Below are positions 1 to 64,000 of a stretch of 64,000 nt of DNA, one piece after another. The stretch spans positions 4,445,501 to 4,509,500 of the forward strand of contig NZ_CP016449.1 of NCBI RefSeq assembly GCF_001713375.1. The letters are read 5' to 3'. The DNA comes from Hydrogenophaga sp. RAC07. GTDB taxonomy: Bacteria > Pseudomonadota > Gammaproteobacteria > Burkholderiales > Burkholderiaceae_C. A program made the translations under genes and the position numbers. The notes beneath the pieces were generated by a model that searched no databases, was not told the DNA's origin, and worked only from the letters and a program-made list of their open reading frames with translations. Position 1 is the first letter of the stretch. Each line of letters starts with the position of its first letter.

Positions 1-762
1 GGCGATGTTGTCGGTGATCTTCTGCACGTACTGGCGCGCGCCGCCTTCCACCGTGTACCACTGCGGGCGGTTGGTCACCTGGATCAGGCCGTGGTTGTGG
101 CAGAAGCGGACCATGGTGGCCACCGGGAAGGCCAGCATCTGGTCGGTCGGGCAGCTCCAGATGCAACCCATCATGGGCAGGAAGTACCAGTCGCGGAATT
201 CGTCGGAGAAGCGTTGCGCCTTGAGAAAGTCACCCAGCGGTTGCAACAGCGGGCTGTTCTCGCGCAGGTCTTCGCCCTGCTCGGCCAGCTTCGTGGTGAC
301 GCGGTTGAAGCGCACGATGTCCGCCAGCATGCGCAGGAAGCGCGGGTTGACCAGGTTGCGGCGCTGGGCGAACACGGTGGAGAGGTTGCAGCCGCTCCAC
401 TCCAGCGGCCCACCGCCCGGCGCGGCACCCGGTGCCTGCACCGAAAACGACATGTCGGACTTGGCAATGGGCACACCGAGTTGCGCAAACAAGGCCAGCA
501 GGTTGGGGTAGGTGCGTTCGTTGAGCACCAGAAAACCGGTGTCCACACCAAAGGTGGTGGCCACGCCTTGCGCGTTCGGCAAGGTCATGTCGACCGTGTG
601 CGTGTGGCCGCCGAAGTAGTCGCCCGCTTCAAAGAGCGTGATGTCGGCCAGGCCCTGCAGGGCGTGGGCGGCGGCCAGGCCCGAGATGCCGGAGCCGACG
701 ATGGCCACGCGTGGTGTGCGGTTGGCGCTGAGGTGCGGGGTGCTGGGGAGGTCCGTGAACAT
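1..762 (-). CDS. NAD(P)/FAD-dependent oxidoreductase, COG2907-like (C-terminus cut by window edge)
   Basis: The first 254 residues of a flavoprotein are visible; the C-terminus lies outside the window. After a short leader comes a Rossmann dinucleotide-binding motif, VAIVGSGISGLAAAHAL (GxGxxG at residues 23-28), followed by an FAD-contact segment with GGHTHTVD, typical of the amine-oxidase/phytoene-desaturase-like COG2907 family. The start is the ATG whose complement is at 760-762; no better upstream start is seen. In other proteobacteria these proteins sit upstream of DUF1365 and cyclopropane-fatty-acid synthase genes and next to LitR-type regulators and photolyases, and here a LitR-like gene and a photolyase lie within 4 kb. 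A role in light- or singlet-oxygen-dependent fatty-acid modification is inference from that context. The substrate is not readable from the sequence. Confidence 0.85.
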   Translation of the reverse strand, partial: MFTDLPSTPHLSANRTPRVAIVGSGISGLAAAHALQGLADITLFEAGDYFGGHTHTVDMTLPNAQGVATTFGVDTGFLVLNERTYPNLLALFAQLGVPIAKSDMSFSVQAPGAAPGGGPLEWSGCNLSTVFAQRRNLVNPRFLRMLADIVRFNRVTTKLAEQGEDLRENSPLLQPLGDFLKAQRFSDEFRDWYFLPMMGCIWSCPTDQMLAFPVATMVRFCHNHGLIQVTNRPQWYTVEGGARQYVQKITDNIA

Positions 763-1080
763 CGTCGGACCTCAGTGGGAGCCAGCGGTGCTGGTCGGGA
801 TACAAAAGCCTGCGAAGCGCCCCGAAACGAACAAGGGAGGGAGGGAGGAGGAGGAGAAGCGCCTCGGGATTTCAGCCCGATCACAAGGACCGGACAGGCT
901 TCGCAGTGCAAAAACAAATTCGGGGGCCGGCGTTGAAACCGGCCCGACCACTGAGAGAAAAACACGCTCGAAAAAGTTCCGGACGGGTGCTCGGGGGCTG
1001 GGATTCCGGTCGGACAGGGGGGTGTGCATGGGGATCAAAGTGGTCAAAATAGACTAAACGGTTTTATTGTGACTGATCAG
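763..1080. other. 318-base gene-free stretch upstream of the FAD oxidoreductase
   Basis: No convincing gene is present. It should hold the promoter of the minus-strand oxidoreductase. Visible features are a purine-rich run at about 834-858 (repeated GGGA then GGA units, G-rich on the plus strand) and, at the far end, the palindrome described separately. Open frames through here are short and have no family features. No strong sigma-70 match was found. Confidence 0.5.
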
Positions 1081-1084
1081 TCAC
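1069..1084. promoter_or_regulatory. 16-bp perfect palindrome, possible repressor operator
   Basis: GTGACTGATCAGTCAC reads identically on both strands. It overlaps the stop codon of the glutathione peroxidase gene and lies about 310 bases upstream of the minus-strand FAD oxidoreductase start, where an operator for that gene could sit. The TGAC...GTCA form resembles many TetR-family operators; this is resemblance only. It could equally be part of a weak terminator for the peroxidase gene, but no T-run follows. Confidence 0.4.
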
Positions 1085-1707
1085 GATTTGGTCGACAGAA
1101 ATCGTTCGATATCCTTCACAAATGAAGGGTTTTTCGGATCGAGGGTGCTCGGGTAGCTGCGCACGGTCTGCCCGTCGCGCCCGATCAGGTACTTGTGGAA
1201 GTTCCATTGCGGGGTCTCGCCGGTCTTTTGAGCGAGCTGTTTGTAGAGTGGGTTGGCCTCGCGACCGACCACGCTGGACTTGCTGAACATCGGGAATTTC
1301 ACGCCGAAGGTGTTTTCGCAAAAGTCGGCAATCGCCTGGTTGTTGCCCGGTTCCTGGCGGCCGAAGTCGTTGGCCGGGAAGCCCAGCACCACCAGGCCTC
1401 GCGACTTGTATTGGGCATACAGCGCCTCCAGGCCTTCGTACTGGCCGGTGAAACCGCAGAAGCTGGCGGTGTTGACCACCAGCACCACCTGCCCGCTGTA
1501 CTGGCACAACGACTGGTGCTTTTCGTCCTGCAAACGATCGAACCGGTGCTGCAGCAGCGCCGGGCAGGCGGCGGTGGCTGCGGTGACCGCGGAACCAGGC
1601 GCCTGCGCCTGCACCGCCGGACCCAGCAGCGCGCTGCCGACAACCACGCAGCCGGCGGCCCATCGGGTGAAACCACGGTGATTGCCGTGGACAAGCGCTG
1701 ACTTCAT
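1081..1707 (-). CDS. Exported glutathione peroxidase family protein
   Basis: A 208-residue thiol peroxidase that reduces hydrogen peroxide or lipid hydroperoxides, probably in the periplasm. A Sec signal peptide occupies roughly residues 10-35 (hydrophobic VVVGSALLGPAVQAQA). The family signature is complete: NTASFCGFT with peroxidatic Cys84, FPANDFGRQEPG with Gln118, and WNFHKYL with Trp168/Asn169. The cysteine replaces selenocysteine, as usual in bacteria, where reduction is often by thioredoxin. The length is about 45 residues above the cytosolic family norm because of the leader. The start (complement of 1705-1707) has a GGAG-like ribosome site. The gene is divergent from the LitR-like regulator with 43 bases between starts, which suggests shared control. 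Members of this family are common in light/singlet-oxygen regulons. Confidence 0.93.
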   Translation of the reverse strand: MKSALVHGNHRGFTRWAAGCVVVGSALLGPAVQAQAPGSAVTAATAACPALLQHRFDRLQDEKHQSLCQYSGQVVLVVNTASFCGFTGQYEGLEALYAQYKSRGLVVLGFPANDFGRQEPGNNQAIADFCENTFGVKFPMFSKSSVVGREANPLYKQLAQKTGETPQWNFHKYLIGRDGQTVRSYPSTLDPKNPSFVKDIERFLSTKS

Positions 1708-1758
1708 GACAAGAACTCCATAATCTGGTGAAACATTGGATTATTTGTCCATGACAAG
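1705..1758. repeat. Direct repeat CATGACAAG covering both divergent start codons
   Basis: CATGACAAG occurs at 1705-1713 and again at 1750-1758, 45 bases apart. The first copy contains the complement of the peroxidase start codon and the second contains the regulator ATG. The right copy lies in an inverted repeat, TTGTC-CAT-GACAA (1745-1757). Such placement could make it an autoregulatory operator of the adjacent MerR regulator; this is inference, since two 9-mers in a short region may be chance. Confidence 0.35.
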
Positions 1759-2737
1759 CTCAAGCTCCGAAACCCCTGCCGGGCACACCATCGCCGACGT
1801 CGAACGCGACACCGGTCTGTCCAAAGACACGCTGCGGGTGTGGGAGCGGCGCTATGGTTTTCCCATGCCCGCGCGCGACGCCTTGGGCGAGCGGCAGTAC
1901 GACAACGAACAGCTGATCCGCCTGCGCCACATCCGCCGCCTCATCGACGCAGGCCACCGGCCCGGGGGCGTGGTGGCCTTGCCGCTGGCCGAACTCGTTG
2001 CACTGGATACGCAGCGCCCGGGCAAGCGGATTCAAGCGCGCGCGCCCGCCGCCAGCGACGTGGAGTGCCCGGCGCTGGCGCAGTGGCTGCCCATGCTGCG
2101 CCGCCAGGACGCCCACGGGTTGCGCCAGGCCCTGGCCCAGGCGCTGATGGAGCGCGGCCTGGCCCGCCTGATCACCGACTGTGTGGCGCCGCTGAACGTG
2201 CAGGTCGGCCAGGCCTGGCTGGAAGGACGGCTGGCGGTGTACGAAGAACACCTCTACACCGAGATCGTGCAGTCGGTGCTGCGCCAGGCGCTGGGCCAGC
2301 TCACGCAGGCCCGCGCACCCGCGCCGCCGCGCATTTTGCTCACCACGCTGCCGGGTGAGGTGCACGGGCTGGGCCTGCTCATGGCCGAATGTTTCATGGT
2401 GATGGAGGGCTGCCACACCATTCCGCTGGGCGTGCAGACGCCGCTGCCCGACATCGTGGCCGCCACGGCCACCAGCGGCGCGGACATCGTGGCGCTGGGC
2501 TTCACCGCCGCGCAAAACCCGCGCGAGGTGCGCGCCGCGCTCGACCAGCTGCGCGAGCGTTTGCCAGCGCGGGTTGAAATCTGGGCCGGTGGCCAGTGCC
2601 CGGCGCTGCTCAAACCGCAACGCGGCCGCGCCCCCGGTGCGGGCCCGGTGTTCTGGCCCATGGCGCGCCTGCAGGATATTCCGGTGGGCGTGGCCCGCTG
2701 GCGTGCCCAAGCCCTGGCATGGGCAAGCGCCACATGA
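1751..2737 (+). CDS. MerR-family regulator with B12-binding domain (LitR/CarH type photoreceptor)
   Basis: A 328-residue transcription factor. The N-terminus is a MerR winged helix ([20 protein letters not shown], then RRYGFP, residues about 12-85). The C-terminal half is a cobalamin-binding module with the motif EVHGLG at residues 203-208, matching the E/D-x-H-x2-G signature of adenosylcobalamin photoreceptors of the LitR/CarH class. In that class the dark B12-bound form represses and light releases it. The photolyase two genes downstream is a classical target. The longest frame opens with TTG at 1736; I prefer the ATG at 1751, which gives [11 protein letters not shown]. It is divergent from the peroxidase gene and 61 bases upstream of the DUF2256 gene. 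That this particular protein senses light is inferred from the motif and neighbours. Confidence 0.88.
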
Positions 2738-2798
2738 GCGCAGCGCCGGGCCGTTCCCAAGCAAGCTCGCACCGCAGCCCGCAGGGCGAAGGTACCCC

Positions 2799-2957
2799 AT
2801 GAGCGGATTCAAAGGCAACAAGGCTGCTCTGCCGCAAAAACCCTGCGCCGCCTGCGGACGACCGATGACCTGGCGCAAGAAGTGGGCGCGCAGCTGGGAT
2901 CAGGTGAAGTACTGCAGCGAACGTTGCCGCGGCGAATCTCCCAAGAAATCTTCATGA
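2799..2957 (+). CDS. DUF2256 zinc-ribbon-like small protein
   Basis: A 52-residue basic protein with CAACGRP near residue 17 and KYCSERC near residue 38, i.e. two cysteine pairs suited to a zinc ribbon, plus WRKKW between them. This matches the DUF2256 family, which is repeatedly found beside photolyase/cryptochrome-related genes. Its stop codon overlaps the photolyase ATG in an ATGA, so the two are probably translationally coupled. The molecular function is unknown; a helper role in iron-sulfur photolyase assembly or DNA binding is conjecture from the linkage. Confidence 0.85.
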
Positions 2958-4531
2958 ACCGACCGACAACTTTGCCGAGGCCCTTGCGCCGGCTGGTGCT
3001 GGTGCTGGGCGACCAGCTCTGGCTGGACAACCCGGCCCTGGCCGGCTTCGACCCTGCGCAAGACGCGGTGCTCATGATCGAAGCGCCCGGCGAAGCCAGC
3101 CACGTGTGGAGCCACAATGCCCGCATCGCGTTGTTCCTCTCGGCCATGCGGCACTTCCAGCAGGTGCTGGTGCGCAAGGGCCACCCATTGCGCTACGTGA
3201 ACCTGGACGACGCCGCACTGGACCAGCCCGCCACCGCTTCGTTGGCCGCGCGGCTGCGACACGTGTTGACCGAACTCCGGCCGCAGGCCTTGTGGCTGTG
3301 CGAGGCGGGCGAGTGGCGCTTGCAGCAGGATATTGAAGCCACGGCAGCTGCCGCCGGTGTGCCCATGCGCAGCTTCGACGACACCCACTTTTTCTGCAGC
3401 CGCCAGCGCTTCGCGCGCTGGACCCAGGGCCGCAAGGAATGGCGCATGGAGTTCTTCTACCGCGAGATGCGCCGCGAGCACGGCGTGCTCATGGACGGGG
3501 GCGAGCCCGTGGGTGGGCAATGGAACTTCGACGCGGACAACCGCAAGAGCTACCCCAAACAAGGCCCGGGGCTGATCACACCACCCGCGCAGTTCGAGCC
3601 CGACGCCACCACGCGCGAGGTGATGGCACTCGTGCAGACGCGCTTCGCCGACCACCCGGGTGAACTCAAGAGCTTCGCCTGGCCCGTCACCGCCGAGCAA
3701 GCGCGTGAGGCGCTGCGGCATTTTGTCGATCAGCGTCTGGAGATGTTCGGCACCTACCAGGACGCGATGTGGACCAAGACCCCGTTCGGCTGGCATTCTC
3801 TGCTGTCGGTGGCGCTGAATCTGCACCTGATCGACCCGCGCGAGGTGGTGGCCGCAGCCGAAGCCGCGCACCGCGACCGGGGTCTGCCGCTGGCCAGTGT
3901 GGAAGGCTTCATCCGCCAGGTGCTGGGCTGGCGCGAGTTCATCCGTGGTGTGTACTGGATGGACATGCCCGGCATGAAGACCGCCAACCACTACGGCCAC
4001 ACGCGCCCGCTGCCGGCCTGGTACTGGAACGCGCAGACGCACATGGCCTGCATGAAGGACGCTGTGGGCCAGACGCTGGAACACGGTTATGCGCACCACA
4101 TCCAGCGCCTCATGCTCACCGGGCAGTTCGCGCTGCTCGCAGAAACCGATCCGCAGCAGGTGGCCGACTGGTACCTCGCGGTCTACGTGGACGCGATCGA
4201 ATGGGTCGAGCTGCCCAACGTGGCCGGCATGGCGCTCTACGCCGATGGGGGGCGCTTCACCAGCAAACCCTATGTGGCCAGCGGCCAGTACATCGACCGC
4301 ATGAGCGACCATTGCAAGGGCTGCCGCTACCAGCCGAAGCTGCGTGTGGGTGCTCAGGCTTGCCCGGTGACCACGCTCTACTGGAACTTTCTGGACCGCC
4401 ACGAGACCGAACTCGCAGCGAGCCCCCGCACCGCGCTGATGGTGAAGAACCTGCAGCGCATGGAGCCAGCCGAACGGCAAGCCGTGCGGGACCAGGCTGT
4501 GTTGACCTTGGCCCGCCTCGGCGATTTGTAA
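2954..4531 (+). CDS. Iron-sulfur bacterial cryptochrome/photolyase (FeS-BCP, (6-4) photolyase type)
   Basis: A 525-residue deoxyribodipyrimidine photolyase-related protein (COG3046). It starts with [17 protein letters not shown], the photolyase N-terminal alpha/beta domain, and ends with a helical FAD domain ([30 protein letters not shown]). Four cysteines, Cys366, Cys454, Cys457 and Cys470, have the same spacing (88, 3, 13) as the 4Fe-4S ligands of Agrobacterium PhrB (350, 438, 441, 454). The FeS-BCP group repairs (6-4) photoproducts in DNA using blue light. The ATG at 2954 overlaps the DUF2256 stop; the longer frame from 2882 just rereads that gene. Control by the upstream LitR-like regulator is likely. 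Confidence 0.95.
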
Positions 4532-4581
4532 GCGCAACCGCGCTCCCCCCGCATAAAATGCGCCCGTACCGAAAGGCCACC

Positions 4582-5427
4582 ATGCTCTACCCCGAACTCT
4601 TCAAACAACTCGAATCCGTGCGCTGGGACATGGACAAGGACATTCCTTGGGACCAGTTCGACGCCAGCGCCCTGACCGACGAGCAGGCGCAGACGATCAA
4701 GATGAACGCCATCACGGAATGGGCCGCGCTGCCGGCCACCGAGATGTTCCTGCGCGACAACCGCGACGACTCCGACTTCTCGGCCTTCATGTCGATCTGG
4801 TTCTTTGAAGAACAGAAACACTCGCTGGTGCTCATGGAGTACCTGCGCCGCTTCCGCCCCGACCTCGTGCCGACCGAAAAGGAACTGCACGACATCCGCT
4901 TCGAGTTCGACCCGGCCCCGCCACTGGAAACGTTGATGCTGCATTTCTGCGGCGAAATCCGGTTGAACCACTGGTACCGCCGTGCCAGCGAATGGCACTC
5001 GGAGCCGGTCATCAAGAAGATCTACGCCACGCTGAGCCAGGACGAAGCCCGCCACGGCGGCGCCTACCTGCGCTACATGAAGCGCGCCATCGGCAAATTC
5101 GGCGACGACGCGCGTGTGGCCTTTGCCAAGGTCGGCGTGCTCATGGCGAGTGCGCGGCGCACCGCGCAAGCCCTGCACCCGACCAACCTGCACGTGAACA
5201 AGGACCTGTTCCCCAACGACACCATCCAGAGCCGCCTGCCCGACCCCGAGTGGCTGGAGCACTGGCTGGACAAACAGATCGACTTCGATGCCGTGTGGGA
5301 GAACCGCGTGGTCGAGCGCATCCTGCACAACATGAGCCTGCTCATGGAGCAAAGCTTCAAGACCGTGCAGGAGCTCAACCGCTTCCGCAAGTCGCTCACG
5401 CCGCCGGCGGTGATTGCGCCGGCCTGA
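4582..5427 (+). CDS. Ferritin-like diiron protein
   Basis: A 281-residue four-helix-bundle protein with two E-x-x-H iron motifs, EEQKH (Glu77, His80) and DEARH (Glu155, His158), and candidate bridging glutamates at residues 54 and 125. This is the ligand set of ferritin-like diiron enzymes such as acyl-ACP desaturase relatives. There is no signal peptide. It lies 50 bases after the photolyase on the same strand and is followed by a strong terminator, so it may close the light-stress operon. Whether it oxidises fatty acids, handles oxidant or acts otherwise cannot be told. The ATG at 4582 is preceded by GAAAGG; an in-frame ATG at 4558 would add eight residues. Confidence 0.85.
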   Translation: MLYPELFKQLESVRWDMDKDIPWDQFDASALTDEQAQTIKMNAITEWAALPATEMFLRDNRDDSDFSAFMSIWFFEEQKHSLVLMEYLRRFRPDLVPTEKELHDIRFEFDPAPPLETLMLHFCGEIRLNHWYRRASEWHSEPVIKKIYATLSQDEARHGGAYLRYMKRAIGKFGDDARVAFAKVGVLMASARRTAQALHPTNLHVNKDLFPNDTIQSRLPDPEWLEHWLDKQIDFDAVWENRVVERILHNMSLLMEQSFKTVQELNRFRKSLTPPAVIAPA

Positions 5428-5437
5428 AGTCCACGCG

Positions 5438-5476
5438 CCCACAAAAAAGCCGCCCCCGTGGCGGTTTTTTTGTGGG
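5438..5476. terminator. Bidirectional intrinsic terminator
   Basis: A stem built from AAAAAAGCCGCC and GGCGGTTTTTT with a five-base loop, extended by CCCAC/GTGGG outside. The T-run on either strand suits termination of the plus-strand photolyase/ferritin-like genes and of the minus-strand glnE/rhomboid genes that converge here. Confidence 0.9.
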
Positions 5477-5480
5477 CGGT

Positions 5481-6083
5481 TCAGTCGCCGCGTTTGCCTG
5501 CGTTGGCGGGCCAGCCAGCGGTCAAGAGGCCCAGCACAATGCCCCAGGTCACGCCGGCCAGGTGCGCAACCTGCACCACAAAGAGTTCGTGCGTACCGTC
5601 CCACACCACGGGCCGCTGCCAGGCCTGCTCCAGCGCCACCTTGGAGAGCACCGCCACTGCCAGCAACACACCCCAGAAGCGCGCACGCTGGATCGGCAGG
5701 CGCTCCAGCGCCAGGTGCACCGCAACCACCAGCGCGCCGGCGTGCAGCAGGCCTGAGAGACCGACGACCTGGCGCACATCGGGCCAGAGCAGCAAGGACA
5801 GTTGCACCAGCGGCCACGCCAGCAGCCAGGCCAGCGTGCAACGCGCGTCGGGCCGCACGACCCAGCCGATGGTGAGATACGCCGCCAGCACCAGCAGGTT
5901 GCCGATCAGGTGCGGGGTGCCGAGGTGCACCCAGGCGCTGGTCCACAGGGTCCAGGGGTGCCGTGTCCAGGTGTCGGCGTGCCAGGTCAGCGCGTCGGCC
6001 CAGTGACCGCCTGCCCACCACAGCACCACGCTGACCACACCGTGCACACCGCACAGCGCGAGCCAGCTGAGTGGACGGGTCAT
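5481..6083 (-). CDS. Rhomboid-family intramembrane serine protease, rhombosortase-like
   Basis: A 200-residue, multi-helix membrane protein with the rhomboid active-site set: HLIGN (His58 to Asn62), GLSG with nucleophile Ser110, and a late-helix His174 in VAHLAG. The short length and single compact core fit rhombosortases (RrtA type), which cleave proteins bearing a GlyGly-CTERM tail for release or anchoring at the surface. The ATG overlaps the glnE stop (ATGA), so translation is coupled to glnE; the longer frame to 6128 lies inside glnE. No GlyGly-CTERM substrate is visible in this window. A generic rhomboid function remains possible. Confidence 0.8.
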   Translation of the reverse strand: MTRPLSWLALCGVHGVVSVVLWWAGGHWADALTWHADTWTRHPWTLWTSAWVHLGTPHLIGNLLVLAAYLTIGWVVRPDARCTLAWLLAWPLVQLSLLLWPDVRQVVGLSGLLHAGALVVAVHLALERLPIQRARFWGVLLAVAVLSKVALEQAWQRPVVWDGTHELFVVQVAHLAGVTWGIVLGLLTAGWPANAGKRGD

Positions 6084-8896
6084 GCGGGGCGCGATGCGCC
6101 GGTGTGCGGGCCCAGCACGTGCTGCCACAGCGCGCGCACGGCGTCGGCCGAGGCCTGCACCGCCGCGGCGTCCACCTGGGTCGGGGCCTCATCCAGGCGC
6201 GCGCGGTGCTGGATCTGGCGCAACTCGCGGTAGGCCTGCGCGGCCGCTTCTCCCATGCCGGGTTCCAGCAGGCCGGCGGCTTCGGCGCGGCGCAGCAGGT
6301 TGATGTTGCCGGTGTTGGCGCGCAGCTCGGGGTGGGTGCGCGAATGCAGCAACACCAGGTACTGCATGACGAACTCCACGTCGACCATGCCGCCGGGGCT
6401 GTGCTTCACGTCGAACCGGGTGCCGCGCACCGGGTGCGCCTGGCGCACCTTCTCGCGCATGGCCACGATCTCGCGCGCCAGCGAATCGCCATCGCGCAGC
6501 GCGGTGATCACGTCTTCGCGCACCTCGTCGAAGCGGCCGGCCAGGGCCACGCTGCCCAGCACAAAACGCGCGCGCGTCATGGCCTGGTGCTCCCAGGTCC
6601 AGGCGGTGTTGCTGCCGCGCTGTTGCTGGTAGTTGGTGTAGGCCTGGAAGCTCGTGACCAGCAGGCCCGAGTTGCCGTTGGGTCGCAGCGCGGTGTCGAT
6701 CTCGAACAGGTCGCCCTCGCCGGTCTTCACCGTGAGCCAGTTGATCATCTTGCGCACAAAGGCGGCGTAGATCTCGCCGGCGTTCTCGTGCTCGTCTTCG
6801 TACACGAACACGATGTCCAGGTCGCTGCCGTAGCCCAGTTCCTTGCCGCCGAGCTTGCCGTAACCAATGATGGCGAACGCCGGCTCGTCGCGGTGGCGGT
6901 TCTTCAGGCGCGCCCAGCACCAGCGCGCGGTCAGGCGCAGCACCGAGTCGGCCAGGGCCGAGAGGTCGTCGGCCACCTGCTCGACCGTGAGCACCTTTTC
7001 CAGGTCGCGCGCGAGCGTGCGGAACACCTCGGCGTGGTGGGCGCGGCGCAGCAGGTTCAGCAGCGCCTCTTCGTCGTCTTCGCCGGTGGAGCGCAGCGCG
7101 GCGCGGCGCGATTCGAGCTCCACTTCAAACTGCGCCGCATCGAAGCGGTCGGTGAGCAATTGCTGGCTCGCCAGTTCGTCGATCACGCCCGGGTGCTGCA
7201 GCAAATAACGCGCGGGCCATTTGGCCGCACCCAGCAGGCGCAGCAGGCGCTCGTGCACCGAAGGCCGCTCCTGCAGCAGGGCCAGGTAGCTGTCGCGGCG
7301 CAGCATGGGCTCGATCCAGTCGGCCATGCGCAGCGCGGCTTCTTCGCTCACGCGGCCTTCTTCCAGCCAGGCGCCGGTGCGCTGCACCAGCCGCACCAGG
7401 CGAAAGCGGCTGTCTTCCTTGAGCGCCAGCACACGCGGGTGTTCGCGCCACTGCGCCACCCGGGCCGCAAACGCTTGCGGGAGCTGCGCCAGCACGCTCT
7501 GGAGATCGTCGGTGGGGCCGCTTTTGCCGTTGCAGCCTTTGCCATTGCAGCCGCCGTTGGTGGGGCCGCCCAACAGCGTGTCGAACTCCTGCGCCACCAG
7601 TTCGCGGTGCGCGTCCAGCGTGTGCAGGAACTCGCAGACGTTGGCGCAACCCATGCTCGCCGCCATCCACGCCAGGTCGTCGTCGCGCGTGGGCATCACA
7701 TGGGTCTGCTGGTCGTCCAGGTACTGGATGCGGTGCTCGACCCGACGCAGGAAACGGTAGGCCTCGGCCAGCGCGTCGGCCGAAGCCTGCGGCATGAGCC
7801 CGGCGCGGCACAGGCGGGGCAAGGCGTCCAGCGTGGGCCGCGTGCGCAGCTCGGGAAACTGACCCCCGCGCACCACCTGCAGCAGCTGCACGGTGAACTC
7901 CACCTCGCGGATGCCGCCGCGCGAGAGCTTCACATCGTTGGCGCGGCCGGGGTTGCCGGCGGCGCGCTTGGACGCGTGTTCGCGGATCTGGCGGTGCAGC
8001 GTGCGCAGCGCTTCAAACACGCCGTAGTCGAGGTAGCGGCGGAACACAAACGGCAGCACCGAACCACGCAAGGCGTTGGCACCGCCGGCGGCCACACAGG
8101 CCGCGGGTGCGATCACGCGGCTCTTGAGCCATGCGAAGCGCTCCCATTCGCGGCCCTGCACCAGGAAATATTCTTCCAGCGCGCCAAGTGACACCGCGCT
8201 CGGTCCCGAGTTGCCGTTGGGTCGCAGCGCGAGATCCACCCGGAACACGTTGCCGTGTTCGGTGGTTTCGCCCACCGTGTTGTAGATGTGTTTGACGGCC
8301 TTGCCGAAGTACTCGTGGTTGCTGAGGCGGTTGCGGCCCTGCGCGTTGCCGGCGGTCTCACCGTCGTGGTCGTACACGTAGATCAGGTCGATGTCGCTGG
8401 ACACATTGAGTTCACGCGCACCGAGCTTGCCCATGCCCACCACCCACAGCTGCGCACGCGCGGTCTGGCCCTGGGCGTCGGTGTATTGCGGCGCGCCATA
8501 CAAGTCGTCGAGTTCAAGGAAGGCGAGTTCGCAGGCCACGTCCAGCGCGATCTCGGCCAGCTCGGTCACAGCGCGTGTGACCGCCTGCAACGGCGCGCCC
8601 TCTTCGCAGTCGAGGACCACCAGGCGCTCCAGCACCAGCTGGCGCAGCACGCGCAACGCAGCCGGCATGGGCAGGCCGCGCTGAGCCAGGGTGGCCAGGC
8701 AGGCCAGCATGCTGGTGCGCACCGGCTCGCCGGGCGGCAGGCAGGCGAGTTCGTCGGGGTAACGCCGGCGAACTCGCTGCACAAAACGGGAATGATCGGC
8801 GCGGCGATCGGCCAGCGTCAGCTCGGGCAAGGCGTTCACATTTGATGACAAAGGGGCAAGGTCCGTGGTGGAAACCGTGAGATGACTGGCCGGCAT
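6080..8896 (-). CDS. glnE: Glutamine synthetase adenylyltransferase/adenylyl-removing enzyme
   Basis: A bifunctional nitrogen regulator that adenylylates and deadenylylates glutamine synthetase in response to PII and glutamine. Both nucleotidyltransferase cores are seen: LNVSSDIDLIYVYD in the N-terminal adenylyl-removase half and LGYGSDLDIVFVYED in the C-terminal adenylyltransferase half. The length of 938 residues with the ATG at the complement of 8894-8896 fits the family. The frame extends to 8959 without family similarity. The start sits only 14 bases from the divergent YhdP-family start, so a later in-frame start (for example the GTG giving VNALPELTLAD) is possible. The linker between the halves carries a Cys-Asn-Gly-Lys repeat, listed separately. 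Confidence 0.96.
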   Translation of the reverse strand: MPASHLTVSTTDLAPLSSNVNALPELTLADRRADHSRFVQRVRRRYPDELACLPPGEPVRTSMLACLATLAQRGLPMPAALRVLRQLVLERLVVLDCEEGAPLQAVTRAVTELAEIALDVACELAFLELDDLYGAPQYTDAQGQTARAQLWVVGMGKLGARELNVSSDIDLIYVYDHDGETAGNAQGRNRLSNHEYFGKAVKHIYNTVGETTEHGNVFRVDLALRPNGNSGPSAVSLGALEEYFLVQGREWERFAWLKSRVIAPAACVAAGGANALRGSVLPFVFRRYLDYGVFEALRTLHRQIREHASKRAAGNPGRANDVKLSRGGIREVEFTVQLLQVVRGGQFPELRTRPTLDALPRLCRAGLMPQASADALAEAYRFLRRVEHRIQYLDDQQTHVMPTRDDDLAWMAASMGCANVCEFLHTLDAHRELVAQEFDTLLGGPTNGGCNGKGCNGKSGPTDDLQSVLAQLPQAFAARVAQWREHPRVLALKEDSRFRLVRLVQRTGAWLEEGRVSEEAALRMADWIEPMLRRDSYLALLQERPSVHERLLRLLGAAKWPARYLLQHPGVIDELASQQLLTDRFDAAQFEVELESRRAALRSTGEDDEEALLNLLRRAHHAEVFRTLARDLEKVLTVEQVADDLSALADSVLRLTARWCWARLKNRHRDEPAFAIIGYGKLGGKELGYGSDLDIVFVYEDEHENAGEIYAAFVRKMINWLTVKTGEGDLFEIDTALRPNGNSGLLVTSFQAYTNYQQQRGSNTAWTWEHQAMTRARFVLGSVALAGRFDEVREDVITALRDGDSLAREIVAMREKVRQAHPVRGTRFDVKHSPGGMVDVEFVMQYLVLLHSRTHPELRANTGNINLLRRAEAAGLLEPGMGEAAAQAYRELRQIQHRARLDEAPTQVDAAAVQASADAVRALWQHVLGPHTGASRPA
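7511..7569 (-). repeat. Short repeats in the glnE interdomain linker
   Basis: Two imperfect 15-base units (TTGCCGTTGCAGCCT / TTGCCATTGCAGCCG) are flanked by an exact direct repeat GGTGGGGCCGC at 7511 and 7559. In the protein they give NGGCNGKGCNGKSG near residues 443-462, between the two catalytic halves. It looks like a recent in-frame slippage or duplication that the linker tolerates. Confidence 0.6.
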
Positions 8897-8910
8897 AATT
8901 TGCGTTGGAC

Positions 8911-11900
8911 ATGAACCCTCAACAACCCGCCTCTGCAGCCCCCTCTGCGCCACATGCAACCGCCTCGAGGTCCCTCAAGACATTTGCCGTGGCCAGTCGC
9001 CTGTTGTTGTGGCTGTTGCTGGCGGTCTGGGGGCTCTTTGCACTGACCTGGGCCGGCTTGAATGGCGCGATTGTGCCCCGAATCGGCGAATGGCGTCCTG
9101 AGCTGGAAAGGTGGGCGACCCAGGCGGTCGGAGTACCGGTTCGCATTGGAGAAATCCGTGCCGAATCGGGTAAGAGCGGCGCGAGTTTCCTGCCCACCCT
9201 CATGCCTTCCTTCGAACTGCGCGATGTGCAGCTGATCGATGCGCAAGGCCGCGTGGCGCTGCAGTTGCCGCTGGTGCGCACCGCCATTTCAGTGCAGTCG
9301 CTGTGGCGCGGGGGCTTCGAGCAAGTGGTGATCGAAGCGCCGGTGCTCGACGTGCGCCGCACCGCGCAGGGCCGCATCGAAGTGGCCGGACTCGACATGT
9401 CCGGCCCCAGCCACGACAGCGCGGCGGCCGACTGGTTTTTTGCGCAGCGCGAGTTCGTGATCCGCCGCGGCACCGTGCGCTGGACCGACGACCAGCGTCG
9501 CCAGCCCACGCTGGCCCTGAGCGAACTCGACTTTGTGAGCCGCAACACCGCGCGCACGCACCACTGGCGCATCGACGCCACGCCACCGACCGAGTGGGGC
9601 GATCGTTTGAGCCTGCGCGGCCAGCTGCGTGAGCCGCTGATTTCGCTGGCCCAGCGCCAACGCGGTGAGCCGGTCTGGCACGACTGGACGGGTGAGGTGT
9701 TTGCCGACTTCACCCGGGTCGACGTGACCCGCCTGCGGGCCTATGTGGACCTGTCCGACCGCGGCGTGGAGGTGCGCACCGGCGAGGGCGCGTTGCGCGC
9801 CTGGGCGCAGGTGGAACGCGGGCAGGTGGCCGGTGTGACGGCCGACCTGGCGCTGCAGAACGTCGAAGCCCAACTCGGTCCGCAACTGCCGGCGATGGCG
9901 CTGGAGGATGTGCAGGGCCGGCTGGCCGTGCAGTGGAACGCCGAGGGGTTTGGTGTGACCACGGAGGACCTGCGCTTTCGCACCCGCGAAGGCGACACCT
10001 GGCCGGGTGGCCGGCTGGTGCTCAAACACGTGGTGCGCAGCGCGATGCAGACGCCCAGTGTCGAGCTGAGCGCCGAACAGCTCGACCTCGCGGCTCTGGC
10101 GGACATCGCCGAACGGGTGCCGTTGCCCGAAGCCGTGCGCACCTGGCTGCAGCGGCTGCAGCCCGCGGGCCGCATGGACGGCTTCACCGCGCGCTGGCAA
10201 GGCCCTGCCGCCGCCGCGGGCGACCCGGTGGATGGCGCCATCGACTGGACGCAGGGCAGCTACCAGGCGCGTGGCCGCGTGCAAGCCCTCGCGCTGGCGG
10301 GCGAACCCAGCGGAAAGATGTCCTTGAGTGGCCGCTTCCCCTTGCCGGGCAGGCCCGGAATCACCGGCGCCACGGTCGACTTTGACCTGGACCAGAACGG
10401 CGGACGCGCCCGCATCACCGTGGCCGACGGTTCGATCGAGTTGCCCGACATCTTTGAAGAAGCACGCATCCCGCTGCAGCGGCTGGCGGCCGACGCGTCG
10501 TGGCGCCTGCAGGGCGAGCGCATCGAAGCGCAACTGGACAACCTGAGCATGGCCAACGCCGACGCCGAGGGCACGGCCCAGGTGAAGTGGCACACCAGCG
10601 ATCCGGCCACCAGCCCGTCGAAGTCGCGCTTCCCCGGCGTGATCGACCTCACCGCGCAGCTGACACGTGCCGACGGCACCCGGGTGCACCGCTACCTGCC
10701 GCTCACCGTCAATGCCGAAGCGCGGCGCTACGTGCGCGAAGCCGTGCTGGCGGGCAGTGCCAGCCCGGTGGACTTCCGCATCCAGGGCGACATGGACCGC
10801 CTGCCCTTCAAGAGCGCAGACGCGCCGAGCGAATTCCGCATCTCGGCCCAACTCAGCGGGGTCGACTTCGATTATTTGCCGGTCGGCTTCCAGCCGACCG
10901 ACGCCGCGCCCTGGCCGGGCTTGCGGGGCTTTTCGGGCCAGCTGGTGCTGGACCATCTGAAGCTGAACATCGCCGCCGGGACATCGGGTGTGGTGGGTGC
11001 CACCGGTGTGCGCCTGAGCGAAGGCGCGGTGGCGCTGGACGATCTGGTGACCGACACCACGTTGACGGTGAGAACACGGGCGAGGGGCCCGGCCAGGGCC
11101 ATGCTGGGATATGTGCAGACCTCGCCGCTCAAGACCCTGACCGGCGATGCGCTGGCGCAGACCACCATCGGTGGCGATGTCGACCTGGGCGTGACGCTCA
11201 AGCTGCCCCTGTCCGACCTGGATGCCTTCACCGTGGCGGGCACGGTGGCGTTCGACGGCAACGACCTGAAGATCCACCCGGCCGCGCCGCTGCTGGCGCG
11301 CACGCGCGGCACGCTGGCCTTCACCGAGCAGGGCTTTGTGGTGCTGGGGGGCAACGCGAGCGTGTTCGGCGGCGACATGAGGTTTGAAGGCGGCCTGCGG
11401 CCCAATCCGCAAGGCGTGGCGCGCCTGCAGTTCCGCGGCCAGGGCGTGGCCAGCGCCGAGGGCCTGCGCGACGGTGGCCTGGGCGCGGTCTCCAGCCTGT
11501 TCCAGAACGCGTCGGGATCGGCTGCCTACACCGCGCAGCTGGGTTTTCGCGGCGGGGAGCCCGAGCTGCAGGTGGCGAGCAGCCTGCAGGGCATGGCGCT
11601 GAACCTGCCCGCGCCGCTGGGCAAAACGGCCGAGGCCAGCCTGCCGCTGCGCCTGGACACGGCGGTGCTCGGCGTCAACGGCGACGTGGCCAGCACCGAC
11701 CGGGTGGCGCTGGAGCTGGGATCGGCGCTGGCGCCTCTGGTGTCGCTGCGCTACGAGCGCGACATCACCGGTGAGGTGCCGCGCGTGTTGCGCGGCAGTG
11801 TGGCGGTGGGGCTGGAGGGCGGCGACGCCGCGCCCATGCCCGCATCGGGCGTGGTGGGCAACCTGCGCCTCGATCAGCTGGACCTCGATGCGTGGTCCCA

Positions 11901-13119
11901 GCTGGCCAGCCGCTCCGGTGTGCGTGTGCCCACGGCCGCCACGCTGAGCAGCATCGACCAGGACGCCGAACTCGCCTACCTGCCCACCACGCTGGCGCTG
12001 CGCACCAACCGGCTCACGCTGGAAGGCCGCAGCTTCAACCGGGTGGTGGTGGGCGGTTCGCGCGAGGGCACGCATTGGCGCGCCAACGTGACGGCCGACG
12101 AACTCAACGGTTATGTGGAAGTGCGCCAGGCCGGTCCCAACACGGCGGGCAGTGTGTTCGCCCGGCTCGCGCGGCTGAAGCTGGAGCCTGCCGTGGCCAC
12201 CGAGGTGGAACAGCTCCTGAGCCAGCCCACCAGCGTGCCCGCGCTCGACATCGCCGTGGAAGACCTGGAGTTCGGCGGGCGGCGCCTGGGTCGGGTGGAG
12301 GTGGAAGCCGTCAACCGGGGCGGCCCCACGCGTGCCGGCGAATGGCGGCTGACCAAACTCAAACTCACCGTGCCCGAAGCGCGCTTCAGTGCCACCGGCA
12401 ACTGGGCGCCCATGACCGGCGTCTCCAACGGACAGCCGGGCGAACAGCGCCGCACCGCCTTGAGTTTTCGCCTCGACGTGGACGACTCCGGCGCCCTGCT
12501 CACGCGCTTGAACCGCCCGGGGCTGGTGCGCGGCGGCAAGGGCCGCATCGAAGGCAGCGTGGGCTGGATCGGCTCGCCCCTGGCGCCCGACTACCCCACG
12601 CTCTCGGGCCAGTTGCAGGCCGATTTCGAGCGCGGTCAGTTCCTCAAGGTCGAGCCCGGTGCCGGCCGCCTGCTCGGCGTGCTCAGCCTGCAGGCCTTGC
12701 CGCGGCGCCTGGTGCTGGACTTCCGCGACGTGTTCTCCGACGGTTTCGCGTTCGACTTCGTGCGCGGTGATGCGCGCATCGAACAAGGCGTGCTGTTCAC
12801 CAACAACTTGCAGATGAAGGGCGTGAACGCCGCGGTGCTGATGGAAGGCACGGCCGATCTCGCGCGCGAGCAGCAGGACCTGAAGGTGGTGGTGGTGCCC
12901 GAGATCAACGCCGGCACGGCCTCGCTGATCGCCACCGCCATCAACCCGGCCATCGGCCTGGGCAGTTTCCTCGCGCAGTTCCTGCTGCGCCAGCCGCTGC
13001 AAAGCGCCGGCACGCAGGAGTTCAAGGTCACGGGCAGCTGGGCCGATCCGCAGGTGGCCAAGGTCGACCGCACGCCGCCCACCCCGCCCTCCCGCGCCCC
13101 CGCCGGCGCACTGCAGTAA
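8911..13119 (+). CDS. YhdP-family (AsmA-like, TIGR02099) envelope protein
   Basis: A 1402-residue protein with one N-terminal membrane anchor (residues about 25-50, LLLWLLLAVWGLFAL) and a very long periplasmic part of repeating beta-rich segments, ending in the AsmA-type C-terminal region (SFLAQFLLRQPLQSAGTQEF, then KVTGSW). This architecture is the DUF3971/AsmA2 YhdP family. In E. coli YhdP, TamB and YdbH move phospholipids between the inner and outer membrane; a similar bridge role is likely here. I use the ATG at 8911; a TTG at 8905 would add two residues. It heads a plus-strand run with the nitrilase-family amidase 40 bases downstream. Confidence 0.92.
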   Translation: MNPQQPASAAPSAPHATASRSLKTFAVASRLLLWLLLAVWGLFALTWAGLNGAIVPRIGEWRPELERWATQAVGVPVRIGEIRAESGKSGASFLPTLMPSFELRDVQLIDAQGRVALQLPLVRTAISVQSLWRGGFEQVVIEAPVLDVRRTAQGRIEVAGLDMSGPSHDSAAADWFFAQREFVIRRGTVRWTDDQRRQPTLALSELDFVSRNTARTHHWRIDATPPTEWGDRLSLRGQLREPLISLAQRQRGEPVWHDWTGEVFADFTRVDVTRLRAYVDLSDRGVEVRTGEGALRAWAQVERGQVAGVTADLALQNVEAQLGPQLPAMALEDVQGRLAVQWNAEGFGVTTEDLRFRTREGDTWPGGRLVLKHVVRSAMQTPSVELSAEQLDLAALADIAERVPLPEAVRTWLQRLQPAGRMDGFTARWQGPAAAAGDPVDGAIDWTQGSYQARGRVQALALAGEPSGKMSLSGRFPLPGRPGITGATVDFDLDQNGGRARITVADGSIELPDIFEEARIPLQRLAADASWRLQGERIEAQLDNLSMANADAEGTAQVKWHTSDPATSPSKSRFPGVIDLTAQLTRADGTRVHRYLPLTVNAEARRYVREAVLAGSASPVDFRIQGDMDRLPFKSADAPSEFRISAQLSGVDFDYLPVGFQPTDAAPWPGLRGFSGQLVLDHLKLNIAAGTSGVVGATGVRLSEGAVALDDLVTDTTLTVRTRARGPARAMLGYVQTSPLKTLTGDALAQTTIGGDVDLGVTLKLPLSDLDAFTVAGTVAFDGNDLKIHPAAPLLARTRGTLAFTEQGFVVLGGNASVFGGDMRFEGGLRPNPQGVARLQFRGQGVASAEGLRDGGLGAVSSLFQNASGSAAYTAQLGFRGGEPELQVASSLQGMALNLPAPLGKTAEASLPLRLDTAVLGVNGDVASTDRVALELGSALAPLVSLRYERDITGEVPRVLRGSVAVGLEGGDAAPMPASGVVGNLRLDQLDLDAWSQLASRSGVRVPTAATLSSIDQDAELAYLPTTLALRTNRLTLEGRSFNRVVVGGSREGTHWRANVTADELNGYVEVRQAGPNTAGSVFARLARLKLEPAVATEVEQLLSQPTSVPALDIAVEDLEFGGRRLGRVEVEAVNRGGPTRAGEWRLTKLKLTVPEARFSATGNWAPMTGVSNGQPGEQRRTALSFRLDVDDSGALLTRLNRPGLVRGGKGRIEGSVGWIGSPLAPDYPTLSGQLQADFERGQFLKVEPGAGRLLGVLSLQALPRRLVLDFRDVFSDGFAFDFVRGDARIEQGVLFTNNLQMKGVNAAVLMEGTADLAREQQDLKVVVVPEINAGTASLIATAINPAIGLGSFLAQFLLRQPLQSAGTQEFKVTGSWADPQVAKVDRTPPTPPSRAPAGALQ

Positions 13120-13159
13120 GCTGACCGACCCGCGCGCCGCGGCCCACCGAAAGACGACC

Positions 13160-14002
13160 ATGACCTTGCCTCACCCACCCCACGTTCCCGGCCGCATGAA
13201 GGTCGCCGCGATCCAGATGGTCTCGGGCATCAGCCTGGACAACAACCTCAGCGAGGCCCTGCGGCTGCTGCGCCTGGCCGCCAACGCGGGCGCCGAGCTT
13301 GCGGTGCTGCCCGAGTACTTCTGCTTCATGGGCGCGCGCGACGAAGACAAGCTGTTGCTGGCTGAAACGCCCGGCCTGGGCAAGGTGCAGGACTTCCTCT
13401 CGGACTGCGCGCGCGACCTGAAGATGTGGATCGTGGGCGGCACCCTGCCCATGGCCACCGACGACCCTGCGCACGCGGCCAACGCTTCGCTGGCTTACAA
13501 CCCGCGCGGTGAATGCGCCAGCCGCTACGACAAGATCCACCTCTTCCGATACGACAACGGCCGCGAGCGCTACGACGAAGCGGCCGTGTTGCGCGCCGGC
13601 GAAACGCCCACCGTGTTCGAGTGCCGCGACGCCGGCGGCCAGACCTGGCGCGTGGGCCAGAGCGTGTGTTACGACCTGCGCTTCGGCGAGCTCTACCGCA
13701 TGCTCGCGGCCGATGTCTTGCTGGTGCCCTCGGCCTTCACCCACACCACCGGCCAGGCGCACTGGGAGGTGTTGCTGCGCGCGCGCGCCATCGAAAACCA
13801 GGCCTTCGTGATCGCGAGTGCACAAGGCGGTGTGCACGAAAACGGCCGGCGCACCTGGGGCCACACCATGGTCATCGACCCCTGGGGCGGTGTGATGGCC
13901 CTGCAGGCCGAAGGCCCGGGCGTGGTCACGGCCGAGCTGGACTTCGAGCAGTTGCGCAGCGTGCGCGAGCAGTTGCCTTCGCTGCAACACCGCCGCCTTT
14001 GA
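13160..14002 (+). CDS. Carbon-nitrogen hydrolase, Nit1-like (probable deaminated glutathione amidase)
   Basis: A 280-residue cytosolic nitrilase-superfamily enzyme. The catalytic triad is present: Glu52 in LPEYFCFMG, Lys125 in [10 protein letters not shown] and Cys170 in [14 protein letters not shown]. The motif context and length match the Nit1/NitB branch, which hydrolyses deaminated glutathione as metabolite repair; close relatives act on other omega-amides. The start at 13160 is the first ATG after the YhdP-family gene; [11 protein letters not shown] at 13196 would trim twelve residues and is equally good by homology. It is followed 17 bases later by the sensor kinase. Confidence 0.9.
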
Positions 14003-14019
14003 GCCGCGAAGGCGCTTCA

Positions 14020-16071
14020 GTGAGCGAGGGGCACGCCACCGAGCGCAACGACACCGGTTCGCGCCGCTGGGCGTTGTGGGCCACGCTGCTGCTCCTGGTG
14101 GTGGCGCTGTTGGTGGTGCTCGTGTTCCTGACGCGCGAGTACGAAGAGGCGCGCGACCAGCAGGCGCTGGAACAGGAAGCCGCGGCGGTGGTCGGCGACA
14201 TCCGCAACGAGCTCGTGCGCAATGTACAGACGCTGCAATCGCTCAACAGCGTGTCCCCCACCGCCGACAGCTGGAGCGCGCCCGCCGCCGAGCTGCTGGC
14301 ACAACACCGCGAGCTGGTGCGCCTGGAGTGGCGCGACAACGCGCAACGCATCATCAGCCACCGCGACACGCCTTACCTCAGCGATGTGTTCGCCTACCTG
14401 GACCGCACGCGCGCCGTGGCCGACGTGAAGCTGGCCTGCGACAACGCGCAGCGCCAGTCGGGCCCGGCGTACTCGTCGAGCTACTTCTGGCCCATGCGCG
14501 ACGGCCTGGGCCTGGAGCTCATGGAGATGTGCATGCCGGTGGTGCGCTCGGGTGTGCCCAACGGTTTTCTGGTGGCCACCTACTCCCTGCCCGGCATCCT
14601 GTCCGAGTTCACCCGGCCCGACGCCCTGCGCAGCCGCGGCCTGTCGTTCAACGACGCCGACGGCACCCGCCTGGCGCTGCACCGCATGGTGCCCGGCACG
14701 CGGCGCACGTTGAGTGCCAACGCCGTGCTCGAGCTGCCGGGGCACACGCTGATCCTGCAATTGCAGAGCCCGCGCCTGGTGGGCGGGCTGTTTCCCAACG
14801 TGCTCACCGCCGTGATCAGCGCGCTCTCGCTGGCATTGCTGGCCGTGCTGGCCCTGCTGGCGCGCGACACACGCCTGCGCCAGCGTGCCGAGCTCGGTGT
14901 GGCCGATGCGCTGGCGTTTCGCAAGGCCATGGAAGACTCGCTCGTGACCGGGCTGCGCGCGCGCGACATGACCGGGCGCATCACCTATGTGAACCCGGCG
15001 TTTTGCGAAATGGTGGGGCTGAGCGCCGAACAGCTCATCGGCACCGGCCTGCCCGCGCCCTGGTGGCCGCCCGAGCTGGTGGACGAATACCAGCAGCGCC
15101 AGCTGGTGCGACTGGCGGGCCAGACGCTGCCACGCGAAGGTTACGAGTCGGTGTTCCAGCGCAGCGACGGCACGCGTTTTCCGGTGCTCATCATCGAAGC
15201 GCCGCTGATCGATGCGCAGGGCAAGCAGACCGGTTTCATGAGCGCCATCCTCGACCTCACCGAACAGCGCCGGGTGGAAGACCTCAACCGCACCTCGCAG
15301 GAGCGGCTGCAGGCTACCGCCCGCCTGGCCACGGTGGGCGAGATGGCCTCGCTGCTCAGCCACGAACTCAACCAGCCGCTGGCCGCGATTTCCAGTTACG
15401 CCAGCGGTGCCATGAACCTGCTGGAGCAACCCGCGGCGTCGGTGCCGCAGGCCGACCTGTCGCAGGCCATGAAACGCATCAGCGAACAGGCCGAGCGCGC
15501 GGGGCGCGTGATCAAGAGCGTGGCCGACTTTGTTCGGCGGCGCGAGCAGGTGCGCGAGGCGGTGAGTCCGCAGGATCTGATGGACGCGATCCAGCCCCTG
15601 CTGGTGTTGCAGGCCAAAAAGCAGGGCATCCAGTTGCAGATCGGCATCGCGCCGGGCTGTCCCGCTGTGCATTGCGACCGCACCATGGTCGAGCAGGTGC
15701 TGCTCAACCTCGCGCGCAACGGCATGCAGGCGATGCCGCAGGGCGATCCGGCGCTGGGCCAGGGCGCGCGGGTGCTGCGCATCGCGGTGCACCAGACGCG
15801 GTTGCACTCGGGCTTGCGCCCGGGCGGTGATCAGCACAAGGCATGGATCACCTTCGAGGTGAGCGACCACGGACTGGGACTGAGCCCCGAGGTGCAGGCC
15901 AAGCTCTTCACGCCTTTTTTTACCACCCGCACGGAGGGCATGGGCCTGGGGCTGAGCCTGTGCCGCACGGTGATCGAGCAGCACGGCGGTGCCTTGACCT
16001 ACGAGCCCAACCAGCCGCGTGGCACCGTGTTCCGCTTCACGCTGCCGGCCCACCTATCATCACGGCCATGA
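14020..16071 (+). CDS. Membrane PAS sensor histidine kinase
   Basis: A 683-residue kinase. Order: membrane helix (about 15-37), periplasmic sensor region (about 38-245), second helix (about 255-285, ending before ARDTRLRQRAEL), PAS domain (about 305-425), H-box SLLSHELNQPLAAISS with His448, and an ATPase domain with NLARNGMQAM, DHGLGLS, FTPFFTT and GMGLGLSLC. The ligand is unknown. I chose GTG at 14020 because GAAGG lies eight bases before it; TTG at 13999 would overlap the amidase stop. Its stop overlaps the response-regulator ATG, so the two form a cognate pair. Confidence 0.93.
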   Translation: MSEGHATERNDTGSRRWALWATLLLLVVALLVVLVFLTREYEEARDQQALEQEAAAVVGDIRNELVRNVQTLQSLNSVSPTADSWSAPAAELLAQHRELVRLEWRDNAQRIISHRDTPYLSDVFAYLDRTRAVADVKLACDNAQRQSGPAYSSSYFWPMRDGLGLELMEMCMPVVRSGVPNGFLVATYSLPGILSEFTRPDALRSRGLSFNDADGTRLALHRMVPGTRRTLSANAVLELPGHTLILQLQSPRLVGGLFPNVLTAVISALSLALLAVLALLARDTRLRQRAELGVADALAFRKAMEDSLVTGLRARDMTGRITYVNPAFCEMVGLSAEQLIGTGLPAPWWPPELVDEYQQRQLVRLAGQTLPREGYESVFQRSDGTRFPVLIIEAPLIDAQGKQTGFMSAILDLTEQRRVEDLNRTSQERLQATARLATVGEMASLLSHELNQPLAAISSYASGAMNLLEQPAASVPQADLSQAMKRISEQAERAGRVIKSVADFVRRREQVREAVSPQDLMDAIQPLLVLQAKKQGIQLQIGIAPGCPAVHCDRTMVEQVLLNLARNGMQAMPQGDPALGQGARVLRIAVHQTRLHSGLRPGGDQHKAWITFEVSDHGLGLSPEVQAKLFTPFFTTRTEGMGLGLSLCRTVIEQHGGALTYEPNQPRGTVFRFTLPAHLSSRP

Positions 16072-16694
16072 CCCCGCACCTCGACGCCAAGATCTACCTG
16101 GTTGATGACGATGCGGGCGTGCGCGAGGCGCTGGCCTGGTTGCTGCGCACGCGTCGGCTGGTGAGCGACGGCTACGACAGCGCCGAGTCCTTTCTGGCCG
16201 ACGCCAGTGTGCTGCAGCACGAACCCTCCGCGCCTTGCTGCGTGCTGCTGGACGTGCGCATGCCCGGCATGAGCGGGCTGGCGGCGTTTGAACTCTTGCA
16301 GGCCCTGCCCTGGCGCGCGTGTCTGCCGGTGATCTTTCTCTCGGGCCACGCCGACGTGGCCACCGCGGTGGACGCGGTCAAGCGCGGGGCTTTCGATTTT
16401 TGCGAGAAGCCGTTTTCCGACAACGCGCTGGTCGACCGTGTGGAGCGCGCGCTGGAGCAGTCGGCCCAGGTGCTGGCCCAACGCCGCGTGCAGCGCGAGC
16501 TGCAGCAGCGGCTGGAAAGCCTCACCGAGCGCGAGCGCGCGGTGATGGACCTGGTGGTCGCCGGCCTGCCCAACAAGCTCGTGGCCGACCAGCTCAACAT
16601 CAGCGTGCGCACGGTGGAAGTTCACCGCTCGCGCGTGTTCGACAAGATGGGCGTGAAGTCGGCCGTGGAGCTGGCCAATGCCTTGCGCCCTTGA
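16068..16694 (+). CDS. FixJ/LuxR-type response regulator
   Basis: A 208-residue regulator coupled to the upstream kinase by an ATGA overlap. The receiver domain has the acidic pair in IYLVDDDAGV, phospho-acceptor Asp62 in LLDVRMPGMSG, FLSGHAD and CEKPFSD. The C-terminus is a LuxR-type helix-turn-helix (LTERERAVMDLVVAGLPNK, ISVRTVEVHRSRV). This is the FixJ/StyR/TodT architecture. No target promoter is evident nearby, so the regulon is unknown. Confidence 0.94.
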   Translation: MTPHLDAKIYLVDDDAGVREALAWLLRTRRLVSDGYDSAESFLADASVLQHEPSAPCCVLLDVRMPGMSGLAAFELLQALPWRACLPVIFLSGHADVATAVDAVKRGAFDFCEKPFSDNALVDRVERALEQSAQVLAQRRVQRELQQRLESLTERERAVMDLVVAGLPNKLVADQLNISVRTVEVHRSRVFDKMGVKSAVELANALRP

Positions 16695-16709
16695 CGGCCC
16701 CCGCCCGCT

Positions 16710-16871
16710 TCAGCGGTCGTCCGGCTGGTCCTTGCCCGGAAGCTGCTCGAGCTTCTGGCGCTCCACTTCCTCGGGCAACTCGCCACCCTTGCGCCCTGAA
16801 AACATGGTCCACCACACGATGAACACCAACAACACCAGCGCGCCGAGCGCTTCAAGCAACAACAAGGTCAT
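16710..16871 (-). CDS. Small single-pass membrane protein (53 residues), hypothetical
   Basis: A short open frame, MTLLLLEALGALVLLVFI followed by VWWTMFSGRKGGELPEE and a charged tail ending QPDDR. It has one N-terminal membrane helix and a basic then acidic cytoplasmic tail. Codon use looks coding (third-position G/C) and the frame sits in the gap between the response regulator and mltA. It is divergent from mltA, and the two start codons share the tetranucleotide CATG at 16869-16872. The function is unknown; it may be an inner-membrane accessory of the envelope gene next to it. Confidence 0.6.
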   Translation of the reverse strand: MTLLLLEALGALVLLVFIVWWTMFSGRKGGELPEEVERQKLEQLPGKDQPDDR

Positions 16872-18045
16872 GGATCGGTTCGGTCGGTTGTTTCAGACGT
16901 TCATTCGGGTGGGAGCGAGCGGGGTGATTGTAGGAAGCCTGGCCTCCTGCGCCATCAGCCCGGTGCAGAGCCCCGCACCCGGCACCCGGCCCAGCCCCGC
17001 CGTGGTCACCGCGCCGGTGGACGCCGGTGCCCTGCCGCCCGCGATCCAGCGGGGCAAGAGCCGCTGGACGCGGGTGCCCTGGAGCGAACTGCCGGGCTGG
17101 GGACAAGACAGTCTGCACGAAGCCTGGAACGCCTGGGTGCGCGGCTGCGAGCGGCCGGCACCCGGCCAGGCCGGCCCCTGCGCCGAGTTGCGCCAGCTCG
17201 CCATCGGCACCCCCGCCGAACAGCAGGCCTGGGTGATGCGCCGCTTCCAGCCCTACCGCGTCACCGAGCCCGACGGCAGCCTGCCCGACGGCCTGCTCAC
17301 CGGCTACTACGAACCCATCATGGCGGCCAGCCGCGTGCCCACCGCCACGCACCGCACGCCCCTCTACGCACCACCCGCCGGCCTGCGCAACGGTCAGCCC
17401 TGGTACAGCCGCCAGGAGATCGACACCTTGCCCGCTGCGCAGGCCGCGCTGCAAGGCCGCGCGGTGGCCTGGCTGGCCGATCCCATCGACGCGCTGATCC
17501 TGCAGATCCAGGGTTCGGGCCGGTTGAATGTGGTGGAGGCCGACGGCGGTGCGCGCCAGGTGCGCGTGGCCTTCGCCGCGCACAACGGCCAGCCCTACCA
17601 AAGCGTGGGCCGCTGGCTGCTCGACCAGGGCGCGATCCGCGAAGCCTCGTGGTCGTCCATCAAGGCCTGGGCCGCGCAGAACCCGCAGCGCCTCAACGAG
17701 ATGTTGTGGAGCAACCCGCGCACCGTGTTTTTCCGCGAGGAAGCCTTGTCGGAGTTCGACGCGCGCTTTGGTCCACGCGGCGCGCAAGGTGTGCCGCTCA
17801 CGCCCGGCCGCTCGATCGCGGTGGACCCGCAAAGCATTCCCTACGGCACCCCCGTGTGGCTGGCCTCCACAGGACCGACCTTGAACGTGCAGAAGCTGGT
17901 GATGGCGCAGGACACGGGCGGCGCCATCGTGGGCGCCGTGCGCGCCGACCTGTTCACCGGCTGGGGTGGCTGGAGCGACGAGGCCTACCTCACGGCGGCG
18001 GCGCTCAAACAGCCGCTGCAGATGTGGGTGCTGGTGCCGCGCTGA
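16870..18045 (+). CDS. mltA: Membrane-bound lytic murein transglycosylase A
   Basis: A 391-residue lipoprotein. The signal peptide ends in the lipobox LASC with Cys27 as the lipidated residue. The MltA domain is evident in GLLTGYYEPIMAAS, LQIQGSGRLNVVEADGG, GQPYQSVGRWLLDQG and the C-terminal 3D core VMAQDTGGAIVGAVRADLF, whose Asp is the catalytic acid. It cleaves peptidoglycan glycan strands to 1,6-anhydro products, which an AmpG-like transporter (58801-60189) can recycle. The frame is open from 16678, but residues before MDRFGRLF are not signal-like. If the ATG at 16870 is right it overlaps the divergent small gene; TTG at 16888 or GTG at 16909 would also leave a usable lipoprotein signal. 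Confidence 0.93.
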   Translation: MDRFGRLFQTFIRVGASGVIVGSLASCAISPVQSPAPGTRPSPAVVTAPVDAGALPPAIQRGKSRWTRVPWSELPGWGQDSLHEAWNAWVRGCERPAPGQAGPCAELRQLAIGTPAEQQAWVMRRFQPYRVTEPDGSLPDGLLTGYYEPIMAASRVPTATHRTPLYAPPAGLRNGQPWYSRQEIDTLPAAQAALQGRAVAWLADPIDALILQIQGSGRLNVVEADGGARQVRVAFAAHNGQPYQSVGRWLLDQGAIREASWSSIKAWAAQNPQRLNEMLWSNPRTVFFREEALSEFDARFGPRGAQGVPLTPGRSIAVDPQSIPYGTPVWLASTGPTLNVQKLVMAQDTGGAIVGAVRADLFTGWGGWSDEAYLTAAALKQPLQMWVLVPR

Positions 18046-18196
18046 CGCACCAGCCGGCGCCTGCCCAGGTGGCCGCCGCACGGCGCGTGTCTTCGGCCTG
18101 GCGGGCCATGTCGATTTGGCGTACCGTCGTTCGTCGATGGGTACGGAGCGCCCACAGGCGGGCGTGCCGACCGGTCAACCCCACAGGAGAGAAGAC

Positions 18197-18565
18197 ATGT
18201 CCTACATCGACGGTTTCGTGATCGCGGTCCCCACCGCCAACAAGCAGAAGTTCATCGAGCACGCGCGCCACTTCGACGGCCTGTTCATCGAGCTGGGCGC
18301 CCTCCGCGTGATCGAGGGCTGGGGCGACGACGTCCCCGACGGCAAGGTCACCGACTTCCGCCGCGCAGTGCAGGCCACGGCCGACGAGACGGTGGCCTTT
18401 TCGTGGGTCGAGTGGCCGGACAAAGCCACGCGCGACGCCGGCATGAAGAAGATGATGGAAGACCCGCGCATGGACCCGTCCAACCCCGGCAACCCACCCA
18501 TGCCCTTCGACGGCAAACGCATGATCTTCGGCGGCTTCGAACAGGTGGTTGAAGTGAAAGTCTGA
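18197..18565 (+). CDS. DUF1428 (YbaA-like) family protein
   Basis: A 122-residue cytosolic protein beginning MSYIDGFVIAVPTANKQKF with an AGGAGAGAAGAC ribosome site. The length, opening and the C-terminal GKRMIFGGFE match the DUF1428/YbaA family of dimeric alpha-beta barrel proteins related to antibiotic-biosynthesis monooxygenase folds. The function is unknown. It is a stand-alone gene 151 bases after mltA; the gap shows nothing recognisable. Confidence 0.92.
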   Translation: MSYIDGFVIAVPTANKQKFIEHARHFDGLFIELGALRVIEGWGDDVPDGKVTDFRRAVQATADETVAFSWVEWPDKATRDAGMKKMMEDPRMDPSNPGNPPMPFDGKRMIFGGFEQVVEVKV

Positions 18566-18602
18566 GCGGCGTGCCGTGATCATGCGAAATCGATCAGCTC
18601 AG

Positions 18603-18620
18603 CTCCCGTTTTGGCGGGAG
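18603..18620. repeat. Small hairpin between DUF1428 and enoyl-CoA hydratase genes
   Basis: CTCCCG and CGGGAG enclose a six-base loop. No T-run follows on either strand, so it is not a clear intrinsic terminator. It is the only structure noticed in the 109-base gap. Confidence 0.3.
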
Positions 18621-18674
18621 GTGCAGGCGTTGCCCAACAGTCCCCGTCGAGCCGCAGCCTGATACGCTCCCGTC

Positions 18675-19379
18675 ATGACTGTGCCGAAGCTACTGATTGA
18701 GCGCCACGACGGCGTCTTGACACTGATCTTGAACCGCCCGGGCAAGCTCAACGCGATTGACAATGAACTGGCGGCTTCCTTGAGGCTGGCGCTTGACTCC
18801 GCGGCACTGGATTCGTCGGTACGAACCATCCGCCTGCGAGGCAATGGACGTGCGTTCTGTGCGGGCCGCGACGTGAGCGAAGCGCCCACGGACAGGGATC
18901 TTGAACTGGTGCAGGCGGTCGCCCGATCGATCGTGCAGAGCCCCAAACCAGTGGTCGCAGTCGTGCACGGATGGACTGTCGGAGCGGGTCTTGAGTGGAT
19001 GCTCGATGCAGACATCGTCTTCGCTGCAGATGACACCAGATTCAAGCTTCCGGAGGCATCGCTCGGGGTCTTCGTGACCGGTGGTCTGGTCGCCACCCTT
19101 CCTGCCGCGGTCGGGTTGACGCGCGCCAAGGCCTTGATGCTGCTCGGTGACGAGTTCACTGCACAGCAGGCGGAAGCTTGGGGCCTGGTCTACAAGACCT
19201 GCTCCAGCCCGGAACTGGAGAAGGCGTCTTTGGACGCGTGCAAGCGATTGGCCGCACTGAAGCCTGCCGTTGCATCGCAGTTCAAACGGGTCCTGAACCT
19301 GTTCGGCCTGCAAGAGTTCAACCGGGCGGTTGCCGAGGAAGAAAACGTTCAACGCAGCCTCGCGCGTGGTGACGCCTGA
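18675..19379 (+). CDS. Enoyl-CoA hydratase/isomerase (crotonase) family protein
   Basis: A 234-residue crotonase-fold protein. The oxyanion-hole and acid/base positions are kept: HGWTVGAGLEWMLDADIVF (Glu in GLE) and FKLPEASLGVF (Glu in LPE), matching the two catalytic glutamates of hydratases, so hydration of a 2-enoyl-CoA is plausible. The N-terminal oxyanion segment is GRAFCAGRDVSEAP. It is shorter than typical (about 255-260). It has no pathway neighbours; it stands alone beside the convergent exopolysaccharide locus. The substrate is unknown. Confidence 0.88.
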   Translation: MTVPKLLIERHDGVLTLILNRPGKLNAIDNELAASLRLALDSAALDSSVRTIRLRGNGRAFCAGRDVSEAPTDRDLELVQAVARSIVQSPKPVVAVVHGWTVGAGLEWMLDADIVFAADDTRFKLPEASLGVFVTGGLVATLPAAVGLTRAKALMLLGDEFTAQQAEAWGLVYKTCSSPELEKASLDACKRLAALKPAVASQFKRVLNLFGLQEFNRAVAEEENVQRSLARGDA

Positions 19380-19423
19380 CCCACACACGATCCTCTGTTG
19401 CAAGCCGCCTTTCCCGTCCTCTT

Positions 19424-20221
19424 CTAGAGCGACGCGCGACGCCGTGAAAACCACGTGCTGATCACCGAAGGCCGAACCGCCTCCATCGGCGTCAACCCAA
19501 AGTCCTGCGGCGGCAGGTTGTCCAGCACCGCCGCCGGCCGCTCGTTCACCAGGCGGCTGGCTTCCTGGTCGCCCACCAGACGGCGCGCCACGGCCAGTCC
19601 TTCGGTCAGGCGCGGCAGACGCCGGCCGGTGGAGTGGGCATCGGTGGCCAGCAGGTGGGTGTGGCCTTCGCCGATGAAGCGTTCGCCCCAGTAGCGCGCA
19701 CGTTTGCCGAACACGCCCGTCAGCGCGCCCGCCGTCACCTGCATCCACGCACCTTGTTCGATCAGCCGCAGGAACACCGGGTAATGGCTCTCCACCCACG
19801 ACAGCCGTTCGGGGTGCGTGATGATGGGCGTGTAGCCCTCGGTGATCAGGTGGAACACCGAGGCTTCCAGCTGCGGCGGTGGCGTGGTGTGCGAAGGCTC
19901 CAGCAAGAAGTAACGCGAGCCGTGCAGCGTGGGCACCTGCCCGCTCTTGAGGCCGTCGATCAGGCCCGGCACCAGGTGCACGTCCGCCCCCACCACCAGC
20001 TTGAGCGTTATGTCTCTCTGGTCCAGCTCGGCCTGCAGGCGGGCGCAGGCCTGCGCGATGCCCGGCCCGTCGTTCATGTACATGCCGGGGTAGATGTGCG
20101 GCGTGCAGGCCATGGTGTGGATGCCGTCGTCCACGGCGATGCGCGCCATGGCCAGCGACTCGTCCAGCGTCTTGGCCCCGTCGTCGATGCCCGGCAGGAT
20201 GTGGCTGTGCAGATCGATCAT
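19424..20221 (-). CDS. CpsB/CapC-type tyrosine phosphatase of the exopolysaccharide locus
   Basis: A 265-residue PHP-fold, metal-dependent protein phosphatase. Metal-binding segments are DLHSHILPGIDDGAKTL at the N-terminus, CTPHIYPG, THPERLSW and LLATDAHS. In this family the enzyme dephosphorylates the tyrosine cluster of the Wzc/CpsD kinase and so sets chain length or cycling. Here it is the last gene of the locus, overlapping the J-domain gene by four bases (ATGA). The longer frame to 20821 runs through other genes and is not used. Confidence 0.9.
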   Translation of the reverse strand: MIDLHSHILPGIDDGAKTLDESLAMARIAVDDGIHTMACTPHIYPGMYMNDGPGIAQACARLQAELDQRDITLKLVVGADVHLVPGLIDGLKSGQVPTLHGSRYFLLEPSHTTPPPQLEASVFHLITEGYTPIITHPERLSWVESHYPVFLRLIEQGAWMQVTAGALTGVFGKRARYWGERFIGEGHTHLLATDAHSTGRRLPRLTEGLAVARRLVGDQEASRLVNERPAAVLDNLPPQDFGLTPMEAVRPSVISTWFSRRRASL

Positions 20222-20697
20222 GGTCGCATCAGCCGACGGCGCAGCAGCGGTCGTGTGTGCAGCGCCTTGGCCCAGGCGGCGCGCTTCTCGGGGCACGAGA
20301 GCAGGTCGTGGGCCAGGTTGACCCGCGTGGCCGCGTCGACCGGCCAGCCTTCGGCGGTGGCGCCAAAGTCGGGGTGCGTGAGGCGGATCATCAGCCGGTA
20401 GTGCTCGCGCAATTGCGCCGCCTCGAAGTCCGGGGGCAGGCCCAGCAGCGTGAAGGGGTCCGAGCCCGGGCGCAGCATCACCGTGCGCACAAAAAAGCGC
20501 GCGGCGCGGCGCAGCTCGTGTGCGTTGGCGGTGGCCTCGGGCAGGCTGGCCACCGGGCGCCCGGTGGCGAGCAGCATCACGCTGCCGATGTGCTCGAACA
20601 GCGGGCGTGGCTCGCGCAGCACAACCCGGTAGAGCCCGGGCGATCGCTCGAAGGCCATCAGCCTGGGTAGCACACTGCTCCAGTCGGGCGGGGTCAT
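20218..20697 (-). CDS. J-domain (DnaJ-like) protein in the exopolysaccharide locus
   Basis: A 159-residue protein whose residues about 80-142 form a J domain: FTLLGLPPDFEAAQLREHYR, then the invariant HPD at 108-110 in LTHPDFG, then LLSCPEKRAAWAKAL. The N-terminal 75 residues are of unknown fold, with no signal peptide. J domains stimulate Hsp70 ATPase, so this should recruit DnaK to a client. It is translationally coupled on both sides by 4-base overlaps, to the Wzc-like kinase upstream and the CpsB phosphatase downstream, so its client is probably part of the polysaccharide machinery. That link is inference. Confidence 0.82.
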   Translation of the reverse strand: MTPPDWSSVLPRLMAFERSPGLYRVVLREPRPLFEHIGSVMLLATGRPVASLPEATANAHELRRAARFFVRTVMLRPGSDPFTLLGLPPDFEAAQLREHYRLMIRLTHPDFGATAEGWPVDAATRVNLAHDLLSCPEKRAAWAKALHTRPLLRRRLMRP

Positions 20698-23108
20698 GCG
20701 GACGACGGGTCCAGCGTGGGCTCGATGCGGCTGCCGCCGGGCAGCGGCATCGGTGGCGGGTTCGCGCCCGCCACCGGGTTCGACCGGGCTGCGCGGGGGG
20801 TGTGGCGGTCGTTGTAGCCATCGCCGTAGTAGGCCGCGTAGGCGTAGTCGCTGGTGTGTTCGTTGCGCGCGTGCGTGAGCACCATGCCCATGGGGGCCAG
20901 GCCTGCGTTGCGCAGGCGGCGCAGGGCGTCCTTGATGCTGTCCTTGCGCGTGCCGCCCGCCTTCACGGCAAACACGATGTTCTGGATCTGGTTGCCCAGC
21001 ACGATCGCATCGGCAATGCCCAGCAGGGGCGGTCCGTCGATCACGATCTGGTGGTAGCCCATGGCCTGGGCCTTCTCCAGCAGCAGGCCCAACCGCGGAC
21101 CCATCAGCAGTTCCACCGGGTCGGGCGGCACCGGGCCCGCTGTGATCACGGCGAGGTTGGTGACCGCCGTGTCCCGGATCAGCCCCTCGGTGTTGCGGTC
21201 CCCGCTCAGCAGGTTCGAGAGGCCGCGCTCGTTGGACATGTTGAGCATCGAGTGCACCCAGCCCTTGCGCATGTCGGCGTCGATCAGCAAGACCTTCTGG
21301 CCCAGCTGCGCGAAGTTGATGGCCAGCGCGAGCGCGGTGGTGGTCTTGCCCTCGCCCTTGCCGCAACTGGTCACCATGAAGCGCTGGGGTGCGCCATCGG
21401 CGGTGCTGAACTGCAGCGCCGTGCGCATCGAGCGGTACGACTCGGCAAAGGTGCTGCGCGGCTCGCGGTGCGCCAGCAGGGCCACCGGTTCCTTGCGGCC
21501 CTTCTCGGGTTTGGTGAACGGAATCAGGCCCAGCAGGGGCAGGTGGTACAGGCCTTCGATCTCGTTGGCGTGCTTCACCGAATCGTCCAGCTGCTCGCGC
21601 AACAGGGCCGCGAGCAGGCCCAGGAACAGGCCCAGCATCATGCCCAGGCCGACGTTGATTTTCAGGTTGGGGCTGGCCGGGAGCAGCGGCACCGAGGCCT
21701 CGTCCACGATGCTCACGTTGTTGGTGGTGATGCCCGCGGTCACGCTCACCTCTTTCAGGCGCTGCAGCAGGCTGTCGTACACCTGCCGGTTGGTGTCGAG
21801 CTCGCGGCTCAGCAGGTTCATGTCCACGCTGCGGTCCTGCACGTTGAGCACCTCGCTGCGGCTGCTGGACACCTTGGCCTTGAGCTGTTCTTCGGTTCGT
21901 CGGGCGGCGATGTACTGCCCCTGGATGCTGGCCAGGATGTTGTTTACCTCGGTCTTGATGCGCGCTTCCAGATCGGCGATCTGGGCCCGCGCCTGCACCA
22001 TGGCGGGGTAGTCCGGCTTGTAGATGGCCAGGTTCTTGGCGTAGTCGGCTTCCAGCCGGGCGCGCTGCTCCTTGTAGGCCCGGATGGCCTCGTTGACCAC
22101 CGCCTGCGGCGCGCTCTCGGGGTTGAGCCGCACCTGGTTGTATTGCGTCTCGGCCTTGATGCGGTCCTGCTCGGCCTTGGCCAGCGCGGCAGAGAAGTCC
22201 ACAAAGGTCTGGGTGGCGGCACTGCCCTTGTCGCCCAGGTTCAGGATCTCGTTCTTCTTCGCGTAGGTGTTGATCACGCGCTCGCTGTCTTCGAGCTTGG
22301 CCTTGGTCTGGCGGATCTGTTCTTCCAGAAATTCCCGCGCGTAGATCGACGAATGCAGCTTGCGCTCGATGTTGGTGGCGATGAAGGCCTTGGCCATGGT
22401 GTTGGCAATGTGGGCGGCCAGCGCCGGGTCGGCGTTGAGCACCCGCACCTCGACCAGGCGCGAGTTGCGGATCGGCTCCACCGTGATCGCTTGTTTGAAC
22501 TGCGCCACGGCCGCCGCCCGGCTGAGCGTGCCGCTGTCCACGGGCGGCGGGGCCACCAGCGCGCGCAGCTGGCCCCATCCCTGGACAGCCCAGGCCAGGG
22601 CCTGGTCGACCGGCTCCGAGCCGGTCGGCCCCACGGCATCGACGTCACCCGACGGGTCGGGCGCGGCGGGCGGTGCACCCGGCTTGTACAGGCCGAGCTC
22701 GTCGATCACGCGTTCGGCCAGGCTGCGGCTCTTGAGCAGTTCGATCTGTGTGCGCAGCTGCAGTTGGTCGGACGCGGGGCCCTCGTCGAGCTCGACCTCG
22801 GCGTTGAAGCCCACCACCTTTTGCGCCACGCGGTCGATCTGCAGCAGGGCCGCGCTCTGGTAGAGCGGGGCGATGCGCAGCGTGTACAGCACGGCGGCCA
22901 CGGTGCACAGGGCCGCGATCCCCACGATGGTCCATTTGTGTTTGACCCCGGCGCGCCAGAGTGTCTTGAGGTCGATGCGGTCGTCGGTGATCGATTCGGG
23001 TTCGCCCCGGGCCAGCAGGTGGTCGGAGAGGGCGCCTTCGCGGCGCAGGGCCAGTGCGCCCCGGGGGCCGGGCACGGCGGGCGATGGGTGTTGGTCTGGG
23101 TAAGCCAT
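20694..23108 (-). CDS. Wzc-like polysaccharide co-polymerase with tyrosine autokinase domain
   Basis: An 804-residue inner-membrane protein fusing a Wzz chain-length module and a BY-kinase. The first helix is at about 58-80 and the second at about 485-505 (MMLGLFLGLLAAL); a coiled-coil-rich periplasmic region lies between. The kinase has a Walker A (CGKGEGKTTTALALA, near residue 580), Walker A' (VLLIDADMRKG) and a C-terminal tyrosine cluster, SDYAYAAYYGDGY. It governs polymer length and export with the Wza-like protein 14 bases upstream, and is the expected substrate of the CpsB-type phosphatase. Confidence 0.93.
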   Translation of the reverse strand: MAYPDQHPSPAVPGPRGALALRREGALSDHLLARGEPESITDDRIDLKTLWRAGVKHKWTIVGIAALCTVAAVLYTLRIAPLYQSAALLQIDRVAQKVVGFNAEVELDEGPASDQLQLRTQIELLKSRSLAERVIDELGLYKPGAPPAAPDPSGDVDAVGPTGSEPVDQALAWAVQGWGQLRALVAPPPVDSGTLSRAAAVAQFKQAITVEPIRNSRLVEVRVLNADPALAAHIANTMAKAFIATNIERKLHSSIYAREFLEEQIRQTKAKLEDSERVINTYAKKNEILNLGDKGSAATQTFVDFSAALAKAEQDRIKAETQYNQVRLNPESAPQAVVNEAIRAYKEQRARLEADYAKNLAIYKPDYPAMVQARAQIADLEARIKTEVNNILASIQGQYIAARRTEEQLKAKVSSSRSEVLNVQDRSVDMNLLSRELDTNRQVYDSLLQRLKEVSVTAGITTNNVSIVDEASVPLLPASPNLKINVGLGMMLGLFLGLLAALLREQLDDSVKHANEIEGLYHLPLLGLIPFTKPEKGRKEPVALLAHREPRSTFAESYRSMRTALQFSTADGAPQRFMVTSCGKGEGKTTTALALAINFAQLGQKVLLIDADMRKGWVHSMLNMSNERGLSNLLSGDRNTEGLIRDTAVTNLAVITAGPVPPDPVELLMGPRLGLLLEKAQAMGYHQIVIDGPPLLGIADAIVLGNQIQNIVFAVKAGGTRKDSIKDALRRLRNAGLAPMGMVLTHARNEHTSDYAYAAYYGDGYNDRHTPRAARSNPVAGANPPPMPLPGGSRIEPTLDPSSA

Positions 23109-23122
23109 GGTGTGCAGCCCTG

Positions 23123-23836
23123 TTACTTGAAGGGGTTGAGCGTGCTCAGGATGTCGCCGAAGAGCGAGTCCCGCAGCGCTGTCCGGCTGGCGTTGCGCTG
23201 GACCACGATCACGTCGTCCGAGCGGATGGTCGGGTCCATCTCCTGGCCCGAGCGCACCTTGTCGAGGTCGTGGATGAACTGTTCGCGTACCCCGTCCGCA
23301 CCGTTGCGGTAGACGACGATCTGCTTGATGTCGGCGTAGGGCGCGAAGCCGCCCGAGAGCGCCAGGGCGCGCAGCAGCGTGAGCTGTCCCGTCATGGGAT
23401 AGATGCCCGGCCGGATCACCGCGCCTTCAATGGCGACGCGCTGCGTGGTGAACTCCTTGATGAAGAGCGAGACCTGCGGGTCGCGCAGGTATTTCTCCTC
23501 GAACTTCGCGGCGATCAGCTGTTCCGCGGCCTGTGCCGTGAGGCCCGCTACCTTCACCTGGCCAATGAGCGGCAGCGTGATCTCGCCCGATGCGTTCACG
23601 CGCACATCGCGCTTCATGTCGGGCACGCCGAACACGTCGAACTCCATCAGGTCGTTGGACGAGATGCGGTAGTCGGTGCCGGCGGTGGACGGGACGGCGA
23701 TGGGCGCGTTCGGCGATGCGATGACGCTCACCGCGTCGGTGGCCGGGGGTGTCTGCGCCCGCAGCGGCAGGGCCGCTGCCACGGCGAGCAGGCCCAGGGC
23801 CCAGGGATTGAATGTCAGGAAGGGGTGGTGGCGCAT
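23123..23836 (-). CDS. Wza-like polysaccharide export protein, without lipobox
   Basis: A 237-residue exported protein with a Poly_export domain (DYRISSNDLMEFDVFGVPD, ASGEITLPLIGQVKVAGLT) and an SLBB-type segment (RVAIEGAVIRPGIYPMTGQ). The signal peptide ends ALPLRAQ with no cysteine, so it is not a lipoprotein like E. coli Wza, and it is shorter than Wza (379). It may need a partner to form the outer-membrane channel. I place the start at the ATG after a strong AAAGGAG site, not the upstream ATG of the longer frame. Confidence 0.88.
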   Translation of the reverse strand: MRHHPFLTFNPWALGLLAVAAALPLRAQTPPATDAVSVIASPNAPIAVPSTAGTDYRISSNDLMEFDVFGVPDMKRDVRVNASGEITLPLIGQVKVAGLTAQAAEQLIAAKFEEKYLRDPQVSLFIKEFTTQRVAIEGAVIRPGIYPMTGQLTLLRALALSGGFAPYADIKQIVVYRNGADGVREQFIHDLDKVRSGQEMDPTIRSDDVIVVQRNASRTALRDSLFGDILSTLNPFK

Positions 23837-23870
23837 GGTGCGTCTCCTTTCAGGCAGGGTTGCCAAATGG

Positions 23871-25136
23871 TCATGACGGAGCGGGGCGGTCATGCAGCGC
23901 TCCTGTGGGTTGCACGAGTTCGCGCAACTGCGTCTCGAACCGGCGCAGGATCACGTCCTGGCTCATTTCGGCTTCGGCGTGGCGACGGCCGTTGGCGCCG
24001 AGCGTGGCGCGGCGCGTCGGGTCCGATGCCAATGCACGCAGCGCGTGGGCCATGGCGACCGGGTTCTCCGGCGGCACCACGACGCCGCACACGGCGTCGT
24101 GCTCAACCACCCGGCACAGCTCGGTGTGGGACAAGGCGGTGGCGAGCACGGCGCGACCGCTGGCCAGCATGCCGGTGAGCTTGGAGGGCATCACCAGATC
24201 GGCCGCGTCGGCCCGCTGGGGCAGCAGGTGCACATCGGCCAGGCCCAGCCAGTCGTTCAGCCGCTCCAGCGGCTGCAGGTCCAGAAAGCGCACGTTGTTC
24301 AGGCCGGCGCAACGCGCCTGCAGGTCGGCCCGGCCCGAGCCGTTGCCGCCCAGCACGAACTGGATGCGCGGCTCGTCCTGCAGCAGGCGGGCCACGTCGG
24401 CGAGGATGTCCAGCCCCTGTTTGTTGCCCATGTTGCCGGAGTACAGGGCCACCACGGCGTCGGGCGCCAGGCCGAGCTCGGCCCGGTAGGCACTGGGTGC
24501 TGCCAGCGGTGTGATGCCGCTGATGTCCACCCAGTTCGGGAAGTGCACCACGCGCGCAGGTTCCACGCCCTTGGACCGGGCACGGTCTGCCATGCGGCCG
24601 GAAATGGTCGAGACGCGGTCGAAGCGGCGCATCAGCCAGCGCTCGGCCCGCTGCACCCAGCGGCGCAGCGTGGCGCCCTGGATCAGGCCGAGGTCGAACG
24701 CGGCGTCCACCTCGTAGTCCTGAATGTGCAGCCAGCTCCTGGCGCCGCGCAGCGATGCAAACGCCGCCGCGGCCGGCGCACACATCAAGGGCGGCTCCAC
24801 CACCCACACCACGTCGGGCTTCCAGCGCCATTGGGCGCACAGCACCGGCAGGCTGCTCAGCGTAAAGCTGGCCAGGTGCAGCAGGCGCTTGAGGCCGCCC
24901 GGCTGCTCGGGCACCCACAGCGGCGTGCGCATCACCCGAACACCCTGCCACGACTCGGTGCGGTACGCGCTGGCGCTGTGGCCGTCGCCCACCTTCCAGG
25001 CCGGGTAGTACGGCGGTGCGGTGATGACGCGCACCTCGTGCCCCGCGTGAGCCAGCCACTGCGCCATCTCGCCGGTGTACTTGCCGATGCCGGTGAGTTC
25101 GGGGGCGAAGTTGATGCCGTAGAAAAGCAGCTTCAC
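23871..25136 (-). CDS. Glycosyltransferase, WcaI-like GT4
   Basis: A 421-residue GT-B glycosyltransferase. It opens with KLLFYGINFAPELTGIGKYT, the acceptor-side loop typical of WcaI-type enzymes, and has the donor-side region VVALYSGNMGNKQGLDIL, VLGGNGSG and DVHLLPQ with LVMPSKLTGMLASGRAVLAT. It adds a sugar to the lipid-linked repeat on the cytosolic face; the sugar is unknown. The start is GTG in a GTGA overlap with the upstream GH16-like gene. Confidence 0.88.
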   Translation of the reverse strand: MKLLFYGINFAPELTGIGKYTGEMAQWLAHAGHEVRVITAPPYYPAWKVGDGHSASAYRTESWQGVRVMRTPLWVPEQPGGLKRLLHLASFTLSSLPVLCAQWRWKPDVVWVVEPPLMCAPAAAAFASLRGARSWLHIQDYEVDAAFDLGLIQGATLRRWVQRAERWLMRRFDRVSTISGRMADRARSKGVEPARVVHFPNWVDISGITPLAAPSAYRAELGLAPDAVVALYSGNMGNKQGLDILADVARLLQDEPRIQFVLGGNGSGRADLQARCAGLNNVRFLDLQPLERLNDWLGLADVHLLPQRADAADLVMPSKLTGMLASGRAVLATALSHTELCRVVEHDAVCGVVVPPENPVAMAHALRALASDPTRRATLGANGRRHAEAEMSQDVILRRFETQLRELVQPTGALHDRPAPS

Positions 25137-26038
25137 GGCGACCCCTTGGCTCTGCGTGCGGGCACTGTGGCCCCGCCGCTGGCGGTCGTGGCGTCGCCCA
25201 CGAAGGCGCGCACGCCCAGCAGCTTCATCTGGTAGTGGCTGATGTTCTTGTGGCTTTGCGCCGAAACGATCAGATAGAAGTTCTGCCGCCGCGCGATCTC
25301 GGGCACGTGGGGTTGTGTCGCCTCCAGCACGGGCCGGCCGTTCAGCCACCAGCGCACGGTCAGCGTGTCGGGTGAGTACGACACGCCGAAGACGTTGGGC
25401 TGGGTTCGGTCCAGCGGGACCTTCGACGTCGGGTTGGGGTTCTGGATCTTCTTGTAGTGGGGCCAGATGCCGGACCACGAGATGGCGGTGTGGTGGCCGC
25501 CCGGTCCGAAGCCGCCTTCGTCGATGTCCAGCTCGAACCAGCGCTCGAAACTTTTCGGATCGCCTTCGTACACGTCTTCCATGCGGGCGTTGTGTTCGAT
25601 CGGCATGAGCCAGATGGCCGGGAAGTTGTCCCGGTGGTTGGACGAGGTCGCCACCTGGGCTTCGATGTAGAACGGCCTTGCCCCGCTGAGCAGGGGGAAC
25701 CGGCCCGGAAACGAGCTCGTCTTCACGGTGGCCAGCACGCCGCCGCGCTGCATCAGCACGCCGTCGTCGGCCTGTTCGTAAAAGCTGCGGTCCTTGGGCG
25801 GCCCCGTGTAGACGCCGCTGTAGAACTTGTGACCGTCGGCACGCCCGGTGAAATCGATGTCGGTGATGCGTGGGCAATCGCGGAACAGCGGCTGCAAGGC
25901 GCCCACCTGGGTGGCGCCCTCGGGTGTGGTGGCGTCCTTGCAGATCAGGTGGTCGCTGGCCTGCGCCGCGGCGGACGCGGTCAGGCACAGGGCTGCGAGC
26001 AGCAGCGGTGTCGGTGGGAATCGGATGGGTGTGCGCAT
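25133..26038 (-). CDS. Secreted GH16-like glycoside hydrolase of the exopolysaccharide locus
   Basis: A 301-residue protein with a Sec signal peptide (LLLAALCLTASAAAQA, cleavage near residue 28). The GH16 catalytic signature E-x-D-x-x-E is present as ELDIDE at residues 169-174, with FPAIWLMP before it and a WWLNGRPV strand after. GH16 members in such loci trim or cut the nascent polymer and so limit chain length or release it (as ExsH/ExoK do for succinoglycan). Activity on this polymer is inferred from position. It overlaps the WcaI-like gene by four bases. Confidence 0.82.
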   Translation of the reverse strand: MRTPIRFPPTPLLLAALCLTASAAAQASDHLICKDATTPEGATQVGALQPLFRDCPRITDIDFTGRADGHKFYSGVYTGPPKDRSFYEQADDGVLMQRGGVLATVKTSSFPGRFPLLSGARPFYIEAQVATSSNHRDNFPAIWLMPIEHNARMEDVYEGDPKSFERWFELDIDEGGFGPGGHHTAISWSGIWPHYKKIQNPNPTSKVPLDRTQPNVFGVSYSPDTLTVRWWLNGRPVLEATQPHVPEIARRQNFYLIVSAQSHKNISHYQMKLLGVRAFVGDATTASGGATVPARRAKGSP

Positions 26039-26050
26039 GGAGGTCCTGGG

Positions 26051-27022
26051 TCAGGGTCGGGCCGCCAGGCGGTCGTCGTGAAGGGCCGGCTTCGCCACAG
26101 GCGCGCTCTGCGCCACCAGCTTGTGTCCGGTCAAGCGGCTCAGCTCGGCGCAGATGGCGGCCTTGTCGTCGAGGTGGGCCATGGCCCGCTCCAGCTCCAT
26201 GAGCCTGGCGCCCACCAGAAAGCGGTACCAGAAGCCCTGCAGGAAGTGGTAGACCAGTCCGCTGCGGCCGTCCAGAAAACCCAGCTGGAAGATGTAGCGC
26301 CACAGGAAGTAGAGGGTGGCGCTGACGGTGAAGGGAATGCGGTTGTAGATGCGCTCCTTGACCCAGCGCTTGGACGAGGCCTGGAACGAGGCGCTGTGGG
26401 CGTTGAGCCCTTTGTCCCGGCCGAACAGGCCGAGCCGCTGGTTCAGCACCTCGATGGCTTCGCGCGTCGCGTACTTGTTGTGCTTATCGACGAAGTAGCT
26501 CAGGTCGTTGAGGTTGTGGTCGGCAAAGCCACCGTCGAAGGTGACCGTGCGCCCGCCCCAGACCACCATGTGCTCGTCCATCCAGCGGTCTTCGATGCGG
26601 CCGTGCCCGTGGCGCCAGAGCCGCAGCATCACGAGCGGGTAACGCCCGCCGTGCCGCACCCAGCGGTCCATGAAGATGTGCTTGCGCTTGAGGTTGACGC
26701 CCACCACCTCGGCCGGCAGCTGGGGCAGTTGTTCGGTGATCTCGCGCGCGAGGTCGGGTTCGATGATCTCGTCGGCATCGAGCCGCAGCACCCAGTCGCC
26801 ACGGATGGTCAGCGTGTCGAGCGCCCACTGGAACTGTCTGGCCTGGTTGACGAAGGCGTGCGTGTGGACCTCGGCCCCGAGCTCTCTTGCGATGTCGGTG
26901 GTGCTGTCGGTGGAGCCGGAGTCCACCACGCAGATCTGGTCGGTGAACGCCTGGATGGACCGGATGGCGCGCTCGATGTGCAGGGCCTCGTTGTACGTGA
27001 GGATGATGGCGGTGATGCTCAT
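26051..27022 (-). CDS. GT2 glycosyltransferase, WaaE/KdtX-like
   Basis: A 323-residue GT-A enzyme: SITAIILTYNEALHIERAI, CVVDSGSTDST and the metal-binding RLDADEII, then GVNLKRKHIFMDRW and a membrane-proximal C-terminus (FLWRYIFQLGFLDGRSGLVY). The family includes WaaE, which adds glucose to LPS core, and EPS transferases. I use the ATG giving MSITAIIL; the longer frame adds 30 residues without similarity. It is ten bases after the nitroreductase-like gene. Confidence 0.9.
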   Translation of the reverse strand: MSITAIILTYNEALHIERAIRSIQAFTDQICVVDSGSTDSTTDIARELGAEVHTHAFVNQARQFQWALDTLTIRGDWVLRLDADEIIEPDLAREITEQLPQLPAEVVGVNLKRKHIFMDRWVRHGGRYPLVMLRLWRHGHGRIEDRWMDEHMVVWGGRTVTFDGGFADHNLNDLSYFVDKHNKYATREAIEVLNQRLGLFGRDKGLNAHSASFQASSKRWVKERIYNRIPFTVSATLYFLWRYIFQLGFLDGRSGLVYHFLQGFWYRFLVGARLMELERAMAHLDDKAAICAELSRLTGHKLVAQSAPVAKPALHDDRLAARP

Positions 27023-27032
27023 GGCCGTGTCC

Positions 27033-27989
27033 TCATGCGTGCAGCGTGGCGATTTCCGCCACCGGCCTTCTCGGCGAAAAAGCGACCCGGGTGTCGGGGG
27101 CGATGGGTTCACCGAAGGCGATCATCATGATCAGCCGCTCACCGGCCGGTATGCCGCCCGCGCTGCGGATCGCGGACTCGGTCTTGTGGTTGATGGCCAG
27201 GTTGAGCGGGCAGGCGCCCCAGCCCATCGAGCGGCAGGCAAACATCAGGCACATGGCGAACAGCGCACCGTCGACATAGGCCTGGTTGCGTTGGCCCGGC
27301 CCGCCCCAGGCGCAGATCTCCGACGTCACCACAAACAGGTTGCCGACCGACCCTGCAAAACCGCGCGAGCCGCCCTGCAGCGCGAGCAGCGCCTGGATGC
27401 GCTCGGGGTCCTGGTAGGCATGCACGCGGGAGGACTGGCGGTTGCATTGCGAGGGCGCCAGTTGCGCGAGCGCAATCGCCTCCCTGATCCGGTCGGGGTG
27501 CAGCGGTGTGGACTGCATCGTGCGGATGCTGGAGCGGCTGGCCATCAGGTGCTGCAGGCTGCTGGGCGGCTGGCCATTGAACGAGTAGTCCCGCGTGCCC
27601 CCCTTCCAGGGCCGGGGCAACTTCGCTTCCCACGTGGTCAGGTAACCGGCGATCTCGTCGAGCAAGGGGTCGGACGCGCCCGCCTTGGCATGGAACTTCA
27701 CATAGGCGTCCAGCGCACCCAGCGACATGTGGGCCGGCACGGCCGAGTGCTGCAGGTCGTAGCGCGACAGCGCGGCCATCACAAAACGGACCTTGTCCTG
27801 GCCGAACAGCAATTTCGGGTTCGGCAGCGAGAGGCCCTTCTCGATCGTGTGGGCCTCGATGATGATTTTGTAGAACGCGCGCCGGGACTGGTCCACCAGC
27901 GGCGAATACGAGTTGAAGCGCAGGAACAGCACCGCGTCGCGCAGGGCTTCGCTGAAAATGCCGACCACCTTGGCCAGTTTGTCAAACAT
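27033..27989 (-). CDS. Nitroreductase-family protein in the exopolysaccharide locus
   Basis: A 318-residue flavin oxidoreductase of the nitroreductase fold: a core with SRSSIRTMQSTPLHPDRIRE, AQLAPSQCNRQSSRVHAY and a C-terminal MGWGACPLNLAINHKTE, the FMN-binding elements. The first 130 residues are an extra helical domain (TIEKGLSLPNPKLLFG), longer than plain nitroreductases (about 200). Such proteins recur beside polysaccharide pyruvyl transferases; the substrate is unknown. It overlaps the acetyltransferase gene by eight bases. Confidence 0.82.
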   Translation of the reverse strand: MFDKLAKVVGIFSEALRDAVLFLRFNSYSPLVDQSRRAFYKIIIEAHTIEKGLSLPNPKLLFGQDKVRFVMAALSRYDLQHSAVPAHMSLGALDAYVKFHAKAGASDPLLDEIAGYLTTWEAKLPRPWKGGTRDYSFNGQPPSSLQHLMASRSSIRTMQSTPLHPDRIREAIALAQLAPSQCNRQSSRVHAYQDPERIQALLALQGGSRGFAGSVGNLFVVTSEICAWGGPGQRNQAYVDGALFAMCLMFACRSMGWGACPLNLAINHKTESAIRSAGGIPAGERLIMMIAFGEPIAPDTRVAFSPRRPVAEIATLHA

Positions 27990-28566
27990 GGCGTTCCTTC
28001 ACCACACGGTCCTTGATCTTTCGGCACGGGTTGCCGGCGCACACCGACCAGGCCGGCATCTCCTTGAGCACCACCGAGCGCGCGCCGATCACGGCACCTT
28101 CCCGGATCACCACGTCCGGGTGCACAAAACACTCCGCCGCGATCCACACGTGGTCCTCGATCACGATGGGACCGGTGATCAGGGGCCGGGACAGGGAACG
28201 GATGTCGTGCGAACCGGCGCACAGGAAAGTGCGCTGGCTCACCGCGACCTTGGAGCCCAGCGTGATGCGGCCCATGCTGTAGCAGTCCACGCCGTCACCC
28301 AGGGCCGAGAACGCGCCCATGGCGAGGTTCCACGGGGCCCACACGCGGCAGCTGGGCGCGATGCGGCAGCCCTCACCGATGTCGGCACCGAACCAGCGCA
28401 GCAGCTGTCGCCGCCACCCGTGCAGCGCCCAGCGCGGCGTGGGCCGGAAGGCCAGCAGCCACACCACCTCCCACGCGAAGCGCCGCAGCTTGGCCGCGGT
28501 GCTGAAGTCGCTGCGGTAGCGCAGCGAGCGGAAGTCGCGCGTGACATCGTTGAGCGATTCGCTCAT
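27982..28566 (-). CDS. WcaF-like hexapeptide-repeat acetyltransferase
   Basis: A 194-residue left-handed beta-helix acyltransferase with hexapeptide turns (IGEGCRIAPSCRVWAP, VIREGAVIGARSVVLKEMPA) and the histidine-containing LCAGSHDIRS typical of WcaF/WcaB types. It would transfer acetyl from acetyl-CoA to a sugar hydroxyl of the repeat unit. The ATG is in a 4-base overlap with the pyruvyl transferase gene. Confidence 0.9.
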   Translation of the reverse strand: MSESLNDVTRDFRSLRYRSDFSTAAKLRRFAWEVVWLLAFRPTPRWALHGWRRQLLRWFGADIGEGCRIAPSCRVWAPWNLAMGAFSALGDGVDCYSMGRITLGSKVAVSQRTFLCAGSHDIRSLSRPLITGPIVIEDHVWIAAECFVHPDVVIREGAVIGARSVVLKEMPAWSVCAGNPCRKIKDRVVKERHV

Positions 28567-29711
28567 GGGGCCACCGCCTTCAGCTGCGTGCTCAGGAACG
28601 CATTGCCGGCTTGCCGCAGGTCCGCCAGGCGCTGGTCCACGTCGGCCCAATCGATGTCCCTGGCCATCAGGGCCTGGGTGTTCTGCGGCGAGAACGCCGG
28701 CGCAAAGCGGCTTTCCAGTCCCACCGCGCGCAGCAGGTTGAGGGCGCGGGCGTTGGCGGCCGCTTTTTCCCCGGTCAGTCCGGCCACGATGAAGGGCTTC
28801 TTGAACAGCAGCGAGAAGACGGTGCCGTGGAACGAGTTGGTCACGACAAAGCTTGCGTTGCGGATCAGGGAGACCCACTCGCCGGGGTCGGGGTACACCG
28901 TGTTGCCGATTTCCACCCAGCGGCGGTGGGGGTTGTGCGGCGATCGGATGGGGCAGCCCAGTTGTTGCGCCACCAGTTCGGCCGTTTGACGGATGTTGTC
29001 GGGCGAGCGCAGCCCGTAGCAGAAGAGGTAAGGGGCGTCGTCGCCGGGTGGCGCGCTGTCGGTCAGTTCCGCGTAGTCGCTGTGCAGCAGCGTGGGGTCG
29101 GGCACGTTGGCGGGCTTGCGTCCGGTGGCCCGCTCGACCAGCGTGACGCCCGAGGCTTCGCGCACGGAGATCGCATCGAAGTTGCGCAGCAAGGGCGGCA
29201 GCTGCGCGGCTTCCGACGGGGACACCCGGTCCCGGCCAAAGCTGGCGGCGTACGAAATCTTGCGGGCGGGGAACCGCTTGGCGAAGGCCAGAAAGTAGTT
29301 CGCGTCAAAACCGAAATGCTGTGACGGGCTCCAGATCTGGTCGCTGCCCGCGACGATGAGGTCGAACGAGCGCGCCGCAGCGAGCGAAGCGCCGTTGTCG
29401 GTGGGTGCGGCATCGGGCCTCACATCCAGAAACTGTTCCCGGAAGCGGATGAACTTGTCTTTCTGGCCTTTGTTCCCGAAGTGCTCGTGGATGAAGGACG
29501 AGACCGCGAGGTACACCACCTTCAGGTTGGCCTTGAGCCTGGCGGGCGACGTGGGCAGGCACAGGCTGCCACCGTGTTCGATGTGGGCCGGGCGGTAGTC
29601 GATGAAGCTCGCGTGGTGACCCTGCTCGGTCATCCAGCGGCGCAAGGCATAGGCTTGCAGCGCCGCACCGTAGTTGTCGCTGAAGTGGAAGGTGAGGATG
29701 CCGACGTTCAT
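28563..29711 (-). CDS. Polysaccharide pyruvyl transferase family protein
   Basis: A 382-residue enzyme beginning NVGILTFHFSDNYGAALQAY, with FDLIVAGSDQIWSP, ISYAASFG, and the C-terminal NASFVVTNSFHGTVFSLLF that marks the family (CsaB, GumL, WcaK). It adds a pyruvate ketal from phosphoenolpyruvate to a sugar, giving the polymer negative charge. The ATG overlaps the stop of the GT4 gene; the longer frame is rejected. Confidence 0.92.
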   Translation of the reverse strand: MNVGILTFHFSDNYGAALQAYALRRWMTEQGHHASFIDYRPAHIEHGGSLCLPTSPARLKANLKVVYLAVSSFIHEHFGNKGQKDKFIRFREQFLDVRPDAAPTDNGASLAAARSFDLIVAGSDQIWSPSQHFGFDANYFLAFAKRFPARKISYAASFGRDRVSPSEAAQLPPLLRNFDAISVREASGVTLVERATGRKPANVPDPTLLHSDYAELTDSAPPGDDAPYLFCYGLRSPDNIRQTAELVAQQLGCPIRSPHNPHRRWVEIGNTVYPDPGEWVSLIRNASFVVTNSFHGTVFSLLFKKPFIVAGLTGEKAAANARALNLLRAVGLESRFAPAFSPQNTQALMARDIDWADVDQRLADLRQAGNAFLSTQLKAVAP

Positions 29712-30835
29712 TTTTTCAACATCTTTGGAGGGGAGGTTGTGCCGCTCGGCGTGGTGGCCGGGCTGGTGGCGAGCAGACGCCGGACGTTGCGCTGAAAGCG
29801 CGCGGCCACCGCCGCGCCGCCCAGGCGCACGGACTCGGCGCCTGCCAGCGCCGACCGGTCCCACTGGAAGTCCTCAAAGAATCGTTGCAGGTGGCCCCCC
29901 AGTGCGCTGGCGTTGCCGGCCTCGAACACATATCCGTTGCGGCCCTGCTCGATCACGTCGCTGGCGCCGCAGCGGTCGCTGCAAATGACCGGGGTGCCCA
30001 CCATCAGGGCTTCGTTGACCACCGCGCCCCAGCCGTCGAACCGGCTGGGCAGCACCAGCACGTCGGCAGCGGCCATGGCCGCCACGGTCTCGGCGTTGGG
30101 CAGGCCCGGCGAGAAGCGCACCCGCTCGGCCACGCCGAGCTGGCTGGCGAGCCGCTGGAGGTTTTGCGCTTCTTCGCCCTGGCCAATGATGCGCAGGCGG
30201 GCCGAGGGCAGGTCGAGCTGGCTGAACGCCTGTAGCAGCAGGTCGACCCGCTTGCGTGCGATCAGCTGGCCCACGTAGAGGATTTCTTTGTGCTCGCGCT
30301 GCACCGGCAGGTGTTGCACCGGCGTGCTGTCCACCACGTGGATGAACGGCACGATGCGATCCGCCGGGTAGCCGCAGGCCGAGAAGAAGCGCGCGCCACC
30401 GTAGCGGCCCGAATGGCCGATGCAGAACACGCCGCTCAGGTGGCGGCGGTAGCGCAGCGCGTCCCAGGTGTAGACCAACCGGCGGGGCAGCAGGCGGGGG
30501 CCCGGCTCGTAGCGGTTTTCCGTCATCAGGAAACGGTGCACCGGCTGGCCCAGGCTGGCCTTGAAGGCGGCCAGCGGCAGGGCGAAACCCCGCAGGCCAA
30601 AGAACACCTGCACCGAGTCGGGCAGCGAAGCCAGTTCGGCGATCTGCGCCGGTGTGGGTGCCACGTGCACCTGGACCCGGCCGGTGTCCGGCACCGGGTA
30701 GCCGCGCTCGCGGAAGCGCTGCGGCAAGGCTTCGTGCACGCACCAGTGCACCGTGTTGCCGGGCATGTTCGCCAGCTCGCGGATGTACGCGGCCTGGTGG
30801 AACATGAGGTAGGAATGCCAGAAGACGAAGGTCAT
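29708..30835 (-). CDS. GT4 glycosyltransferase
   Basis: A 375-residue GT-B enzyme. The donor domain is clear: EILYVGQLIARKRVDLLLQA, LRIIGQGEEAQNL, ADVLVLPSRFDGWGAVVNEA (EX7E-type region) and VICSDRCGASDVIEQGRNGY. The N-terminal domain starts MTFVFWHSYLMFHQAAYI. Its role is addition of one sugar of the repeat; donor and acceptor are unknown. It is coupled by 4-base overlaps at both ends. Confidence 0.9.
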   Translation of the reverse strand: MTFVFWHSYLMFHQAAYIRELANMPGNTVHWCVHEALPQRFRERGYPVPDTGRVQVHVAPTPAQIAELASLPDSVQVFFGLRGFALPLAAFKASLGQPVHRFLMTENRYEPGPRLLPRRLVYTWDALRYRRHLSGVFCIGHSGRYGGARFFSACGYPADRIVPFIHVVDSTPVQHLPVQREHKEILYVGQLIARKRVDLLLQAFSQLDLPSARLRIIGQGEEAQNLQRLASQLGVAERVRFSPGLPNAETVAAMAAADVLVLPSRFDGWGAVVNEALMVGTPVICSDRCGASDVIEQGRNGYVFEAGNASALGGHLQRFFEDFQWDRSALAGAESVRLGGAAVAARFQRNVRRLLATSPATTPSGTTSPPKMLKK

Positions 30836-31845
30836 GTCAGGTCCACCTGTTTGGGGTGATCCACCGGGTGCCTGCGGAACAAGGGCGCTGCACCGGCCGT
30901 CATGCGCCGGGCCAGCCAGCGGGTGAGCAACGAAAAGAGCAGCACGGGCACCAGCGCCATGAGCAGGAGAACGGTGTGGTCGAAGGCGTATTGCTGTGCT
31001 TCGAGCCAATGGATCCACGCGGTCTGCGTCAGGTAGATCTCCAGCGTCAGACCTCCGAGCAGCGCAACGGCGGGGAACAGGGGCGTGGCGCGCAGGGGCT
31101 TGAGCACCGTCTCGGACGCGAAGAGGTGAAAGCTGAAGAAGACGATGGGGTAGAGCCAGACGTGAAACAGGAACTGCAGCTGGCCCATGCCGTGGCGGAA
31201 CAGCGTGAGCTTGGTGACGAGGAACAACAACAAGGACACCAGCAGCGCTGCGACCGTGAAGAGACTGAACCTGGGCGTGAGCTTCAGTCGGGCCACCAGG
31301 CAGCCCAGCAGCGTGATGCCGAAGTAGTTGATCCACTTGAAGTAATCGGGCCCTTCCACCACGAAGGTGGACAAGTCGAGCTGGCTGTAGAAGAAGACGT
31401 ACGGCACCAGCAAGGCCGCCATCGCCATCGCGATGCCGGTCGGCCGCAGGCGAGCCAGATAGAAGATCGGCACGTAGAACACCACCACCGCCGAGATGAA
31501 CCAGAACGGTGTGGGCCAGACGAAGACGCCGACCAGGTCGGTGAAGCTGGCGATGCCGATCTGACGGGTCACAAGCATGGCGCAGGCAACGATGAAGACG
31601 GCGGGGTACAGGCGCGAGAGCCGCTTGCCGAGGTAGGCGAGCAGCGTTGGGCTGGATGTGTCGGACCCGGTGACATTCAGGCTCATGGCCAGGCCATAGC
31701 CCGAGAGGAAAAAGAACAGCGAGTTGCCGATGGCGCCGCCGGTGGCGATGCGGGGGTCCGGCACGAAGGCGTCCAGGTGCGACAAGGTGATCAACACCGT
31801 GGCCAGGCACAGCATGAGGGTGGTGTCGGTGGTTCTGCGTGTCAT
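30832..31845 (-). CDS. Acyltransferase 3 family membrane protein
   Basis: A 337-residue polytopic protein with about ten membrane helices. The N-terminus TLMLCLATVLITLSHLDAF holds the histidine expected for the acyl-transfer site, followed by NSLFFFLSGYGLAMSL and RLSRLYPAVFI, all family hallmarks. These proteins O-acetylate or O-succinylate polysaccharides at the membrane. Together with the WcaF-like protein the locus encodes two acyl decorations. Confidence 0.88.
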   Translation of the reverse strand: MTRRTTDTTLMLCLATVLITLSHLDAFVPDPRIATGGAIGNSLFFFLSGYGLAMSLNVTGSDTSSPTLLAYLGKRLSRLYPAVFIVACAMLVTRQIGIASFTDLVGVFVWPTPFWFISAVVVFYVPIFYLARLRPTGIAMAMAALLVPYVFFYSQLDLSTFVVEGPDYFKWINYFGITLLGCLVARLKLTPRFSLFTVAALLVSLLLFLVTKLTLFRHGMGQLQFLFHVWLYPIVFFSFHLFASETVLKPLRATPLFPAVALLGGLTLEIYLTQTAWIHWLEAQQYAFDHTVLLLMALVPVLLFSLLTRWLARRMTAGAAPLFRRHPVDHPKQVDLT

Positions 31846-33113
31846 GTCGGGATCCGATCCAGGCGGTGTGAGGGGAAGGCAGATCGCGCAACGGGTCGCA
31901 AGCGGTGGGTGGCGGCGGCCATCGGCCTCAGGTTCACTTGCAGGAGCAAGACGAGGATCCACAGCGAGTAGGGATTGCCCACGCCGATCAGGTAGCGGTT
32001 GAAGAAGGACTGGGCCAGCATGAAGACGAACATCAGTCCCACCAGGAACAACGGGTAGCGGGGCTGGCCCGGTGGCAGGCCGTGGTGAAGCGCGCGGCAG
32101 GCCGTGACGACAAAGGCCAGCGTGATGAGCGAGCCGAAGAAAATCCCGTGCTCCAGCGCCAGGTTGATGTACGAGCTCTCGACCGGGAACCCGATGATCT
32201 CGGGCAGGGCCGAGCGGATGCCACGGCCCGCGAACAGCAACGAGGCGTCCGAGAACACCAGCTCGATGCCCGCGCGCCATATCTCGGTGCGCCCGGTGGC
32301 GCCGGACTCCACGCCGCGGGTGGGCGAATCGATGTCCAGGATGAGGGAGAGGTAGTCCTTGATGGCCGCCCAGTTGAAGAGGACGACACCCACGGCGACG
32401 AGCGCCGCGAGCACCAGGCCCATGCGCGAGCGGCGCGAGCCTCGCAAGGCGATCAAGCCGACGCCTGTTGCGCCGGCGACGGCCAGCGCGAGCATGCCGG
32501 CGCGGGCCGAAGCGGCCAGCAACACACAGAGGCACAGCACCACCATCGCCAGCGCAAAGACCTTTTGCGACCGGGTGGGCGCGGCCAGCCAGCGCTGAAG
32601 GAACAGCAGGGCACCACCGCCGTAGACCAGGCCACTCAGGTTGGGGTGCATGCCCAGCGGTTGGTAACGCACCAGGCCCAGGCCGTGCTCCACGCTGCCC
32701 GAGAGCGAGGCGAACAAGGCCGGTGACTCCAGGGCGAGCACCGTGCCCACCAGCGCCACATAGGCCCAGCGGAACACAACGATCAGCTCGTCCGCACCCC
32801 GGTGCCGGATCAGGAACGCCATGGCCACCAGCACCAGCAGCAGCATGGCGCCGTACATCGTCGAGAGCACGTTGCCCGTCATCCACGCCACCAGCATGGC
32901 AAACAGGAAGGCGGTGCCGAACAGCCATTCGACCAGGCTGGGCCGGATGCGCAGGGTGTCGCCGGACAGCGCGGAGAAGAAGCCCGCCAGGAGCAGCAGG
33001 CTGATGGCGCCCATCTGGGAGGCCTGCAGCGCCGGGCCTTCGTAGTACCACCCGGTGAGGTAGATGGCGCCGCCCAGCAGCCAGCGCGAGAGCTGTGTGT
33101 TCAGGCCGCGCAT
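31842..33113 (-). CDS. O-antigen ligase/polymerase (Wzy-like) membrane protein
   Basis: A 423-residue protein with about eleven to twelve helices and one large periplasmic loop containing ATGRTEIWRAGIELVFSD and FAGRGIRSALPE, the O-antigen ligase/Wzy signature region. It is the best candidate for the repeat-unit polymerase because the locus also holds a flippase and a co-polymerase. The ATG gives MRGLNTQLSRW; it overlaps the aldo/keto reductase gene by 13 bases. Confidence 0.87.
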   Translation of the reverse strand: MRGLNTQLSRWLLGGAIYLTGWYYEGPALQASQMGAISLLLLAGFFSALSGDTLRIRPSLVEWLFGTAFLFAMLVAWMTGNVLSTMYGAMLLLVLVAMAFLIRHRGADELIVVFRWAYVALVGTVLALESPALFASLSGSVEHGLGLVRYQPLGMHPNLSGLVYGGGALLFLQRWLAAPTRSQKVFALAMVVLCLCVLLAASARAGMLALAVAGATGVGLIALRGSRRSRMGLVLAALVAVGVVLFNWAAIKDYLSLILDIDSPTRGVESGATGRTEIWRAGIELVFSDASLLFAGRGIRSALPEIIGFPVESSYINLALEHGIFFGSLITLAFVVTACRALHHGLPPGQPRYPLFLVGLMFVFMLAQSFFNRYLIGVGNPYSLWILVLLLQVNLRPMAAATHRLRPVARSAFPSHRLDRIPT

Positions 33114-34048
33114 GGCACACCTGTGTGGTTGAAGGCCGCGTGAAGGACCTGCATCGTGGGCCGCCATGAAGCCGAACCCGTGATGTGCCGGACCTGTTCC
33201 AGCGTGGTCGCCAGGCGCTGCGGCTGGTTGGTCGAGAACAGCAGGCGGTTCTCAAACTGGTGCAGCGCATAGGCCAGTGCAAGTGCGCCGGTGGCCGCCG
33301 TCGGGTCCGTGCCGACGGTCAGCAGGCTCGCCAACTGTTCTTCGAGTTGGCTGTCTTGAGCCATCTGCCGGGTGATGGCGGGTGCGGTGAAGCGGAACGC
33401 GCCATGCAGGATGTCGGTGGACGCGGCTGGTGCCCCGTCCAGGCCGGGCGCCGGACAGCGGTACTGCAGCAACGTGCCGAAGTGCACGAGCTGGTCGTGT
33501 GACTCGCCGGTGGAGCTGCCATAGGCCCCCAGCCGGCCTTCGGCCATGCAGCGTTCGAACAGCGGCTTCAAGGGGGCCAGCGTGTCGTGGGCTTGCGCCT
33601 CGTGCAGCAGCAGGCCGTCCACCCGCTCGCGTTGCAGCAAGCGCAGGCTGGTCTCCACGGACCGGGCGATGAAGTCGGGATTGAAGTTCGCGGGCGGGGC
33701 GCGGTGGGCCATGCCTTTGAGCACGGCGCTGCGCAGACCCGGGATGTGCCGGGCCAGGGGCTTGACGATGGCCCGCGCTGTCTGCAGGAGGCCGGGCGAA
33801 GCCGGGCGGGCCAGCCCGGCCTTGGTGAATACCGTGACGGCTTCTTGCCGACCCCGGAGGGCCTCGCCCAGCACGGTTTCGGACATGCCCAGGCCGTAGG
33901 GGGGCGCGGTGTCGAAGTGGCGAATACCCAGGTCCAGCGCCGCGTGCACGAGCCGCAGGGCGTTGGCCTTCTCGGGGCCGCCCTTGAGCCGGCCACAGCC
34001 GAAGCCCAGCCGTTGCGAGATGAGGTCGGTGCGGGTGTCCATCGTCAT
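33101..34048 (-). CDS. Aldo/keto reductase
   Basis: A 315-residue TIM-barrel reductase. The tetrad is recognisable: Asp and Tyr in FDTAPPYGLGMSE, Lys in VFTKAG, and His in LLLHEAQ. NAD(P)H-dependent carbonyl reduction is expected. It is translationally coupled to the GMC oxidoreductase gene upstream (ATGA) and to the polymerase gene downstream, which suggests an oxidation-reduction pair acting on a sugar or other polymer precursor; this is inference. An internal ATG two codons later is an alternative start. Confidence 0.9.
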   Translation of the reverse strand: MTMDTRTDLISQRLGFGCGRLKGGPEKANALRLVHAALDLGIRHFDTAPPYGLGMSETVLGEALRGRQEAVTVFTKAGLARPASPGLLQTARAIVKPLARHIPGLRSAVLKGMAHRAPPANFNPDFIARSVETSLRLLQRERVDGLLLHEAQAHDTLAPLKPLFERCMAEGRLGAYGSSTGESHDQLVHFGTLLQYRCPAPGLDGAPAASTDILHGAFRFTAPAITRQMAQDSQLEEQLASLLTVGTDPTAATGALALAYALHQFENRLLFSTNQPQRLATTLEQVRHITGSASWRPTMQVLHAAFNHTGVPCAA

Positions 34049-35652
34049 GCGGTCGCCGGTTCGCGCTGCAGCCGCTCGGCCAGCCGGGCCGTGAGCGCCA
34101 TGGCGGTGAAGGTGGGGTTGGCGTAGCTGGAGGTGCGGAACACGGCGGCACCGGCCACGAAGAGGTTGCGGGTGCCGAACACGCGCAGCTCGCTGTCGAC
34201 CACGCCGTCACCCGCGTGGTGGCCCATGCGTGCACCGCCGCACTGGTGGAAGGTGTCGCGGGCGTGGTCGAGCACGCGGGTGTCTTCGGTGTCGAGCAGC
34301 GCGTCGATCTCCACCCGGGCCAGGCCGGCGGCCAGCAGGCTGTCGCCGATGCGGCGCACAAAGGCGGCCATGGCGCGCACCTCGGGCTGGCCGCCGATGC
34401 GCCAGTCCAGCGAGGCCAGCGGCATGCCGAAGCGGTCCTTGCGTTCGGGGTCGAGCGTGATGCGGCTGTCGTCGCGGGGCAGTTGTTCGGCGTGCATGAC
34501 GAGCCAGACACCGCGGTCGCCGGGGTTGTAGATGCGGTGGTGCCGCAGGTACTGCACGATCATCGGCACCCAGGCGCTGCCCATGCCCTTGACGTGGCGC
34601 AGCACCTCGCCCAGGTTCAGGCCGAGACCTTGGCGAGGCAGCCCGCCGCGCATCAGCGAGCGCACCAGCACTTTCAGATGCTGCAGGTGTTCGGCGATGC
34701 TGGACTCGAACGCGAAGTAGCCGGTGACGTTGAGTGCCGCCCCGGTGCCGGCGGTGGCCGGGCCGGTGTCCAGCCGCAGCTTGGGCTGGTACTTGTGTCC
34801 ACCGAGCACGATGTTCTGGAAGGTGCGCAGGAACCGGGGCTTGTCCAGCAGATGCACCCGGGCGCCGCGCATCTCCAGGTGGTCCTGGAAGCCCGCGCCC
34901 ACCCAGGTGTTGTTCGCCCAGGGAGCCTGGGGCAGCTCGACTGCGCTGGCGAGCAGCAGACGGGCGATTTCGATGGTGCCGTTGGCCAGCACAAAACGCC
35001 GGCCCTGGATGGCGAGCGATGTGCCGTCGGGCAAGGCCACACGCACCGAGGTGATGTGCTCTCCATCGGGTGCGAGGTCCAGGCCCGTGGCGTGCGCGTG
35101 CAGCAAGACGGTGAGGTTCGGCGCGTTGTGCAGGCGTTCGCGGAAGTACCGCGCCATCGCAGGTTCCTTGAGCCAGCGCGTGAGGAACAGCGTGAACCCG
35201 GGGATGTCGGGGAAGCCCTCGCCGAAGAGCTTGTGCGCCTGCGGCGTGGACTCGTCCAGCACATCGGCCAGGCGCAGTTCCCGGGCCACGGCTTCGTACC
35301 AGGGCAAGAGGTCGTCGTAGCTGATGGGCCAGGGCGCATCGGCCACACCGGCACGGGCTTCGAAGTCCGATGGGACGAAGCCGGTGAGCTGACCGCCCCA
35401 GAGGTTGGAGGTGCCCCCCAGCGCGCGCCCGCGCGCCACGGAAATGCCGGTGTGCGCGCGGCCGGTGACGGTGGCGTCGTTGAGCGCTTGCGACGGCGCC
35501 TCGAAGCTGCCACCGCCGGTTTCCAGCACCAGCACGCGCTGGCCCCCGCGCTCCAGCAGCACGGCCAGCAACAGGGCCACCGTGCCACCACCGACGATGA
35601 CCACGTCGTGCGCGGTGTCCGGTGGCGGGCTGTGTTGCAGGTCAAAGATCAT
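34045..35652 (-). CDS. GMC-type FAD-dependent oxidoreductase
   Basis: A 535-residue flavoprotein with an N-terminal FAD motif (VVIVGGGTVALLLAVLLE), the GMC region ARGRALGGTSNLWGGQ, an FLANG-like RFVLANGTIEIARLLLAS, and the C-terminal CGGARMGHH...NLFVAGAAVFRTSSYANP that houses the active-site residues. Family members oxidise alcohols of sugars, cholines and sterols. There is no signal peptide. It sits between the flippase and aldo/keto reductase genes with 4-base overlaps on both sides. The reaction here is unknown; conversion of a hydroxyl to a keto group for later reduction is one model. Confidence 0.88.
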   Translation of the reverse strand: MIFDLQHSPPPDTAHDVVIVGGGTVALLLAVLLERGGQRVLVLETGGGSFEAPSQALNDATVTGRAHTGISVARGRALGGTSNLWGGQLTGFVPSDFEARAGVADAPWPISYDDLLPWYEAVARELRLADVLDESTPQAHKLFGEGFPDIPGFTLFLTRWLKEPAMARYFRERLHNAPNLTVLLHAHATGLDLAPDGEHITSVRVALPDGTSLAIQGRRFVLANGTIEIARLLLASAVELPQAPWANNTWVGAGFQDHLEMRGARVHLLDKPRFLRTFQNIVLGGHKYQPKLRLDTGPATAGTGAALNVTGYFAFESSIAEHLQHLKVLVRSLMRGGLPRQGLGLNLGEVLRHVKGMGSAWVPMIVQYLRHHRIYNPGDRGVWLVMHAEQLPRDDSRITLDPERKDRFGMPLASLDWRIGGQPEVRAMAAFVRRIGDSLLAAGLARVEIDALLDTEDTRVLDHARDTFHQCGGARMGHHAGDGVVDSELRVFGTRNLFVAGAAVFRTSSYANPTFTAMALTARLAERLQREPATA

Positions 35653-36971
35653 GCGGCGGCCCTCGCTGCGCGCAAGCGGTGCACGGCGCGCGTGGCGGTG
35701 AACCAGACCAGGGCCTCGCCCAGCACCATGGCGGCCACCACACCGGTCATGCCGGCGCTGCGCCAGGCCAGCCACGCCACGCCGAGCGAGACCACCGCGG
35801 CCACGAGGCTCTGCAGCGCCAGGCCGCGATGGCGGTTGATGGCCATGAGCACCACACGCGGAATCTGGGTGGCCGAACACACGGCCGCGTAGAGCAGGAA
35901 CAGCGCCATGCTGGTGGCGGTGAAGGGAATCTGGCCGTGGGTCCAGAGGTCCAGCAGCCACGGAGAAACCAGGTACACCAGCAGCGCGCCCGCGGCGGCG
36001 ATCAGCAGGCCCAGGCGGTTGGCGCGGCGGTAGAGCCTCCAGAAAGCGCCATCGTCCTTCTGACCGTTGAGGGCGGTGAGTTCCGGCCACAGCGGGTTGC
36101 TCAGGCCGTTGGTGATCTGCACCACGACGCGCGCCACGGTGCGGTAGGTGTTGAACACGGCGGTGGCGGCCGGGCCCAGCGTGGCCGCCACCAGCAAGGT
36201 GAAGCCTTGCAGGCTCAGCGCGTTGGTCAGCGATAGCGAGAGGAACAGCATGCCGGGCGCTGCGGCGTGCCGGATGTCGGCGAGGCTGGCGCGGTGCACG
36301 CCCCAGCGCAGAAAGTCGGTGCGCCGCTGGCTCAGCGCGATGGCCAGCACCGTGTAGGCCGCACGCGCGAGCAACGCGCCCGACGCGACGCCGAGGAAGC
36401 TCCGGGTGAGCACCAGACCGAGCAGGCCGCCCGCCCAGTCGGCCAGCCGGCCGGTGGTGACGAGGTAGGTGCCCGCGGCATAGCCGCCGGTGGCCTTGTA
36501 GACCACTTCGGCCAGGCTGCAGAACAGGCTGAGCACCACGCTGAGCGACAGCAGCATGAGCACCGTTTTCCATTGCGGCACGGCCAGCAGGGTGGCGGGC
36601 AGCAGCAGCAAGGTGGCGCCCACCACCAGCAAGACCATCAACGAGACGGACAACAGGAAGGCCACGGCGCTCTGAAACACCTCGGCAGCGCGCGCCTTCT
36701 GGCCTTGCGAGATCAGAGCGATCATCTGGTTGCTCGACGCGGTGGAGATGCCGGCATCGGCCAGCGACAAGTAAAACGGCAGCGCAGTGAGGGCCAGCCA
36801 GGTGCCGTAGGTGGCCATGTCCCAGTAGTGCAGGAACAGCGGCAGCGACACCAGCTGCGTGCCGATGCTGACCACCTGCGCATAGCCGTACGCACCGGCA
36901 CCCGACGCCAAACGCCCGGCGAGCGATGTCAGAACGGGTGGGTGTGTGCGCAAGGGGCGTGTGGCTGACAT
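35649..36971 (-). CDS. Polysaccharide flippase, Wzx-like
   Basis: A 440-residue protein with twelve or more membrane helices and no long soluble domain. The opening SGAGAYGYAQVVSIGTQLV and ADAGISTASSNQMIAL, and later NPLWPELTALNGQKDDGAF, resemble the MOP-family flippases that move undecaprenyl-linked repeat units across the inner membrane. It is 16 bases after gmd. Confidence 0.86.
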   Translation of the reverse strand: MSATRPLRTHPPVLTSLAGRLASGAGAYGYAQVVSIGTQLVSLPLFLHYWDMATYGTWLALTALPFYLSLADAGISTASSNQMIALISQGQKARAAEVFQSAVAFLLSVSLMVLLVVGATLLLLPATLLAVPQWKTVLMLLSLSVVLSLFCSLAEVVYKATGGYAAGTYLVTTGRLADWAGGLLGLVLTRSFLGVASGALLARAAYTVLAIALSQRRTDFLRWGVHRASLADIRHAAAPGMLFLSLSLTNALSLQGFTLLVAATLGPAATAVFNTYRTVARVVVQITNGLSNPLWPELTALNGQKDDGAFWRLYRRANRLGLLIAAAGALLVYLVSPWLLDLWTHGQIPFTATSMALFLLYAAVCSATQIPRVVLMAINRHRGLALQSLVAAVVSLGVAWLAWRSAGMTGVVAAMVLGEALVWFTATRAVHRLRAARAAA

Positions 36972-36987
36972 GGGCGTGCGGACGGGT

Positions 36988-38139
36988 TCAGTGTTCGCCG
37001 GTCACGGCCACCGCGTAGCCGTGGTGTTTCAGCAGGGCGTGTCGCTGTGCGTCGGCCAGGTCGGACACCACCATCTCCGCCACCATGTCCTGCAGCCCGA
37101 TCTGCGGCACCCAGCCCAGCGTGGCTTTGGCCTTGGTGGGGTCGCCCAGCAAGGTTTCCACTTCGGTGGGCCGGAAGTAGCGCGGGTCCACTTTCACGAC
37201 CACCTGGCCGGGCTGCAGCGCGGGCGCCCGGTCGCCCACGACCGACTGCACGACGGCCTGTTCGTTCACGCCCTCGCCCTCGAAGCTCAGCGTCACACCC
37301 AGCTCTTGGGCGGCCATGTCGATGAACTGGCGAACGCTGTACTGCACGCCTGTGGCGATGACGAAGTCTTCCGGACGCTCCTGCTGCAGCATCAACCACT
37401 GCATGTGCACGTAGTCCTTGGCGTGGCCCCAGTCGCGCAGCGAGTCCAGGTTGCCCATGTAAAGGCAGTGCTCCAGTCCCTGGCCGATGTTGGCCAGGCC
37501 GCGCGTGACCTTGCGGGTGACGAAGGTCTCGCCGCGGCGCGGGGATTCGTGGTTGAACAGGATGCCGTTGCAGGCGTACATGCCGTAGGCCTCGCGGTAG
37601 TTCACCACGATCCAGTACGCGTAGAGCTTGGCCACGGCGTAGGGGCTGCGCGGGTAGAAGGGGGTGGTTTCCTTTTGCGGGATTTCCTGCACCAGGCCGT
37701 AGAGCTCGGAGGTGCTGGCCTGGTAGAAGCGGGTCTTCTTTTCCAGCCCGAGGATGCGGATGGCCTCCAGCAGGCGCAGCGTGCCCAGGCCGTCCACGTC
37801 GGCGGTGTACTCCGGGCTGTCGAAGCTCACCGCCACATGGCTTTGCGCGCCGAGGTTGTAGATCTCGTCGGGCTGGGTTTCCTGCACGATGCGGATCAGG
37901 TTGCTGGTGTCGCTCAGGTCGCCGTAGTGCAGCTTGAAGCGGGCGTTCTCGATGTGCGGGTCCTGGTAGATGTGGTCCACGCGCTGGGTGTTGAACTGGC
38001 TGCTGCGGCGCTTGATGCCGTGCACGACGTAGCCCTTGTCGAGCAGCAGCTCGGCGAGGTAGGAGCCGTCCTGTCCGGTGACGCCGGTGATGAGGGCGAC
38101 CTTGGGCTGGACGTTGTGGGTGGGTGGGTTTTTGGTCAT
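36988..38139 (-). CDS. gmd: GDP-mannose 4,6-dehydratase
   Basis: A 383-residue short-chain dehydratase. NADP site [20 protein letters not shown], active-site region STSELYG with [15 protein letters not shown] (Tyr-x3-Lys), and NFHES-like [17 protein letters not shown] are all present. It makes GDP-4-keto-6-deoxymannose for the next enzyme, Fcl, whose gene overlaps by four bases. GDP-mannose must come from elsewhere since no manC is in the window. Confidence 0.97.
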
Positions 38140-39134
38140 GGTGCGGTGTGCTGTCGTTGAGCGGTTTGCTGCAGGAAGTCCTGGTAGGTGAGGGCCAGTC
38201 CGCTGGTGAGATCGACCTTCTGCGTCTGCCAGCCCAAGCTGTGCAGGCGGCTGCTGTCCATGAGCTTGCGGGCGGTGCCGTCGGGCTTGGTGGCGTCAAA
38301 ACGGATCTGCCCGGCGAAGCCGGTGACGTGGGCGATGCTGTGGGCGAGCTCGGCGATGGTCATGTCCGACCCGTAGCCCACATTGATGTGGCTCAGCGTG
38401 GGCTGGGTGTGTTGCTCGTAGAGCGCCTTGGGCAGGTTCATCACGTGCACGCAGGCCGATGCCATGTCGTCGACAAACAGGAACTCGCGCAGGGGTGTGC
38501 CGCTGCCCCAGATGGCGACCTCGGGCGCGCCGGTCACCCGGGCTTCGTGGAAGCGGCGGATCAGCGCAGGGATGACGTGGCTGTTTTCGGGGTGGTAGTT
38601 GTCGCCCGGTCCATAGAGGTTGGTGGGCATGACGCTGCGGTAATCCACGCCGTGGCTGGCACCGAACTGGCGGTTGTAGCTTTCGCAGAGCTTGATGCCG
38701 GCGATCTTGGCCACGGCGTAGGGCTCATTGGTGGCTTCGAGCAGCCCGGTGAGCAGGGCTTGCTCGCTCATGGGCTGCGGAGCGAGCTTGGGGTAGATGC
38801 AGCTGGATCCGAGGAACAGCAGCTTCTGCACGCCGTTGCAGAACGCAGCCTCGATCACGTTGGCCGCGATCATGAGGTTCTGGTAGATGAAGTCGGCGGG
38901 AAAGGTGTGGTTGGCGTGGATGCCGCCCACCTTGGCCGCGGCGAGGTAGACCTGCTGCGGTTTGGTCCTTGCGAAGAAGGCGCGAACGGCGGCCTGGTCG
39001 GTCAGGTTGAGTTCGGCGTGGGTGCGCGTGAGGATGTGGCTGGCGGGGTGGCCGGCGGCGAGCAGCTGGCGCACGATGGCCGAGCCGACCATGCCGCGGT
39101 GGCCGGCCACATAGATGGTTTCAGGTGTGTTCAT
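38136..39134 (-). CDS. fcl: GDP-L-fucose synthase
   Basis: A 332-residue epimerase/reductase. [17 protein letters not shown] binds [32 protein letters not shown] (Tyr-x3-Lys) and [12 protein letters not shown] are diagnostic. It converts the Gmd product to GDP-L-fucose, so the polymer very probably contains fucose. It lies second in the operon, 36 bases after the initiating transferase. Confidence 0.97.
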
Positions 39135-39170
39135 GGCGGTGGGGAGTGGGCAGTGAGCGGTGGGTGGGCA

Positions 39171-40742
39171 TCAGCAGGCGCCTTCTTGTTTGAGCACCAC
39201 GCGCACGGTGCGCAGCATGATCACGATGTCGTACCAGAGCGACCAGTTGCGCACGTACCAGAGGTCCATGTTGATGCGGTGCTGGAAGGTGCTGGTGCTG
39301 CGCCCGCTGATCTGCCACAGGCCGGTGATGCCGGGGCGGGCCTTGCCGTAGGCGGCAATGCTCTTGCCGTACTCGTCCAGCTCACGGGCCAGCAGCGGGC
39401 GCGGGCCGACCAGGCTCATGTGACCGCGCAAGACGTTGATGAGCTGGGGCAGCTCGTCGATGCTGGTGCGGCGGATGAGGTGGCCGATCTTGGTGATGCG
39501 GGGGTCGTTGGCGAGCTTGAAGTTGCTGGCCAGGTACTGCACGTAGAGTTTTTCGTTCTCGGTTTTCCAGCGCTCCAGGGCACCGTCGGCGTCCATCACC
39601 ATGCTGCGGAACTTGATGAAATCGAACAGCTGGCCGTCCACCCCCACGCGCTTCTGCACGAAGAACACCGGGCCGGCGTCGTCGCGCTTGATGCGCCACG
39701 CGACCCAGGCGAACAGCGGCGCCAGCAGCACCAGCAGGGCGGCAGCACCGGCCATGTCGAGCGCGCGCTTGAGCACCTGCGGGCCGCGGCGGTTGAGGTT
39801 GTTACGGGCGCGCAGCAGCAACACGTCGTGACTGAAAAAGTGCGAGACCTCCATGCCGTAGATGGGCAGGCCGCCGAGCGCGGGCACCATCACCAGGTCG
39901 TCGCGGGTGAGCATGAGGTCCTGCGCCAGTTCACGCAGCCAGTTGTTGTCACGAACGCCGAGCACGCCCACCAGCTGGTAGGAGCCGGGCCGCGCAAGGA
40001 ACTCGCGCACGCCGGGGCTGAGCGCGGTGGGTGCGGCCACGTATTCACCGAGCTCAACCAGCCGTGCGCCGGGGTCGGGGCAGACGACGGCCACAGGCTT
40101 GTAGCCCAGCAGCGGCTCGCTCGCGAGCGCGGCGGCGGCCTTCTCGACGTCCTCGGGGTGGCCGATGAGCACATAGGGTTGTGTGAGCAGACCGGCCCGC
40201 AGCAGCCAGGTGCGGATGGCCAGGCGGGCCAGTGGCAGGAAGATCAGCACCAGGCCCCAGGTGGCGCCGGTCCACAAGCGCGAGAGCGGCCACTTGGCGA
40301 GGTAGATGACCATCGCGTCGAGCAGCGCTGCCAGCACGATGACCTGGATCAACTGGCGGGTTTCGTCCCACCAGGGCTTGCGGCGGTGGGCGGAGTAGTG
40401 GCCTTGCACCGTCCACATCCAGCTCACGATGGTCAGGGCAATCGCGGCGAACAGCATCACGCGCAGGTGGCCATTGGCGGCCCACCAGACGTTCATCGCC
40501 TGCGGCAGGCTCATGTCGTGGAGCAGCCAGGCGGGCAGGCGCCCGGCGACGAAGCAGAGCGCAAGCACCAGCAGGTCGGTGAACACCAGCCAGGCCTTGG
40601 CCTGTCGCTGACGTTCGTTCAGGTTGGCCCAGGGAGCGAGGCTGCGGGCGAGGTCGTGTTCGTTGAAGAACGGGACGATGGTGCGCTGGCCGCTTTCGGC
40701 GGGCGGCGGCCTCTCGAAGGGACGGGTGCGTGCGCGCGCCAT
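39171..40742 (-). CDS. Undecaprenyl-phosphate sugar phosphotransferase (WbaP/WcaJ-type initiating enzyme)
   Basis: A 523-residue polyprenyl phosphate hexose-1-phosphate transferase. Four or more N-terminal helices (about 50-190), a central nucleotide-binding-like domain, and the catalytic C-terminus with KRALDMAGAAALLVLLAPLF, PVFFVQKRVGVDG, FKFRSMVMDAD, LPQLINVLRGHMSLVGPRP and RPGITGLWQISGRS. It starts each repeat unit by loading glucose- or galactose-1-phosphate on the carrier. It is the first gene of the locus and lies behind a predicted promoter. Confidence 0.92.
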   Translation of the reverse strand: MARARTRPFERPPPAESGQRTIVPFFNEHDLARSLAPWANLNERQRQAKAWLVFTDLLVLALCFVAGRLPAWLLHDMSLPQAMNVWWAANGHLRVMLFAAIALTIVSWMWTVQGHYSAHRRKPWWDETRQLIQVIVLAALLDAMVIYLAKWPLSRLWTGATWGLVLIFLPLARLAIRTWLLRAGLLTQPYVLIGHPEDVEKAAAALASEPLLGYKPVAVVCPDPGARLVELGEYVAAPTALSPGVREFLARPGSYQLVGVLGVRDNNWLRELAQDLMLTRDDLVMVPALGGLPIYGMEVSHFFSHDVLLLRARNNLNRRGPQVLKRALDMAGAAALLVLLAPLFAWVAWRIKRDDAGPVFFVQKRVGVDGQLFDFIKFRSMVMDADGALERWKTENEKLYVQYLASNFKLANDPRITKIGHLIRRTSIDELPQLINVLRGHMSLVGPRPLLARELDEYGKSIAAYGKARPGITGLWQISGRSTSTFQHRINMDLWYVRNWSLWYDIVIMLRTVRVVLKQEGAC

Positions 40743-41080
40743 GTCAGCACCTCTTTCGTGTGGAGATGTTCATGGCGTGGACCCCATGCCGGTGCACGGG
40801 ATGCACTCGCATGGAGCGCGGAAACGTCTGGTGGTTGAAGCACGACATGAAAGGACACCCTGAGTTCGTTGTGTGCGCTGACGTACAGTCGCGCACTTGT
40901 TTTTTCATTCTTATGGCGGGTAGCGCAGGTGCATGTAACGAGCTTTGAGTAAAGCGACGAGGAGTGCGCTGGATCGAACATTGCTTCGATACGCTGACCC
41001 CGGGCGAGTGGGTGGACTGCGCCGCAATTGATGGCTCTTGTGATGTTCGACAGAGCCGGGTTCTCAAGGAGGTTGAAACG
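40743..41080. other. 338-base leader/intergenic region upstream of the exopolysaccharide operon
   Basis: No convincing protein gene on either strand. It must contain the main promoter of the 19-gene minus-strand locus and the promoter of the plus-strand transposase-like gene. A candidate minus-strand promoter is listed at 40910-40938, leaving a leader of about 160 bases before the first gene. A T-run (CTTGTTTTTTC, 40896-40906) lies in the leader. Confidence 0.5.
40910..40938 (-). promoter_or_regulatory. Candidate sigma-70 promoter of the exopolysaccharide operon
   Basis: On the minus strand TTACAT (-35-like) is followed after 17 bases by CATAAG (-10-like), each matching four of six consensus bases. 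The spacing is ideal and the position precedes the first gene. The score is modest. Confidence 0.4.
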
Positions 41081-42205
41081 ATGCGAGTTGCCGAAGCGAT
41101 CGAACTGGATGCGAAGACCACATCCGAGTTGCTCACGCTGTCCAAAGGCAGACGGGTTGAGGCCCGTGTGCAGCAACGTGCCAACGTCATCCTGCTGGCG
41201 GCGCAAGGTTGGCAAAACAAGAACATTGCCCAGGAGGTCAAGCTGGACCGCCGACAAGTGGCGTTGTGGCGGCGGCGCTTCATTGAAGGCGGCCTGCCTG
41301 CCCTGCTGAAAGACGCGTCGCGTTCAGGGCGCACACCGAGCGTGACGTCCGAAGTCGAGTCGCACATCCTGCACACCACATTGCACGAGCAACCGGCTTC
41401 GGGCGCGCCATGGAGCACCCGCACACTGGCCTTGCACCTGGGCCTGAGCGCCACCACCATCGGACGGGTGTGGCGACGCAACGGCATCCAGCCGCACCTG
41501 AACAGCACGGCCAAGGTGTCAGCCGGGGCTGCGCTTCACATCGACACCGAGTGGGTGGATGTCGTGGGGCTGTACATGAACCCGCGCGAGCGTGTGCTGG
41601 TGCTCAGCTGCGCCGGGAACGGCCATGTCCACACGCCCGGCCGCACCCAGCACCTGGTTGATGGCGCCCCGGCCAGCGACCACGGGCGCCATGTCATGGC
41701 AATCCTGTTGCCCGCGCTGAAGAAACTGGAGGGCGCCGTGATCTCAGGGTGCCAGGATCGTCATCACCACGAGGAGTGGCTCCGGTTCCTTCGCCTGATC
41801 GAGCGCAAGACACCCAGGCACCTGCAATTGCACCTGATCGTGGACAACCAGGCCACGCACAAGCGTCCCAAGGTCCAGGCCTGGCTCGCCCAACACCCGC
41901 GCCTGGTCGTGCATTCAACCCCCACCAATGCCTCTTGGTTGAACACGGTCAGGCGGTTGTTGCGCGACAACGCGAGGCACGGCATGCAGCACGACCGCTT
42001 CACCAGCGCGGCCGACCTCCAGCAAGCCATCGCGCAGCACATCGAGCGCCCGGGCAAGGAAGCCAAAGCATTCATCTGGACAGTCGACGCGCCGGACACC
42101 GCCCAGGTGACCCGCGCCAAGGCTGCGCTGGCGCGCTGGACGATAAGTGCAGACCAGAATGGTGCACTGCAGCATGAAGCCGATGTAACGGCTGCCTGGG
42201 CATGA
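41081..42205 (+). CDS. IS630-type transposase-like protein with altered catalytic residues
   Basis: A 374-residue protein led by a textbook AAGGAGG site. The N-terminal 135 residues form the IS630 DNA-binding region (LLAAQGWQNKNIAQEVKLDR, then RQVALWRRRF; LGLSATTIGRVWRRNGI). The catalytic half is recognisable (LIVDNQATHKRPKVQAW with Asp255; HSTPTNASWLN). As I recall the family, the first acid follows LSC in a CDEK context and the last acid lies in WLNxVER; here these are Ala178 and Arg291, so two of three DDE acids seem lost. It has no frameshift or stop. No clear terminal inverted repeats were found. It may be a dead insertion sequence or an exapted DNA-binding protein. Confidence 0.8.
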   Translation: MRVAEAIELDAKTTSELLTLSKGRRVEARVQQRANVILLAAQGWQNKNIAQEVKLDRRQVALWRRRFIEGGLPALLKDASRSGRTPSVTSEVESHILHTTLHEQPASGAPWSTRTLALHLGLSATTIGRVWRRNGIQPHLNSTAKVSAGAALHIDTEWVDVVGLYMNPRERVLVLSCAGNGHVHTPGRTQHLVDGAPASDHGRHVMAILLPALKKLEGAVISGCQDRHHHEEWLRFLRLIERKTPRHLQLHLIVDNQATHKRPKVQAWLAQHPRLVVHSTPTNASWLNTVRRLLRDNARHGMQHDRFTSAADLQQAIAQHIERPGKEAKAFIWTVDAPDTAQVTRAKAALARWTISADQNGALQHEADVTAAWA

Positions 42206-42222
42206 GTGGGGTTCTTACATCC

Positions 42223-42237
42223 CGAAACGAGGTTTCG
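42223..42237. repeat. Small hairpin after the transposase-like gene
   Basis: CGAAAC and GTTTCG enclose GAG, 18 bases after the transposase-like stop and 27 before the converging fibre-operon end. With no T-run it could be a weak terminator or a remnant insertion-sequence end. Confidence 0.3.
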
Positions 42238-42263
42238 TGGACGGGCCGGCGGCCGTCGAACGC

Positions 42264-42740
42264 TCAGATGGCCGAGATGTCGGTTTGCACCGGCCAGCGG
42301 AGCGATTGCATGGCACTGTTGCCGCTGGCTTCGAACTCGTGCTGCAAGAGCAGCGTGTAGCGGCCCGGACGCGGCGTGCACAAGCGGTAGCCGTCGCTTA
42401 CCGGGCTGAGCGTGATGCCGCCGGATTGCTCGGTTTGCAAGCGCCAGGCTTCCACGTCCGAAGTGTTCATGCGCAAGGTGACGCAAAAGCCGCGTTTCAT
42501 GGTGGAGAGCACGACCAGTCGCTGCTCGGCGCTCCAGTCGCCACCAGACTCCGCGATCAGCTGAACCGGATGGCTGTTCTCCAGTACCCGCATGATGGGT
42601 GGAACGACGATGCGAATGTCGATGGAAGCGCTGGCGCTGTGCTGGTTGACCGCTCGACTCTCACCCATGCCCGGCGCTGGAACCAGCAGCAGAGCGCCGG
42701 AGGTCAGGCAGACAAGAAGAGGGCGTGGCAGGCGGCACAT
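42264..42740 (-). CDS. Secreted subunit-like protein of the fibre operon (158 residues)
   Basis: It has a signal peptide (LLVCLTSGALLLVPAPGMG, cleavage near residue 25) then a beta-rich domain. Residues 37-53, SASIDIRIVVPPIMRVL, closely resemble SATANLDLRVVIPRVLFL in the first subunit of the same operon, so it may be a related tip or capping subunit. One cysteine pair (FCVTL, RLCTPR) could form a disulfide. No named family was recognised. It is the last gene of the operon, 67 bases after the outer-membrane gene. Confidence 0.65.
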   Translation of the reverse strand: MCRLPRPLLVCLTSGALLLVPAPGMGESRAVNQHSASASIDIRIVVPPIMRVLENSHPVQLIAESGGDWSAEQRLVVLSTMKRGFCVTLRMNTSDVEAWRLQTEQSGGITLSPVSDGYRLCTPRPGRYTLLLQHEFEASGNSAMQSLRWPVQTDISAI

Positions 42741-42807
42741 GAACCACTATCGGCCCCCCCTCCGGGAACTTGAGACCCTCGCTACGGTTCGCCCAGATCC
42801 CCAACCG

Positions 42808-44793
42808 CTATTCGCTGCGCTGTACGGGGAGTGTCAGGGTCACACTTTCGCGCATGCGCACGTCCACCCGCGTCTGTCCCTCGTCAATCACGTTCCAGGG
42901 CAGGGGCAGGGTCTCGGGTCGTACAGTGACGGTACGCGGACCGCTGGCCACAAAGGGAAATTCGAAGCGCCCCTGGTTGTCGGTGCGCACGGAGTAGCGG
43001 TTGTCCAGAAAAACAGTGACGTTGGGTACGCCGGTTTCGCTGGCTTCTTGAGTACCGCTGCGGTTGGCGTCGAAGTACACCGTGCCCTCGATACGCCCAC
43101 CCCCGTCGCTGGACTTGCCACCCAGCGGCACATTGCGGCTGCCTGCTTGAAACTCATAGCGCAACACCGCATAGAGCGAGCGGTCGCTGTCTCGGACCAA
43201 CACATCCGGCGGTGCCAGCGGGTCCAGCGACGGGCTGAACCGGCTGCGGCCCGAAGAGCGGGTGTAATTGCCCTCCATGCTCCAGCGGGCGTCGATGCGC
43301 CAGTTCGCGCCAAGGTTCATGCTGTTGCGTGTCTGCCCAGTGCTTCCGCGCTCGGTGTTGACATTGCCACGCAGGCCAGCCTTGCTGGACAGTGGTGCAG
43401 ACACACTCAATGCACCATTCCATGTGGTCTCGGCAGGCAGGTTTCGGGCGGCGCTGTAGGCGGTTGCCCCCAGGCTGGTCGACAGGGCCCAGCCTTGCGG
43501 CACCGTCCATTCCTGATCCCAGATCAGGCTGCGGGTGGCGATCTGGTCTTGTCCCCCTGCAAATTCCAGGCGCAGGCCGCTGGTGCCCCAGCCATTCTGG
43601 AAGCGCCAGTCGCCATAGGTGTTCCAGGCGTCGCCATTGAAGCGACGCAAAGCGGCGCCGGCTCCCAGCGTGTGGTCGCGGTTGAGGCGCCAGCGTGCCG
43701 ATCCCGTGGCGAAGTAGCCACTGCCGCTGCGCCCGCTGATGGAATCCAGCCAGTCCACCGAGCCTTCGGCCGACCATTGGCGGGTCGCCCAGTTGGTGCG
43801 CAGGTAGGCGCCCACGATGTCGTTGGCCAGTGGCAGGTTGGCCCAGGTCAGGTCGGCCTCCAGCCGGTAGGCGCCCACACCGTGACGGCGCGGCCCCTCT
43901 TCCCATTCGCTGTCCATCCAGAATCCTCGGCGCGCACCGCTCAGGCTGCTGGATTGGGTGCTGATGACTTGACCCTGGATGTGGTGATTCGCGCCTTCGT
44001 GCCGCAGCGCCACGAGGGTGGAGTTGGCGTTGACGAAATCACTGGGTTGTTGCGGGCTGTCCAGCGACGACACGCCGCGCGCATCTTCGTGCCGGAGGGC
44101 TGCGGTCCAGCCTTGGCGGGAAAGCGTATCGGCGCCCGAGGCGTTGATGCGCCACTGGCCGGCCAGGGTGGTGCGCCGTCCGGGCAGTGATCGAAACCCG
44201 CTGGCGGGGAGGAAGTCCAGCCGTCCGGGCTCGCCCGTGGAGGCCTGCAACTGCAAACCTTGCTCGGGGTTCTCGAACTCGGTGCCAACGCCCTGAAGGA
44301 TGGCCGAAGGTACGTAAATGCGCGCCGGCAAGCGCATGATGTCCGGCGCTGGCGTGTTGATGATGCCCAGCTCATTGCTGGTGAGCCAGCCACCGCCCAA
44401 CGGCATCGCGACCTGGCGCAAGGTGAGCGTACCGCTGTTGTCACGCGGCGCGTACGTTCCATCGATGGACAGCGTGCCGTGGTTGGGTGTTTCCAGCAGG
44501 CCATAGATGCCGTAGCCGATGCGGGTGCTTTGGGTCTGGTCAAAAGGCTGGGTGCCCAACCGCGTCTCCAGTCGCAGGAAGCGCGGCCAGCCTTCGCGGT
44601 CGTAGGCATAGGCCTCGTTCTCTTCCAGAGCTTCCGGCACCAGGTTGTCGATCACGCGGTCCACATAGAGGGCCTCGGGTGCGCTGGAGACACGGGATGC
44701 TGTCGCATCCTGTGCCCACACGCCAGCCTGCTGGGTGGCGAGACCCACGAAGGCCAGCAGGCTGCAGAGCGGGTGCGCCACCCGAACACTCAT
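42808..44793 (-). CDS. Outer-membrane beta-barrel (usher-like) with C-terminal SdrD-B-like domain
   Basis: A 661-residue exported protein; the signal peptide ends near AGVWA (residue 27). Residues about 60-550 are alternating aromatic-rich strands, such as TRIGYGIYGLLETPNHGTLS, GSGYFATGSARWRLN and RSLYAVLRYEFQAG, typical of a barrel. About residues 565-655 form an SdrD-B/Cna-B-type domain: GRIEGTVYFDANRSGTQEA, then SETGVPNVTVFLDNRYSVRT. By order and context it takes the usher position, but it is shorter than PapC ushers (about 800) and I see no classical usher N- or C-domains. The ATG overlaps the chaperone stop by four bases. Confidence 0.7.
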   Translation of the reverse strand: MSVRVAHPLCSLLAFVGLATQQAGVWAQDATASRVSSAPEALYVDRVIDNLVPEALEENEAYAYDREGWPRFLRLETRLGTQPFDQTQSTRIGYGIYGLLETPNHGTLSIDGTYAPRDNSGTLTLRQVAMPLGGGWLTSNELGIINTPAPDIMRLPARIYVPSAILQGVGTEFENPEQGLQLQASTGEPGRLDFLPASGFRSLPGRRTTLAGQWRINASGADTLSRQGWTAALRHEDARGVSSLDSPQQPSDFVNANSTLVALRHEGANHHIQGQVISTQSSSLSGARRGFWMDSEWEEGPRRHGVGAYRLEADLTWANLPLANDIVGAYLRTNWATRQWSAEGSVDWLDSISGRSGSGYFATGSARWRLNRDHTLGAGAALRRFNGDAWNTYGDWRFQNGWGTSGLRLEFAGGQDQIATRSLIWDQEWTVPQGWALSTSLGATAYSAARNLPAETTWNGALSVSAPLSSKAGLRGNVNTERGSTGQTRNSMNLGANWRIDARWSMEGNYTRSSGRSRFSPSLDPLAPPDVLVRDSDRSLYAVLRYEFQAGSRNVPLGGKSSDGGGRIEGTVYFDANRSGTQEASETGVPNVTVFLDNRYSVRTDNQGRFEFPFVASGPRTVTVRPETLPLPWNVIDEGQTRVDVRMRESVTLTLPVQRSE

Positions 44794-45611
44794 GGAGCGA
44801 ATCTGGCGTCAAGCGGCAGACGGTTCTTGCCCCATTCGAGCGTGCCTTTGACCACCAGCGGGAACCGCACCTCGGGTGCGGTCTTGCCTTCGCCCACCAC
44901 GGGCGAGAGAGCCACGCCTCGCGTCTCGCCCGGCATGATCGGTATGTCGGCCGGCGTCATTTCGAGCGTTTGCCCGGCGGCGTCGATGGCGTTCACGTAG
45001 CCTTCGAGTCGGCCATGAGCGTTGCCGCTGTTGCGCACATCGAGCGTTGCCACGCTCTTGCCGTCGCTTGCCTTGACGACGCGGGTGGCCGTGAGGTTGA
45101 GCACCGGAGCAGCATCGCCCACAGCGGCGTACACGATCACCCCGATCCGTCCGCCCACGTCGACGCCGCTCCTGGCGGGGTCAAGGCCTTCGATCATGAT
45201 CGCGAAGCGGCATTCGCGTGGCGTTGTGCCGGCGGGCGGGTTGATCTCGAAGCGGAAGCGGTAGCGCGCGCCGGGCTCCAGTGTGAGTTCGCGTCGCTCG
45301 ATCGTCACCCATGGACGGCAGCTCTCGGGCGCCAGCTGGTCGGTGAAGACCACCGAGTTGTCGGCCTGGAAGGTCCAGTCGTTGGTGTACACCCGGTAGC
45401 CGCCTTTGAACTGGCCCACGTGCTGGATCTCGAACACCTGACGCAGCGGCTGGCCAGGCGTGGCCTTCACTTCAAAACGCGGGGGTGTGATGTAGGCGGC
45501 AAAACCTTGCGCATTCCCCATGAGCGGCGTCAAGAACAGTACACAGACACACGCCCAACCCAGCAGCGTATTCAATCTGTTGAGCAACGATCCCGGAAGC
45601 GAAGTCGTCAT
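44790..45611 (-). CDS. PapD-like periplasmic chaperone
   Basis: A 273-residue exported protein (signal peptide to about residue 35, PLMGNAQG). Two immunoglobulin-like domains are suggested: FAAYITPPRFEVKATPGQPL through ECRFAIMIEG, then GRIGVIVYAAVGDAAPVLNL through the end. Strand patterns such as GVIVYAAVG and LELEPGARYRF-like LTLEPGARYRFRF fit pilus chaperones, which donate a strand to unfolded subunits. It lies between subunit genes and the outer-membrane gene, as expected for a chaperone/usher pair. Pfam-level identity was not confirmed. Confidence 0.7.
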   Translation of the reverse strand: MTTSLPGSLLNRLNTLLGWACVCVLFLTPLMGNAQGFAAYITPPRFEVKATPGQPLRQVFEIQHVGQFKGGYRVYTNDWTFQADNSVVFTDQLAPESCRPWVTIERRELTLEPGARYRFRFEINPPAGTTPRECRFAIMIEGLDPARSGVDVGGRIGVIVYAAVGDAAPVLNLTATRVVKASDGKSVATLDVRNSGNAHGRLEGYVNAIDAAGQTLEMTPADIPIMPGETRGVALSPVVGEGKTAPEVRFPLVVKGTLEWGKNRLPLDARFAP

Positions 45612-45618
45612 GGCGGGT

Positions 45619-46080
45619 TCAGTTGGTATCGAGTTCGAAGTGAAAATTCAGGCGACGGCTGTTGGATGTCCAATCGGCATTCGATCGCAGCCGAACCTGC
45701 ATCTGGTCTTCCAGAGTGGCGCCGGGAATCGTACCGGCGAAGACCAGGGCGCGTTCGCCGGACACCAGGCGCCCGGCCTGCAGTCTGCCCTGCGTCGTCC
45801 AGACAGCCTCGATGCTGGAAGCCTCGTCGCGCGGCAGCACCATGTAGATGCGACCACTGCGGCCGATCCAGTCGCGGGTGTCGATGCGGATGTTGACGGT
45901 CACCCAGGCTTCCATGCCGCTCGCGTTCATCTGGCCTCGGGCGAACGGCAACCACTGCATCTGCACGTTGGGCGGAACGGTGTAACTCAACGAGTCGTCC
46001 AGCCGGAACGGATTCGCCAGGCTGGACCCGAATGCCAACATGCCCAGCGCAGCAATGACAAGTCGCCGGCGTCCCGTCAT
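45619..46080 (-). CDS. Secreted protein of the fibre operon, unknown family (153 residues)
   Basis: A signal peptide (LVIAALGMLAFGSSLA, cleavage near residue 22) precedes a beta-rich domain: LSYTVPPNVQMQWLPFARGQ, EAWVTVNIRIDTRDWIG, IYMVLPRDE, LNFHFELDTN. No cysteine pair and no named family. Its start overlaps the stop of the second subunit gene by four bases, and the chaperone gene follows after seven bases, so it is surely part of the same system; an adaptor or assembly factor is possible. Confidence 0.6.
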   Translation of the reverse strand: MTGRRRLVIAALGMLAFGSSLANPFRLDDSLSYTVPPNVQMQWLPFARGQMNASGMEAWVTVNIRIDTRDWIGRSGRIYMVLPRDEASSIEAVWTTQGRLQAGRLVSGERALVFAGTIPGATLEDQMQVRLRSNADWTSNSRRLNFHFELDTN

Positions 46081-46742
46081 GGTGAAGCCAGTGTGTAGGT
46101 CACACGGCCGTTGTAGGTACCAGCCGCACGCACGTCGCTGTTGGCGTATGAAAAGGTGTGGCAGTTTTCGAGGTAGGTGTTGCCGGGAACCGTGGCGAGG
46201 TTCTGGGTTCCCCCGTTGAACGTGCCGGGTGCAATCACGTTGGGGACGCCGCTGCCCGGGGCGGCCACAGTCCAGCTGATCTGGCTGATCGGGATGGTGT
46301 CTCCGTTGGCGTTGATGAGGTTGGCCGGCGAAGAAACGGTGAGGCTGGCGTTGGCTGCGCCGCTGTTGCGGCGGTAGCCTGCGCCCACCATCACCTGACT
46401 GGCCGGCGTTGGGCAGGTGTTGTTGCCGTCGCCGTACAAACTGATGTTCTGTGTGCTGTCGCTGGTCATGGCCAGCGGTGTTCCGTTGCCCAACTGCGCG
46501 GCCGGGACAGTGACGGCCACGAGATTGACAGGGCCGCTGCGCCCGGCGGTGCCATTGAGTGTGCCGCTGCTGCCACTCAGTGCGCCGTTGCCAACATGCA
46601 GAAACAGACGACGGCTGCCAGAGTTGACGGACAAGGACCAAGCGAGCGCAGCGGACATTTCCGCGCCGCACCACACCACCAGGCAGGCGCAACCGAGCAA
46701 CCGTCTTGTGCGGCGGCCAACGAGTTGCTGTGAGGTGGTCAT
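46077..46742 (-). CDS. Second pilin-like subunit (221 residues)
   Basis: An exported protein (signal region LLGCACLVVWCGAEMSAALA) with small, Ser/Thr/Asn/Gly-rich beta sequence. The C-terminus, GTYNGRVTYTLASP, is nearly the same as GTYVGRVTYTATMP of the first subunit, and both share ISW.V or similar strands and a YANS motif near the end (HTFSYANSDV versus WTYAYANSTT). Two cysteines (NTCPTP, ENCHTF) may pair. It is likely a minor or alternative fibre subunit. Confidence 0.65.
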   Translation of the reverse strand: MTTSQQLVGRRTRRLLGCACLVVWCGAEMSAALAWSLSVNSGSRRLFLHVGNGALSGSSGTLNGTAGRSGPVNLVAVTVPAAQLGNGTPLAMTSDSTQNISLYGDGNNTCPTPASQVMVGAGYRRNSGAANASLTVSSPANLINANGDTIPISQISWTVAAPGSGVPNVIAPGTFNGGTQNLATVPGNTYLENCHTFSYANSDVRAAGTYNGRVTYTLASP

Positions 46743-46774
46743 CGAGCCGTACTCAGCTGTTTCACAGGGTCAGT

Positions 46775-46856
46775 GGCGCCCAGTCGAGGGGCGCCGGGAG
46801 TCACCATTTTCGGCGCCAAGGCGGGGTAGTCCACCGGTGCGCAAGGCACACCGGTG
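46775..46856. promoter_or_regulatory. Two hairpins between the first and second subunit genes
   Basis: In the 128-base gap are two inverted repeats: CACCGGTG at 46832-46839 and 46849-46856 (nine-base loop, beginning 15 bases after the first subunit stop in transcription order) and GGCGCC at 46775-46780 and 46790-46795. Without T-runs they are more likely RNA-stability or attenuation elements that raise the first subunit over later genes. Confidence 0.45.
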
Positions 46857-46870
46857 AGCTTGGCCAGCCA

Positions 46871-47461
46871 TCAGGGCATGGTGGCGGTGTAGGTGACCCG
46901 GCCCACGTAGGTGCCGAAGGCGGGGGTGGTGCTGTTGGCGTACGCGTAGGTCCAGTTGGCGGTCTGGTTGGTCACGCGCCCGGCCAACGTTGGCAGGCTG
47001 GTGCCACCGCTGAATGCGGGTGCGGCCAATGCCCCGTTGCTCGATGTCACGGTCAGCTCGGTGAACGGAATGGTGTCGGCGCCGCTGGTCAGAACCAGCG
47101 GGTTGGTCGCGGTGATCGTGACCTGGCCGTTGTTGCCAAAAACACGCACGGGAATCGATGCCGGGCCTGAAGTCAGGCCGGTGCTGGTGATGGATGCGGC
47201 CGGGGCTGCTGCGCCGGCGCCCACGTCCAGCGGGTTGGTTGTGTAGTCGAAGGTCAGGGTGTCGATCGCGGCATTGGTCGCCAGCGGTGTGCCGGAACCG
47301 GTGCCCACACCCAGAAAGAGAACACGCGGGATCACCACGCGCAGGTCCAGGTTGGCGGTGGCGGAGCCGGCACCGGACACCAACTGCGATTCTGCCGAAG
47401 CCAGCAAGGGGGTGGCCAGCGCCAGTGCCAGGGTGGTTTTCAGGAGCAGGGCTTTTTTCAC
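46871..47461 (-). CDS. First (probably major) pilin-like subunit (196 residues)
   Basis: A GTG start behind AAGGA gives MKKALLLKTTLALALATPLL, a clear signal peptide cut near residue 23. The mature part has no cysteine and is rich in Ala, Gly, Thr, Ser and Val, as in fibre subunits. An early strand ANLDLRVVIPRVLFLG (36-51) and a terminal strand GTYVGRVTYTATMP could be the exchanged and receiving strands in subunit polymerisation. It is the first gene, directly after the predicted promoter. No named pilin family was recognised. Confidence 0.7.
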   Translation of the reverse strand: MKKALLLKTTLALALATPLLASAESQLVSGAGSATANLDLRVVIPRVLFLGVGTGSGTPLATNAAIDTLTFDYTTNPLDVGAGAAAPAASITSTGLTSGPASIPVRVFGNNGQVTITATNPLVLTSGADTIPFTELTVTSSNGALAAPAFSGGTSLPTLAGRVTNQTANWTYAYANSTTPAFGTYVGRVTYTATMP

Positions 47462-47537
47462 GACGTTTCCTTAAGATGAAGTGATGAATGTGGACTGAGC
47501 ACTTTCTGGTACATGCTCCACGGGGTTGGTTGAGCCA

Positions 47538-47566
47538 ATGTTACGAAATGGCACAAGAGCTGGCAA
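47538..47566 (-). promoter_or_regulatory. Candidate promoter of the fibre operon
   Basis: Minus strand: TTGCCA (five of six -35 bases), 17-base spacer, TAACAT (four of six -10 bases), about 70 bases before the first subunit GTG. The surrounding 199-base gap is visibly more AT-rich than the neighbours and holds no gene. Confidence 0.5.
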
Positions 47567-47660
47567 GCCAACAGTGGGAAAAAATTCACATAACTCAACG
47601 ACTTACGGCGAGTTTGTTACCCAACGGTCGAAAATCTTCGACGAATGGACCCAAAAATGT

Positions 47661-48170
47661 TCAAGTTCTTGACCGGTTTGCCGTGGTCGTACTTTTTGCC
47701 AACAGGTGCGTCAACGGAAGTGCACTGCCGGATTTCACCTCCCCGAGGGAAAAGCTGGTGTGCAGGTCTTTCACGTTGGGCAGGTTGAGCAAAATCTCCC
47801 GCGCGAACTGGCTGAAGTGGTTGAGGTCGCGGCTCACCACCTGCAGCTCGAAGGTGCCAGAGCCGCTGATGTAGTGGCAGGACACGACTTCCGGAATCTC
47901 GCGGATCGCGTTCTCCAGCTTGCGCGTGACGTCGCCGCTGTTGCGGTCGGCATCCAGGCGCACGAAGGCCAGCACGCCCAAGCCGATTTTTTCGCGGTCG
48001 ATCTCGGCGCGGTAGCCGCGGATGAAACCGGCTTCTTCGAGCGCACGCACACGCCGCCAGCAGGGTGCGGCCGACAGGCCGACGCGTTGGGCCAGCTCGG
48101 CGTTTGTGAGGCGGCCATCGCTTTGCAGTTCTTGCAGGATGGTGATGTCGAACTTGTCGAGTGTTTCCAT
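47661..48170 (-). CDS. Lrp/AsnC family transcriptional regulator
   Basis: A 169-residue regulator with an N-terminal helix-turn-helix (DKFDITILQELQSDGRLTN, LAQRVGLSAAPCWRRVRALE) and a C-terminal RAM/AsnC ligand domain (VLAFVRLDAD, EVVSCHYISGSGTFELQVVS). It is divergent from the indolepyruvate oxidoreductase gene with 180 bases between starts, an arrangement that suggests amino-acid-responsive control of that gene. The ATG giving METLDKFD is used; the very long frame beyond it is antisense to its neighbour. Confidence 0.93.
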   Translation of the reverse strand: METLDKFDITILQELQSDGRLTNAELAQRVGLSAAPCWRRVRALEEAGFIRGYRAEIDREKIGLGVLAFVRLDADRNSGDVTRKLENAIREIPEVVSCHYISGSGTFELQVVSRDLNHFSQFAREILLNLPNVKDLHTSFSLGEVKSGSALPLTHLLAKSTTTANRSRT

Positions 48171-48350
48171 GATGGCCTTGTAGATGAAAGAATGTTGCTC
48201 GATCATCGATAAATCGGGCATGAAACGCAAACACCTGTCGCGCGACGGGGCATACACTGTGCGCCACACTGGAGTTGTGTGCCTATGAGGCACGCTGCTT
48301 TGGCCCACGACACGCCCACGAGGCGACCTGCCCATCACGGAGACAAAACG

Positions 48351-51300
48351 ATGAACGCCCCCCTGCCCGAACACATCCGCCGCGCCCTGGAAACCGTGAC
48401 GCTGGACGACAAGTACGCGCTCGACCAGGGGCGCGCCTTCATGAGTGGCGTGCAGGCGTTGGTCAAGCTGCCCATGCTGCAGCGCCAGCGCGATGCGCTG
48501 GTGGGCAAGAACACGGCGGGTTTCATCAGTGGTTATCGCGGCTCGCCACTGGGCGGCTACGACCAGGCCTTGCAGAAGGCAGCGCCCCACCTGAAGGCGC
48601 AGAACATCGTGTTCCAGCCGGGTGTGAACGAAGAGCTGGCCGCCACCGCTTTGTGGGGCACACAGCAGCTGGGCTTTGCGCCGCCCGGCACCAACAAGTT
48701 CGACGGTGTGTTCGGCATCTGGTACGGCAAGGGCCCGGGCGTGGACCGCTGCTCCGACGTGTTCAAACACGCCAACATGGCCGGCACCACGCCCTGGGGT
48801 GGTGTGATCGCGGTGGCCGGCGACGACCACGTGGCCAAGAGCTCCACCGCCGCGCACCAGAGCGACCACATCTTCAAGGCCTGCGGCCTGCCGGTGTTCT
48901 TCCCGACCTCGGTGCAGGACATCCTCGACCTGGGCCTGCACGCCATCGCCATGAGCCGCTTCAGCGGCGTGTGGGCCGGCATGAAGACGATCCAGGAGAT
49001 CGTGGAGTCCAGCGCCACCGCCGTGATCGACCCGGACCGCGTGAACATCGTGGTGCCCGAGTTCGTCATGCCACCCGGCGGCGTGCACATCCGCTGGCCC
49101 GACCACGCGCTCGATCAGGAAGCCCGCCTGTTCGACTACAAGTGGTACGCCGCACTCGCCTACATCCGCGCCAACAAGCTCAACCACAACGTGATCGCCG
49201 GGCCGAACGACCGCTTTGGCCTGATCGCCAGCGGCAAGGCCTACAACGACACGCGCCAGGCCCTGCTGGACCTCGGCCTGGACGACGACACCTGCCGCCG
49301 CATCGGCCTGCGCCTGCACAAGGTGGCGGTGGTGTGGCCGCTGGAGGCGCAGACCACGCGCGAATTCGCCACCGGCCTGCGCGAGATCCTGGTGGTGGAA
49401 GAGAAGCGCCAGGTCATCGAGTACCAGCTGAAGGAAGAGCTCTACAACTGGCGGCCCGACGTGCGCCCCAACGTGCTGGGCAAGTTCGAGGAGGTCGAAG
49501 GCGACTTCAGTGGCGGCGAGTGGAGCATGCCCAACCCGAGCGAGCGCACCCTGCTGCGCGCCAACGCCGACCTGTCGCCCGCGATCATCGCGCGCGCCAT
49601 CGCCAAGCGCTTGAAGAAGATGGGCCAGGTGCCCGAGGACGTGATGGCGCGCATCGACGCGCAACTCGCCATCCTGACCGCTCAGGAACAGTCCATGCAG
49701 ACGCTGCTCACGCAGGGTGTGGCCGGCGCCGAGCGCCAGCCCTGGTTCTGCTCGGGCTGCCCGCACAACACCAGCACACGCGTACCCGAAGGCTCGCGCG
49801 CCATGGCCGGCATCGGCTGCCATTTCATGACGATCTGGATGGACCGCGCCACCGTGGGCTTCACCCAGATGGGCGGCGAGGGCGTGCCGTGGGTCGGCCA
49901 GCAGCCGTTCAGCAAAGACCAGCACATGTTCGCCAACCTGGGCGACGGCACCTACTTCCACAGCGGCCTGCTGGCGGTGCGCCAGAGCATCGCTGCGGGT
50001 GTGAACATCACCTACAAGATCCTCTACAACGACGCCGTGGCCATGACCGGCGGCCAGCAGGTGGGCGAGCGTCCCGAGGGCCACAGCGTGGTGCAGATCG
50101 CGCAGAGCATGCGCGCCGAAGGCGCGGTCAAGATCACCATCGTGACCGACGAGCCCGAGAAGTACGACGGCGTGAAAGGCCTGCCCGAGGGCATCGCCAT
50201 CCAGCACCGCGACCTGCTCGATGCGGTGCAGAAGGAGTTCCGCGAGATCCAGGGCACCACGGTCATCATTTACGACCAGACCTGCGCCACCGAAAAGCGC
50301 CGCCGCCGCAAACGGGGCACGCTCGTGGACCCGGCCAAGCGCGTGGTGATCAACGAGCTGGTGTGCGAGGGCTGCGGCGACTGCGGTGTGCAGTCCAACT
50401 GCCTGTCGGTGGAGCCGCTGGAGACCGAGTTCGGCCGCAAGCGCACCATCAACCAGAGCAGCTGCAACAAGGACTACTCGTGTGTGAAGGGCTTCTGCCC
50501 GAGCTTCATCACGGTCGAGGGCGGTCAGCTGCGCAAGAAGGACAAGAAGGGCGCCGCTGCCGAATGGACCGGCGGCGTTGTGCCCGCGCCCCGGTTGCCC
50601 GCGCTCGGTTCGGAAGCCTGGGGCGTGATCGTGGCCGGCGTCGGCGGCACGGGTGTCATCACCATCGGCCAGCTGCTCGGTGTGGCCGCGCACCTGGAAG
50701 GCAAGGGCATCGTCACGCAGGACGCGGCGGGCTTGGCGCAAAAGGGCGGCGCGACCTGGAGCCATGTGCTCATCGGTGCGCGGCAGGACGACATCCGCAC
50801 CACGCGCGTCGCCTCCGCCTCGGCCGACCTGATCATCGGCTGCGACCCCATCGTGAGCGCCAACAAGGAAACCTGGCAGCGCCTGCGCGCCGGCCGCACG
50901 CACGTGGCCCTGAACGTGAGCGCCACGCCCACGGCAGCCTTCGTGAAGAACCCCGACTGGCAGAACCCGGCGCAAGCCTGCGTGGACGCCCTGGTGCACA
51001 GCCTGGGCACCGAGTCGGTGGGCGCGTTCGACGCCGAAACCGCCGCCACCCGCCTGATGGGCGACAGCCTGTACACCAACCCCATGATGCTGGGCTACGC
51101 CTGGCAAAAGGGCTGGTTGCCGCTGGAGCTGGCCTCGCTGATGCGCGCGATCGAGCTCAACGCCGTGCAGGTGGACAAGAACAAGGCCGCGTTTGAATGG
51201 GGTCGTCGTGCCGCGCACAACCCGCAGGCCGTGGCGGCCCTGTGGCAGAAGGCCGGCGCCGGTGAACAGGTGATCCAGTTCAAGAAGCGCGAGTCGCTCG

Positions 51301-51950
51301 ACGACCTGGTCGCCCGCCGTGTCGAGTTCCTCACCGGCTACCAGAACGCCGCCTACGCTGCCGAGTACCAGCGCTTCGTCGCCCGCGTGCGCGCGGCCGA
51401 GGCGCCTCTGGGCAAAACCACGCTGAGTGAGGCCGTGGTGCGCAACCTCTTCAAACTCATGGCTTACAAGGACGAGTACGAGGTCGCACGCCTGCACAGC
51501 GATCCGGCCTTCCACGCCCGCCTGGCGAGCCAGTTCGAAGGCGATTTCAAGCTCAAGGTGCACCTGGCACCTCCGCTGATCGCCAAGAAGAACGAGCGTG
51601 GCGAACTGGTCAAGCAGCCGTTTGGCCCTTACATGTTCACGGCGTTCAAGTGGCTGGCGCGCTTCAAGGGACTGCGCGGCACCGCGCTGGACATCTTTGG
51701 CCGCACCGAAGAGCGCCGCACCGAGCGCGCGTTGATTGCGCAGTACCGCGCCGACATCGAGGCGCTGCTGCCCCAGCTCGCTGCGACCAACCTGGATTTG
51801 GCGGTGGAGATTGCGCGCATTCCGGAGCACATCAAGGGCTTCGGGCATGTGAAGGAGCGCAACCTGGCCGCGGCCCGCACGCGCCGCGACGGATTGCTGA
51901 CCCAATGGCGCCAGCCCGCCGGCTTGAGCGCCCTGGCCAAAGCCGCCTGA
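48351..51950 (+). CDS. Indolepyruvate:ferredoxin oxidoreductase, fused single-chain
   Basis: A 1199-residue thiamine-diphosphate enzyme that oxidatively decarboxylates aryl or branched 2-oxo acids to acyl-CoA, passing electrons to ferredoxin. Order: pyrimidine-binding part (FISGYRGSPLGGYDQAL), TPP/Mg part (FCSGCPHNTSTRVPEGSRA, GIGCHFM, GGEGVPWVGQQPF), a 4Fe-4S cluster motif (VCEGCGDCGVQSNC) and a C-terminal gamma-like domain (VIVAGVGGTGVITIGQLL, QDAAGLAQKGGATWSHV). Archaeal IorA and IorB are thus fused. The ATG at 48351 follows GGAGACAAAACG; the longer frame lacks similarity. It likely works in aromatic amino-acid degradation under the adjacent Lrp-type regulator. Confidence 0.95.
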   Translation: MNAPLPEHIRRALETVTLDDKYALDQGRAFMSGVQALVKLPMLQRQRDALVGKNTAGFISGYRGSPLGGYDQALQKAAPHLKAQNIVFQPGVNEELAATALWGTQQLGFAPPGTNKFDGVFGIWYGKGPGVDRCSDVFKHANMAGTTPWGGVIAVAGDDHVAKSSTAAHQSDHIFKACGLPVFFPTSVQDILDLGLHAIAMSRFSGVWAGMKTIQEIVESSATAVIDPDRVNIVVPEFVMPPGGVHIRWPDHALDQEARLFDYKWYAALAYIRANKLNHNVIAGPNDRFGLIASGKAYNDTRQALLDLGLDDDTCRRIGLRLHKVAVVWPLEAQTTREFATGLREILVVEEKRQVIEYQLKEELYNWRPDVRPNVLGKFEEVEGDFSGGEWSMPNPSERTLLRANADLSPAIIARAIAKRLKKMGQVPEDVMARIDAQLAILTAQEQSMQTLLTQGVAGAERQPWFCSGCPHNTSTRVPEGSRAMAGIGCHFMTIWMDRATVGFTQMGGEGVPWVGQQPFSKDQHMFANLGDGTYFHSGLLAVRQSIAAGVNITYKILYNDAVAMTGGQQVGERPEGHSVVQIAQSMRAEGAVKITIVTDEPEKYDGVKGLPEGIAIQHRDLLDAVQKEFREIQGTTVIIYDQTCATEKRRRRKRGTLVDPAKRVVINELVCEGCGDCGVQSNCLSVEPLETEFGRKRTINQSSCNKDYSCVKGFCPSFITVEGGQLRKKDKKGAAAEWTGGVVPAPRLPALGSEAWGVIVAGVGGTGVITIGQLLGVAAHLEGKGIVTQDAAGLAQKGGATWSHVLIGARQDDIRTTRVASASADLIIGCDPIVSANKETWQRLRAGRTHVALNVSATPTAAFVKNPDWQNPAQACVDALVHSLGTESVGAFDAETAATRLMGDSLYTNPMMLGYAWQKGWLPLELASLMRAIELNAVQVDKNKAAFEWGRRAAHNPQAVAALWQKAGAGEQVIQFKKRESLDDLVARRVEFLTGYQNAAYAAEYQRFVARVRAAEAPLGKTTLSEAVVRNLFKLMAYKDEYEVARLHSDPAFHARLASQFEGDFKLKVHLAPPLIAKKNERGELVKQPFGPYMFTAFKWLARFKGLRGTALDIFGRTEERRTERALIAQYRADIEALLPQLAATNLDLAVEIARIPEHIKGFGHVKERNLAAARTRRDGLLTQWRQPAGLSALAKAA

Positions 51951-51992
51951 GCCGAGGGCCTTTGGCCCATCGCGCCAACACACCCCCCGGCA

Positions 51993-51998
51993 TACAAT
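51993..51998 (+). promoter_or_regulatory. Possible -10 element of the yajC-secDF operon
   Basis: TACAAT in the context GGCATACAATCG, a common form of -10 box in this bacterial group, about 90 bases before yajC and just before the leader hairpin. No good -35 is seen. Confidence 0.4.
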
Positions 51999-52013
51999 CG
52001 CCGGTTGTGTTCC

Positions 52014-52049
52014 AGCGCCCGGCACCGCTCGCAGCGGGGGCCGGGCGCT
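52014..52049 (+). promoter_or_regulatory. Very stable stem-loop in the yajC leader
   Basis: AGCGCCCGGC pairs perfectly with GCCGGGCGCT, with an inner CCGCT-CGC-AGCGG stem, giving about 15 base pairs in 36 bases. It lies between the predicted -10 and the yajC start, followed by CGACCTTTTCC. It could be an attenuator, a partial terminator for read-through from upstream, or a protein-binding leader. Confidence 0.6.
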
Positions 52050-52087
52050 CGACCTTTTCCTGATCCTGAACCTGTTGGAGACCGCTC

Positions 52088-52414
52088 GTGTTCATTTCCT
52101 CCGCTTACGCCCAAGCCGCCACCGGTGGCGACACCCAATCCACCATCCTGGGCATGCTGCCGCTGGTGTTGATGTTCGTGGTGCTGTATTTCGTGATGAT
52201 CCGCCCGCAGATGAAGCGCCAGAAGGAGCACAAGGCCATGGTGGAAGCCCTGGCCAAAGGCGACGAAGTGGTGACCGCCGGTGGCTTCCTCGGCAAGGTT
52301 TCCAAGATCGGCGAAATCTACGTCGGCGTGGAACTTGCCGACGGCATGGAAGTCCAGATGCAACGCACCGCCGTGGTTCAGGTGCTGCCCAAGGGCACGC
52401 TGAAAAGCGTCTGA
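52088..52414 (+). CDS. yajC: Preprotein translocase subunit YajC
   Basis: A 108-residue single-pass inner-membrane protein of the Sec holotranslocon, partner of SecDF. One helix (MLPLVLMFVVLYFVMIRP) is followed by the family core MKRQKEHKAMVEALAKGDEV and VTAGGFLGKVSKIGE. The start is GTG at 52088 with GGAG eight bases before. Unlike the common tgt-yajC-secD-secF order, no tgt gene lies upstream here. Confidence 0.96.
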   Translation: MFISSAYAQAATGGDTQSTILGMLPLVLMFVVLYFVMIRPQMKRQKEHKAMVEALAKGDEVVTAGGFLGKVSKIGEIYVGVELADGMEVQMQRTAVVQVLPKGTLKSV

Positions 52415-52510
52415 TGATGCGATGGGGCGGTTTGACCGCCCTTCGCGTTTTCAACCCGCCCCTCCACCGATCCCGCTGACACATTTGCGGCCTCCAGGGC
52501 CGGCATCACC

Positions 52511-54394
52511 ATGAACCGTTACCCGCTGTGGAAGTACGCGATCCTTGTGGTCGCCCTGCTGATCAGTGCGATCTATGCGCTGCCCAACCTGTTCGGCGAG
52601 TCGCCCGCCGTGCAGGTGTCGGCGGCCCGTTCCACGGTGCGCATCGACAGCGGCACGGTGACCCGGGTGGAGCAGGCGCTGGCGGCGCAAGGCGTTCAGG
52701 CCGCGTTGATCCAGCTGGATGCCAATTCGGTCAAGGCCCGCTTCGAGAACACCGACGACCAGCTTAAGGCGCGCGACGCGCTGGAAAAGGCCTTCAACCC
52801 CGATCCGGCCGACGCCGGCCACGTGGTCGCGCTCAATCTGCTGCCGCGCACACCCGCATGGCTGATCTCGCTGGGCGCCTCGCCCATGTACCTCGGCCTG
52901 GACTTGCGCGGTGGCGTGCACTTCATGCTCCAGGTCGACATGCCCGCGGCCTTGCAGCGCCGTGCCGATGTGTTGACCGCCGACCTGCGCAGCGCCTTGC
53001 GTGAAAAAGGTGTGCGCCACGGCGGCATCAACCGCAGCGGGCAGACCATCGAGCTGCGCGCGCCCGACGCCCAGACCGCGCAGGCCGTCAGTGGCCTGAT
53101 CCAGGACCAGTTTCCCGATCTCGTGGTGGCCGAGACGCCCGATGGAACCGGCGTGCGGATGGTGGCCACCATCAAGCCGGAAGCGGCGCGCCTGGTGCAA
53201 GACCAGGCCTTGAAGCAGAACATCACCACCCTGCACAACCGCATCAACGAACTCGGCGTGGCCGAGCCGGTGATCCAGCAGCAGGGTGCAGACCGTATCG
53301 TGGTGCAGCTGCCCGGCGTGCAGGACACCGCCAAGGCCAAGGACATCCTGGGGCGTACCGCCACGCTGGAAGTGCGCATGGTCGACGAATCATCCGAAGG
53401 CCAGGCGGCCGAACGCGGCACCGGCCCGGTGCCCTTCGGCTCCGAGCGCTATCCCGAGAGCAACGGCCAACCCGTCATCGTCAAGCGCGACGTGCTGCTG
53501 ACCGGCGAAAACCTCACCGATGCGCAGGCCGGCTTTGACAGCCAGACCCAGGAAGCCGCCGTGCACCTCACGCTGGACGCGAAGGGCGCACGCATCTTCC
53601 GCGATGTGACCCGCGAAAACGTGGGCAAGCGCATGGCGATCATCCTGTTTGAAAAAGGCCGGGGCGAGGTGGTCACGGCCCCGGTGATCCGCGGTGAAAT
53701 CGGCGGCGGTCGGGTGCAGATTTCCGGCGCCATGACCAGCGTGGAAGCCAGCGACACGGCCCTGCTGCTGCGCGCCGGCTCGCTCGCCGCGCCCATGGAA
53801 ATCGTCGAAGAACGCACCATCGGCCCCAGCCTGGGTGCCGAGAACATCGAAAAAGGCTTCAACAGCGTGATCTGGGGCTTTGCGGTCATCGTGGTCTTCA
53901 TGTGCGTCTACTACGCACTCTTCGGCATGTTCTCCAGCATCGCGCTGGCCTTCAACCTGCTGTTGCTGGTGTCGCTCCTGTCCATGCTGCAGGCCACGCT
54001 CACCTTGCCCGGCATTGCGGCCATGGCGCTGGCGCTGGGCATGGCGATCGACTCCAACGTGCTGATCAACGAACGTGTGCGCGAAGAGCTGCGCCGTGGT
54101 TCTTCACCGCAGGTGGCGATCAACACCGGCTACGACCACGCCTGGGGCACCATCCTGGACTCCAACGTCACCTCGCTGATCGCGGGCTTGGCTTTGTTGA
54201 TCTTTGGCTCCGGTCCGGTGCGCGGTTTTGCGGTGGTGCACTGCCTGGGCATTGTCACGAGCATGTTCTCCTCGGTGTTTTTCTCGCGTGGCCTGGTCAA
54301 CCTCTGGTACGGCCGGCAGAAGAAGCTCAAGACGGTCTCCATCGGGACCGTGTGGCGCCCGGATGACAAGACCCCCGCCATCAAGGCCGACTGA
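52511..54394 (+). CDS. secD: Protein translocase subunit SecD
   Basis: A 627-residue RND-type membrane protein. A first helix (KYAILVVALLISAIYALPNL), the D1 motif LGLDLRGGVHFMLQVD, a large periplasmic domain, and five C-terminal helices with IAAMALALGMAIDSNVLINE carrying the proton-relay Asp. With SecF it uses proton motive force to pull proteins out of SecYEG. It is 96 bases after yajC and 14 before secF. Confidence 0.97.
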   Translation: MNRYPLWKYAILVVALLISAIYALPNLFGESPAVQVSAARSTVRIDSGTVTRVEQALAAQGVQAALIQLDANSVKARFENTDDQLKARDALEKAFNPDPADAGHVVALNLLPRTPAWLISLGASPMYLGLDLRGGVHFMLQVDMPAALQRRADVLTADLRSALREKGVRHGGINRSGQTIELRAPDAQTAQAVSGLIQDQFPDLVVAETPDGTGVRMVATIKPEAARLVQDQALKQNITTLHNRINELGVAEPVIQQQGADRIVVQLPGVQDTAKAKDILGRTATLEVRMVDESSEGQAAERGTGPVPFGSERYPESNGQPVIVKRDVLLTGENLTDAQAGFDSQTQEAAVHLTLDAKGARIFRDVTRENVGKRMAIILFEKGRGEVVTAPVIRGEIGGGRVQISGAMTSVEASDTALLLRAGSLAAPMEIVEERTIGPSLGAENIEKGFNSVIWGFAVIVVFMCVYYALFGMFSSIALAFNLLLLVSLLSMLQATLTLPGIAAMALALGMAIDSNVLINERVREELRRGSSPQVAINTGYDHAWGTILDSNVTSLIAGLALLIFGSGPVRGFAVVHCLGIVTSMFSSVFFSRGLVNLWYGRQKKLKTVSIGTVWRPDDKTPAIKAD

Positions 54395-54408
54395 ACGAGG
54401 ATTGCAGC

Positions 54409-55362
54409 ATGGAACTCTTTCGCATCCGCAAGGACATCCCGTTCATGAAGCACGCGATCGTGCTGAACGCCATCTCGTTCATCACGTTCGTTCTCGCGGT
54501 CTTTTTTCTCACCACCCGGGGCTTGCATCTGTCGGTGGAATTCACCGGCGGCACCGTCATGGAGGTTGCCTACGAGCAGCCTGCCGATCTGGAGTCGGTG
54601 CGCAAGGTGATCGAAGGCCTGGGCTATGCCGACGTGCCGGTGCAGAACTTCGGTACGTCGCGCGACGTGTTGTTGCGCCTGCCGGTGCAGGCTGGCCAGT
54701 CGTCCGGTCAACAGAGTGAAACCGTGCTGGCTGCGCTGAAGGCGCAAAACCCCGCGGTGGAACTGCGCCGCACCGAGTTCGTGGGGCCGCAGGTGGGGCA
54801 GGAGCTGGTCTCCAGCGGCCTCATGGCACTGGGGCTGGTGATCGTGGGAATCATGATCTATCTGGCCTTCCGGTTTGAGTGGAAGTACGCGGTCTCGGCC
54901 ATCGTCGCCAACCTGCACGACGTGATCATCATCCTGGGCTTTTTTGCCTTCTTCCAGTGGGAGTTTTCGCTGGCCGTGCTGGCCGCTGTGCTCGCCGTGC
55001 TGGGGTATTCGGTCAACGAATCGGTGGTGATCTTCGACCGCATCCGCGAGACCTTCCGCAAGCAGCGCAAGATGAACACGCAGCAGATCATCGACCACGC
55101 AATCACGTCGACCATCAGCCGCACCATCATCACGCACGGCTCCACCCAGATCATGGTGCTGTCCATGCTGCTGTTCGGCGGCCCCACGCTGTTCTACTTT
55201 GCGCTCGCCCTGACCATCGGCATCTGTTTCGGCATCTACTCGTCGGTGTTCGTGGGCGCGGCCATGGCGATGTGGCTGGGCATCAAACGGGAAGACCTGA
55301 TCAAGTCCAGCAGCAAGAACGAAGGTGATCCGGACGACCCCAACGCAGGCGCTGTGGTTTAA
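54409..55362 (+). CDS. secF: Protein translocase subunit SecF
   Basis: A 317-residue partner of SecD with six helices. Family marks are LSVEFTGGTVMEVAYEQP, the membrane motif LGYSVNESVVIFDRIRE and the C-terminal FGIYSSVFVGAAMAMWLG. It ends the operon; an 83-base gap precedes the DUF1631 gene. Confidence 0.97.
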   Translation: MELFRIRKDIPFMKHAIVLNAISFITFVLAVFFLTTRGLHLSVEFTGGTVMEVAYEQPADLESVRKVIEGLGYADVPVQNFGTSRDVLLRLPVQAGQSSGQQSETVLAALKAQNPAVELRRTEFVGPQVGQELVSSGLMALGLVIVGIMIYLAFRFEWKYAVSAIVANLHDVIIILGFFAFFQWEFSLAVLAAVLAVLGYSVNESVVIFDRIRETFRKQRKMNTQQIIDHAITSTISRTIITHGSTQIMVLSMLLFGGPTLFYFALALTIGICFGIYSSVFVGAAMAMWLGIKREDLIKSSSKNEGDPDDPNAGAVV

Positions 55363-55445
55363 GCGCGAACACCTCGTCGGGCATACCCTTTGTGAGCACC
55401 TTAACTTCGGGGCGCTGAAATCTTTCATGTCATACTGAAAGCATT

Positions 55446-57857
55446 GTGTCTCCCCCCGATCAGCACGTCTCTTCCCTGGCCAAACAGGCACGTGAACTCT
55501 TCGTGGTTCATGTGGGACGTGCCCTTCCCGAAATGGTCAAGGCCTGCGACACGCGCCTGACCTCCATCCTCGACCAAGCCGGCTCGGCGCGCGACATGCA
55601 GGCCCGGCGCGACGCTTGGACCGCTTTCCAGAAGCACCAGACCACCTGGCTCAACCAGAGCCGCAAGGCGCTGCAGCGCACCTTGTTGCCACGCACCTCC
55701 AGCAGCGGTCAGCCCATCAGCATGTCGGGCGCGCTCGAGCTCGTGGCCGAAGGCGCCATTGACGACCAGATCATGGCCTCGCGCCTGGCCATGCGGGTGC
55801 TGGAAAAGGCGTCCACCGAACTCAACGAACTGCGGCTGCGCGTGCAGCACCTGGAAAAGCGCCAGGAGTTGTCGCGCGGCGACGTGTTGCTGCCCGATGT
55901 GACCGCCCGCATCCTGGTGGACCAGTGGCTCGAATCCGAGATGACCCGTGATGGTTGGGCCCTGGTGCAGGACGCACTGGCACCGGTCATGACGCTCAAG
56001 CTGCACGACGCCTACAAGGCGGCCAACGAATTCCTGGTCGCCAGCGGCGTGATGAAGGAAATCGACCTGCAGGCGCTGGTCAGACGCGCTCCCGGCTCGC
56101 GCGCCGAGGGTCCGCCCGCCGCGCCACCGCAGTCCAGTCCGGTGGGCGCACGCGTCCCGCCTGGAGGCGTTGCTCGATCCGGTGGTGCGGGTGAAGGGTT
56201 CCGACCGGCAGGCACCCATCCAGGCGCAGCTCCAAATGCCGGCCAGAGCGACTTCGGTGGCTCTGGCCCGGCAAGTCGTCCAAGCACCCCTGGTTCCTCC
56301 AGCATGGGTGTGCAGGACGAGACCCGCATGATGACCAGCGCATCACCTCTGGCCCGTGCGCGCATGCGCGCCCAGGGCGTGGTGGGCCGCTTGCGCCGCA
56401 TGCTGATCGACAAGGTCGGCGGTGAGTTCGAAGCCACGCAGATCCTGCCACCCTCGCCGGGCCTGGCGCAGGCCATGCAACGGGTGGTGCCGGGTGACAG
56501 CGCCGGCGCGGGCTTCTACGTCTCGGGCAACAGCCGCCCTGGCGCCGTGTACATGGATGCCACGCACGTTGAAAAAGCGGCGGTGGTGTTGCGACAGCGC
56601 ACGGCCGAGCTCAAGCAGGCCGCGAGCACCCCCACGGAGAAAGCCACCATCGAAGTGGTGGCCCTCATGTTCCAGAGCATCCTGGCCGAAGAGCGCATTC
56701 CGCCCAGCGTGCGCGTGTGGTTCGCCCGTTTGCAGATCCCGGTCTTGCGCGTGGCACTGGCCGAACCCGAGTTTTTCAGTGCCCTGCAACACCCGGCCCG
56801 CCGCCTGATCGACCGCATGGGATCGTGCGTGATGGGGTTCGAGTCCAACGTGAGCTCGGCTGCGCTGGAAGCCGAGATCAAGCGCGTGGTGCAGGTGATC
56901 GAGCAATACCCCGAAACCGGTCGGCGCGTCTTTCAGCTGGTGTTCGACGAGTTCCAGAAATTCTTGTCCACCTACCTCAGCGAACAAGGCAGTGCCAGCC
57001 GCTTCGTGAGCGTGGCGCAGCAGGTCGAGCAGAAGGAAACCTTGTCGGTCCAGTACACGATCGAGTTGCGCAAGCTGCTGGACGACGTGCCGGTGCGCGA
57101 CGAGGTGCGCGACTTCCTCTTCAAGGTGTGGGTCGACGTGCTGGCCGTGTCCAGCGTGAAGTACGGTCTGCGCCACGAAGAGACCAGCGCGCTCAAACAG
57201 GTGGCTTCCGACCTGCTGTGGGCGGCGAGTGCCAAGCCCAACCGCGACGACCGCGCCCGCGTGATCCAGCAGCTGCCTGCCTTGCTGCAGCGTCTGCGCC
57301 AGGGCATGGGTCTGTTGGGCTTCACCACCGGCATGCAGGACCAGCACATCAAGTCGGTGAGCGACACGCTGGCCGATGCCTTCATGTCGCGCACCGAGGC
57401 CATCTCCCAGGAGCAGCTCGACAACCTCTCCGACCGCCTGGCCAACCTCGAAGAGTATTTGCCGGCCAACGGGCTGGGCGACCTGGATCTGGACAACGAG
57501 AGCATCGAGATGATCACCGGCGTGGACGCCAGCAACATCGAGGTGATCAACCAGGGTGGCAGCCAGCCCAACGAGGCCATGCGCTCGTGGGCGGTCGAGC
57601 TACAGATCGGTTCGTGGTTCGGCCTGGACCACAACGGCAAGCTCAACAGCGTGCAACTGGCCTGGCGCAGCCAGCGCGGCCAGCTCTACCTGTTCGTCAC
57701 CAATGGTGGCCGTTGTTTCCTGATCCAGGCCACGCGGGTCGCGTCGTACCTGCAGGCGGGGCTGCTGGTGCCGAGTGAAGAAGAGGCGCTCACCGTGCGC
57801 GCCACACGCGACGCACTCTCCAAGCTCGACGCCAACCCCGAGCGCCTGCTCAACTGA
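55446..57857 (+). CDS. DUF1631 family protein
   Basis: An 803-residue cytosolic protein beginning VSPPDQHVSSLAKQARELFV from a GTG. A helical N-terminal part (to about 215) is joined by a Pro/Gly/Ser-rich disordered linker (about 215-300) to a long helical C-terminal region ending in a small beta domain (SWAVELQIGSWFGLDHNGKL, RGQLYLFVTNGGRCFLIQ) that resembles a PilZ-like segment. The whole matches DUF1631, often mislabelled thymidine phosphorylase. A c-di-GMP link is only suggested by that C-terminal fold. Confidence 0.88.
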   Translation: MSPPDQHVSSLAKQARELFVVHVGRALPEMVKACDTRLTSILDQAGSARDMQARRDAWTAFQKHQTTWLNQSRKALQRTLLPRTSSSGQPISMSGALELVAEGAIDDQIMASRLAMRVLEKASTELNELRLRVQHLEKRQELSRGDVLLPDVTARILVDQWLESEMTRDGWALVQDALAPVMTLKLHDAYKAANEFLVASGVMKEIDLQALVRRAPGSRAEGPPAAPPQSSPVGARVPPGGVARSGGAGEGFRPAGTHPGAAPNAGQSDFGGSGPASRPSTPGSSSMGVQDETRMMTSASPLARARMRAQGVVGRLRRMLIDKVGGEFEATQILPPSPGLAQAMQRVVPGDSAGAGFYVSGNSRPGAVYMDATHVEKAAVVLRQRTAELKQAASTPTEKATIEVVALMFQSILAEERIPPSVRVWFARLQIPVLRVALAEPEFFSALQHPARRLIDRMGSCVMGFESNVSSAALEAEIKRVVQVIEQYPETGRRVFQLVFDEFQKFLSTYLSEQGSASRFVSVAQQVEQKETLSVQYTIELRKLLDDVPVRDEVRDFLFKVWVDVLAVSSVKYGLRHEETSALKQVASDLLWAASAKPNRDDRARVIQQLPALLQRLRQGMGLLGFTTGMQDQHIKSVSDTLADAFMSRTEAISQEQLDNLSDRLANLEEYLPANGLGDLDLDNESIEMITGVDASNIEVINQGGSQPNEAMRSWAVELQIGSWFGLDHNGKLNSVQLAWRSQRGQLYLFVTNGGRCFLIQATRVASYLQAGLLVPSEEEALTVRATRDALSKLDANPERLLN

Positions 57858-57863
57858 GCGGGA

Positions 57864-58730
57864 TCAACCCTTGCGGGCCTGTTCGTACAGGCCTTGCACG
57901 CGGGGGACGTTGGCCTCCAGTTCGCGGATGCGGTTGGGGCCGCTGGGGTGGGTGGACAGAAAGCCGGGACCCGCCCCGCCACCCGCTGACGCCATCTTCT
58001 GCCACAAACTCACGCTGGCCTGTGGCCGGTAAGCGGAGCGCGCTGCGAGCTCAAGACCCACCAGGTCGGCCTCGGTTTCGTCTTCGCGGCTGAACTTGAG
58101 CGTGAGCAACTGCGTGCCCAGGTTGGCCGCCACATCGCCCAACTGGCCCAGACCAAACAGCTGCGCAGCGATCGACAGGCCGATGCTGGTCGCGCTGCTC
58201 TTGGCCACCCGGGCGCGCGCGTGTTCGCGCAGCGCATGGGCCATTTCGTGGCCCATGATCATGGCGGTCTCGTCGTCGGTGAGTTGCAACTTTTCAAGAA
58301 TGCCGGTGTAGAACGCGATCTTGCCGCCCGGCATGCAGAAGGCGTTGATCTGGTCGCTGCGGATCAGGTTGACTTCCCACTTCCAGCTGCTGGCGCGTTT
58401 GTTCCACTGTGGTGAGTGCGGAATGATGCGGCGCGCGATGTTGCGCAGCCGTTGCACCTCGGCGTGACCCGTGGGCAGCAGCGCCTTTTTGGCGTTGGCC
58501 TCGTTCATCATCTGTGCGTATTGCTGGTTGGCCGCCGCCTCCAGCTCTTCGGCCGGCACGAGGTTGCGCAGGGCCGAAGCCTGGCCCACGTCGACCTGGG
58601 CCGCGGCTGGCAACACGGCGCCGGCCGCAGCGGCGGTGCCCGCCAGCAGGAAGCCACGGCGGGCCGACCAGACATGTTCGGGCCGCGGTGCGGGGGCGTG
58701 GTCAGACTTGAAGTCGCAGATGAAACACAT
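57864..58730 (-). CDS. Tat-exported M48-family metalloprotease
   Basis: A 288-residue zinc peptidase. A twin-arginine leader, SARRGFLLAGTAAAAGAVLP, directs folded export. The zinc site is HEMAHALREHAR (HExxH) with a downstream Glu in EDETEADLVGLELA. This is the M48B/LoiP-BepA-like family, which degrades misassembled outer-membrane proteins in the periplasm. I prefer the ATG giving MCFICDFKSD; an upstream start at 58769 would add thirteen residues. It converges with the DUF1631 gene, six bases apart. Confidence 0.9.
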   Translation of the reverse strand: MCFICDFKSDHAPAPRPEHVWSARRGFLLAGTAAAAGAVLPAAAQVDVGQASALRNLVPAEELEAAANQQYAQMMNEANAKKALLPTGHAEVQRLRNIARRIIPHSPQWNKRASSWKWEVNLIRSDQINAFCMPGGKIAFYTGILEKLQLTDDETAMIMGHEMAHALREHARARVAKSSATSIGLSIAAQLFGLGQLGDVAANLGTQLLTLKFSREDETEADLVGLELAARSAYRPQASVSLWQKMASAGGGAGPGFLSTHPSGPNRIRELEANVPRVQGLYEQARKG

Positions 58731-58800
58731 GGGTGAATAATAGTCAAAGCCGTGCGGGTGTGCCCACATCGGTGAACCCTATCTTTTCTACGGCCCGCCG

Positions 58801-60189
58801 ATGTCTCCTCCCGCCTCCGTGACAAGCCCGTCGGCCGCCGAACCGACGCCGCAGCCCAGCCCGACCTGGGGCGAAACCCTGCGCGTGTACCTGGAGCCGG
58901 CCAGCCTGCGCATGTTCGCACTCGGTTTCTCCGCCGGGCTGCCGCTGCTGCTCGTGCTGGGCACCTTGAGCTTTCGATTGCGCGAGGCCGGCCTGGACCG
59001 CACGACCATCGGCTACCTCAGCTGGGTCGGTCTGGCCTATGCGTTCAAGTGGTGCTGGGCGCCGCTGGTGGACCGCCTGCCGCTGCCGTTGCTCACGCGT
59101 TGGCTGGGCCGGCGCCGAAGCTGGCTGCTGCTTTCGCAAGGCCTCATCATGGCCTCGCTGGTCGGCATGGCTTTGTCCGATCCACGGACCGGTTTGACCA
59201 TGGTGGTGTGGTGCGCGCTCGCTGTGGCGTTTGCTTCAGCCACGCAAGACATTGCGCTGGATGCGTTTCGCATCGAGTCCGCCGACGCGCGCCACCAGGG
59301 TGCGCTGGCTGCGACCTACCAGACCGGCTACCGCCTGGCCATGATCTGGGCTGGCGCTGGTGTGTTGTGGATCGCGGCGCGCGCCGAGGTGGCACCGGTG
59401 GCCGCGGCGGCGGGCGCAGCGCCGGGTGTGCTGTACCAGCAAGCCGCGTGGACGACGGCCTACCTCGTGATGGCTGCGAGCATGTTGGTGGGTGTGTTCA
59501 CCGTGCTGTTTTCGCGCGAGCCGGCACACGTGGTGTTGCCGCCGTCGAAGAACGCCGCCGAGTGGCTGCGAAGTGCGCTGGTCGAGCCCTTTGCCGATTT
59601 CCTCAAACGCTATGGCAAGCAGGCGGTGTTGATCCTCGCGCTCATCGGTGTCTACCGCATCAGTGACGTGGTCATGGGCATCATGGCCAACCCGTTTTAT
59701 GTGGACATGGGCTACACCAAGGACGAGGTGGCCGCGGTCACCAAGGTCTTCGGCGTGATCATGACGCTGGTGGGGGCATTCATTGGCGGCGCACTGTCGC
59801 TCAAGCTCGGTGTCATGCGCGTGCTCATGCTCGGCGCCGTGCTCTCGGCCGCGAGCAACCTGCTGTTTGCCTGGCTGGCCGGCCATGGACACGATGTGAC
59901 TGCGCTGATCCTGGTGATCTCGGCCGACAACCTGAGCGCGGGGGTGGCCTCTGCCGCCTTCATCGCCTACCTGTCGGGCTTGACGAATGTGAGCTACTCG
60001 GCCACCCAATACGCGCTGTTCAGCTCCATGATGCTGCTGGCGCCCAAATGGCTGGCGGGCTATTCGGGGGCGTTTGTGGACACCTACGACTACCCGACTT
60101 TCTTCACGGCCACCGCGTGCCTGGGCGTGCCGGTGCTGCTGCTGGTCTGGCTCGCCTCGCGCGTCGCTCCCGTGGGGCAACGTCCTTGA
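58801..60189 (+). CDS. AmpG-family muropeptide MFS transporter
   Basis: A 462-residue major-facilitator protein with about twelve to fourteen helices. FALGFSAGLPLLLVLGTLSF, LSWVGLAYAFKWCWAPLVDR and ATQDIALDAFRIE are AmpG hallmarks. AmpG takes up anhydro-muropeptides made by lytic transglycosylases such as MltA for recycling and, in some bacteria, beta-lactamase induction. The ATG at 58801 gives MSPPASVTSPSAAEPTP, a disordered tail ahead of the first helix. It is divergent from the M48 protease gene. Confidence 0.92.
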   Translation: MSPPASVTSPSAAEPTPQPSPTWGETLRVYLEPASLRMFALGFSAGLPLLLVLGTLSFRLREAGLDRTTIGYLSWVGLAYAFKWCWAPLVDRLPLPLLTRWLGRRRSWLLLSQGLIMASLVGMALSDPRTGLTMVVWCALAVAFASATQDIALDAFRIESADARHQGALAATYQTGYRLAMIWAGAGVLWIAARAEVAPVAAAAGAAPGVLYQQAAWTTAYLVMAASMLVGVFTVLFSREPAHVVLPPSKNAAEWLRSALVEPFADFLKRYGKQAVLILALIGVYRISDVVMGIMANPFYVDMGYTKDEVAAVTKVFGVIMTLVGAFIGGALSLKLGVMRVLMLGAVLSAASNLLFAWLAGHGHDVTALILVISADNLSAGVASAAFIAYLSGLTNVSYSATQYALFSSMMLLAPKWLAGYSGAFVDTYDYPTFFTATACLGVPVLLLVWLASRVAPVGQRP

Positions 60190-60289
60190 ACGTGCACCGC
60201 GTTCACCTTTCTTTACGCCGACCACAAGCCATGTTCACACCGGTGCCTCACCCTTGCGGCTTTCCGCTACCTGACCACACCCCACATCC

Positions 60290-61006
60290 ATGACATCCCA
60301 GCTGCTGATGATTGAAGACGACGCCCGTCTGGCGAAGATGGTCGTGGAGTACCTCGGCCAATCGGGCTTCGAGGTGACCCATGCCGCCGATGGTGAAGCC
60401 GGCCTGGAGCAGCTGCAGCTCATCCAGCCCGAGCTGGTGATCCTGGACCTCATGATGCCGGGCATCGACGGGCTGGAAGTGTGCCGCCGCATCCGCGCGC
60501 TGCAGGGCGACGTGGCCCGTGTGCCGGTGCTCATGCTCACCGCCAAGGGCGACCCCATGGACCGCATCATCGGCCTGGAACTCGGCGCCGACGACTATTT
60601 GCCCAAACCCTTCGAGCCGCGCGAGCTGCTGGCCCGTGTGCGCGCGGTGCTGCGCCGCCGTGGCGAAACGGGCAGCGCCAGCGTGTCGCGCAGCACGCCG
60701 GTGATGCGCTTCGGCTCGCTCGATATCGACCGCGACGCGCGCACCGTGCAGGTGGCTGGCCAGGCGAGTGAACTCACGTCCTACCAGTTCGATTTGCTGG
60801 TGGCCATGGCAGAGCGTGCAGGCCGCGTGCTCACCCGAGACCAGATCATGGAAGCCGTGCGCGGGCGCGAACTCGAGGCTTTCGACCGCTCGATCGACGT
60901 GCACATCGGCCGCATCCGCAACGCCATCGAGGTCGACAGCAAAGACCCCAAACGCATCCTCACCGTGCGCGGCGTGGGCTACGTTTTTGCGAAGCAACAA
61001 GATTGA
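60290..61006 (+). CDS. OmpR-family response regulator
   Basis: A 238-residue regulator. Receiver: IEDDARLAKMVVEYL, phospho-acceptor Asp53 in LVILDLMMPGIDG, LMLTAKGD and LPKPFEPREL. C-terminal winged helix: ELTSYQFDLLVAMAERAGRV, SIDVHIGRIRNAIEVDSKD, ILTVRGVGYVF. It is coupled to the kinase downstream by a TTGA overlap. The signal is unknown. Confidence 0.95.
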   Translation: MTSQLLMIEDDARLAKMVVEYLGQSGFEVTHAADGEAGLEQLQLIQPELVILDLMMPGIDGLEVCRRIRALQGDVARVPVLMLTAKGDPMDRIIGLELGADDYLPKPFEPRELLARVRAVLRRRGETGSASVSRSTPVMRFGSLDIDRDARTVQVAGQASELTSYQFDLLVAMAERAGRVLTRDQIMEAVRGRELEAFDRSIDVHIGRIRNAIEVDSKDPKRILTVRGVGYVFAKQQD

Positions 61007-62253
61007 AGGCCTTCTTCGTCTCCAAGCTCTACCTGCGCATCTGGCTCGCGGTGGTCGCGGCCGTCATAGTGCTCACGCTGTCCGCAGGCTGGCTGTGGCA
61101 GCGGGCGCTGGATCAAGACCGGGCCGAGCGCGATGCACGCGTGACGCGCACGATCGTGATTCGCAATGCCGCGCTCGATGTGATCGGCGAAGCGCCCGCG
61201 CGCGCGGTGCGTGTTCCGGGTGGAGGTTGGGAGTTCGAGGTGGTGATGAACGATGGGCAGAAGCTGTTTGTGCTGCTGCCCCGCCCCAACCGACCCGAGA
61301 ACAACCCGGGCCGCCGTGCCCCCGCCTGGTTGCAGACGCCGACCGGTTTTGCGTGGCTGCTGGGCTTTGTGGCCCTGGCTGTGGCGCTGGGCGCCTACCC
61401 CATCGTGCGGCGCCTGACCAAGCGGCTGGAGGGTTTGCAAAAGGGCGTGGAGCGCTGGGGCGATGGCGATCTGTCTACCCGCCTGCCGGTGCAGGGACAG
61501 GACGAGGTGGCGTTTCTGGCCGAACGTTTCAACGCCGCCGCCGAGCGCGTGCAGACGCTGGTGAAGTCGCACAAGTCCCTGTTGGCCAATGCTTCGCACG
61601 AACTGCGTTCGCCGCTGGCCCGCATCCGCATGGGGCTGGAGCTCTTGGGGCGCGACGGCGTGGGAGCGCAGCAGCGCAGCGAGATGGCGCGCAGCATCGA
61701 CGAGCTGGACCAGCTCATCGACGAGATCCTGCTCGCGAGCCGCCTGGACCTGCGCGACGCCAGTGATGCGTCGACCCTGGGGCCCACCGAAGAGGTGGAT
61801 CTGGTGGGCCTGGCGGCGGAAGAATGCGCGCGCACTGCGGCCGATCTGGAGATCGCGCCGGGCACGCCGCCGGTGCTGGCGCAAGGCCATGCCAAGCTGC
61901 TGCGCCGTGTGTTGCGCAACCTGCTGGAGAATGCACGGCGCTATGGACGTGCAGCAGGCAGCTCCGACGCACCCGGCGCCGAGGCCGATGTGCGCCTGCG
62001 GCTCTCGGTTGAACAAGGTGTGGCACCCACCGCGGTGTTGTGGGTGGAGGACCGCGGCCCGGGTGTGCCGGCCGCCTTGCGCGAACGCATCTTTGAAGCC
62101 TTCTACCGCCTGCCCGGCGCCAGCGAGCGAGAGGGTGGTGTGGGTCTGGGCCTGTCGCTGGTCAAGACCATCGTCGAGCGCCACGGTGGGCGCGTGCATT
62201 GCGAAGACCGACCCGGTGGCGGAGCCCGTTTCGTGGTCAGCCTGCCGCTCTGA
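61003..62253 (+). CDS. Membrane sensor histidine kinase
   Basis: A 416-residue kinase from a TTG start overlapping the regulator stop. A helix (about 8-30), a short periplasmic domain (about 31-105), a second helix (about 110-132), HAMP, H-box LLANASHELRSPLARIRM with His199, and the ATPase domain (LLENARRYG, EDRGPGVP, EGGVGLGLSLVKTIVERHGG). The layout resembles RstB/CpxA-type envelope sensors. Paired with the OmpR-type regulator. Confidence 0.94.
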   Translation: MKAFFVSKLYLRIWLAVVAAVIVLTLSAGWLWQRALDQDRAERDARVTRTIVIRNAALDVIGEAPARAVRVPGGGWEFEVVMNDGQKLFVLLPRPNRPENNPGRRAPAWLQTPTGFAWLLGFVALAVALGAYPIVRRLTKRLEGLQKGVERWGDGDLSTRLPVQGQDEVAFLAERFNAAAERVQTLVKSHKSLLANASHELRSPLARIRMGLELLGRDGVGAQQRSEMARSIDELDQLIDEILLASRLDLRDASDASTLGPTEEVDLVGLAAEECARTAADLEIAPGTPPVLAQGHAKLLRRVLRNLLENARRYGRAAGSSDAPGAEADVRLRLSVEQGVAPTAVLWVEDRGPGVPAALRERIFEAFYRLPGASEREGGVGLGLSLVKTIVERHGGRVHCEDRPGGGARFVVSLPL

Positions 62254-62464
62254 CTTTTTTGGTGAATATGACCTAAGCGCTGTGCTGCTTTCGTATTCGA
62301 AACCGAGCCAACTCCCCCAGATTGGGGATGGCCGAACGGTCATTCGCACAGCACAATGGGAACTGTTGCTGTCACAACATGTCGAAGAACAGACCCGGCA
62401 AAACCCACACGTCGCCCAGCGCGTTTGAAACTGGTCTCCCAACGACGTCCCTTCAAGGACTTTC

Positions 62465-62492
62465 AAAAGCCACCGCAAGGTGGCTTTTTTTT
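62465..62492. terminator. Intrinsic terminator between the kinase and CapD-like genes
   Basis: AAAAGCCACC-GCAA-GGTGGCTTTTTTTT, strong for the plus strand and usable for the minus strand (A/T tracts on both sides). It is 212 bases after the kinase stop, so the kinase operon carries a long 3' region (62254-62464) or a separate small transcript; no gene was recognised there. Confidence 0.85.
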
Positions 62493-62500
62493 GCCAGCGC

Positions 62501-64000
62501 TCAATGCAGTTGCCGAGGGTGGGAGGCGGTCATGTTGTGCGCTCCTGTGGTGTGCACCCAGTCGACCACGTCGCCGGTGGGCTGATAGCCATGAACACAA
62601 GCTTGCAGCAAGGCACGGGCCGCCGGCACGTCCTGAGCCGACAGCGCCTGATCAAGCACCTGCAAGGTGTGTTCGAACTCGATCCAGGGCCTGAACGCTT
62701 CGCGCGCACGCAGGATGCGCGGGTGTTGCGTGGGCTGTGTGTCGTCGCCGATCAGCAACTCCTCGTACAGCTTCTCGCCGGGGCGCAAACCGGTCGTTTC
62801 GATGGCGATGTCGCCAGTGGGGTTCTGCTCGTTTTTCACCTGCAGGCCCGAGAGCTCGACCATGCGCTGCGCCAGGTCCATGATGCGCACCGGCTGGCCC
62901 ATGTCGAGCACGAACACGTCGCCACCCTGTGCCATGGCGCCGGCCTGAATCACGAGCTGGGCGGCCTCAGGAATGGTCATGAAATAGCGGGTGATGTCGG
63001 GGTGGGTGAGTGTGATCGGTCCACCGTTCTTGATCTGCCGGCGGAACAGCGGCACGACCGAGCCGCTGGAGCCCAACACGTTGCCGAAGCGCACCATGGA
63101 AAACGTGGTGGCGCCCGGCTCGGCCGCCAGGGCTTGCAGCACCATCTCGGCCATGCGCTTGCTCGCACCCATGATGTTGGTCGGGCGCACGGCCTTGTCG
63201 GTACTGATGAGCACGAAATGGCTCACGCCCGCAGCCTGCGCACTGCGTGCGCACACCAGGGTGCCCCACACGTTGTTGCGCAATCCTTGCACCGGGTTGT
63301 GCTCCACCAGCGGCACGTGTTTGTAGGCGGCGGCGTGGTACACCGCGTGCGGTCGCCAAGTTTGCATGATCTGCGCCATGCGCTCGGCGTCTTGCACCGA
63401 GGCGAGCAGCGGCACCAACGTCACCGCCATGGGTGCGGCCGCGTCGCCTTCTTCCACATCCAGCGGATCGACCTGGCCCCCCACCAGCGCTGTGAGTTCG
63501 TGGTGGATCTGGTAAAGCGCGAACTCGGAGTTTTCCACCAGCAGCAGTGTGAGCGGCCGGCAGGCAGCGATCTGCCGGCAAAGTTCACTGCCGATGCTGC
63601 CGCCGGCACCGGTGACGAGCACCACCTTGTCGTGCACCAGCCGCTGAAGAAGCATCGCATCAGGCGTCACCGGCTCGCGGCCCAGCAGGTCTTCAATCTC
63701 CAGTTCACGCACGTCGTTCAGGCTCACCCGCCCCGCGGCCAGGTCCGACATGCCGGGCATGGTGCGCACCCGTACCGGCAGGTGTCGCAAGGACTCCAGC
63801 ACCTGCAGGCGCCGCTGGTGGGTGACCGAGGGCAGCGCGAGCAGCAGATCGGTCACGCCCAATTCGGGGATGAGCCGGGGCAGCGCCGATGGCGGGTAGA
63901 CCGTGCGACCGTCCAGGCTGTTGCCATGCAGTTGGGCGTCGTCGTCCAGAAAGCCCAGCAAGCGGTGCTCGGTACCACGGGCGAGTGCGCCAGCCAGTTG
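62501..64000 (-). CDS. CapD/WbpM-type nucleotide-sugar 4,6-dehydratase (N-terminus cut by window edge)
   Basis: The C-terminal 499 residues of a membrane-anchored polysaccharide biosynthesis enzyme; the N-terminal helices lie outside. Visible are a CoA-binding-like domain (RLLGFLDDDAQLHGNSLDG), then the NAD site VVLVTGAGGSIGSELCRQI, LVEHNPVQGLRNNVWGT, STDKAVRPTNIMGASKRMAE and MPVVRFGNVLGSSGS-like MVRFGNVLGSSGSVVPLF. It would make a UDP-4-keto-6-deoxy sugar for O-antigen or capsule. It probably belongs to a second polysaccharide locus to the right. Confidence 0.93.
   Translation of the reverse strand, partial: QLAGALARGTEHRLLGFLDDDAQLHGNSLDGRTVYPPSALPRLIPELGVTDLLLALPSVTHQRRLQVLESLRHLPVRVRTMPGMSDLAAGRVSLNDVRELEIEDLLGREPVTPDAMLLQRLVHDKVVLVTGAGGSIGSELCRQIAACRPLTLLLVENSEFALYQIHHELTALVGGQVDPLDVEEGDAAAPMAVTLVPLLASVQDAERMAQIMQTWRPHAVYHAAAYKHVPLVEHNPVQGLRNNVWGTLVCARSAQAAGVSHFVLISTDKAVRPTNIMGASKRMAEMVLQALAAEPGATTFSMVRFGNVLGSSGSVVPLFRRQIKNGGPITLTHPDITRYFMTIPEAAQLVIQAGAMAQGGDVFVLDMGQPVRIMDLAQRMVELSGLQVKNEQNPTGDIAIETTGLRPGEKLYEELLIGDDTQPTQHPRILRAREAFRPWIEFEHTLQVLDQALSAQDVPAARALLQACVHGYQPTGDVVDWVHTTGAHNMTASHPRQLH

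What the first reader, a model, noticed from the sequence alone, without database searches (positions are those of the whole stretch)
42264..47461. Non-canonical chaperone/usher-like fibre operon with an SdrD-B-tailed outer-membrane barrel
Six minus-strand genes, all with signal peptides and several with 4-base overlaps, encode two pilin-like subunits, two further small secreted proteins, a PapD-like chaperone and a 661-residue barrel in the usher position. The barrel ends in an SdrD-B/Cna-B-like domain and lacks obvious PapC usher domains; the subunits fit no pilin family I know. This looks like a surface-fibre assembly system of a type not well described.
Basis: partly seen in the sequence, partly recalled or inferred. 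Interest (0 to 1): 0.75.

Follow-up and report, generated by a model that had tools for sequence, protein, structure and literature searches.

The report
Surface-fibre operon with unusual barrel
A conserved set of genes in Hydrogenophaga and scattered relatives looks like a machine that builds protein fibres on the cell surface, with a recognisable chaperone but a stripped-down outer-membrane channel that known models do not recognise; nobody has tested it here in the laboratory.

Summary
The six genes exist as described (42264-47461, minus strand, two 4-base overlaps) and form a conserved cassette. In the genus, 51 of 67 genomes have the chaperone; all 51 have the barrel, each within 3 kb. 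Five core families (pilin-like g1 and g2, small g3, chaperone g4, barrel g5) recur together in 14 families of the class. The chaperone belongs to the PapD superfamily (HHalign 95.8%), nearest to chaperones beside divergent but genuine ushers. It keeps two of three C-terminus-anchoring residues of archaic/alternative chaperones but not the superfamily's proline. g1 and g2 are homologous; g1 carries a donor-strand-like N-terminal extension, g2 nearly none, as a tip subunit would. The barrel (roughly 20-26 strands) has no Usher-model hit and no room for the usher's N-terminal and plug domains. Its SdrD-B-like tail resembles usher tails, but so do unrelated SdrD-B domains. Both structure predictions failed (pLDDT 40 and 47). 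Best reading: a non-classical chaperone/usher-type fibre system with a minimal usher. Export and donor-strand exchange are inferred. Eight searches of an open-access library listed no description of it.

The parts
46871..47461 (-). g1: pilin-like subunit, 196 aa, GTG start; 22-residue donor-strand-like N-terminal extension before the shared core; probable major subunit
   Evidence: homologous to g2 (HHalign 99.6%); extension lengths; no Pfam or PDB relative
46077..46742 (-). g2: pilin-like subunit, 221 aa, core starts about 9 residues after the predicted cleavage site; probable tip subunit
   Evidence: 4-base overlap with g3
45619..46080 (-). g3: small secreted protein, 153 aa, RLDDS motif near the mature N-terminus; role unknown, tip or accessory subunit proposed
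   Evidence: no convincing Pfam family; present in 15 of 17 chaperone-selected loci
44790..45611 (-). g4: two-domain periplasmic chaperone of the PapD superfamily, 273 aa; R135 and R201 conserved, C98/C134 nearly invariant
42808..44793 (-). g5: predicted outer-membrane barrel, 661 aa, with C-terminal SdrD-B-like domain (about residues 560-661); proposed minimal usher; 4-base overlap with g4
42264..42740 (-). g6: secreted protein, 158 aa, shares 19 residues of g1's N-terminal motif, then a different body with C86 and C121; proposed minor (base or terminating) subunit; seen only in Hydrogenophaga and near kin

Best explanation
A non-classical chaperone/usher-type fibre assembly system with a minimal usher. 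Subunits enter the periplasm by signal peptides. g4, a PapD-superfamily chaperone, holds each subunit by its C-terminus (through R135 and R201) and completes its fold with a strand. At the outer membrane the donor-strand-like N-terminus of the next g1 replaces the chaperone, so g1 polymerises. g2, with almost no extension, is the first (tip) subunit, g3 a tip or accessory partner, and g6, with the donor-strand motif on another body, a minor subunit in Hydrogenophaga. The fibre leaves through the g5 barrel; lacking the usher's N-terminal domain, g5 would receive chaperone-subunit complexes on its SdrD-B-like tail. SHOWN by computation: the operon, its strict co-occurrence, the chaperone's superfamily, the two conserved arginines, g1/g2 homology, the difference in N-terminal extension, and the absence of Usher-model hits. 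INFERRED: barrel fold, donor-strand exchange, polymerisation, export through g5, docking on the tail, and the roles of g2, g3 and g6.
For: Chaperone profile against four PapD-type chaperones: 95.8%, E 7e-9, both domains; three unrelated proteins at most 0.5%. Nearest outside relatives (L118 98.9%; L137 94.6%) stand beside proteins that, aligned with the one beside L119, match ushers at 98.5% over 679 columns. EcpB Arg89 and Arg148 map to R135 (37 of 44) and R201 (42 of 44), the anchor arginines of PMC4654587 (passages). Loci chosen by the chaperone alone: 17 of 17 with strong matches have the barrel, 16 g1, 16 g2, 15 g3; in 10 of the 17 the barrel is on the other strand. Genus: 51 of 51 chaperone-bearing genomes have the barrel. 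Extension before the core: g1 median 25 residues (51 of 62 rows scored), g2 median 11 (26 of 43). g6 shares g1's 19-residue motif (88%, E 2.9e-6). Estimated strand number near that of ushers.
Against: g5 without its tail has no detectable relation to ushers (0.1-7.8%; other barrels 0.1-1.7%). The tail match to ushers is not specific: 11 of 16 other SdrD-B domains reach z >= 4, and 5 of 10 ushers tried give z < 1.7. The chaperone lacks the proline called invariant in the superfamily and the anchoring tyrosine. FimC and EcpE taken singly give under 1%. Its best PDB sequence match is a WxL-interacting protein, not a pilus chaperone. g1 matches none of ten known or suspected pilins above 4.4%. Structure predictions failed.
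Confidence: 0.62

Rival explanations
1. An ordinary chaperone/usher pilus in a fast-evolving clade: g5 is a true usher that has drifted beyond Pfam and profile comparison, perhaps with a small plug hidden in its longer segments. The mechanism would be entirely standard.
For: Genuine ushers can escape PF00577: the L118 and L137 proteins have no Usher hit yet, with L119's, match ushers at 98.5%. The end of g5's barrel plus tail aligns with the same place of those ushers (95.1%, 150 columns).
Against: No usher N-terminal or plug domain fits the compact members, whereas the L118-type proteins are 833 aa and longer and align with ushers from near their N-termini. Barrel-only comparison is negative.
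Confidence: 0.22
2. Not a fibre machine: g4 is a periplasmic structural or scaffold protein, and g1, g2, g3 and g6 form a surface complex or coat held by g5, comparable to Gram-positive WxL clusters.
For: Best PDB match of the chaperone profile is the WxL-interacting protein 9i25 (E 5.8e-5); such proteins bind WxL proteins at the cell surface (PMC10599100, abstract start and passages). SdrD-B domains also occur in surface adhesins (solved examples).
Against: Match of g4 to pilus chaperones over both domains and conserved anchor arginines; relatives of g4 beside true ushers; repeated g1-type genes in many loci; donor-strand-like extensions.
Confidence: 0.1

Closest known systems
Archaic and alternative (non-classical) chaperone/usher systems (CsuC, EcpB, CfaA chaperones; PMC4654587)
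   Same: Two-domain chaperone with the diagnostic arginine in strand F of domain 1 and the domain-2 arginine; secreted subunits with and without N-terminal extension; one outer-membrane protein
   Different: Anchoring tyrosine and superfamily proline absent; nearly invariant C98/C134; pilins unrelated by sequence to those tried; g5 has no Usher model, N-terminal or plug domain
   Same: Nearest relatives of the chaperone; usher-like proteins with SdrD-B/CarboxypepD-like domains at the C-terminus
   Different: Their outer-membrane proteins are longer, begin with an extra N-terminal region and match ushers throughout; no g1, g2 or g3 family member was found there
Canonical usher locus of the same genome (G000 C1 about 240-243 kb)
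   Same: Chaperone and usher side by side in the same cell
   Different: Usher 849 aa with PF00577 over cut-off and PapD_N at E 1.1e-15
WxL-interacting protein (PDB 9i25)
   Same: Profile match over about 155 positions of g4 (E 5.8e-5)
   Different: Part of a Gram-positive cell-surface cluster with a membrane helix (PMC10599100 abstract and passages); no outer-membrane barrel

Membership tests
PapD superfamily chaperones | Sequence or profile similarity over both Ig-like domains | tested here: met
   HHalign 95.8%, E 7e-9; PapD_N listed at E <= 1 for 5 of 25 members, best 3e-4, none claimed over cut-off
PapD superfamily chaperones | Proline called invariant in the whole superfamily (Pro60 of EcpB) | tested here: not met
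   Maps to R106 (R in 40, K in 2, P in 1 of 44 rows)
Non-classical (archaic/alternative) chaperones | Conserved arginine of domain 1 (Arg89 of EcpB and CsuC) | tested here: met
   Maps to R135, arginine in 37 of 44 rows
Non-classical (archaic/alternative) chaperones | Domain-2 arginine and tyrosine (Arg148 and Tyr169 of EcpB) | tested here: inconclusive
   Arginine met (R201, 42 of 44); tyrosine not met (P224, 42 of 44)
Usher family (PF00577) | Match to the Usher model | tested here: not met
   No Usher hit at E <= 1 in 24 of 24 members scanned; HHalign of the barrel part 0.1-7.8%. The model also misses true ushers, so this is not proof of absence
Usher family (PF00577) | N-terminal chaperone-docking domain and plug (sizes recalled, about 125 and 75 aa) | tested here: not met
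   Segment lengths leave no room in compact members; judged from an alignment, not a structure
Usher family (PF00577) | 24-stranded outer-membrane barrel | tested here: inconclusive
   Crude counts 22-26 (family profile) and 18-25 (window alone) depending on threshold; model of pLDDT 39.9 not usable
Usher family (PF00577) | C-terminal beta-sandwich domain after the barrel | tested here: inconclusive
   z 6.1 with one own-genus usher, at least 3.6 with five, below 1.7 with the other five; other SdrD-B domains do as well (11 of 16)
Chaperone/usher pilins | N-terminal donor-strand extension on polymerising subunits, absent on the tip subunit | tested here: inconclusive
   Lengths fit (g1 median 25, g2 median 11) and hydrophobic residues alternate, but the strand itself was not seen in a structure
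Chaperone/usher pilins | Membership in a known pilin family or fold | tested here: not met
   No convincing Pfam match, no PDB sequence match, no HHalign match to ten pilins; fold prediction failed
Chaperone/usher pathway | Donor-strand exchange and a surface fibre | not testable with these tools
   Needs a structure or an experiment

The most novel reading that the evidence does not exclude
A class of donor-strand fibre machine apart from the known chaperone/usher clades: a PapD-superfamily chaperone works with a plug-less outer-membrane barrel that lacks the usher's chaperone-docking domain and may not descend from ushers, so recruitment and gating must use another part, most simply the SdrD-B-like tail.
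Probability: 0.3. Interest if true: 0.8.

Novelty: new variant of a known kind. Interest (0 to 1): 0.58.

Why it matters
Known ushers use an N-terminal domain to recruit chaperone-subunit complexes and a plug to gate the pore (recalled). A system spread over at least 14 bacterial families that works without either would show what the minimum is and offer a simple model for fibre assembly at the outer membrane. It would also name a surface structure encoded in 51 of 67 genomes examined in the genus, for which Pfam and NCBIfam give no family beyond the tail domain. The chance find of ushers that Pfam's Usher model misses suggests that the diversity of chaperone/usher systems is undercounted.

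Tried and rejected
Structure prediction of g5 (12 sequences) and of g1 with paralogues and g2 (29 sequences): pLDDT 39.9 and 47.4, not used as evidence of fold. Foldseek of the g5 model: no match at E <= 0.001, generic barrels with some ushers among them at TM 0.12-0.18; uninformative. That the tail proves usher descent: dropped after the control. That the classical lysine (K112) is conserved: not claimed; in the printed alignment R155 does not face it (read by eye). Relatives on viral contigs and plasmids: none found. g1 against the genome's own pilins, FimA, FimF, EcpA and the L117, L118, L119 and L137 pilins: at most 4.4%. A first script for the N-terminal extension gave negative, plainly wrong values for at least a quarter of the scored g1 rows; it was repaired, which still leaves 11 of 62 g1 and 17 of 43 g2 rows unscored, and one g2 row at 29. 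Promoter and terminator scan: nothing above chance. Literature: eight searches listed no paper on this system.
Full report
OBSERVATION. The window lies in a complete 4.67-Mb genome; the nearest named relatives are Hydrogenophaga (best g5 relative 94% identical). Pfam and NCBIfam see only the SdrD-B-like tail of g5 and faint similarities elsewhere.

CONSERVATION. Barrel first: in 200 genomes of the family, 27 match; 14 of them (own genome included) match beyond the tail and 13 in the tail domain only. One scan of GTDB contigs gave 11 further loci, Hydrogenophaga or close kin. All six families are found in each of the 11, but in L040 the only g6 belongs to a neighbouring second cassette, and in L038 the chaperone and barrel frames look broken, so that barrel was left out of the alignments. 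Chaperone profile next: 12 of 399 genomes in the order, 18 of 369 in the class and 5 of 299 in the phylum, the own genome and one congener counted in each. Of the other genomes I fetched 14 of 16 from the class search and 5 of 9 from the order search (20 loci). Seventeen of the 20 loci have a strong chaperone match: all 17 have the barrel, 16 g1, 16 g2 and 15 g3 (L109 stops at a contig end; no g3 seen in L112 and L114). With the own family these make 14 families by the tool's labels. In 10 of the 17 the barrel is on the opposite strand, so the link is more than a shared transcript. The three weak matches (L117-L119) have no barrel of this family. In the genus, 51 of 67 genomes have the chaperone and all 51 have the barrel; each of the 52 chaperone matches lies within 3 kb of a barrel match on the same contig (read off the listings). 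The raw barrel tally is 54: I dropped G1235 and G1260, which match in the tail only; G1256 has a partial barrel and no chaperone.

ARCHITECTURES. Type I (window): g1-g2-g3-g4-g5, with g6 in Hydrogenophaga and near kin. Type II (for example L048, L052, L054): barrel first, one or two further pilins, then g2, g3, chaperone and g1. L040 and L041 carry both side by side.

CHAPERONE. PapD_N is listed at E <= 1 for 5 of 25 members, best 3e-4. HHalign of the family against four PapD-type chaperones together (FimC, EcpB, EcpE, the genome's own) gives 95.8%, E 7e-9; singly 90.3% (EcpB), 23.4% (own), 0.3% (FimC) and 0.5% (EcpE). Controls Skp, MatA and FimE give 0.1-0.5%. The nearest outside relatives are the chaperones of L118 (98.9%) and L137 (94.6%). 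The proteins beside these and beside the L119 chaperone, aligned together, match ushers at 98.5% over 679 columns, although no Usher hit was listed for L118's (E <= 1) or L137's (E <= 0.01). PMC4654587 (passages) names three residues that anchor the subunit's C-terminus in archaic and alternative chaperones and one proline invariant in the superfamily. Mapped through EcpB: Arg89 to R135 (arginine in 37 of 44 rows), Arg148 to R201 (42 of 44), Tyr169 to P224 and Pro60 to R106. C98 and C134 are cysteine in 43 and 42 of 44, possibly a disulphide. The best PDB sequence match is the WxL-interacting protein 9i25 (E 5.8e-5), a reminder that the profile is not pilus-specific.

SUBUNITS. g1 and g2 are homologous (99.6%; 99.4% without signal peptides). 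Between predicted cleavage and the shared core, g1 has a median of 25 residues (51 of 62 rows scored, range 13-33; window 22) and g2 11 (26 of 43 scored, 9-13 but for one row of 29; window 9) (a simple script). In g1 that stretch alternates hydrophobic residues (L38, L40, V42, I44), as donor strands do. g6 shares these 19 residues (88%, E 2.9e-6) and no more. No solved structure or tried pilin resembles them. g3 has no convincing relative.

BARREL. Alternating-hydrophobicity peaks number 22-26 in the family profile and 18-25 in the window protein by itself, depending on threshold; at one threshold (2.5) the window gives 20, the family 22, FimD 27, LptD 27, FhuA 23, EcpC 19, BamA 18 and PgaA 15 (true strand numbers recalled). 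No Usher hit in 24 members scanned. Segment lengths leave no place for an N-terminal or plug domain in compact members. The barrel part by itself gives 0.1-7.8% with ushers and 0.1-1.7% with LptD, FhuA, BamA and PgaA. With the tail, g5 matches ushers plus FimD and EcpC at 86.9% (tail only) and the L118 group at 95.1% over 150 columns including the end of the barrel. By shuffling, the tail reaches z 3.6-6.1 with five own-genus ushers but below 1.7 with five others, FimD and EcpC among them. And 11 of 16 SdrD-B domains of other proteins reach z >= 4 with the same usher tail, so the tail is no proof of descent.

READING. A PapD-superfamily chaperone, homologous secreted subunits with and without a donor-strand-like N-terminus, one large barrel-like protein and strict co-occurrence fit chaperone/usher assembly better than anything else I considered. 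The unusual part is the barrel; whether it is a reduced usher or a separate recruit is open. The own genome also has one canonical usher locus at about 240-243 kb, so this system is additional.

LITERATURE. Eight searches (listings and abstract starts only, apart from passages of PMC4654587 and PMC10599100) listed no description of it. The library lacks most subscription journals and bioRxiv, so this is weak evidence of novelty.

On re-reading I corrected the count of literature searches to eight, the PapD_N and strand-count statements and the control ranges, and repaired the extension script.

Noticed in passing
L118 6382-11299, L119 5022-9695, L137 6377-11256: Compact loci with pilin-like protein, chaperone and a long usher that Pfam's Usher model misses (two scanned); the ushers end in CarboxypepD/SdrD-B-like domains.
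   Followed up: partly
L117 7614-9335: A chaperone distantly related to g4 next to a 269-aa secreted protein with a pilin-like C-terminus; no usher or barrel seen among the ORFs listed around it.
   Followed up: partly
L040 1048-4951 and L041 1-4859: A second, diverged cassette (type II order) directly upstream of the type I cassette.
   Followed up: partly
window 40964-42205 (+): Transposase-like ORF (HTH and DDE_3 domains) next to the g6 end of the operon.
   Followed up: partly
window 39171-40742 (-) and 48279-51950 (+): Flanking genes: a bacterial sugar transferase and a large POR/DUF6537 oxidoreductase; neither looks part of the operon.
   Followed up: no
L015-L030: SdrD-B-like domains in long open frames (976-3670 aa) score against usher tails as well as g5's tail does (11 of 16 at z >= 4); usher tails may belong to this domain superfamily.
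   Followed up: partly
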